From: a virus
IMG/VR virus record: IMGVR_UViG_3300032241_002207
Coordinates: 1-28,201 of that record
DNA: 28,201 nt
Direction: 5' to 3' (one strand)
The notes beneath the pieces were generated by a model. That model was not told the DNA's origin. It saw only the letters and a list, made by a program, of their open reading frames with translations, and did not search any database. The number at the start of each line of letters is the position of its first letter. Position 1 is the stretch's first letter. Below, in pieces: positions 1 through 28,201 of this stretch. The translations under genes were made by a program, and so were the position numbers.

Positions 1-1
1 A

Positions 2-634
2 AATGCTGTTCTGTTGTTCGACGAAGTTGAAAAGAGCCACCCAGATGTAACTACTGTGTTATTGCAGATGATGGATAATGGTTTTATTACTGGTTCAAAT
101 GGGAAACAGGCAGATTGCCGTAACTTAATACTTATTCTCACTACTAATGCTGGCGCTAACGAAGCTGAGAAAAATGCTATTGGATTTGGCTCACAGGAAA
201 AAGAATACACAGATAAGGATCTTAAGAAATTCTTTACGCCTGAATTCCGTAATCGTTTAGATGGCATTATGACATTTAATAAACTCGGTAAAGAATCTAT
301 GACCAAGATTGTTGTTAAGTTTATTGATGAACTACGTGCACAGATCAAAGATAAAGGTATTAAGATTAAACTAGATAAGGAAAGTACTAACTGGTTGATC
401 GCCAAAGGCTTTGATCCTAAAATGGGCGCTCGTCCGTTACAACGTGTTATTGATAAAGAAATCAAACGTCCATTGGCTAAACTGATGTTGTTTGGATCTT
501 TGAAAAACGGTGGGACAGCTGCTATTACAATTGCGGATGACAAATTAGTAATTGTAGACACACCAAGAGAAGTCAAAACACCATTGTTAACTGTAGACAA
601 TACTACATCATTAGTGAGTATAGATGGAGTATAA
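2..634 (+). CDS. clpA: ClpA-like AAA+ unfoldase, C-terminal part (5' truncated by window edge)
   Basis: The reading frame is open from base 2, so the gene starts before the window; what remains is about 210 residues of the second AAA+ module (D2) and C-terminal domain. Visible in order: Walker B AVLLFDEVEK, sensor 1 in ILTTNAG, the arginine-finger segment FTPEFRNRLD, and sensor 2 GARPLQR. Between sensor 1 and the arginine finger lies IGFGSQ, at the position of the IGL/IGF loop by which ClpA and ClpX dock onto ClpP; ClpB lacks this loop, so ClpA is the better match. The family feeds unfolded proteins into the ClpP protease. A phage copy might redirect host ClpP (inference). The stop codon overlaps the next gene by 11 bases, and the following genes are phage-like, which argues against a host-chromosome boundary here. 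Confidence 0.9.
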   Translation, partial: NAVLLFDEVEKSHPDVTTVLLQMMDNGFITGSNGKQADCRNLILILTTNAGANEAEKNAIGFGSQEKEYTDKDLKKFFTPEFRNRLDGIMTFNKLGKESMTKIVVKFIDELRAQIKDKGIKIKLDKESTNWLIAKGFDPKMGARPLQRVIDKEIKRPLAKLMLFGSLKNGGTAAITIADDKLVIVDTPREVKTPLLTVDNTTSLVSIDGV

Positions 635-1256
635 GACTACTAATCGTCTTTTTCGTGGAGCATATCAGTACAAAATTGTGCTGGTATGCGCCGGTGCGAG
701 TTTGTTTAGAAGCGGCAATATAGGGCATGCTTTAGCAGAACTAAAAAAAATAAATTTGCCCGAAGATGCCAAAAACACATCTAAATGGCGTACTAACTAT
801 ATTAAAAGTCAAGATGATATAGATTATAATTTCAAATTAGCGTCTAGATTACTCGATATGAAAGATTTCGAAATACGTGTAGAAAGCCCGTGGATTTCAA
901 TTTATACAAACGATCAAGCAAGTGTCGATGCTATACTTAACTTAGACTCTTCTAAAGTTAAGTACATTTCTGTTCCCCCCGCAACTGGTATTGCAGAAAA
1001 TACCATAGTCATGCCCAAAATAAACTTTGACTATCGTGTAACACTGGGCAAAACTACAAATCCTAACTTGGCATTTATTGAATGGGCTGAAAAAAGTCCC
1101 AAATTGCGATTGACAAAAAGTTGCATACGGGACCTCACCAGCACTCGCAGTTGGGGCGGCACACACTTCTATGTTACTGGCGACAACACGTTGCTCATGG
1201 CTCGTATGCACTTAGGCGGCTGTATATCCAAGATAGAGCGCATAGTTAAAGCCTAA
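624..1256 (+). CDS. Conserved phage protein of unknown function (210 aa)
   Basis: ATG start overlapping the end of the clpA-like gene by 11 bases, which suggests translational coupling. I do not recognise a named domain. The protein has a short hydrophobic strand near residues 17-25 (KIVLVCAGAS) and a C-terminal part with a Trp-Gly-Gly motif (SWGGTHFYV) followed by a Gly-rich LGGCISKIERI end, consistent with a compact alpha/beta cytoplasmic protein. No signal peptide or membrane helix is evident. The opposite-strand frame at 942-1211 is a shadow. Gene reality is supported by length, overlap and continuity of the transcript direction; function cannot be assigned. Confidence 0.75.
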   Translation: MEYKTTNRLFRGAYQYKIVLVCAGASLFRSGNIGHALAELKKINLPEDAKNTSKWRTNYIKSQDDIDYNFKLASRLLDMKDFEIRVESPWISIYTNDQASVDAILNLDSSKVKYISVPPATGIAENTIVMPKINFDYRVTLGKTTNPNLAFIEWAEKSPKLRLTKSCIRDLTSTRSWGGTHFYVTGDNTLLMARMHLGGCISKIERIVKA

Positions 1257-1274
1257 CCTGTTCATTGCAAAAGC

Positions 1275-1282
1275 GATAAATA
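1275..1282 (+). promoter_or_regulatory. Candidate T4-type late promoter (GATAAATA)
   Basis: GATAAATA followed by C lies in the 71-base gap before the packaged-protein block, about 45 bases upstream of the first ATG. T4-like late promoters consist of a TATAAATA-type -10 element with no -35. A similar GCTAAATA occurs just before the gene at 6580. The assignment is by resemblance and position only; similar strings also occur inside genes in this AT-rich sequence. Confidence 0.4.
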
Positions 1283-1327
1283 CTCTAAACCAGTAGCATT
1301 CTATTGGGCATTAAAAATGGGCTTATC

Positions 1328-1699
1328 ATGCGTATACGTGAATTATTAGAAAGTTTTAATTTTAAAGAAGACGAATTTGTTAAAAAACACAACAATAAAG
1401 TTGAGTTGGACTATGATCTTGCCGAAGATTTAATACATTTTATGCACAACGATGACGATGTGTATCGTCGTCATACCTATCCAGCATTGATGAAATGCAT
1501 TGATAGTGTCAAAAATAAAAAGGCCACAAACGGTAAAATGTTTGCAGAAGCCATGAAAGAGTGCTACAAACTATACAAGAAAAAGTTTCCCATTCGTATT
1601 TTACCAAAAGAAATGGACGAAGATATTTGCGAAGAAGCATGTGAAAAAATGCATGAAGAAGTGTTAGAACACATTAGTTCTGGAAAGTACAAGGACTGA
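1328..1699 (+). CDS. Small charged protein with capsid-targeting-like N-terminus (123 aa)
   Basis: I chose the ATG at 1328 rather than the upstream TTG at 1304, because the resulting N-terminus MRIRELLE matches the leader pattern of the following genes (MLLRELF, MFLREFL, MRAKEFL). The start lacks a convincing Shine-Dalgarno sequence. The product is strongly charged and probably helical, with a Lys-rich middle and an acidic, Cys-containing end (EDICEEACEKMHEE). No known domain is recognised. It is first in the block and ends one base before the next ATG, so it is probably co-transcribed with it. By position and leader it may be an internal head protein; that is inference. ELLE or FNFKE would be possible processing sites if a gp21-like protease acts on it. 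Confidence 0.75.
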   Translation: MRIRELLESFNFKEDEFVKKHNNKVELDYDLAEDLIHFMHNDDDVYRRHTYPALMKCIDSVKNKKATNGKMFAEAMKECYKLYKKKFPIRILPKEMDEDICEEACEKMHEEVLEHISSGKYKD

Positions 1700-1700
1700 T

Positions 1701-3554
1701 ATGTTACTACGCGAACTGTTTAGAAATATTAAACAGCCTATATTCGAAGGCGGCAACATTTGGCCTGAATCTGAAGGGTTTGACCAAGCCATCGCCAATC
1801 ATCTTGTGCATGAAACCAATCGTTATCTAAGTGGTGTTGGCGCCCATGCTTATGTGATTGGTAGTGCTGCTACACCGACTCCAGGAAAGATTAGTGGTGA
1901 CTTAGATGTTATGGTGGATGCCACTCAGCTTGCACAAAAATTTGGTACTAAAGATGGAAAAACTACTCGTATTGAATTAGAAAAATATCTACAAAGCAAA
2001 GGTCTACAGACTAAAAAAACTGGTGTAACAGTACACATCTTATTACCATACAAAGAAAAATACTATCAAGTAGACATTAAAACTGTTGGCAATGCAGAAA
2101 AGGTTCATAAGTTTCATCATCATGCCATTCCTCAAGGTAGCCCTTATAAAGGTGTACATAAACAAATGATGATGAATGCATTGGCTAGTAGTCAAGGTAT
2201 GTTGTGGTCACCCGATGAAGGCCTATATGCTAGAGATGCTATGGGTAAAAAGTCAGATTTTGTCAGCGATGACTTAGATACCATTGCCAAACGTCTATTG
2301 GGCCCACATGCTAAAGCCGCAGATCTAGGCAGTGTTGAAAGTATAATGAATGCCATCCCTGACGAAGCACGTCGCAATGAAATATTCCAACAAGCATCAA
2401 GTGGTGCAAGTTGGCAAGCTGTTACACCGCAACCTGTAAACGAAGCGGCAACACCCGCTGTTGGTCGCAAATATCAACACATAGAAGATCTAGTGTTTAC
2501 TAACGGTAGCACAGGTGGCTTGCATGCTGTCGAACGACTACGCCATATGACCAGTAAGGGCGGAACTATAGAATTAAAATGGGACGGTAGTCCTGTAGTC
2601 TACTGGGGACGTGATGAAGAAGGCAAGTTTCATATGTTCCCTAAAAACGCTTGGGATTATATGAAGCGTGGTACTACTCATACTAAAAGTGGAGTTACTA
2701 CCATGATGAATGATCCAGATGATGTTGCTATGTTTATTCTAGGAACAGGAACAACACAACCTGGACAAGAAGATCAACGTCGTGCATTTGCTCAAGGGCT
2801 TGCGGATCTTTGGCCGTACTTTGAAAAAATCAGTCCAAAGAAAGGCTATATCGAAGGCGGTATATTATTCAGTCCATTACAACCGGCACAACTAAATCAG
2901 TCAACTAACGAATACGATTTCCAACCTAATATAACAGCTTTTCATATTCCAGCAGGAAGTGAATTAGGCAAACGTATTGCCAAGGCAAAAGTTATGGTTG
3001 CTGCAACTGGCTATTATACACACATTGGTGCAGATGAAACACGTTATCCCAATGCTGAAAAATTGTCTACTGCAGATGTCATTGTACAAGGTACAACATA
3101 TGTTGAAAATGCTCCGCAAGTAGATTCAACTGGATTGGATCACACTGAAGATTATATTAAGAGTAATAAAGCAGCAATTGACAGTTTTATTGCTGGACAA
3201 CCTGGTCTAAGTAAACCAGGAGATGTGCTTTATAGTTTCTTTAATCAAAACTTACGTGTGCAAGGTGTTAAACAAAAGTTTGCACAATGGGCACAATCTA
3301 AACTAAGCAACACTCAAGCACAGAAGATACTAAGTCATCCAGGGTTGGACGCTGTACTAACAGCCGTAGAATTACTAACACATGAAAAAATGAAAGTAAT
3401 TAATTCATTAAGTTCAGGCACACACGGCGGAATTCGTCAAACAAAGCCAGAAGGATATGTACAAGCGCATCCTGGTGGCAAATTTAAAAACGACTTGCCT
3501 GGACAGTTTGTCAAAACTATTGACCAGGCTAACTGGGCACCAAGGAAAGACTAA
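1701..3554 (+). CDS. Two-domain protein: Pol-beta-type nucleotidyltransferase plus ligase-like KWDG domain (617 aa)
   Basis: The N-terminal leader MLLRELFRNIKQPIFE resembles a capsid-targeting sequence with an I-F-E cleavage-type site. Residues about 25-230 carry the Pol-beta superfamily nucleotidyltransferase signature: G54-S55, then D67-L-D69, then D125 in a strand (YYQVDIKTV). Residues about 255-530 carry ELKWDGSP with K293-x-D-G, the motif I pattern of DNA/RNA ligases and capping enzymes (the Lys would be adenylylated), and E385 in YIEGGILF, which fits a motif III strand. I associate this half with the phage family DUF6267 from memory. V-N-E248|A249 lies in the linker between the halves, matching the L/I/V-x-E preference of T4-type prohead proteases. 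Substrates are unknown. The stop overlaps the next ATG (TAATG). Confidence 0.75.
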   Translation: MLLRELFRNIKQPIFEGGNIWPESEGFDQAIANHLVHETNRYLSGVGAHAYVIGSAATPTPGKISGDLDVMVDATQLAQKFGTKDGKTTRIELEKYLQSKGLQTKKTGVTVHILLPYKEKYYQVDIKTVGNAEKVHKFHHHAIPQGSPYKGVHKQMMMNALASSQGMLWSPDEGLYARDAMGKKSDFVSDDLDTIAKRLLGPHAKAADLGSVESIMNAIPDEARRNEIFQQASSGASWQAVTPQPVNEAATPAVGRKYQHIEDLVFTNGSTGGLHAVERLRHMTSKGGTIELKWDGSPVVYWGRDEEGKFHMFPKNAWDYMKRGTTHTKSGVTTMMNDPDDVAMFILGTGTTQPGQEDQRRAFAQGLADLWPYFEKISPKKGYIEGGILFSPLQPAQLNQSTNEYDFQPNITAFHIPAGSELGKRIAKAKVMVAATGYYTHIGADETRYPNAEKLSTADVIVQGTTYVENAPQVDSTGLDHTEDYIKSNKAAIDSFIAGQPGLSKPGDVLYSFFNQNLRVQGVKQKFAQWAQSKLSNTQAQKILSHPGLDAVLTAVELLTHEKMKVINSLSSGTHGGIRQTKPEGYVQAHPGGKFKNDLPGQFVKTIDQANWAPRKD

Positions 3555-4891
3555 TGTTTTTACGTGAATTTTTAAATCGTACTGGTGAAGGCAAAGCGGC
3601 TGTAGTTGGCTGGGGACGTGGCATGGGTCACAAAGGACACATGTATTTGGCTAGTAGTGTAATTACACAAGCCAAAGATCACGGAGCAGATCCGTATTTT
3701 GTGGTTAGTCGCACAGTCGGTAAAGATGATCCAATCACACCTGATGAAAAATTAGGAATCTACAAAAAAGTATTTCCTAAACATGGACATATTTTTCATA
3801 CAGCTACAGATGAAATGCCAGATTTAACTCGTGTATTAACTCAATTGAGCAAACATGGATATACCGATGTCACTGTTGTTGTAGGTGCTGACCAAGTCGG
3901 TGCATTAAGTTATGTTAAGAACTATAACGGCAAACCTGATAAATCTGGAAATATTCCATTTGATTTTAACACATTAAATGTTATTGCTCGTCAAGAAACA
4001 AATGATCCAAGTGCCGGTGAAGAAGGACCACGTGCTACGCCTATGCGAGCAATATTGCAAGATCCTAATGCAACTGAAGAAGAAAAATTTGCAGCATGGC
4101 GTGATGCAATGAGTCCCGAACTAAGCGATGACGAAGTTCGTGAGCTAATGAATAAAGCACAACAACGCATGGCAGATCCTGCATTTGGTAAAGCTCCTAA
4201 GAAACCTAAGAAAGAAAAAGTTGCAGATGAAAGTCTAATGGGATTTTTAGGTAAAGTTGAAAAACCTGTCAAGAAGAAACCTGTAGCCAGTGCAGAAGAG
4301 ATGCGTAAATGGTTTGAAAAAGAAAAAGCTAAAGATTCAGACAAAATTGAAAGAGGCACGGGAGATAAAAAAGCACAACAAGTATATACTAGATCAGATG
4401 AAAATTTGATTAAATATGCTAACAGGATGGTAAGAGAAATGAGAGCACAAGAATTCGTTCGTCGTCAATTAAATGAAAAAGCAACTATAACTTCCGCAAC
4501 ACCCGATGCACCTTATGCCGGCCAGGGAGACAGTGATGATTTGGCAGACGAGCATTTAGCAGGGTTAAATCATGCTGTAAGTTTTCCATCTATTAGCATG
4601 AACAAATCAAACGGTAGTAGTTATTTGCAATACCGTTTCGGTCTAGCTATGGCAGGTGCGCATCCTAACCCTAATGATCATATGCCTACTCCAATGAGCA
4701 CTGGCGGTGCATTTAGCGGTGATCCATTAATTGCTCCGTTCAGTGATCAAGATTTAGAAATAGTTAAAGCAGCTGGTAAACATATCGGTGCTGGTAAAAT
4801 GACCAGGTTAGCAGACAAGAGTAATGAAATGTCAGATACTAATAAACTTAGTCCAGTTGCTAAACAAAAGAAAAATAGATACGGTGTATAA
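3554..4891 (+). CDS. HxGH-family nucleotidyltransferase with fused C-terminal phage module (445 aa)
   Basis: Leader MFLREFLNRTGE, then a cytidylyltransferase-like (HIGH superfamily) domain: GWGRGMGHKGH with H26-x-G-H29, the strand and turn VVVGADQV near residue 110, and GPRATPMR, a variant of the SxTxxR motif. Enzymes of this fold transfer NMP to small phosphorylated substrates such as NMN or phosphopantetheine; the substrate here cannot be read. Residues about 200-290 are a Lys-rich linker. From M296 the protein restarts with MRAQEFVRRQLNE and ends LSPVAKQKKNRYGV, matching the start and end of the next gene product (MRAKEFLSE and SPVAARKKNKYGI). The C-terminal 150 residues therefore look like a fused paralogue of that gene. 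TAATG junctions on both sides imply coupled translation. Confidence 0.8.
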   Translation: MFLREFLNRTGEGKAAVVGWGRGMGHKGHMYLASSVITQAKDHGADPYFVVSRTVGKDDPITPDEKLGIYKKVFPKHGHIFHTATDEMPDLTRVLTQLSKHGYTDVTVVVGADQVGALSYVKNYNGKPDKSGNIPFDFNTLNVIARQETNDPSAGEEGPRATPMRAILQDPNATEEEKFAAWRDAMSPELSDDEVRELMNKAQQRMADPAFGKAPKKPKKEKVADESLMGFLGKVEKPVKKKPVASAEEMRKWFEKEKAKDSDKIERGTGDKKAQQVYTRSDENLIKYANRMVREMRAQEFVRRQLNEKATITSATPDAPYAGQGDSDDLADEHLAGLNHAVSFPSISMNKSNGSSYLQYRFGLAMAGAHPNPNDHMPTPMSTGGAFSGDPLIAPFSDQDLEIVKAAGKHIGAGKMTRLADKSNEMSDTNKLSPVAKQKKNRYGV

Positions 4892-5265
4892 TGCGAGCTA
4901 AAGAATTTTTATCTGAAAGAACAGGAAAACACCATCCAGATCACGAATCTGTGCATAAAGGTATTAGTGCAGATAGAGATCCGGGTGGATATTATCCTAA
5001 TTATCATCAGTTAAGAACAGGTATGGCATTAGCAATGGCTGATGGTGGAAAAGATAAATTAGATGTAGACCACGAAAGCTGGATGGGGCCTTTCTGGACT
5101 CAACATCCTTATACCGAAGTTGAACACAATATGTTTAAACAAGTACGTAAAGCTATACCCACCGAACATCATCAGAGAACTCCATGGGCAGATAGTAAAG
5201 AACCAGATGATACGCATAAAACTAGCCCTGTAGCCGCTCGCAAGAAAAACAAATACGGAATTTAA
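4891..5265 (+). CDS. Conserved phage protein, paralogue of the preceding gene's C-terminal module (124 aa)
   Basis: Starts MRAKEFLSE, a capsid-targeting-like leader with an L-S-E site at residues 7-9, and ends TSPVAARKKNKYGI. Both ends are shared with the last 150 residues of the preceding protein, so the two probably arose by duplication. The middle is rich in His, Asp and aromatic residues (HHPDHESVHKG, YYPNYHQL, MGPFWTQHPYTEVEHNMF). I recall this layout from other marine phage genomes but no function is known to me. The ATG shares a base with the previous stop and the next gene begins one base after its stop, so it sits inside one operon. It is possibly a packaged head protein (inference). 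Confidence 0.8.
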   Translation: MRAKEFLSERTGKHHPDHESVHKGISADRDPGGYYPNYHQLRTGMALAMADGGKDKLDVDHESWMGPFWTQHPYTEVEHNMFKQVRKAIPTEHHQRTPWADSKEPDDTHKTSPVAARKKNKYGI

Positions 5266-5266
5266 A

Positions 5267-5704
5267 ATGGACGAGAAATATCATCTAGCACTTAAAACAG
5301 CATTTGCCAGTGAATTTAGTTTTTATCTAAAATCACATAATTTCCATTGGAATGTGGAGGGCCCATTATTTGGTCAATTACACGAATTGTTTGAAAGAAT
5401 CTATACAGAAGTTTATGGTAGTATTGATACATTTGCAGAACATCTACGTGCACTACAAGTTTATACACCAGCCAGCTTGCAAAAATTCAGTATGTTAACT
5501 ACAGTACAAGATGAAAATCGTGTACCAGAGTGGAAAGAAATGTTAGAAGAATTACTAGCAGATAGTGACCGTATGGCAGATATATTCCGTATTACATTTG
5601 ATATGGCTGAAGCGAATGGCGATCACGGACTAAGTAATTTCTTAGCCGATCGTCAAGATGCACATAAAAAGCATAGCTGGATGCTTAGATCGAGTTTGAA
5701 GTAA
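5267..5704 (+). CDS. dps: Dps-like ferritin, DNA-binding/iron-oxidising miniferritin (145 aa)
   Basis: A single ferritin-like four-helix domain of near-normal length for Dps. The ferroxidase ligands are present with canonical spacing: H27 in NFHWNVEG, H39 twelve residues later, D54 fifteen after that, and E58 in the D-x3-E pair. The ending FLADRQDAHKKHSWMLRSSL matches the Dps C-terminal helix. Dps dodecamers oxidise Fe(II) with peroxide inside a shell and can coat DNA. There is no long Lys-rich N-terminal tail of the E. coli type, so DNA binding is uncertain. Unlike its neighbours it has no M-x-x-R-E-F leader (it begins MDEKYH). It lies in the middle of the proposed packaged-protein block, with TAATG coupling to the next gene, so it is expressed with those genes. 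Confidence 0.9.
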   Translation: MDEKYHLALKTAFASEFSFYLKSHNFHWNVEGPLFGQLHELFERIYTEVYGSIDTFAEHLRALQVYTPASLQKFSMLTTVQDENRVPEWKEMLEELLADSDRMADIFRITFDMAEANGDHGLSNFLADRQDAHKKHSWMLRSSLK

Positions 5705-5916
5705 TGGATGAACTAGCACGTCTTAAGAAGTTGGCAGGTGTTAATGAATTTAAAGGCCTGCAACCATACGAGCTAGACGGAATTAATATCAGTGTTACTG
5801 GTACTGAAAAAGCTAAGTTGATGCGCGAGCACAATATTCAACCTGGAACACCTGAATGGTTTCAATTATGGTTTAGTAAGCCATACTTAACTGGTGAAAA
5901 ACCTGTAGGAAAATAA
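5704..5916 (+). CDS. Small conserved phage protein (70 aa)
   Basis: Begins MDELARLKKLAGVNE, an amphipathic basic helix ending in V-N-E, the same kind of leader-plus-cleavage-site pattern seen elsewhere in this block. A related helix (ADVNRIRELTKRLLG) closes the protein encoded at 6580. The rest, with MREHNIQPGTPEWFQLWFSK and YLTGEKPVG, is a compact Trp/Phe-rich segment that I recall from other phages without a function. The ATG overlaps the dps stop (TAATG) and the next gene begins one base after its stop. It is probably an internal head or assembly protein; function unknown. Confidence 0.75.
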   Translation: MDELARLKKLAGVNEFKGLQPYELDGINISVTGTEKAKLMREHNIQPGTPEWFQLWFSKPYLTGEKPVGK

Positions 5917-5917
5917 T

Positions 5918-6553
5918 ATGAAAATGAATGAATTAGTTGAAAGTTTAGCCGATGATTTTATGAAAATGGCTAGAGAAAAAGGCATGAATGTGCGTGTTGC
6001 AGGAACTCCTGAACAAGAAAAACAACGCACTATGGATATGTTAGCCAAGCGTCGTGCAGAACAAGAGCATCGCAATCGCGAAGTTACAGGACAGGATCAT
6101 GCTAATCTACATCAGCTTGAAGCCGAATATGAAAAGATGAAAAACGAATATAAATCGTTAGGCGGTTCCAGCTGGCAATATGCAGATCGTGAACAAAATC
6201 TCACTGCTAGCGAACGTAAAGCACGTAGCATGGAAGATGGTTTGAATCGTTTGCATGCACGAATTGTTAGAGCTAGAAAACACGGCGAACAAGGCATGTC
6301 AGAATCAGCTAGTGCAGGTGCTACTAGTGCCGCAAATATTGGTACTGTAGATGCACCACAACTAAGTCCAGGCAAGGCTCGTGGTAAGAAAAGCTATACT
6401 GGATCTCCAGGTAAAAGTGGTACAAAAGCGCCGCCGCAACCTAAAGTAGTACAGCCAAAAACCAAGATGGGAACCGCTGTAAATGCCCTAGATATGAAGG
6501 GTAAGAACATTTTTGGCCAGGCTGCAGAGTCAGCAGTAATCAAAAGACGCTAA
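5918..6553 (+). CDS. Coiled-coil, Lys/Arg-rich phage protein, putative internal virion protein (211 aa)
   Basis: Begins MKMNELVESLADDF (L-V-E at residues 6-8). Residues about 25-125 are highly charged with heptad-like spacing (HQLEAEYEKMKNEYKSL), suggesting a coiled coil. Then comes M-S-E-S, a possible prohead-protease site, and a low-complexity basic tail rich in Gly, Ser, Pro and Lys (SPGKARGKKSYTGSPGKSG), ending with VNALDMKGKNIFG and AAESAVIKRR. A basic, disordered tail fits DNA contact inside the head. No enzymatic motif is visible. It follows the 70-residue gene by one base, and a late-promoter-like GCTAAATA straddles its stop codon. The opposite-strand frame at 6112-6375 is a shadow. 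Confidence 0.75.
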   Translation: MKMNELVESLADDFMKMAREKGMNVRVAGTPEQEKQRTMDMLAKRRAEQEHRNREVTGQDHANLHQLEAEYEKMKNEYKSLGGSSWQYADREQNLTASERKARSMEDGLNRLHARIVRARKHGEQGMSESASAGATSAANIGTVDAPQLSPGKARGKKSYTGSPGKSGTKAPPQPKVVQPKTKMGTAVNALDMKGKNIFGQAAESAVIKRR

Positions 6554-6556
6554 ATA
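6549..6556 (+). promoter_or_regulatory. Candidate T4-type late promoter (GCTAAATA)
   Basis: GCTAAATA followed by C overlaps the stop codon of the preceding gene and lies 23 bases before the ATG at 6580, with the ribosome-binding GGAG at 6569-6572 in between. It shares TAAATAC with the candidate at 1275. The weak point is that CTAAATACC also occurs inside the coding sequence near 14840 and 15102, so chance is possible. Confidence 0.35.
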
Positions 6557-6579
6557 CATAAAGATAACGGAGTATACTC

Positions 6580-8067
6580 ATGCCAGGATTAGACAACATG
6601 GAGCCAGGAATGGACCAACAAGAACCAGCACAAAATGATGTAATTGGTACACACGGTGAAGCAGATCGTGAAGGCGCAATGGCCAAAGCTGATTTGTTCA
6701 AATTAGCCAATTATTCACATAAATTATACCAACAAATTAATGATGAAGATCAATTAGAAGCATGGGTACAAGCAAAGATTACCAAGGCTGCTGACTATAT
6801 TGCCAGCGTTTATCACTATTTAGAATACGAAATGAAGTTCAGCGAATACGGACATCATTTGGATAACAGCGATACACTAAGCGAAAGCCAAAAGAATGTT
6901 CTTAAGGCTCGTTTAATGGAAGCTAAGGACAAGATGAAAGAGTTGAAAAAGACTCAAGCTGAAAAAGTCAAAGAAAAGAAAGTTGACGAAGGCGTCATGC
7001 GTGGCGGTGAACAAGAGTGCGCAGAATGTGGCGGCACTGGTATGGTAACTATTCCAGGTATCGAGCCAAGCGAAAAAGCTCGTCGTTTAGCTGCTAAACA
7101 TGCTACACATATCAAAGGTATCAAAGCCGCATTGAATCGTGAAACAGAAGTAGATGAAGAAACTAGCAGTACTGGTGGTACAATTACTCGTACAAAAACT
7201 GGACTACGTCACTCGCACAATCCAGCACGTTTCAGTGATGAGCCACATGCAGAACCAGCAAGTAAAGTTAAAGCTCGTTCAGCTGCTGACAAAGCAGGTG
7301 AAAAGGCTCAAGACAAAGCTGACGAAAAAGAATCTAAAGCATGGGGCAAAGCCAATCCAGGCAAGCAGACTATCATGAAGGGCGGAGTTAAAACAACTAA
7401 CGAAGCTAAGAAAGCTGCTAAGGACTATGACGGCGATGGCAAAATTGAAAGTGGTAAAGACGAATACTTAGGTAGCCGTATTGCAGCCGCTAAAAAAGCT
7501 GGCAAATTGAAAGAAGGTCAAAAGTGCAATGAGTGTGGCATGATGATGGAAAAATGTTCATGCATGCACGAGTCTGCCGATAAGACTATGAGCCGTGCAG
7601 CCAAAGGCGTTATGAAGTATGGCAAAGAAGGCATGAAGGCTTTGGCTAAAGCTGGTAAAGAAGGCAAGAGTTTAGAGCCAGTTAAAGCCAAATACAACAA
7701 GTACGACGAAGGTGCTCCAAGTGCCGGACTAAGTGCCGCTAAGAAATCTGCTACAGTTAAAAAAGCTAAAGCCGGTGAAGATATTGGTAAGCCAGGTAAG
7801 GGTTTTGCTAAATTAGCAAAGAAAGCTGGCGGTGGCGAGAAAGGCGAAAAAATTGCTGCAGCTGCTATGTGGAAAAATATCAAAGAAACCACTGCTTATA
7901 TTGCTGAAAAGGCAAAAGCTGCTAAACCTGATTTTCTAGATATGGATAAAGACGGTGACAAAAAAGAGTCAATGAAAAAAGCGGTTGCTGATAAAAAGAA
8001 AGAAACTGTTAAAGAATCCGCAGATGTAAATCGTATTCGTGAATTGACCAAGCGTCTATTGGGGTAA
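6580..8067 (+). CDS. Lys/Ala-rich putative internal head protein with Cys clusters and DxDxDG loops (495 aa)
   Basis: Start supported by GGAG eight bases upstream. Residues about 35-95 form a helical domain (LFKLANYSHKLYQQI, AWVQAKITKAADYI) that I recall from other phage virion proteins. Two Cys clusters follow: C147-A-E-C150-GGTG, a DnaJ-like zinc knuckle half, and C316-x2-C319-x6-C326-x-C328. Two calcium-loop-like stretches are D282-Y-D-G-D-G and D454-M-D-K-D-G-D460. Much of residues 230-450 is Lys/Ala-rich and histone H1-like (AAKKSATVKKAKAG). Candidate prohead-protease sites V-D-E-G, L-K-E-G, M-H-E-S and V-K-E-S separate these pieces. The end ADVNRIRELTKRLLG is an amphipathic helix. The composition suits DNA condensation in the head; the function is inferred, not shown. 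Confidence 0.75.
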   Translation: MPGLDNMEPGMDQQEPAQNDVIGTHGEADREGAMAKADLFKLANYSHKLYQQINDEDQLEAWVQAKITKAADYIASVYHYLEYEMKFSEYGHHLDNSDTLSESQKNVLKARLMEAKDKMKELKKTQAEKVKEKKVDEGVMRGGEQECAECGGTGMVTIPGIEPSEKARRLAAKHATHIKGIKAALNRETEVDEETSSTGGTITRTKTGLRHSHNPARFSDEPHAEPASKVKARSAADKAGEKAQDKADEKESKAWGKANPGKQTIMKGGVKTTNEAKKAAKDYDGDGKIESGKDEYLGSRIAAAKKAGKLKEGQKCNECGMMMEKCSCMHESADKTMSRAAKGVMKYGKEGMKALAKAGKEGKSLEPVKAKYNKYDEGAPSAGLSAAKKSATVKKAKAGEDIGKPGKGFAKLAKKAGGGEKGEKIAAAAMWKNIKETTAYIAEKAKAAKPDFLDMDKDGDKKESMKKAVADKKKETVKESADVNRIRELTKRLLG

Positions 8068-8071
8068 TCCA

Positions 8072-9670
8072 ATGGACATGAAGCGTATACTACAGGCATT
8101 AGATGGCGTTTCTACAAAGCCTGTAGCAGGCGCCAATGATATGAAAAAATTCCTTCAGGTTGTTACTGAAGGAACTAATCCTCATAAAGTTTCATTGCCA
8201 GTGCAAATGGCTATGCAACATTATCAGCAAAAAGAAGAAAAACCCCGAGCCCGTGTTGGACGAGATAGTGTTGTTGCCAAATACTTTTACGAAGTTGAGC
8301 AGGAGTTTCAAGAGCAAGCAGATCGTAAGCGTCAATTAATTAATCAATATGCCGGCACTATTGCCGAGCGTGTTATGATGCGTGAAGGCACGGATCCTAA
8401 ATTAGAAAAAATTGCCAAGCGCAAAGCATTACAAGCAATTGATTCATCATTATACAAAAACTACGCAGAAGAAGTAGTGAATGAAAAAAGCACTACTGAA
8501 AAACAAGCTCGCACCATGGCAGCAGCTGCACACAATCCAGAGTTTGCCAAGAAAGTTGGTATTAAACAGAGTGTAGCTAAAGAATTCAATCAAAAAGACA
8601 AAGGCACTGCGCTACTTAGCAATGCTATGAAAGGCAAGCGAAAAGTAAAAGAAAATGAAATTCCAGGCCATAGCATGGGATTTAAACCAGGTCCTGGCGG
8701 TCCAGGTATTATGCCCAACGAAGCACATGATCCTAATTTTACAGGATTCATGAATAAAGCATTAGGCACACGCCAAGATAAAAAACCACTTAAAGTTGAC
8801 CCAAAAACTGTTATGAGTATGAATAACATGCCAGGCTACAAACATGCGTTTAAGTTTGGTATGGATATTATTAAAAAGATGGATCCAGATACTAAACAAC
8901 ATTTTGCTAATGAAGATGACGATGCTTTAGAATCTTACATGATAGATATAGCTGAGAAAAAAGGTTTGATTCCAAAATATTTTGTTGAAGAAGATCTAAG
9001 TGAAGTGGTAGGTGAGTTTGAAGAAATATTTCACGATCCCGAAATGGAAGGTTGGAGCTGGGCAGATCTACTAAGAGATATGATCGGCCAAGAACCTATG
9101 GCACATGAAAAAGCCAATGTTCAGGCACACAAACAAATGATGGCTAAATCACAAGCTGAGAAAGATAATCCTCCACCGATAGACCCAAATAAATTAAAAG
9201 TTGTAAATCGTACAGATACTGGAAAATCAGAAATATGGTATCCACATGGCGACTTTTTTGGAACACCTTCCTGGGCAGTAGTTCAAGGTGGATTTAAAGA
9301 TAAGGCGCATGCAGAACATACACTAGATCAATTACGTTTAAATCCCAATGTTGTTAACATAATTAAGAAAGCTATTGCAGACGATTTAGATGAAGGTCAG
9401 TCAGCACAGGTAAAATTAAGTCGTGCATGGGATAGAGAAAAAGCTAAATCAACTGCTAGTATAGAACGTGCAAAACAGGCCAAAGCAGAATTTGAAAAAG
9501 AATGGAAGGCCAAACAAGAAAAAAAATCTCAAGAACCTAATCCAATCAAAGAAGCCAACGCAAAAAAACGCACACTAAAAAATTCAAACCCGTGCTGGAA
9601 AGGGTATCATCCAGTAGGCACTAAGAAAAAAGGAGGCCGCACAGTACCTAACTGTGTTCCAAAGGAATAA
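8072..9670 (+). CDS. Putative internal virion protein with repeated leader and C-terminal CWKGY motif (532 aa)
   Basis: The N-terminus holds two copies of a similar amphipathic helix: DMKRILQALDGVS and, about 22 residues on, DMKKFLQVVTEGT, the second ending in V-T-E. Further L/I/V-x-E sites occur at VVNEKS, KVKENE and PIKEAN. A central alpha-helical region (about 240-340) is acidic. A segment with WYPHGDFFGTPSWAVVQGGF may be a small beta domain. The C-terminus is basic, with a long charged helix (KAEFEKEWKAKQEKK) and then NPCWKGYHPVGTKKKGG and VPNC, a motif I recall at the ends of many phage structural proteins. No catalytic signature is seen. It begins four bases after the previous stop and ends three bases before the next ATG. 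Confidence 0.75.
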   Translation: MDMKRILQALDGVSTKPVAGANDMKKFLQVVTEGTNPHKVSLPVQMAMQHYQQKEEKPRARVGRDSVVAKYFYEVEQEFQEQADRKRQLINQYAGTIAERVMMREGTDPKLEKIAKRKALQAIDSSLYKNYAEEVVNEKSTTEKQARTMAAAAHNPEFAKKVGIKQSVAKEFNQKDKGTALLSNAMKGKRKVKENEIPGHSMGFKPGPGGPGIMPNEAHDPNFTGFMNKALGTRQDKKPLKVDPKTVMSMNNMPGYKHAFKFGMDIIKKMDPDTKQHFANEDDDALESYMIDIAEKKGLIPKYFVEEDLSEVVGEFEEIFHDPEMEGWSWADLLRDMIGQEPMAHEKANVQAHKQMMAKSQAEKDNPPPIDPNKLKVVNRTDTGKSEIWYPHGDFFGTPSWAVVQGGFKDKAHAEHTLDQLRLNPNVVNIIKKAIADDLDEGQSAQVKLSRAWDREKAKSTASIERAKQAKAEFEKEWKAKQEKKSQEPNPIKEANAKKRTLKNSNPCWKGYHPVGTKKKGGRTVPNCVPKE

Positions 9671-9673
9671 ACT

Positions 9674-11287
9674 ATGAACATGCGTGATTTACTTAATAAA
9701 CTAGATACAGTATCTGAAAACAATATATCTGAATTTAGAGTCGATGCTGGAAGACCACACGATTTTTATCGTCACGATAATTACTACGGTAATCCTCGTA
9801 TGTGGGGTATGAATCCTTTAACAGGTATGTTATTTACAGCTGCTGAAATTGCTGCATTAAGCAATCGAGGAGTGACTCCCCAGATGGTGCAACAAATGCC
9901 GCCACAACAAATGGCGCAAGTAGTACAAGCTGCTCCAACAACAAATACTCCGATTATGCCAAGTAGTACAACAACTACAACTGGGCCAGCTGTACCAGTA
10001 GGTCAACCTATTGCAGGTGCAACTAAGTACTATAATCCAAACGGTGACGGTACATTCCAAGATCATCCTTATACACAAAGCGGAGACACTGCCGGATCGC
10101 CTGTAGACACTACTAAAGCTGACACAGACAACGCTGCTAAAATTGCACGTTTTAAAGAGTTGTTAGTAAAAGCAGGCGTAGGCGATTCGTCAGCAGAAAA
10201 GACTGACTATAGCCTAGCCGGAGATAAAGCAAACAACGGCCTTGGCATGAAAATTAAAGAAGGATTTGCAAGAGATCCATTATTAGAAAAATTAAGATTA
10301 ATCGATTCTGGACATAAATTCAACGAAGGTTTGACTCCAGAAGAAAGTAAAGAGTTAGATAAACTCTACGGTGATCTAAGTGTTACAGGAAAAAATGATC
10401 CTAAATTAGCACCATTGTTTGCACAGTACAATAAAGTACCAAGTGTATCTGCTGCAGATCCTGCAACACCAAACACAGCTGCAGATCCTGTAGATACTAC
10501 CAAACCCCAACAATGGGCACCAGGTGTACTACATGTAGGTATGGGAATGCCGCCTGCGTCTCCAGATCCTAAAGTTATGGAGTTACAGAAAAAACTAGGT
10601 ATCACTCCTGCAGATGGAAGATTTGGTCCTGGCACTGAAAAAGCTGTCAAGGCAAAACAAACAGAAATTGGCGCCAAACCCGATGGAGCATGGGGTCCAG
10701 AATCTCAAGCCAAATTTGCGGCCAAAGGCGGAACAGCTCCATCACCATCAGCTACTCCAGGTGCCGCAGGAGGTGCTTCAGCTATTCCAGCTGATGCTAG
10801 TAAAAAAGAACCTTATTGGGTAAATGGAACACGATATGAATGGAATATGTCCGGCGGCGGGCGTGGACAGGCAGCTACTGGAAAATGGAAAGTAACTGCT
10901 ACCCCTCAAGATGCATTACAGTGGAATAGCACACGATATCGTTCTATGAACAAATTTACTGGTCCAGATTCTGCGTATGGCAAGACAGCTACACCGGATG
11001 CAACTGGTACTACTGCAACTAAACCATCAGCTACGCCGGGCGATGATTCTTGGGACGATAAAAATGCTACCAAAGTTCCTCCTATGAATTTGGACAAGAA
11101 ACCTATGTCAGCACAGCAACGACTAGCTCAACAAAATGTTGAAAGGGCAAAGGCAAAGGCAGCCCAATTGGCAGCTGCCGGTCAAGATTCAGGAACATTT
11201 AAACAAGGCCAATTACAACCAAATGAAAGTGTTGAATTTAGCTTTGCTGATCAGTTGATTGAAAGTTTTGGTTATCAACCCAAGTAA
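9674..11287 (+). CDS. Putative internal virion protein with peptidoglycan-binding-type domain (537 aa)
   Basis: AAGGA precedes the ATG at a good distance. The leader MNMRDLLNKLDTVSE matches the block's pattern. Residues about 60-150 are Pro/Thr/Gln-rich low complexity. Residues about 300-352 form a PG_binding_1-type repeat: MELQKKLGITPADGRFGPGT followed by KPDGAWGPESQAKF, with the duplicated D-G-x-x-G-P-x-T/S pattern of that fold. Then come a Ser/Ala/Gly linker and a module with repeated WN(S/G)TRY-type strings (NGTRYEWNM, WNSTRYRSM). The C-terminus ESVEFSFADQLIESFGYQPK is an amphipathic tail. Peptidoglycan binding would suit a protein that contacts the cell wall at DNA entry, but no lytic catalytic domain is visible. 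A hairpin terminator follows directly. Confidence 0.75.
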   Translation: MNMRDLLNKLDTVSENNISEFRVDAGRPHDFYRHDNYYGNPRMWGMNPLTGMLFTAAEIAALSNRGVTPQMVQQMPPQQMAQVVQAAPTTNTPIMPSSTTTTTGPAVPVGQPIAGATKYYNPNGDGTFQDHPYTQSGDTAGSPVDTTKADTDNAAKIARFKELLVKAGVGDSSAEKTDYSLAGDKANNGLGMKIKEGFARDPLLEKLRLIDSGHKFNEGLTPEESKELDKLYGDLSVTGKNDPKLAPLFAQYNKVPSVSAADPATPNTAADPVDTTKPQQWAPGVLHVGMGMPPASPDPKVMELQKKLGITPADGRFGPGTEKAVKAKQTEIGAKPDGAWGPESQAKFAAKGGTAPSPSATPGAAGGASAIPADASKKEPYWVNGTRYEWNMSGGGRGQAATGKWKVTATPQDALQWNSTRYRSMNKFTGPDSAYGKTATPDATGTTATKPSATPGDDSWDDKNATKVPPMNLDKKPMSAQQRLAQQNVERAKAKAAQLAAAGQDSGTFKQGQLQPNESVEFSFADQLIESFGYQPK

Positions 11288-11289
11288 AT

Positions 11290-11315
11290 AAATGGCAGAC
11301 TAGTTCTGCCATTTT
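11290..11315 (+). terminator. Rho-independent terminator after the packaged-protein block
   Basis: A perfect 10-bp stem, AAATGGCAGA with TCTGCCATTT, encloses the five-base loop CTAGT and is flanked by A and T runs, starting three bases after the stop codon of the gene ending at 11287. This is a classic intrinsic terminator and separates the upstream block from the promoter of the replication genes. Confidence 0.85.
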
Positions 11316-11316
11316 C

Positions 11317-11338
11317 ACCTCTAAAATTTCATAGAGGT
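11317..11338 (+). other. Second hairpin (7-bp inverted repeat) between terminator and promoter
   Basis: ACCTCTA and TAGAGGT form a perfect 7-bp stem around an 8-base loop. It has no T-run after it and its last base is the first base of the -35 box that follows. It may back up the terminator or be an operator for the promoter; the sequence alone does not decide. Confidence 0.45.
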
Positions 11339-11366
11339 TGCAATTACAAGATAAGTAGTTTATAAT
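11338..11366 (+). promoter_or_regulatory. Sigma70-type promoter for dsbA-like gene and gene 43
   Basis: TTGCAA (-35) at 11338-11343, a 17-base spacer and TATAAT (-10) at 11361-11366 give near-consensus spacing and sequence. It is the only promoter-like element in the 103-base gap and reads into the gene at 11391. Host-polymerase recognition would suit early or middle expression of replication genes. Confidence 0.8.
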
Positions 11367-11390
11367 AGGCAAATAAGTTAAGGAGATAGT

Positions 11391-11648
11391 ATGTCAGGTC
11401 GTAGTTATGGTCCCGAAGAAAAGGCAAAATTAGAAAGATTAATTAGCGAAGGCTCTACTGTTTTACGTGAAGTAGAAGATTTGCAAGAAGGCTTAAAAGA
11501 AACAGTCAAGGCTGTAGCAGAAGAATTACAAATTAAACCCAGTGTTATTAACCGAGCTATTAAAATCGCACACAAAGGCGACTGGCAGGCATACAACGCA
11601 GACTGGGAAGAAATTGAAGCAATTTTGGATATTACAAAGCGTATCTGA
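11391..11648 (+). CDS. dsbA: DsbA-like double-stranded DNA-binding protein (85 aa)
   Basis: Strong ribosome site (AAGGAG) nine bases before the ATG. The size and C-terminal half resemble T4 DsbA, a small dsDNA-binding protein that modulates late transcription: here AEELQIKPSVINRAIKIAHK followed by an acidic helix with EEIEAILDI, against the T4 pattern of a DELGV helix, a FNRLL helix and a TEEVVELYDA-like end. The helix-turn-helix-like LQIKPSVINRAIKIA fits DNA binding. It sits directly upstream of gene 43 and shares its promoter. The assignment rests on remembered family resemblance, so moderate certainty. Confidence 0.65.
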   Translation: MSGRSYGPEEKAKLERLISEGSTVLREVEDLQEGLKETVKAVAEELQIKPSVINRAIKIAHKGDWQAYNADWEEIEAILDITKRI

Positions 11649-11664
11649 TAAGTATTCTACCAGA

Positions 11665-11707
11665 AGGCTAGCGGGCCAATAAACCGCACGAAGGTATTTG
11701 CAAGCCT
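11665..11707 (+). promoter_or_regulatory. Possible structured RNA leader before gene 43
   Basis: The 83-base gap between the dsbA-like gene and gene 43 can fold as a two-tier stem: AGGCT (11665-11669) with AGCCT (11703-11707), and inside it GCGG (11671-11674) with CCGC (11684-11687). T4 gene 43 is known to be autoregulated by an RNA hairpin at its ribosome site. Here the ribosome site GGAGAAG lies downstream of the hairpin, so equivalence is speculative. Confidence 0.3.
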
Positions 11708-11731
11708 CAAATTGCATGGAGAAGAAAATTT

Positions 11732-14398
11732 ATGTCTTATGTAGACGCATGGTTTGACCGCGAGAATGATATCATTAAAGTGGTTGAACGCAATAAGAAA
11801 GGTGAACGTGAGTTTCGCAACATACCTGTCAAACACACATTCTATGTAAAAGACCCCAAAGGTAAATTTACATCAATCTACGGCGATCCACTTACACGCA
11901 TTGTATGTAAGAACACCAAAGAACTACGCAAAGAACAGGCCATTAATAGTGGCAAGGAAGTATTCGAGTCGGATATTAATCCAATTTTTGTAACACTAAG
12001 TGAACATTACTTAAATCAAGATGCTCCAAAACTAAATGTAGCATTTTTTGATATTGAGGTAGACTTTGATCCAGAGCGTGGCTATGCTAGTCCAGACGAT
12101 GCGTTCATGCCAATTACTGCGATTGCTGTCTACCTACAGTGGTTAGAAACTATGGTATGTTTGGCTATTCCTCCCAAAAAGATCAGTATGGAACAGGCCA
12201 AGGAAATGGTCAAAGATTTCCCCAATACCTACTTGTTTGATAACGAAGCTGATTTGTTAAACATGTTCTTGGATCTTATACAGGATGCAGATATTATCAG
12301 TGGTTGGAACAGCGAAGGCTTTGATATTCCCTATACCACTAATCGTGTAACTAAAGTCCTGAGCAAGGAAGATACACGACGCTTCTGTTTGTTTGATCAA
12401 TTGCCTAAACGTAGAGAATACGAAAAGTATGGTCGTACTAGCACAACCTATGACTATATCGGTCGTGTGCACTTAGATTATCTTGAACTTTATCGCAAGT
12501 ACACATACGAAGAACGCCACAGCTATCGACTAGATGCTATTGCCGAATATGAATTAGGCAAACGTAAAACACAATACGAAGGTACATTGGATCAGCTATA
12601 CAACAATGACTTTAAAACATTTGTTGAATATAACATTAATGACTGTAAGCTACTCGACGACTTGGACAAGAAATTAAAGTTCATGGATCTTGCCAATACA
12701 CTAGCACATGAATGTACTGTACTATTACAAACAACAATGGGTGCTGTGGCTGTGACTGAACAGGCTATTATTAACGAAGCACATCGTAGAGGTTTCCAAG
12801 TTCCTAATCGTACTAAGATGAGCGAACGTGAAGATAGTGCTGCTGCTGGTGCTTATGTTGCTTATCCCAAAGAAGGCATTCAAGACTGGATTGGATCACT
12901 TGATATTAACTCACTGTATCCGTCGGCGATTCGTGCACTCAACATGGGTCCAGAAACTATTGTAGGTCAGTTGCGTCAAACACTAACAGAAGATTTTATC
13001 GAAACACAAACAGCTAAAGGCAAGAGCTTTGCAGCTGCTTGGGAAGGTATATTTGGTTCTTTAGAATATACAGCCGTCATGGAACAAGAGATTGGCACTG
13101 ACATTACCATCGACTGGGAAAATGGCGACAGCGATATACTAAGTGCGGCAGAAGTGTATAGACTTATTTTTGAAAGTAATCAGCCATGGATGCTAAGTGC
13201 TAATGGTACAATCTTTACCTATGAAAAAGAAGGTATTATTCCAGGTTTATTAAAACGTTGGTATGCTGAACGTAAAGAAATGCAGGCCAAACTCAAAGAA
13301 GCTATCAAAGCAGGTAACAAGGTCGAAGAAGAATACTGGGACAAACGACAGTTGGTCAAGAAAATTAACTTGAATAGTTTGTATGGTGCTATTCTTAATA
13401 GTGGTTGTCGCTTCTTTGATAAACGCATTGGACAAAGTACTACTTTGACAGGCAGGCAGATTGTTCGTCATATGGCTGGTAAGGTCAATGAAATTATCAC
13501 AGGTGAATACGACTACAGAGGCAAGAGTGTTATCTACGGTGACACTGACTCGTGTTATTTTAGTGCATACAAGACACTGCAAAAAGATATTGATGCAGGA
13601 CGTATTCCGTGGACTAAAGAAACTGTTATTGCCTTGTATGACCAGATCGGTGAAGAAGTAAACACAACATTCCCACAGTTTATGCTGGACACATTCCATT
13701 GTCCCAAAACACGCGGCGAAGTCATCAAAGCAGGTCGTGAAATTGTCGGATCAAAAAGTTTGTTTATTACTAAGAAACGTTATGCTGTACTTTACTACGA
13801 TAAGGAAGGCAAACGAGCAGATGTAGATGGCAAGCCAGGTAAGATCAAGGCTATGGGATTGGATCTTAAACGCAGTGATACTCCAGAATTCATCCAAGAC
13901 TTTCTAAGTGATGTACTAGAAAAGGTTCTAACAGGCGCTAAAGAACAGGAAGTACTGGACCATATTAGCGAGTTCCGTATCAAGTTTAAAGGCAGACCTG
14001 GCTGGGAAAAAGGCTCGCCTAAACGTGCTAACAAGATTACCGAATACGAAGCCAAAGAAAAGAAACAAGGCAAAGCCAACATGCCAGGGCATGTCCGTGC
14101 AAGTATTAATTGGAATACTCTAAAGCGTATGTATAATGACAAGTATTCCATGGCTATTACAGACGGTGCAAAAGTTATTGTCTGTAAACTCAAACCTAAT
14201 CCGTTAGGTTTTACATCAGTTGCTTATCCGGTAGATGAACTGAGATTACCACAGTGGTTCAAAGATTTACCATTTGATCATGCTGAGATGGAACAAACCA
14301 TCATAGATAATAAACTAGACAATCTGATTGGAGTACTAAATTGGGATATCAACAGTACAGAAGAAAAGAACACATTCAACACACTATTTGAGTTTTAA
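11732..14398 (+). CDS. 43: Family B DNA polymerase, T4 gp43 type, with 3'-5' exonuclease (888 aa)
   Basis: Replicative DNA polymerase of near T4 length (T4 gp43 is 898 aa). All active-site motifs are intact. Exonuclease: Exo I FFDIEVD with D107 and E109, Exo II SGWNSEGFDIPY with D198, Exo III Y300-NIN-D304. Polymerase: motif A DINSLYPSAIR with D391, motif B K544-INL-NSLYG, motif C YGDTDS with D604 and D606. It would synthesise phage DNA held by the clamp encoded at 15217. GGAGAAG lies about ten bases upstream of the ATG. No intein or split is seen, unlike some phage polymerase genes. The next gene's ATG follows one base after its stop. Confidence 0.98.
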   Translation: MSYVDAWFDRENDIIKVVERNKKGEREFRNIPVKHTFYVKDPKGKFTSIYGDPLTRIVCKNTKELRKEQAINSGKEVFESDINPIFVTLSEHYLNQDAPKLNVAFFDIEVDFDPERGYASPDDAFMPITAIAVYLQWLETMVCLAIPPKKISMEQAKEMVKDFPNTYLFDNEADLLNMFLDLIQDADIISGWNSEGFDIPYTTNRVTKVLSKEDTRRFCLFDQLPKRREYEKYGRTSTTYDYIGRVHLDYLELYRKYTYEERHSYRLDAIAEYELGKRKTQYEGTLDQLYNNDFKTFVEYNINDCKLLDDLDKKLKFMDLANTLAHECTVLLQTTMGAVAVTEQAIINEAHRRGFQVPNRTKMSEREDSAAAGAYVAYPKEGIQDWIGSLDINSLYPSAIRALNMGPETIVGQLRQTLTEDFIETQTAKGKSFAAAWEGIFGSLEYTAVMEQEIGTDITIDWENGDSDILSAAEVYRLIFESNQPWMLSANGTIFTYEKEGIIPGLLKRWYAERKEMQAKLKEAIKAGNKVEEEYWDKRQLVKKINLNSLYGAILNSGCRFFDKRIGQSTTLTGRQIVRHMAGKVNEIITGEYDYRGKSVIYGDTDSCYFSAYKTLQKDIDAGRIPWTKETVIALYDQIGEEVNTTFPQFMLDTFHCPKTRGEVIKAGREIVGSKSLFITKKRYAVLYYDKEGKRADVDGKPGKIKAMGLDLKRSDTPEFIQDFLSDVLEKVLTGAKEQEVLDHISEFRIKFKGRPGWEKGSPKRANKITEYEAKEKKQGKANMPGHVRASINWNTLKRMYNDKYSMAITDGAKVIVCKLKPNPLGFTSVAYPVDELRLPQWFKDLPFDHAEMEQTIIDNKLDNLIGVLNWDINSTEEKNTFNTLFEF

Positions 14399-14399
14399 C

Positions 14400-15170
14400 A
14401 TGAACATTGTAATTGCAGGGTATGGCTTTGTAGGCAAAGCTGTAGCAAATTCCTTAAAAGATAAAAATACACTACATATTGTTGATCCTAAGTATAATAC
14501 TAATAGGATTACAGATTTTCCTTCAGCAGATGGTGTTATCGTCTGTGTAGGAACTCCTATGGGTAAAGGCGGAGACTGCGATATCAGTCAACTGGACTCG
14601 GTGCTTTACGACATGCCATATGGTACTCCAGTATTGATTAAATCAACTGTGCCGCCAGACTACTTGGAGAATCTTATTGCCAAGTATCCAGATAACGATA
14701 TCTGTTATAGTCCAGAATTTCTTCGGGCTGTTAGTGCCGACGAAGATTTTTTAAATCAGACCTATATGGTTATTGGTGGAGAAGATTATAAATTCTGGCA
14801 AGAGTTATTTGAAGAAAGTTTGCCTTTCTGCAAAGATTACCTAAATACCACTATTGCAGAAGCCAGTATGATCAAATATACTGCTAATTGTTTTCTCAGT
14901 ATTAAAGTAGCATTTTTTAATCAGCTATATGATATGTGCCAACTGAACGGTGCAGACTATGACACTGTTAGACAAGTATTATCATTTGATAATAGGATTG
15001 GTCATAGCCATATGCAGGTTCCAGGCCCCGATGGTAGTCGTGGATACGGCGGTGCATGCTTTCCTAAGGACACAAATGCGTTTGTAAACTACAGTGACCG
15101 CCTAAATACCAATGTTAGTATTTTAGAATCCACAATAAAATACAATAAAAAGATAAGAAAAAACCCTTGA
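14400..15170 (+). CDS. Short UDP-glucose/GDP-mannose dehydrogenase-like protein (256 aa)
   Basis: I use the ATG at 14400, since the alternative TTG at 14388 lies inside gene 43. N-terminal Rossmann fold with GYGFVG at residues 7-12 and VCVGTPMG; the middle has KSTVPP, CYSPEFLRA, and K159 in MIKYTANCF; GGACFPKD holds C220, matching the catalytic Cys of the GGxCxPKD motif. The family oxidises UDP-glucose to UDP-glucuronate with two NAD+. It is much shorter than cellular enzymes (about 390-430 aa): the C-terminal sugar-nucleotide-binding domain is missing, so the substrate and oligomer may differ. It sits between polymerase and clamp genes, an odd place for sugar metabolism. Its stop codon lies within the -35 box of the next promoter. 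Confidence 0.85.
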   Translation: MNIVIAGYGFVGKAVANSLKDKNTLHIVDPKYNTNRITDFPSADGVIVCVGTPMGKGGDCDISQLDSVLYDMPYGTPVLIKSTVPPDYLENLIAKYPDNDICYSPEFLRAVSADEDFLNQTYMVIGGEDYKFWQELFEESLPFCKDYLNTTIAEASMIKYTANCFLSIKVAFFNQLYDMCQLNGADYDTVRQVLSFDNRIGHSHMQVPGPDGSRGYGGACFPKDTNAFVNYSDRLNTNVSILESTIKYNKKIRKNP

Positions 15171-15195
15171 CAACACTAAAAAATCTAAGTACAAT
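15167..15195 (+). promoter_or_regulatory. Sigma70-type promoter for gene 45
   Basis: Consensus TTGACA at 15167-15172, a 17-base spacer and TACAAT at 15190-15195 precede the clamp gene by 21 bases. The -35 overlaps the TGA stop of the preceding gene. Architecture equals the promoters at 11338 and 24044. Confidence 0.85.
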
Positions 15196-15216
15196 CAACT
15201 ATAAAGGAATATTACC

Positions 15217-15948
15217 ATGAAAGACTTTTTACAAGACCTCGTAGCACATACACACAGTTTGGGATTTTTGCCTCTGGTAAAAGTTTCAGCAACTAACAAA
15301 GAAGTTGCAATTGAATCTTTAGCTGAGGATCGTTCAGTTATCCTTAATGCTAAGTCTAAAGAAACAGTAGACGGTTTCGAAGGCGTATTTGGTATGCCTA
15401 ATCTTAACAAGTTGGATATTATTTTGAAGTGTCCAGAATACAAGGAAAACTTTACTATCAATGTTGTTCGTCAAGAACGTAATGGAGAAGAAGTTCCAAC
15501 AGGCTTGCACTTCCAGAACGGAGCAGGCGACTTTGAAAATGATTATCGCTTTATGAATCAAGATATCATCAATGAAAAGATGAAATCGGTCAAGTTTAAA
15601 GGTGCTAACTGGGATATCGAGTTCGAGCCAACTATGGCTAGTATCCAGCGCTTTAAATTCCAAAGTGCTGTACACAGTGAAGAACAAACATTTCAAGTGA
15701 CTACTAAAGATGGTAATTTGATCTTCAGCTTTGGCGATGCAAGCACACACGCTGGCAACTTTGTTTTCCAATCAGGTGTTAATGGAAAACTGAAACAGTC
15801 ATGGTCATGGCCTGTCACACAAGTTCAAAGCATCCTGAATCTAACTGGCGACAAGACTATGCGTATTGCAGATGCAGGCGCATTGCAAATTACTGTAGAC
15901 AGCGGTATTACAGAATACGAATACATCCTACCAGCACAATCTAAATAA
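15217..15948 (+). CDS. 45: Sliding clamp, T4 gp45 type (243 aa)
   Basis: DNA polymerase processivity factor; in T4 it is a trimeric ring that also activates late transcription. The length fits (T4 gp45 is 228 aa). The segment FEGVFGMPNLNKLDIILKCP matches a conserved part I recall from T4-like clamp proteins of aquatic phages (F-x-GVFG-x-x-N-L-x-K-L). The two-domain beta-rich layout and acidic character fit a clamp. AAGGA lies about ten bases before the ATG, and a consensus promoter precedes it. Clamp and polymerase are separated only by the dehydrogenase gene. The dpdA-like gene starts at its stop codon (TAATG), so both are co-expressed. Confidence 0.85.
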   Translation: MKDFLQDLVAHTHSLGFLPLVKVSATNKEVAIESLAEDRSVILNAKSKETVDGFEGVFGMPNLNKLDIILKCPEYKENFTINVVRQERNGEEVPTGLHFQNGAGDFENDYRFMNQDIINEKMKSVKFKGANWDIEFEPTMASIQRFKFQSAVHSEEQTFQVTTKDGNLIFSFGDASTHAGNFVFQSGVNGKLKQSWSWPVTQVQSILNLTGDKTMRIADAGALQITVDSGITEYEYILPAQSK

Positions 15949-17654
15949 TGAACAAGAATCTGACAGCCACACAGAACGATTATGCGTACTTCCTGCCGGC
16001 AACGTCAGGTTTTTATAGTACATATATAGGTAAACAGCGTCACAGCAACTATGTAGACCCTGCACGTATTCCTGCTAGCTTTGGTCCTCTAGGTATTGAA
16101 GCAATGAATTACTTGAACCCTAATGCGGCATTTTATTTCGATCATTGTTTGTATTCAGCAGGACATGCTAATTTAGATCTATCAAAACCAGATCCTAGTG
16201 AGGATATGTTTCGTAATCGTGATAGATCTACCAGCTGGGTGTTAGGTGACTCGGGCGGATTCCAAATTGGTAAAGGTGTATGGGCCGGAGAATGGAGAGA
16301 TCCTAATGGTCCTGAAGTTGCAGCCAAGTGGGCAGAAGTTCGTGCTAAAGGTGTTGAACTAGTTCCGCAACTACATCCAACAGGCGATCCTAAAACAGAT
16401 AAGAATGGCAATCCTAAGTATACTAAGATTGATCATGTAAAGAACTATCAAGCACTATTAGATGCTGCACAAAAGAAACGTGAACAAGTACTGGCATGGA
16501 TGGATGCTTTAATGGATTACGGAATGGTGCTTGATATTCCTGCATGGGTAGAACGTAGTCCTGTAGGAAAGGCTGCTACAGGTATTGCTTCGTATGATCA
16601 AGCTGTTGATGCTACCAAGTACAATAATGAATATTTCATTAAACATCGTACAGGTGCATGCAAGTTCTTAAATGTGTTGCAAGGTGAAAATCATGCACAA
16701 GCAGAAGATTGGTATCAAAAGATGAAAGACTTTTGTGATCCAAATATCTATGGCGACAAAGCATTTAACGGTTGGGCCATGGGTGGACAAAATATGTGTG
16801 ATGTTGAACTAACATTACGCAGACTAGTGGCATTGAAGTTTGATGGACTTCTTGAAAAAGGTCATCAAGACTGGATGCACTTCTTGGGCACCTCTAAACT
16901 AGAATGGGCATTATTATTAACCGATATTCAACGTGCTATTAGGAAGTATCATAATGAAAACTTTACCATATCTTTTGACTGCGCCTCACCGTTTTTGGCA
17001 ACTGCAAACGGACAAATCTATGTCCAAACAGAAATCAAAGATAGAGAAAAATGGCTCTACCGCATGTTGCCCAGCCTTGACAACAAGAAATATGCCAAAG
17101 ATACTAGACTATTCCAAGATGCGGTAGTACAAGACAGACACTTTGAGTCATTTACTACAAGCCCTATTATGGATGGTGTAGAAGTTAACAAGATTTGTAT
17201 CTACGGCCCCGGCGATCTAAACAAGATTGGCAAGGAAGGCAAGACATCGTGGGACAGTTTCACCTATGCTATTATGATGGGCCATAATGTTTGGTTACAT
17301 TTGAATAGTGTTCAAGAAGCTAATCGTCAATATGATGCTGGCCTGTGTCCTGCTATGTTAGTAGATGAAAAATTTGAAAGAATCTACTTCCGTGATGTAG
17401 TTGATGCTATCTTTAGTGCTCCAGATCGAGAAACTGCTATTGCTATTATTGATAGTTTTGATAAGTTCTGGCAGGCTATTCCTGGAACACGTGGCTATAC
17501 TGGCAAACGTACAGTTAATGCTAGTACCAAATTCTTCGAATTGTTTGAAGAGGTAGATGAATCTAGTGTACAATCTGAAGATGAAGTTGATTTTGACAAA
17601 TCAGCAATTGATAAACTGGACGCATTAGAGGCAAGCGTACATGACATTACCTGA
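15948..17654 (+). CDS. dpdA: DpdA-like TGT-fold DNA guanine transglycosylase (568 aa)
   Basis: Member of the tRNA-guanine transglycosylase superfamily. VLGDSGGFQIG contains D101-SGGFQ, the general acid/base motif of TGT. FLNVLQGE matches the VQG strand, GWAMGGQN the substrate-binding glycine loop, and ISFDCASPF holds D344, aligned with the TGT nucleophile in FDC-x-x-P. The CxCxxC zinc site of tRNA enzymes is not seen after D344, and the protein is longer than bacterial TGT (about 375 aa). Phage DpdA proteins swap guanine in DNA for a 7-deazaguanine such as preQ0, which blocks restriction enzymes. folE, queE and a QueD-like gene downstream supply the pathway context. The end is acidic and may be disordered. 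The next gene overlaps by 14 bases. Confidence 0.85.
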   Translation: MNKNLTATQNDYAYFLPATSGFYSTYIGKQRHSNYVDPARIPASFGPLGIEAMNYLNPNAAFYFDHCLYSAGHANLDLSKPDPSEDMFRNRDRSTSWVLGDSGGFQIGKGVWAGEWRDPNGPEVAAKWAEVRAKGVELVPQLHPTGDPKTDKNGNPKYTKIDHVKNYQALLDAAQKKREQVLAWMDALMDYGMVLDIPAWVERSPVGKAATGIASYDQAVDATKYNNEYFIKHRTGACKFLNVLQGENHAQAEDWYQKMKDFCDPNIYGDKAFNGWAMGGQNMCDVELTLRRLVALKFDGLLEKGHQDWMHFLGTSKLEWALLLTDIQRAIRKYHNENFTISFDCASPFLATANGQIYVQTEIKDREKWLYRMLPSLDNKKYAKDTRLFQDAVVQDRHFESFTTSPIMDGVEVNKICIYGPGDLNKIGKEGKTSWDSFTYAIMMGHNVWLHLNSVQEANRQYDAGLCPAMLVDEKFERIYFRDVVDAIFSAPDRETAIAIIDSFDKFWQAIPGTRGYTGKRTVNASTKFFELFEEVDESSVQSEDEVDFDKSAIDKLDALEASVHDIT

Positions 17655-17901
17655 CGAAAGATTTAGAAGTATACAGCGAACTGAGGAGTTTTTGCAAGAC
17701 CTAATGAATCCTCAAAAAACTCCACGTATTCCAAAAGAAATCCGTGAACAAGCTCGCTGGTGCTTACGTCATTATCCTAGCTATCATAATTTAAAAGAAT
17801 TAGAACGTGCGGCTCCGGAGGTTGTGCAAGAACAAATGGAAGATGTACAACGTATGATCAAGTATTGGGAAGAAGGAAAGAGGTTTACAAATGAAAACTA
17901 G
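17641..17901 (+). CDS. Small conserved protein resembling the BPSL0761 family (86 aa)
   Basis: GAGG lies 10 bases upstream of the ATG, which is inside the end of dpdA. The sequence MTLPDERFRSIQRTEEFL, then PRIPKEIREQARWCLRHYPS, resembles a small family of unknown function (BPSL0761) that I recall from betaproteobacteria and prophages: an N-terminal PDER motif and a C-terminal RxxARxxLRHYP motif. It is mainly helical and basic in the middle. There is no enzymatic motif. It overlaps the following oxidoreductase by 11 bases. The family name is from memory and should be treated as moderate. Confidence 0.7.
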   Translation: MTLPDERFRSIQRTEEFLQDLMNPQKTPRIPKEIREQARWCLRHYPSYHNLKELERAAPEVVQEQMEDVQRMIKYWEEGKRFTNEN

Positions 17902-18772
17902 TCTTGTTGTTGGCTTAGGTATCGGCAATCTATACGCAAAGGTATTAGAGCAACTCGGTCACGGTGTTATCACTGTAGATAAAGATCCTAGTAAAGGTGC
18001 AGATTTTGAAACTGTAGATACAGCCATTATTAAATATGGCTTATTTGATACTGTACATATCTGTACTCCGAATTTTACACATTTCGAACTTGCAGCCAAA
18101 GTAGCACCAGTTAGTAAAATTGTGTTTATTGAAAAACCAGGTGTTGCTACTAGCCTTACTTGGAAACAACTGGTAGAAACATTTCCTAAAACACGATTCA
18201 TGATGGTTAAAAACAACATGTGGCGTAGTAATATCGGGGATCTTAAAGAGTTAGCAACTAGAGCAAAAACTGTTAATATTGAATGGACTAGAAAGAATTG
18301 TGTTCCTAGTCCAGGAAGTTGGTTTACTACACGCAAACTAGCATTTGGCGGAGTTAGCCGTGATCTAATGCCTCACTTATTAAGTTTATACATTGCATTA
18401 AATCAAGATTGGCATAATAAAACTACTACAGAAAAGTTTGCTCTCCAAGTATGGCGTTTAACTGATATTGATAGCACAGAATACGGCACTGTCAACCCAA
18501 ACGGTACATATGATGTTGATGATTTATGTACAATAACATTTAGCAATAAGTGGAAATGTGTGGCTAATTGGCGCAATAACTTGTATGATAAAAGTACCAT
18601 TGACTTTGTCATGGAAGACAACAGTATAGAAACATTTGAATTAGGGTGGTGCCCCGAAGATGCTTATAAGAACATGATCGAGGATGCTATAGATAATATA
18701 AACAATTATGTTTTCTGGTTAGAACAATACGATATAGATACTTGGATTCACGAACAAATAGAAAACTTATGA
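17891..18772 (+). CDS. Gfo/Idh/MocA-family NAD(P)-dependent oxidoreductase (293 aa)
   Basis: AGAGG precedes the ATG. The N-terminal Rossmann fold shows VVGLGIGNLYAKVL (G8-x-G10 pattern), a VHICTPN strand and turn, and E81-K82-P83-G, the EKP signature whose Lys acts in catalysis in this family. These enzymes usually oxidise or reduce sugars or nucleotide sugars. The C-terminal alpha/beta half (about 125-290) carries AFGGVSRDLMPHLLSLYI, corresponding to the GG-x-x-x-D-x-x-x-H catalytic segment; here the spacing is compatible, with D near 157 and H near 161. Its stop overlaps the next gene's ATG (ATGA), so the two oxidoreductases are coupled. A sugar-related role is inferred. Confidence 0.8.
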   Translation: MKTSLVVGLGIGNLYAKVLEQLGHGVITVDKDPSKGADFETVDTAIIKYGLFDTVHICTPNFTHFELAAKVAPVSKIVFIEKPGVATSLTWKQLVETFPKTRFMMVKNNMWRSNIGDLKELATRAKTVNIEWTRKNCVPSPGSWFTTRKLAFGGVSRDLMPHLLSLYIALNQDWHNKTTTEKFALQVWRLTDIDSTEYGTVNPNGTYDVDDLCTITFSNKWKCVANWRNNLYDKSTIDFVMEDNSIETFELGWCPEDAYKNMIEDAIDNINNYVFWLEQYDIDTWIHEQIENL

Positions 18773-19674
18773 GAACTAGAATTTTATACACCACAGGCGA
18801 TGGTAATTTTGTAGAAACTGGTTGGGATAAACCTGAACCTAGTCCGACTGAAATTGAAGTAAAAGCCTTAATGACCGGTGTTTGTCGTAGCGACATTGAT
18901 ATGATGGTAGGTGAGTTTGGTCCGTTACCATTGGAAATGAGTGGACACGAAGGTATTGGACAAGTCACTAAAGTAGGTGCTAGTGTAGAAGGAGTACAAG
19001 TCGGAGACTATGTTGCTACACGCGGGGAGCCTGCCTATTCGGATTACTACAATGTAAAACCTTTTGAATATGTGCGTATACCTGAAGCACATCCCCGTTA
19101 TATTTTAGAACCGGTAGCTTGTGGTATTAATCTTATTGAGCAGGCCAAAACATATTTGCAAGACCGTCAGGGCAGGCACGACGATAATCGTATGCTTATT
19201 ATTGGTAGTGGATTTCTTGCATGGGTCGCTTATCATACAATGCGTTTAAATGGTTATATCTTCCATGTAGATGTACTAGGGCACAGCAATCAAAAACTAT
19301 GGGGTAATAAGTTGTTGTCTAATACTATTGCAAACTACGATGTAGTTGTTGATCTTAGTGGAAATTATGAACTAGGTACACAGATTAACCTAAATAATAA
19401 TGCAGTAATTGTAGACGGTGTCGGTAAAGCTGTATCAAAACAAGAAGCACAGGCTCAACTTTGGAAAAGTGTTACTACTATAAAGCCCAGTCCACGCAAT
19501 CCTAAGTTTATTGATTGCATGCACATGGCAAGATATTGGATTGAAAACGGTTATCTAGAGGTTGACAGTTTCTGGACACGATCGTATAATCGTACTACTG
19601 AGTGGCAACAAGCGTTTGCGGATGGTATGGATCGTCCAAGCGGTTATAGCCGAGGTTATATCAAATGGGACTAA
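18769..19674 (+). CDS. Zinc-type alcohol dehydrogenase (MDR) family protein (301 aa)
   Basis: ATG at 18769, overlapping the preceding stop by four bases; the upstream TTG at 18742 is not needed. The GroES-like N-terminal domain has GVCRSD (C39, D42), and GHEGIGQVTKVG with H60-E61, the catalytic zinc ligands of medium-chain dehydrogenases. ILEPVACGINLIEQA matches the segment holding the third zinc region. The nucleotide-binding half is shortened, with a degenerate IIGSGFLAW in place of GxGxxG, and the total is about 40-50 residues below typical size. Activity is therefore plausible but not certain. The partner gene upstream is a Gfo/Idh oxidoreductase; a joint role in making a sugar or polyol is inferred. 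Confidence 0.8.
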   Translation: MRTRILYTTGDGNFVETGWDKPEPSPTEIEVKALMTGVCRSDIDMMVGEFGPLPLEMSGHEGIGQVTKVGASVEGVQVGDYVATRGEPAYSDYYNVKPFEYVRIPEAHPRYILEPVACGINLIEQAKTYLQDRQGRHDDNRMLIIGSGFLAWVAYHTMRLNGYIFHVDVLGHSNQKLWGNKLLSNTIANYDVVVDLSGNYELGTQINLNNNAVIVDGVGKAVSKQEAQAQLWKSVTTIKPSPRNPKFIDCMHMARYWIENGYLEVDSFWTRSYNRTTEWQQAFADGMDRPSGYSRGYIKWD

Positions 19675-20207
19675 ACACTGAAGAACGGCAAAATGTCGTT
19701 TACTTTACAGGTTATGAAGTCGAGCATACTCGTTGTTACGGTATGAAAACATTGTTTGTAGTAGGAACTCCTCCATTAGAAGAGATTCTGCAACAGGCAA
19801 ATCGAGATATTGAGATTAAACACATCTACTTTGGTACTAGCCAAAGTTTTAATCCTAACGATATTACATTTGAAGAATATCGTGCTTGGGATGAAGTAAT
19901 CCTTGGTTGTCTTAAAGAAGACTATTGGGTTACTTTAGACTTTGATGTCAAACATGTAGAAGGAGTACTTGAATCTGGATATAATGAATATCCAAGATTT
20001 GTACCGATGATTAGTGTTAAGTTACCTTACATTAATCAATTTAACTATAACGCCACGCTTAAACTGGACGACCTCACGTGGGGCAAGACTAATCCAGGTG
20101 TGTGGACTCATCAACTACACGATCTTATGACCAAGGATACTTATACCTATTGGGATCAATACACACAGGACACACCAACATGGCCACAAGAATCAAACGA
20201 TCTGTAA
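19665..20207 (+). CDS. Conserved phage protein of unknown function (180 aa)
   Basis: GAGG lies about nine bases before the ATG, which overlaps the end of the dehydrogenase gene by ten bases. Well-formed alpha/beta protein with hydrophobic strands (KTLFVVG, HIYFGTSQSF, YWVTLDFDVKHVEGV) and an extended FVPMISVKLPYI and NATLKLDD section. I recall similar proteins in other T4-like phages near 7-deazaguanine genes, which hints at a link with DNA modification, but no domain or catalytic motif is recognised. The C-terminus is acidic and Thr/Trp-rich. It shares 28 bases with the HNH gene. Confidence 0.75.
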   Translation: MGLNTEERQNVVYFTGYEVEHTRCYGMKTLFVVGTPPLEEILQQANRDIEIKHIYFGTSQSFNPNDITFEEYRAWDEVILGCLKEDYWVTLDFDVKHVEGVLESGYNEYPRFVPMISVKLPYINQFNYNATLKLDDLTWGKTNPGVWTHQLHDLMTKDTYTYWDQYTQDTPTWPQESNDL

Positions 20208-20608
20208 TCAATAATTATGCTCCGTTGTGTGCATTGCCCGGATGCACTAACAGAGCTAGTTATCACAATGCCGGTAAAAAACTAAACGGATCATTAACAG
20301 CTAAATGGAAGATGTTTTGTACTGCACATCGTACTACTAGAAAACACGAAGTTGATCATTGGAAAATATCACAAAAATGTTCTAACAAAGATGCACACCA
20401 TGGATTTGCATGTACAGCAACTATTTTGTTTCCAGAACAATTAGATGTTAATCATATAGACGGAGATCGGCATAATAACGATCCAACAAATTTAGAATGT
20501 CTTTGCAGAAATTGTCATGTGTCAGTAACAAAGCAAAACGGACATCACTTGACTAGATATGTAAACGAAGTTCCATTAAACAATACACTTTTTGAACAAT
20601 CAGTATGA
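20180..20608 (+). CDS. HNH endonuclease (142 aa)
   Basis: I chose the ATG at 20180 (MATRIKRSV), which has AGGA upstream; the longer frame from 20102 would overlap the previous gene by over 100 bases. The C-terminal HNH motif is clear: LDVNHIDGDRHNNDPTNLEC with H92, the Asn of DPTNLE, and H113 in CRNCHVSV. C109-x2-C112 forms part of a structural zinc site, with C17/C22 and C47 possibly forming another. The ending KQNGHH fits the final helix. HNH proteins cut DNA as homing, restriction or packaging nucleases. Here it is translated inside an operon of modification genes and ends in an ATGA overlap with the QueD-like gene, so it is not an obvious free-standing homing insertion. Confidence 0.85.
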   Translation: MATRIKRSVINNYAPLCALPGCTNRASYHNAGKKLNGSLTAKWKMFCTAHRTTRKHEVDHWKISQKCSNKDAHHGFACTATILFPEQLDVNHIDGDRHNNDPTNLECLCRNCHVSVTKQNGHHLTRYVNEVPLNNTLFEQSV

Positions 20609-20994
20609 ATATTAAACAAGACATTAGACCAAATAAAATGATCTGGGTAACCTTTCAAAAAGAAGGTATGCACAAATACCCAGCAGCCCTTACAGATCCT
20701 AACCTAGCAACAGGAGATGAATATGATGTTAGTTTTCTAGGCTATCCGCATCGTCACATTTTTCATTTCAAAGTATGGATCAGTGTAGTGCATGATGATC
20801 GAGATATTGAGTTCATTCAATTCAAACGATGGTTGCTAAATTTGTACAAAGATAGTATACTAGCGTTAGACTACAAGAGTTGCGAAATGATTTCAAACGA
20901 TTTATATGAAGTCATTTCACAAAAGTATCCAGGCCGTGAGGTATGGATTGAGGTCTCCGAAGACGGAGAAAATGGTTCATTTATTAAGTATTAA
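20605..20994 (+). CDS. QueD-like T-fold protein, divergent (129 aa)
   Basis: Begins at the ATGA overlap with the HNH gene. Layout matches 6-carboxytetrahydropterin synthase: H23 (GMHKYP) with H49-x-H51 (YPHRHIFHFKV) equals the zinc His triad, DRDIEFIQFKRWL matches the G-M-V-x-D-F-x-x-L-K segment, and VSEDGENGSFIKY matches the final V-x-E-T-x-x-N-x-A-x-Y strand with E118. The catalytic Cys expected four residues before the HxH is absent (Leu45), so activity on dihydroneopterin triphosphate is uncertain. QueD converts the FolE product to CPH4, the QueE substrate, and both folE and queE lie downstream. Length fits. The call is structural reasoning by eye; a different T-fold function is possible. 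Confidence 0.6.
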   Translation: MNIKQDIRPNKMIWVTFQKEGMHKYPAALTDPNLATGDEYDVSFLGYPHRHIFHFKVWISVVHDDRDIEFIQFKRWLLNLYKDSILALDYKSCEMISNDLYEVISQKYPGREVWIEVSEDGENGSFIKY

Positions 20995-21011
20995 TATACA
21001 AGGAAGATAGC

Positions 21012-21269
21012 ATGAATAAGAGCTACAAGGACATTAGTTATTTCGAATCTCGTCCTGATATCGTTAAAATCTTTGAGGATCTAGAAGGATTCCTCGATTG
21101 GTGCAAAATGGAGGGTGCTCCGTTTAACGAAGCAGATCTTTATAATCGTGAAAGCTGGCAGTGGCGCAACTTTGACAAGACACGCCGTCCTAAGAAACCA
21201 TGGAACGGTGAACGCAAGCCTTACCTAGGTAAAAATCCACGCTACAACAATGAACATATTTCTAATTGA
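21012..21269 (+). CDS. Conserved small phage protein (85 aa)
   Basis: AAGGA lies eight bases upstream of the ATG. The product is polar, with an acidic N-terminal half (FESRPDIVKIFEDLEGFLDWC), an aromatic NRESWQWRNF section and a basic Pro/Arg/Lys-rich tail (KTRRPKKPWNGERKPYLGKN). I recall this pattern in other T4-like phages without any function. The basic tail could bind nucleic acid. It overlaps the glycosyltransferase gene by 20 bases. Confidence 0.75.
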   Translation: MNKSYKDISYFESRPDIVKIFEDLEGFLDWCKMEGAPFNEADLYNRESWQWRNFDKTRRPKKPWNGERKPYLGKNPRYNNEHISN

Positions 21270-22311
21270 TTTAGAAGCCGTAGACACAAGGTACACGGGT
21301 CAATGGAAGACTCATGTACCTGAGCTATTACGAAAGGCAGGACACAATGTTCAAATTCTATCTGGCCCTGAGGATATTCCTTCAGCCACTACTCCTGGTG
21401 CTTTTCTTAATTTTGGTGGCACCAATATCTATAAGTCTAGTCAAGTTGAACAAATGGGTAGGCTTTTTTGCTCCGGATCAGTACAGCCTGGCGATCACTT
21501 CGTGTTTACCGATGCTTGGCATCCTGGCATCATAAACTTAAAGTATATGAGTGAGTTGCTGGGCATTCCAGTAACAACACATGGCTTATGGCATGCTGGT
21601 AGTTATGATCCTCAAGACTTTCTTGGACGACTAGTTGGTAATAAGCCGTGGGTTAGACACGCAGAAAAAAGTTTCTTTTATGCGTTTGACCATAATTACT
21701 TTGCTACACAATTTCATATTGAAATGTTTTGTAAAAACTTACTAGAATTCACTCCTGCTAAGACACTATACGATACAAAGATTGTGCGTACAGGCTGGCC
21801 TATGGAGTATATGGTGGATACACTTGCTCCATACCAGAACATGCCCAAGCGTGATCTTATTTTGTTTCCACATCGTATTGCACCTGAAAAACAAGTTGAG
21901 ATCTTTAGAGATCTTGCTACGCACTTACCACAGTATGAATTTGTAGTGTGCCAGGACCAACAGCTAACAAAAGATGAATATCATAACTTGTTAGGTGAAG
22001 CCAAGATGGTGTTTAGTGCCAACTTACAAGAAACACTAGGTATTAGTTGCTATGAAGGTGCGGTAGTTGATGCTATTCCCATGGTCCCGGATCGACTAAG
22101 TTATACAGAAATGTATTACGATGGATTTAAATACCCTAGTAAGTGGACTGAAAGTTTTGATGCTTATACAGTTTACAGAGCAGATTTATGTCGTAAAATA
22201 ATGGAACATATGGATAATTACACAACAAGGATTCATATGGTTCAAAAACAAGCAAAGGATCTACATGACCAATTCTTCAGTGCCGTCGGATTACTCGATA
22301 ACATCAAGTGA
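21250..22311 (+). CDS. GT-B fold glycosyltransferase-like protein (353 aa)
   Basis: N-terminal Rossmann-like half begins MNIFLIDLEAV and has VPELLRKAGHNVQIL and FVFTDAWHPGIINL, typical of the acceptor domain. The C-terminal half has KIVRTGWP, LILFPHRIAPEKQVEIFRDL (the family's donor-domain start with the R-x-x-x-E-K motif), YEFVVCQD, and ANLQETLGISCYEGAVVDAI, which matches the E-x7-E motif of GT4-like enzymes (E of QETLG and E of CYEGA). Donor and acceptor are unknown; nucleotide-sugar enzymes upstream (14400, 17891, 18769) may supply the donor. Targets could be DNA bases, virion protein or host surface sugars. It overlaps the next gene by 47 bases. Confidence 0.8.
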   Translation: MNIFLIDLEAVDTRYTGQWKTHVPELLRKAGHNVQILSGPEDIPSATTPGAFLNFGGTNIYKSSQVEQMGRLFCSGSVQPGDHFVFTDAWHPGIINLKYMSELLGIPVTTHGLWHAGSYDPQDFLGRLVGNKPWVRHAEKSFFYAFDHNYFATQFHIEMFCKNLLEFTPAKTLYDTKIVRTGWPMEYMVDTLAPYQNMPKRDLILFPHRIAPEKQVEIFRDLATHLPQYEFVVCQDQQLTKDEYHNLLGEAKMVFSANLQETLGISCYEGAVVDAIPMVPDRLSYTEMYYDGFKYPSKWTESFDAYTVYRADLCRKIMEHMDNYTTRIHMVQKQAKDLHDQFFSAVGLLDNIK

Positions 22312-22717
22312 TACTATTCAAATTTCTTCACTCGATACTATAACGCTAACGGCATACGATCCAAGTACTTCTGGAATAACAGGATACAATACTAATACGG
22401 GATATTCAGGCTATTCCGGAGGTACTGTAACTATAAACACAGGTAGTGCGGGTAGCAGTTATGGTACTATTTCACCGTTAACTACTAGTCAGCTTAATAC
22501 AATTACAGCAGGATCTGGCTTAAACGGAACAGATTATTCTACGTTCACATTCAACACTCCTGAAGATTGGGTTAATCAATTTCCAGATTGGAATCGAGTA
22601 CAAAAAATGTGTGAAGAGTATCCAGGACTAAAAATAGTATTTGAAAAATTTAAGACAACATATAAACTAGTGAAAGATCATTATGATACTCCAGCAGATC
22701 AGCGACCGCGTCCTTAA
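22265..22717 (+). CDS. Ser/Thr/Gly-rich phage protein, possible virion surface protein (150 aa)
   Basis: AAAGGA five bases before the ATG supports this start inside the glycosyltransferase gene. Residues 1-95 are low complexity, rich in Ser, Thr, Gly and Tyr (TGYSGYSGGTVTINTGSAG), as in phage fibre or decoration proteins. Residues about 96-150 form a compact conserved domain with EDWVNQFPDWNRVQKMC, YPGLKIVFEKFKT and DHYDTPADQRPRP. The gene at 23152 has the same plan: a fibre-like N-terminus and a helical tail containing P-x-L-K-x-L/V. A structural role is inferred only. Confidence 0.75.
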   Translation: MTNSSVPSDYSITSSDTIQISSLDTITLTAYDPSTSGITGYNTNTGYSGYSGGTVTINTGSAGSSYGTISPLTTSQLNTITAGSGLNGTDYSTFTFNTPEDWVNQFPDWNRVQKMCEEYPGLKIVFEKFKTTYKLVKDHYDTPADQRPRP

Positions 22718-23174
22718 TTGGCTTGAACGCCATGACCGCAAACGCATTATTATGGATCGTACAGAAAACGAACCATATCTTGAACGTTACTATATTTTCT
22801 TCAAAGAACGTGTAACATTTCCATACAACGTTTTTTTACACAAATTCTTAAAGTCAGATCCAGATGATGTACACGATCATCCTTGGAATTATTTCACTAT
22901 CATTCTTGCTGGTGGTTACTACGAGTGGATTGCTCAGTTTAATGAGGATGGTACAAAGAATTCGGAAGTAAGAGTATGGCGTGGTCCTGGTAGTTTTCGC
23001 TTTGGTAACACACATACCTTTCACCGCATTGAATTGAAAGAAGGCGTTACTCCTTGGACATTATTCTTTGTGGGTAAACGTCAACGTGAGTGGGGATTTA
23101 TTGTAGAAAATAAATGGATCCACTTCGAAAAATACCTAAGTGATAGAAAGAATGGCCCACTACCCAACAACTAA
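22683..23174 (+). CDS. Cupin-like phage protein (163 aa)
   Basis: Start ATG at 22683 overlaps the previous gene by 35 bases and has only a weak ribosome site; a shorter start at MDRTENEP is possible. The double-stranded beta-helix signature is visible: DVHDHPWNYFTIILAGGYYE (H64-x-H66 and E81, cupin motif 1) and GSFRFGNTHTFHRIEL (H111, H114, motif 2), followed by PWTLFFVGKRQREWGF. The conserved histidines suggest a metal site. Cupins range from sugar isomerases to dioxygenases; the substrate cannot be told. Its place after the glycosyltransferase would fit carbohydrate or cofactor chemistry. Confidence 0.75.
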   Translation: MILQQISDRVLNWLERHDRKRIIMDRTENEPYLERYYIFFKERVTFPYNVFLHKFLKSDPDDVHDHPWNYFTIILAGGYYEWIAQFNEDGTKNSEVRVWRGPGSFRFGNTHTFHRIELKEGVTPWTLFFVGKRQREWGFIVENKWIHFEKYLSDRKNGPLPNN

Positions 23175-23505
23175 TATAGCTGCTAACCCATACTACAGTA
23201 CCGGAACTAGTGGGCAAATCTTAACCAGTAACGGCACTAATGGTACTTATTGGACTACCAATACTACCGAAGCATTAAAGATTAGTCAATCCAATCCTCC
23301 TGAACTAGAAGTTAAAGGTCGATTGGTTATCAACGGTCGAGATTTAGAAGAACGGCTAAACACTATCGAAAAAGTCTTGCAAATACCTGAACGAGATGTT
23401 AAACTAGAAAAAAAACACCCTAACTTAAAAAAGTTGTATGACGACTACATTAATGCTTTGGGAAAATACAGAACATTTGAAGCAATCAAAGGAGATGAAG
23501 AATGA
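23152..23505 (+). CDS. Tail-fibre-like repeat plus helical tail, small phage protein (117 aa)
   Basis: I prefer the ATG at 23152 (MAHYPTTNI) with AGAAAG just before it; an ATG at 23140 adds four residues. Residues about 15-40 contain GTSGQILTSNGTNGTYWTTN, the GQ-V/I-L-T-S-N-G-T repeat typical of phage tail fibres and other surface beta-structures. The C-terminal half is a conserved helical unit (VINGRDLEERLNTIEKVLQI, HPNLKKLYDDYINALGKY) that I recall from other aquatic phages. It is probably a virion accessory protein with a fibre-like head and coiled-coil tail. The next gene starts four bases before its end. Confidence 0.75.
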   Translation: MAHYPTTNIAANPYYSTGTSGQILTSNGTNGTYWTTNTTEALKISQSNPPELEVKGRLVINGRDLEERLNTIEKVLQIPERDVKLEKKHPNLKKLYDDYINALGKYRTFEAIKGDEE

Positions 23506-23693
23506 CATCGGCATTAATTAAACTTATTTTAGCTATTACTCTAATTGTAATTGCAATTGCTATAGGCCCGTTGTTAGGCATTTGGAGTTTGAACACACTA
23601 TTCCCTGTATTGCATATTCCTTTTACATTGGAAACATGGGCTGCTTTTGCTATTTTATTCGGTGGTAGTATTGCTACTAGGATCAAACGATAA
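23502..23693 (+). CDS. Small two-helix inner-membrane protein (63 aa)
   Basis: ATGA overlap with the previous gene; GGAG ten bases upstream. Two hydrophobic segments are visible: about residues 5-28 (ALIKLILAITLIVIAIAIGP) and 44-58 (ETWAAFAILFGGSIA), with a basic end RIKR. The layout GPLLGIWSLNTLFPVLHIPF between them is familiar from other phage small membrane proteins of unknown role. Holin function cannot be excluded, but no lysin gene is adjacent in the window. Confidence 0.75.
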   Translation: MTSALIKLILAITLIVIAIAIGPLLGIWSLNTLFPVLHIPFTLETWAAFAILFGGSIATRIKR

Positions 23694-23851
23694 TGTTAAC
23701 TGTTAAAGAATTAGAAGAAAAGATTGCACAAGTTGAACGCGATCTAGCAAGTCAGGATAAGATTGCTGCTATTGACGTACTAACTCTTTATAAAGAATAT
23801 CTCGAATTTGAATTGGATGCGCTTAAAAGAAATGAAAGACCTAATCGTTAA
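23693..23851 (+). CDS. Small coiled-coil protein (52 aa)
   Basis: TAATG overlap: the ATG shares its first base with the preceding stop. Sequence begins MLTVKELEEKIAQVERDLAS and ends EFELDALKRNERPNR; the charged heptad-like pattern over nearly the whole length suggests a coiled coil. It ends inside the start of the next gene (20-base overlap). Size is small but phase continuity with both neighbours supports it as real. Function unknown. Confidence 0.65.
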   Translation: MLTVKELEEKIAQVERDLASQDKIAAIDVLTLYKEYLEFELDALKRNERPNR

Positions 23852-24038
23852 AATTCCATGGGAACATCAAGACGGATTGTTTTGGAGTGAAATTTGTGCT
23901 AGTGTAGTAGAAGTCTTTGGATTGCCAGGTAATAGATTTGTATACTCTGCTCATGACAAATTTATGACTTTTAAATTCAATAATCAAAAAGATTACAATT
24001 TATGCCGAGTATTATTAAGTGAACATATTCGAGTATAA
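23832..24038 (+). CDS. Small phage protein of unknown function (68 aa)
   Basis: The ATG at 23832 (MKDLIVKIPW) with AAAAGA before it is preferred over an upstream TTG. The protein is a compact alpha/beta sequence with VKIPWEHQDGLFWSEICASV, FGLPGNRFVY and DKFMTFKFNNQKDYNLCRVL, resembling many small phage-encoded cytoplasmic proteins. No motif is recognised. It ends before the folE promoter, closing the upstream transcript group. Confidence 0.7.
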   Translation: MKDLIVKIPWEHQDGLFWSEICASVVEVFGLPGNRFVYSAHDKFMTFKFNNQKDYNLCRVLLSEHIRV

Positions 24039-24043
24039 AATAT

Positions 24044-24072
24044 TTGCAAAAACCTAAATAAACCTATATAAT
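24044..24072 (+). promoter_or_regulatory. Sigma70-type promoter for folE
   Basis: TTGCAA at 24044-24049, a 17-base spacer and TATAAT at 24067-24072, identical in both boxes and spacing to the promoter at 11338. AGGAG at 24080-24084 then precedes the folE ATG at 24090, so the leader would be only about 10 bases. Confidence 0.8.
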
Positions 24073-24089
24073 AACACATAGGAGTAATA

Positions 24090-24854
24090 ATGACTGAATC
24101 CAGAACATACGAAAATATTAAAATAGGCGTAGACATACAAGACGATGATAACAAAGATTATCAAGAAGCATATCTTGGAGATCATCTTCGCTTTAAAATG
24201 AAACGTGAAGGCAAACGTTTTTGGGCTGGCGATAATATCAGCGACTATGTTAGCGAAGAAGACAAAGCAAAACTAATTGACGAAGCAACAGAAGCATTTG
24301 AAACTGTATTAGATCGGTTGCTTATTGATCGCGAAAACGATCCTAATAGCAAAGGTACAGCCAAACGATTGGCTAAAATGTATTTTAATGAGGTGATGAG
24401 TGGAAGATATGAACCAGCCCCAGACGCAACAGCGTTCCCAAATGATTCGGCAGACCGTTACGAAGGTATGCTTGTTGTACGCAGTGAATTGCGTAGTATG
24501 TGCAGTCATCATCACCAACCTGTGGTTGGTGTGGCTTATATTGGTATTATTGCTGCCAGTAAACTTATCGGTTTATCTAAGTATACCCGAATCGCACAGT
24601 GGTGTGCAAGGCGAGGTACTCTCCAGGAGGAACTTTGCAATGATATTGCTAGGGAAATCCAAAAAGCCACAGGAGCCGCAGACTTAGGCGTGTACATTCA
24701 AGCAGTACACGGTTGTTGTGAGAATCGTGGTATTATGGCACACTCTAGTCTTACACAGACTACAGTACTAAAAGGTGCATTTAAAGATGACCACGGTACT
24801 AAGAAAGAGTTTTTTGATAACATTAAAATGCAACAGGAGTTTGCGCCAAGATGA
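24090..24854 (+). CDS. folE: GTP cyclohydrolase I, FolE (254 aa)
   Basis: Converts GTP to dihydroneopterin triphosphate, first step of folate and of queuosine/7-deazaguanine synthesis. Zinc ligands C138 and H141 lie in RSMCSHHHQPV and C209 in VHGCCENRG. The motif KLIGLSKYTRIAQWCARR and LQEELCNDIAREI follow the family pattern, as does the upstream KGTAKRLAKMYFNEV. Length is slightly above the E. coli enzyme (222 aa) because of an acidic N-terminal extension of about 60 residues. It has its own promoter and an ATGA junction to the next gene. With queE and dpdA in the window, use for DNA base modification is more likely than for folate (inference). Confidence 0.97.
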   Translation: MTESRTYENIKIGVDIQDDDNKDYQEAYLGDHLRFKMKREGKRFWAGDNISDYVSEEDKAKLIDEATEAFETVLDRLLIDRENDPNSKGTAKRLAKMYFNEVMSGRYEPAPDATAFPNDSADRYEGMLVVRSELRSMCSHHHQPVVGVAYIGIIAASKLIGLSKYTRIAQWCARRGTLQEELCNDIAREIQKATGAADLGVYIQAVHGCCENRGIMAHSSLTQTTVLKGAFKDDHGTKKEFFDNIKMQQEFAPR

Positions 24855-25072
24855 CAACCGCAAAAGAACTAACTGATAGTTTAATCTATCGTGCTAAGAA
24901 TCTGCAAGAGTTTGTAGTTGAACGAGATATTCGTGATCTGCCGTCAGGTGTGATTAAATTTAATGTTCAACATACAGCTGGACATCCTGCTCGTATTTTT
25001 GTTCCTGCACTAACACAAGAAGAAGCAGAACAAATGGTAGACGAGTGGTTTAAAGAAGATAATGATGATTAA
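24851..25072 (+). CDS. Small conserved phage protein (73 aa)
   Basis: ATGA overlap with folE and GCAACAGGAG-type ribosome site upstream. Layout: an N-terminal helix (LTDSLIYRAKNLQEF), a short beta part (SGVIKFNVQHTAGHPARIFVPA) and an acidic C-terminal helix (TQEEAEQMVDEWFKEDNDD). It is recognisable from other phages as a conserved small protein but without a known role. It lies between folE and queE and overlaps the next gene by 11 bases. Confidence 0.7.
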   Translation: MTTAKELTDSLIYRAKNLQEFVVERDIRDLPSGVIKFNVQHTAGHPARIFVPALTQEEAEQMVDEWFKEDNDD

Positions 25073-25259
25073 AAAACTATTTGCAAGAATAGTAAGTGAA
25101 GTGTTATACTACTTAGGGCATTGGATTAGTTTTCCAATGCATTGGTTCGATTGGGCATGGCTATATCCTACATATAGCCGTCTAATGTGCTGGAGTAGTG
25201 AAATACAAGAATGGGCAGGCAATACTAAACCGTGGGAAACAATAAATGAGCAAGATTAA
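25062..25259 (+). CDS. Small Trp-rich phage protein, possibly membrane-associated (65 aa)
   Basis: ATG at 25062 (a second ATG follows at once); GAAGA precedes it. Composition is unusual: eight Trp in 65 residues, with a hydrophobic amphipathic N-terminal half (KLFARIVSEVLYYLGHWISF) and YSRLMCWSSEIQEWAG. It may attach to the membrane as an amphipathic helix. No family function is recognised. It overlaps queE by 14 bases. Confidence 0.7.
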   Translation: MMIKKLFARIVSEVLYYLGHWISFPMHWFDWAWLYPTYSRLMCWSSEIQEWAGNTKPWETINEQD

Positions 25260-26094
25260 AATAGCAGAACTGTTTTATAGTATTCAAGGTGAAGGTCGAT
25301 ATATGGGGGTGCCCAGTGTGTTCCTCCGTACTTTTGGATGTAATTTTAAATGTCAAGGATTTGGTATGCCGCGTGGCAAATTAAGTACCGAAGCAGAAGA
25401 TCTTGCTCAAATAGTACACTTATATAATACATATGAAGAACTTCCTCTTGTCACTACCGGTTGTGATAGCTATGCCAGTTGGCATCCTGATTTTAAGCAT
25501 CTATCTCCCCTACTTGATACTAACGCAATTGCCGATCGTATTATGGATATTATTCCGCATGGTACGTGGCAAGATGAACATTTGGTGATCACTGGCGGAG
25601 AGCCCTTGTTGGGTTGGCAACGTGCTTATCCTGACCTGTTGGATCATACTAAGATGCAGGGCCTGAAAGAGATTACTTTTGAAACAAACGGCACTCAACC
25701 TTTAACTGAAGAATTTAGATCATACTTACATAGTTGGAAGAAACAAAATTCTAATCGTGAAATTACATTTAGTGTAAGCGCCAAACTTCCTGGTAGTGGT
25801 GAAGTATGGAGTGAAGCAATTAAGCCACAAATAGTTTGTGAATACGAATGGTTTGGGACTGCTTATCTTAAATTTGTTGTAGCAACTGAACAAGACCTGC
25901 ATGATGCCGAACAAGCAGTAGAAGAATATCAAAGGGCCGGGTTCACTGGTAACATCTATTTGATGCCGGTCGGCGGTGTCGAAAGTGTATATGCCTTAAA
26001 CAATAAAACTGTAGCATTGATGGCAATGACTCGCGGGTGGCGCTACAGTGATCGATTACAAGTGCCATTGTTCAAGAACGAGTGGGGTACTTGA
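25246..26094 (+). CDS. queE: QueE-like radical SAM 7-carboxy-7-deazaguanine synthase (282 aa)
   Basis: Converts 6-carboxytetrahydropterin to 7-carboxy-7-deazaguanine with SAM and a 4Fe-4S cluster. The N-terminus LFYSIQGEG and VFLRTFGCNFKC follow QueE, and ITGGEPLL and FETNGTQPL are the GGEP and ETNG motifs. The cluster Cys pattern is unusual: C32-x3-C36 is followed by Phe where the third Cys is expected, and C73-D-S appears 36 residues later, matching the C-D-T that follows the third Cys in bacterial enzymes. So a loop of about 35 residues seems to separate the second and third ligands. The length is slightly above bacterial QueE (about 220). It ends in an ATGA overlap with a tiny membrane protein gene. 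Confidence 0.92.
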   Translation: MSKIKIAELFYSIQGEGRYMGVPSVFLRTFGCNFKCQGFGMPRGKLSTEAEDLAQIVHLYNTYEELPLVTTGCDSYASWHPDFKHLSPLLDTNAIADRIMDIIPHGTWQDEHLVITGGEPLLGWQRAYPDLLDHTKMQGLKEITFETNGTQPLTEEFRSYLHSWKKQNSNREITFSVSAKLPGSGEVWSEAIKPQIVCEYEWFGTAYLKFVVATEQDLHDAEQAVEEYQRAGFTGNIYLMPVGGVESVYALNNKTVALMAMTRGWRYSDRLQVPLFKNEWGT

Positions 26095-26216
26095 TGTTTT
26101 TTATGCTTTGTTTTACATTTGGTTGGGCAATTATATTATTTTTGATTTACCAATCAATAAAAAACATAACTTATAAACAAGGCAATAATGAGGATACAAA
26201 TGAAAAATCTAATTAA
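26094..26216 (+). CDS. Tiny single-pass membrane protein (40 aa)
   Basis: Overlaps the queE stop as ATGA. The first 19 residues, MFFMLCFTFGWAIILFLIY, form one membrane helix; the rest is polar and charged (KNITYKQGNNEDTNEKSN). The next gene's ATG at 26200 lies inside it. Small size means it could be chance, but the coupling and the clean hydrophobic-then-polar layout support translation. Function unknown. Confidence 0.5.
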   Translation: MFFMLCFTFGWAIILFLIYQSIKNITYKQGNNEDTNEKSN

Positions 26217-26610
26217 GAAATGGTTCGGACTTGATAAAATAGAAGCTGCTGTAGCTGAAGCAGAAGATAAGTTAAAGGCAACCACTGAAAAGATTGTGGA
26301 AGCTAAAATGAGTCCGAAAGAACTAGCAACTGCCAAAGGCGAACCTTGGGTAGCTGTTTTGGATACACACATCAATAAAGAAAATGTTCGAAATGGATTC
26401 TTTGAGCTTGACTGGAATGACCTATTTGTAGTACAATTGAAACAAGCTGGTTATGGGTTTGAAGGCGATCCTGACGAAGAGATTGTAGATCGTTGGTTTA
26501 GAGATTTAGCCGCAAACATGCTAGCAGAGTCAGGACAAGATCCTAACAGATCAAGTGCTGGATTTATTAACGTAAGTAGATTGGGTGGCGGTAAAGCCAT
26601 AGTTGAATGA
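26200..26610 (+). CDS. Conserved phage protein of unknown function (136 aa)
   Basis: I prefer the ATG at 26200 (MKNLIKKWFG), which has GAGGA five bases upstream, over the ATG at 26188. An amphipathic basic N-terminal helix and an Ala/Glu-rich helix (residues about 10-40) are followed by a conserved globular part: KELATAKGEPWVAVLDTHIN, FELDWNDLFVVQLKQAGYGF, and EEIVDRWFRDLAANML. I recall this sequence type from T4-like marine phages without function. Its end overlaps the exonuclease gene by four bases (ATGA). Confidence 0.75.
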   Translation: MKNLIKKWFGLDKIEAAVAEAEDKLKATTEKIVEAKMSPKELATAKGEPWVAVLDTHINKENVRNGFFELDWNDLFVVQLKQAGYGFEGDPDEEIVDRWFRDLAANMLAESGQDPNRSSAGFINVSRLGGGKAIVE

Positions 26611-27602
26611 CATATATCATAGTCGATACAGCTAATACATTCTTTCGTGCCAGGCATGTAGTACAAGGTAGTGCTGACATTAAGTTAGGTATGGCATTTC
26701 ATATTACACTTAATAGCATTAAGAAAGCATGGAATGATTTTGGCGGTAGTCATGTAGTGTTCTGCCTCGAAGGTCGTAGCTGGCGTAAGGATTATTACAA
26801 GCCTTACAAAGCTAATAGACAAGAAACTCGTGCGGCAATGACACAAAAAGAACAAGATGAAGACAAATTGTTCTGGGAAGCATTTGACGAGTTTAAAAAT
26901 TTCATTACAGAAAAAACCAATGCCACTGTAATGCAACATCCTAATCTTGAAGCAGATGATTTGATCGCCGGCTGGATACAGGCACATCCAGATGCTAAAC
27001 ATGTGATCATCAGCACGGACGGAGATTTTGCACAGCTAGTAAGTCCTACAGTTAGCCAATATAATGGCGTAGGTGATTTACATATTACACATGAAGGAAT
27101 CTTTGATGCAAAAGGTAAACCCGTTAAAGACAAAAAGACAGGCGAGCCAAAGCCAGCGCAAGATCCAGAGTGGATGCTGTTCGAGAAATGTATGCGTGGT
27201 GATACCAGTGATAATGTCTTCTCAGCGTATCCTGGTGTGCGTACTAAAGGTTCTAAAAACAAAGTTGGTCTGCTTGAAGCGTTCGAAGATCGTAAAAGCC
27301 GCGGATATGCGTGGAACAATCTCATGTTACAGAGATGGACTGACCATAATGGCGAAGAACACAGAGTCTTAGAAGACTATCAACGCAATGTACAATTATG
27401 CGATTTGACAGCGCAACCTGCAGACATTAAAACTAAGATTCAAGAAACAATTAAAGCTAATGCTGTGCCTAAAACAGTAGACCAAGTCGGTATCCGCATG
27501 CTAAAATTCTGCAATGCATGGGATATGAAAAAGATTGCAGATAATATTCAATCTTATGCAGAACCATTTCAAGCCAAATATCAAGGAGAACTAAATGAGT
27601 AA
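26607..27602 (+). CDS. rnh: T4 RNase H-like 5'-3' exonuclease / flap endonuclease (331 aa)
   Basis: FEN-1/PIN-like nuclease that in T4 removes RNA primers and processes flaps during lagging-strand synthesis. Metal-binding acids appear in the expected order: D7 (IIVDTANTFF), E55 (CLEGRSWRKDYY, where T4 has Asp), E115-D117-D118 (LEADDLIAG), D138 and D140 (ISTDGDFAQL), and D199 and D202 (RGDTSDNV). The region YYKPYKANR is the arch or clamp basic segment, and SAYPGVRTKGSKNKVG lies where the helix-three-turn-helix DNA-binding motif sits. T4 RNase H is 305 aa. It fits with the replication genes 43 and 45 upstream. The next gene overlaps by eight bases. Confidence 0.9.
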   Translation: MTYIIVDTANTFFRARHVVQGSADIKLGMAFHITLNSIKKAWNDFGGSHVVFCLEGRSWRKDYYKPYKANRQETRAAMTQKEQDEDKLFWEAFDEFKNFITEKTNATVMQHPNLEADDLIAGWIQAHPDAKHVIISTDGDFAQLVSPTVSQYNGVGDLHITHEGIFDAKGKPVKDKKTGEPKPAQDPEWMLFEKCMRGDTSDNVFSAYPGVRTKGSKNKVGLLEAFEDRKSRGYAWNNLMLQRWTDHNGEEHRVLEDYQRNVQLCDLTAQPADIKTKIQETIKANAVPKTVDQVGIRMLKFCNAWDMKKIADNIQSYAEPFQAKYQGELNE

Positions 27603-27786
27603 ATTAGCAAAACTAGCAAAAGTAAACGAATCAATCACTATCAATCGTTACGATAACGGTTGGATGATTGAAATCAGTGGCCGTAATAAAAAAGACGATT
27701 GGGCTACTACAAAAAGTATCTGCAATACAGAAGAAGAAGTTATTGCTATAATTAAAGAGTGGAATACTTTACCACTAGATCAATAA
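27595..27786 (+). CDS. Small conserved phage protein (63 aa)
   Basis: GGAG twelve to nine bases upstream of an ATG inside the end of the exonuclease gene. The product begins MSKLAKLAKVNES, a basic helix ending in V-N-E-S, and continues with a small beta domain (ITINRYDNGWMIEISG) and an acidic helix (TEEEVIAIIKEWNTL). This is a layout I recall in other phage genomes, with no function. The leader again resembles the L/V-x-E pattern of the packaged-protein block, though it lies outside that block. Confidence 0.75.
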   Translation: MSKLAKLAKVNESITINRYDNGWMIEISGRNKKDDWATTKSICNTEEEVIAIIKEWNTLPLDQ

Positions 27787-27796
27787 GGAGATAATC

Positions 27797-28201
27797 ATGG
27801 CAACATGGACCGTTAGTACATATTATAAAAAATCCTGCCAGGAAAACGAGTATTGGTCTCAAAAAAATGGTGATGGTAAAATTGCAGTTGTTAATGGATT
27901 CCGTTACGGTGAATGGACGGTAGAAACCACAGATGATAATCCTCCAGAGTTTGAATTTGTAGAAGTGCCTGGAGGCGATGGCAAGCGAGACAGTATCAAT
28001 ATGTGCGATTGTGAAATCAACAATATCGAAAGTGTCGATCTTATAGAAATGTTCGATGGCGGTTGTTGGTATGATGTCGAGATTGAAGGTCTCAACGAAG
28101 AAGAGGAAGAAGAAATCCAAGAGTTTATTGACGAAAACAGCATCTACGAATTAGAAGAGCGAGAAGACGATCCATGGTACCAAACTGATACCGAATGGTG
28201 G
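27797..28201 (+). CDS. Acidic conserved phage protein, 3' truncated by window end (at least 135 aa)
   Basis: Strong ribosome site AAGGAG upstream of the ATG. The frame is open to the last base, so the gene continues beyond the window. The product starts MATWTVSTYYKKSC and contains a small beta-rich part (YGEWTVETTDDNPPEFEF, VPGGDGKRDSIN), a Cys pair CDC, then a strongly acidic stretch with six consecutive Glu. The antisense frames at 27752-28143 are shadows of this gene. I recall the motif pattern from other T4-like phages; function unknown. Confidence 0.8.
   Translation, partial: MATWTVSTYYKKSCQENEYWSQKNGDGKIAVVNGFRYGEWTVETTDDNPPEFEFVEVPGGDGKRDSINMCDCEINNIESVDLIEMFDGGCWYDVEIEGLNEEEEEEIQEFIDENSIYELEEREDDPWYQTDTEWW

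What the first reader, a model, noticed from the sequence alone, without database searches (positions are those of the whole stretch)
1701..3554. Pol-beta-type and ligase-like nucleotidyltransferases in one polypeptide, split by a possible protease site
Seen: G54-S55/D67-x-D69/D125 in the first half, K293-W-D-G and E385 in the second, and V-N-E248|A249 in the linker. Two different nucleotidyl-transfer folds in one leader-bearing protein suggest a prohead-processed pair of enzymes delivered with the DNA, for example an end-repair or tRNA/RNA-repair pair. The function is inference.
Basis: partly seen in the sequence, partly recalled or inferred. Interest (0 to 1): 0.8.

Follow-up and report, generated by a model that had tools for sequence, protein, structure and literature searches.

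The report
Capsid-targeted polymerase–ligase polyprotein of a phage
A T4-like freshwater phage encodes, in one protein, a minimal repair-type polymerase and a ligase-like enzyme behind a capsid-entry tag, joined by a conserved site where the phage's own head protease should cut them apart, which suggests that both enzymes are packed in the virus head and delivered with its DNA.

Summary

Residues 17-234 fold as a polymerase-beta-type nucleotidyltransferase; the best solved matches are family X DNA polymerases (lambda, beta). Residues 260-617 are Pfam DUF6267 (function unknown). An AlphaFold model (pLDDT 93) and invariant K293-x-D-G, E584-G-x-V and K605 mark it as a covalent, ligase-like nucleotidyltransferase. 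E385 is only clade-specific.

The linker (235-259) is predicted disordered. Its I/L/V-x-E site is kept in 42 of 42 distinct fused homologs. In 33 relatives the halves are separate neighbouring genes, and there the DUF6267 gene has its own leader ending in the same x-E|AA at the homologous place. Fusion or fission happened several times; the site was always kept. Long relatives encode the T4-type S77 prohead protease.

The next gene, a cytidylyltransferase, is a virion protein in cyanophages (published mass spectrometry) and carries a T4-type capsid-targeting leader there.

So a capsid-targeted, protease-split enzyme pair is well supported by comparison, though cleavage and packaging of this protein are not shown directly. 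The task is inferred: most likely gap/nick repair of incoming DNA; RNA repair is the main rival.

The parts
1701..3554 (+). 617-aa polyprotein gene: leader + Pol-beta/family-X-like domain + linker + DUF6267 ligase-like domain
1701..1748 (+). Leader MLLRELFRNIKQPIFE (residues 1-16), capsid-targeting-like, ending in I-F-E16|G17
   Evidence: M-L/F-LREL/M/I-F/Y and [ILV]-x-E|G conserved in 42/42 distinct homologs
1749..2402 (+). Pol-beta-type nucleotidyltransferase domain (residues 17-234), family X palm+thumb-like
   Evidence: AlphaFold pLDDT mostly 80-94; Foldseek best PDB hits Pol lambda/beta E 1.4e-5; 10/42 members weakly hit NTP_transf_2
1860..1865 (+). G54-S55 active-site motif
   Evidence: G54 45/45, S55 39/45 in diverse N-domains
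1899..1907 (+). D67-L-D69 catalytic carboxylates
   Evidence: 45/45
2073..2075 (+). D125 third carboxylate
   Evidence: 44/45; G in the L039 clade
2403..2468 (+). Linker, residues 235-256, predicted disordered
   Evidence: pLDDT <50 over 235-259
2436..2447 (+). Putative prohead-protease site V246-N247-E248|A249
   Evidence: [ILVMF]xE in 42/42 fused homologs vs 6% background; aligns with the leader-end site of stand-alone DUF6267 genes
2469..3551 (+). DUF6267 domain (residues 257-617), ligase-like covalent nucleotidyltransferase
   Evidence: Pfam PF19782 E 2.7e-17; AlphaFold pLDDT 93.1, pTM 0.87; Foldseek top PDB hits are ligases
2577..2588 (+). Motif I K293-W-D-G (predicted nucleotidyl-lysine)
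   Evidence: K, D, G 80/80
3450..3461 (+). Motif IV E584-G-Y-V
   Evidence: E, G 80/80
3513..3515 (+). Motif V lysine K605
   Evidence: 80/80
1328..1699 (+). Upstream leader-bearing gene (MRIRELLESFNFKE), function unknown
3554..4891 (+). Leader-bearing cytidylyltransferase/NMNAT-like gene (MFLREFLN...), partner gene
   Evidence: phrog_3041 E 1.7e-21; next gene in 95 of 111 fused loci, fused in frame in 7 more
4891..5265 (+). Leader-bearing small protein (MRAKEFLSE|R)
8072..9670 (+). Leader-bearing protein matching phrog 'virion structural protein' families
   Evidence: phrog_22033/25121 E about 1e-9
9674..11287 (+). Leader-bearing protein (MNMRDLLNKLDTVSE|N) with a peptidoglycan-binding domain

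Best explanation
The gene makes a head-targeted enzyme polyprotein. (1) The MLLRELF leader draws it into the prohead core, as the capsid-targeting sequence does for T4 internal proteins (inferred). (2) The S77 prohead protease removes the leader after I-F-E16 and cuts the disordered linker after V-N-E248 (inferred from conserved sites and their equivalence to leader ends of stand-alone genes). (3) This leaves a free Pol-X-like nucleotidyltransferase (17-248) and a free ligase-like covalent nucleotidyltransferase (249-617) in the head (folds and motifs predicted here). (4) They are ejected with the DNA and act at once; the likeliest job is filling gaps and sealing nicks or ends in the incoming genome, a packaged mini repair kit like the African swine fever virus Pol X plus ligase (inferred). 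An NMNAT-like adenylyl/cytidylyltransferase, encoded next door with a similar leader, joins them.
For: Leader site 42/42 and linker site 42/42, background 6%. 33 loci carry the halves as two adjacent genes, where the C gene has its own leader ending at the homologous position, e.g. MRFREFVLKE|SAAPTVGRKYQH and MRAREFLFE|AAAPSIGRKYQH, versus fused ...PQPVNE|AATPAVGRKYQH. In fused proteins the targeting half of that leader is gone while the cleavage triad stays. At least five fused/split changes on the tree, and the site is present in all fused lineages examined. S77 protease (E about 1e-26) in three long relatives, with a T4-like portal-core-protease-scaffold-MCP order and an MCP N-terminus with YLME|S. 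N-domain matches Pol lambda/beta. C-domain: motifs I/IV/V invariant in 80 sequences and nearly all of the top PDB fold hits are RNA/DNA ligases, including the ASFV ligase. The adjacent cytidylyltransferase family (T4-GC190) was detected in S-SM1 virions (PMC3037559) and its S-CREM2 homolog in virions (PMC10665884). In S-CREM2 a CTS motif marks 5/13 virion-detected vs 1/103 undetected non-tail genes (p 4.5e-5). T4 gp21 cuts L/I-x-E (PMC9026906).
Against: No direct proof of packaging or cleavage of this protein or of any DUF6267 protein. Several cyanophage DUF6267 proteins lack a leader, so packaging is not universal in the family. The C-domain fold match to ligases is weak by E-value (0.02, prob 0.66) and there is no sequence match beyond DUF6267. 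The N-domain does not match Pol X profiles by sequence. The substrate (DNA or RNA) is not determined.
Confidence: 0.6

Rival explanations
1. Same packaging and cleavage, but the pair repairs RNA: the N-domain rebuilds 3' ends (terminal nucleotide addition) and the ligase-like domain seals tRNA or other RNA cut by host anticodon-nuclease defences at the moment of entry.
For: The best PDB fold hits of the C-domain are tRNA/RNA ligases (6n0t, 8rbj, 8uch), ahead of or mixed with DNA ligases. At least one relative has its own classical DNA ligase gene (PF01068), so a second DNA ligase is not needed for replication.
Against: The N-domain's best fold hits are DNA-gap polymerases lambda and beta, not CCA or poly(A) enzymes, in the 50 listed. 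No kinase/phosphatase end-healing partner was recognised in the neighbourhood.
Confidence: 0.3
2. The pair is packaged but acts on host proteins or metabolites (nucleotidylating host targets, or NAD-related chemistry together with the NMNAT-like neighbour), like T4 Alt modifying RNA polymerase.
For: Constant neighbour and occasional fusion partner is an NMNAT-like cytidylyltransferase. T4 Alt is a precedent for an injected modifying enzyme.
Against: The palm+thumb-like N-domain and the full set of ligase motifs point to polynucleotide substrates.
Confidence: 0.2
3. Packaged, but not cut at 248: the I/L-x-E in the linker is a relic of the leader of the former separate gene, and the protein works as one bifunctional enzyme.
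For: The linker aligns with the leader end of the stand-alone gene, so common descent alone could supply the motif.
Against: The triad is kept in 42/42 while the flanking linker varies in length and sequence and the targeting part of the old leader is lost; it is kept across several fusion/fission events.
Confidence: 0.12
4. Not a head protein at all: an early-expressed cytoplasmic bifunctional enzyme whose N-terminal helix is a docking peptide.
For: The gene lies near replication and modification genes; many cyanophage DUF6267 proteins have no leader.
Against: Leader resemblance to T4-type CTS, shared leader across a cluster of genes, virion detection of the partner family, and the leader-virion association in S-CREM2.
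Confidence: 0.12

Closest known systems
T4 internal head proteins with capsid-targeting sequences (IPI-III, Alt) processed by gp21
   Same: Short N-terminal leader ending in I/L-x-E|; S77 protease present in long relatives; enzyme cargo (Alt) as precedent
   Different: Two separable enzymes in one chain with a site between them; leader core is MxLRELF rather than the T4 type; different catalytic domains; packaging not shown
African swine fever virus packaged repair enzymes (Pol X pO174L, ligase pNP419L; PMC12172490)
   Same: A family X-type polymerase and a ligase, both viral; Foldseek of the C-domain also returns the ASFV ligase
   Different: Separate ASFV genes, no leader or prohead protease; no relationship by descent shown; the phage C-domain is DUF6267, far from known ligases
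DUF6267 / PHROG 455 / T4-GC 71 of cyanomyoviruses
   Same: The C-domain is a clear member (E 2.7e-17; 467 cultured phage records hold relatives of the P-TIM40 protein)
   Different: There it stands alone (or fused to the cytidylyltransferase) and often lacks a leader
Prohead-protease processing in giant phages phiKZ/SPN3US (PMC10052503)
   Same: Protease cleaves after E in a short motif; cargo includes enzymes (RNA polymerase)
   Different: In SPN3US the mapped cuts remove propeptides; none splits one chain into two retained enzymes

Membership tests
T4-type capsid-targeted internal protein | Short N-terminal leader with hydrophobic/basic core | tested here: met
   MLLRELF... near-invariant; shared by several neighbours
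T4-type capsid-targeted internal protein | I/L-x-E cleavage site at the leader end | tested here: met
   42/42 homologs with the relaxed class [ILVMF]xE
T4-type capsid-targeted internal protein | Cognate S77 prohead protease in the same phages | tested here: met
   In 3 long relatives, E about 1e-26; the window itself is a fragment without the head module
T4-type capsid-targeted internal protein | Presence in the virion, processed | not testable with these tools
   Only the partner cytidylyltransferase family has published virion detection
Pol-beta nucleotidyltransferase superfamily | hG[GS]...DxD and third D on a Pol-beta fold | tested here: met
   NTP_transf_2 in 10/42 members, best E 0.0014
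Family X DNA polymerase | Structural palm + thumb match | tested here: met
   All 50 listed hits are Pol lambda or beta, E 1.4e-5 to 9e-5, prob 1.00
Family X DNA polymerase | Sequence match to Pol X profiles | tested here: not met
   No PF14791 thumb match in three relatives' genomes; hhalign to Pol beta covers only the SGD-D-V active-site motif. Called Pol-X-like only
Covalent nucleotidyltransferase (ligase/capping) superfamily | Motif I KxDG, motif IV EGhV, motif V lysine | tested here: met
   80/80 each for K293, E584, K605
Covalent nucleotidyltransferase (ligase/capping) superfamily | Ligase fold | tested here: inconclusive
   pLDDT 93 model; nearly all of the top 25 PDB hits listed are ligases, the best at E 0.02, prob 0.66
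Covalent nucleotidyltransferase (ligase/capping) superfamily | Lysine-NMP intermediate and ligation | not testable with these tools
   needs biochemistry
DUF6267 | Profile match above the curated cut-off | tested here: met
   63.6 bits vs 27; all 76 members of A4 match

The most novel reading that the evidence does not exclude
A bacteriophage carries in its head, and injects, a gap-filling Pol X-type polymerase and a ligase made as a single precursor that the head-maturation protease splits: a packaged DNA repair (or end-joining) kit, with DUF6267, widespread in cyanomyoviruses, as a new branch of the ligase superfamily.
Probability: 0.4. Interest if true: 0.87.

Novelty: new variant of a known kind. 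Interest (0 to 1): 0.72.

Why it matters
It gives a testable enzymatic assignment (covalent nucleotidyltransferase) to DUF6267, a family of unknown function whose relatives occur in at least 467 sequenced phages, mostly cyanomyoviruses. It also describes a Pol-X-like enzyme with no match in 50,697 cultured phage records. If the cleavage is real, the prohead protease is used not just to trim leaders but to release two enzymes from one capsid-targeted precursor. That would be an economical way to load stoichiometric cargo, and a phage counterpart of the repair enzymes packed by African swine fever virus.

Tried and rejected
Pfam, PHROGs and PDB sequence searches gave no function beyond DUF6267. 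Profile search of the N-domain against PDB sequences gave only chance hits. PF14791 not found. No relatives in bacterial genome contigs or plasmids; N-domain absent from cultured phages. The idea that N and C halves are related to each other was rejected (hhalign prob 1.4%). E385 as the catalytic motif-III acid was rejected as family-wide. A first, stricter CTS pattern for S-CREM2 gave a weaker association (2/13 vs 0/103, p 0.012); it required a small set of residues after E, and the looser pattern used next was chosen after seeing the first output, so its p-value is somewhat optimistic. The S-SM1 virion protein table that would show whether T4-GC71 (DUF6267) was detected is in a supplement that could not be read. 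No paper in the library mentions DUF6267.

Full report
OBSERVATION. ORF 1701-3554 encodes 617 aa. 62 viral-contig loci encode relatives of 59-97% identity, most full length; the window is itself a 28-kb virus record. Between the window and a 91% homolog, codon differences are mostly synonymous in both domains (81:9 and 121:35).

TWO FOLDS. The full-length AlphaFold model (30-sequence alignment) has a confident N-domain (blocks mostly 80-94), a disordered stretch 235-259 and a less certain C-half. Foldseek against the PDB gives only family X DNA polymerases (lambda, beta) in the 50 hits listed, best E 1.4e-5, prob 1.00. TM-scores are low by full query length (0.20-0.24) because the query holds a second domain. 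After the palm carboxylates (D67, D69, D125) a conserved GSPYKG-helix lies where Pol X has TGSxxFN; this resemblance is my reading, not a test. Ten of 42 diverse members weakly hit NTP_transf_2. Sequence profiles of Pol X itself are not matched, so I call it Pol-X-like.

The C-domain is DUF6267. Folded alone with 75 diverse relatives it gives pLDDT 93.1, pTM 0.87. Nearly all of its top 25 PDB matches are covalent nucleotidyltransferase ligases: fungal tRNA ligase, ASFV ligase, archaeal RNA ligase, trypanosome editing ligase, human ligase I. The E-values are weak (best 0.02), so the motif evidence carries weight: across 80 diverse sequences K293, D295, G296 (motif I), E584, G585 (motif IV) and K605 (motif V) are invariant, K315 is 79/80, and F407, P409 and K563 are 80/80. 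E385 is clade-specific: elsewhere the local motif is QGD or KGD.

PROCESSING. T4 gp21 cuts after L/I-x-E and T4 capsid-targeting sequences are 10-19-residue leaders (PMC9026906). In 42 of 42 distinct fused homologs the leader ends in [ILVMF]-x-E| (mostly |GGNIWP) and the linker holds [ILVMF]-x-E 3-7 residues before GRKYQH, whereas only 6% of 22-residue stretches elsewhere contain such a triad. Among 197 loci analysed, 111 have the fused gene, 33 have the halves as adjacent genes in the same order, and 53 have only the C-gene in the stretch held. In the split loci the C-gene begins with its own leader, cut-site and all: MRFREFVLKE|SAAPTVGRKYQH (L123), VRLRELFE|AAAPKVGRKYQH (L140), MRAREFLFE|AAAPSIGRKYQH (L165), MKPSDFLTE|AAAPKVGRKYQH (L168); marine relatives have MYSFKQYLNE|AKNTHLEHLED (L208), close to the T4 leader. 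The fused linker PQPVNE|AATPAVGRKYQH is thus the leader end minus the targeting part. N-genes in split loci start MILTE|GGNIWPE or follow an extra leader-bearing region ending ESIITE|GGN (L177). A tree needs at least five fused/split changes, and all fused lineages with an intact junction keep the triad (the single miss, L050, is a truncated frame where the script hit a different HxED).

PROTEASE AND HEAD. Three long relatives (345, 161 and 98 kb) carry the S77 prohead protease and a T4-like MCP. In the 345-kb one the order is portal, core, protease, scaffold, MCP; the MCP N-terminus has TRKYLME|SPTAGATSAG or a near-identical sequence in all three. A small gene MILRELFYIDP... in the same head module shares the leader core.

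CONTEXT. Several genes around the finding begin with the same kind of leader (1328, 1701, 3554, 4891, 8072, 9674). The gene just downstream is a cytidylyltransferase/NMNAT-like protein. It follows immediately in 95 of 111 fused loci and is in frame with DUF6267 in 9 loci; DUF6267-cytidylyltransferase proteins are known from S-PM2 and others. In S-SM1 and S-PM2 the DUF6267 gene (T4-GC 71) sits beside cytidyltransferase T4-GC190, a protein detected in purified S-SM1 virions (PMC3037559). S-CREM2 virions contain a cytidylyltransferase too (PMC10665884). In S-CREM2 the leader pattern [FL]xxF[LIM]xE occurs in 5 of 13 virion-detected and 1 of 103 undetected genes outside the tail and head modules; the pattern was adjusted after a first attempt. 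Those authors caution that highly expressed proteins may contaminate virions.

DISTRIBUTION. DUF6267 relatives occur in 467 cultured phage records, mostly cyanomyoviruses; the N-domain occurs in none of 50,697, and no relative was confirmed in bacterial genome contigs. Several cyanophage DUF6267 proteins have no leader, so capsid targeting is not universal for the family.

MECHANISM. Shown by computation: gene, domain boundaries, active-site conservation, conserved cleavage-type sites, protease in relatives, partner gene. Inferred: packaging, cleavage, ejection, catalysis. The pairing of a Pol-X-like enzyme and a ligase fits gap filling and sealing of incoming DNA, as proposed for the packaged ASFV repair enzymes (PMC12172490). 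A 2022 review of phage polymerases lists ASFV as the viral family X example (PMC8775771). One relative has its own classical DNA ligase, which argues for a special task. RNA repair remains a serious rival because tRNA ligases are the nearest folds. In SPN3US, mapped prohead-protease cuts remove propeptides (PMC10052503), so splitting a chain into two retained enzymes would be a new use.

VERDICT.

Noticed in passing
L245:7704-10313 (Synechococcus phage S-CREM2 gp12): The Cas9-like nuclease reported in S-CREM2 virions has a T4-type capsid-targeting-like motif (LRFASFMAE|AA) in its N-terminus, as do the virion-detected SAM hydrolase (MKDFDSFLEE), kinase (MKRFDAFLTE) and cytidylyltransferase (MKNFSSFLTE|A).
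   Followed up: partly
L177, L181, L175 (N-gene): The Pol-X-like domain is preceded by an additional ~140-residue region with its own leader (MKINDLLNE|, MKINELLTE|) and a second I-x-E|GGN-type site at the junction, possibly a three-part precursor.
   Followed up: no
L235:4992-6771 (S-PM2p141/p142): DUF6267 in S-PM2 is split over two frames, the second continuing into the cytidylyltransferase: a frameshift, sequencing error or programmed event.
   Followed up: no
L074:16877-17182 (and relatives in L090, L102): A ~79-aa gene right after the portal gene starts MILRELFYIDP, the same leader core, but has no I/L-x-E site nearby; perhaps a core protein.
   Followed up: no
window 15948-17654, 24090-24854, 25246-26094: By eye, a tRNA-guanine-transglycosylase-like protein, a GTP cyclohydrolase I-like protein and a QueE-like radical-SAM protein: possible 7-deazaguanine DNA modification genes. 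Not tested.
   Followed up: no
window 5267-5704: Dps/ferritin-like gene (PF00210, E 1.2e-22) without leader inside the leader-gene cluster.
   Followed up: no
L039, L040, L041, L056: One clade of N-domains has lost the third carboxylate (D125 to G, YQGGIK in L039), so the polymerase may be inactive there while the ligase-like half is intact.
   Followed up: partly
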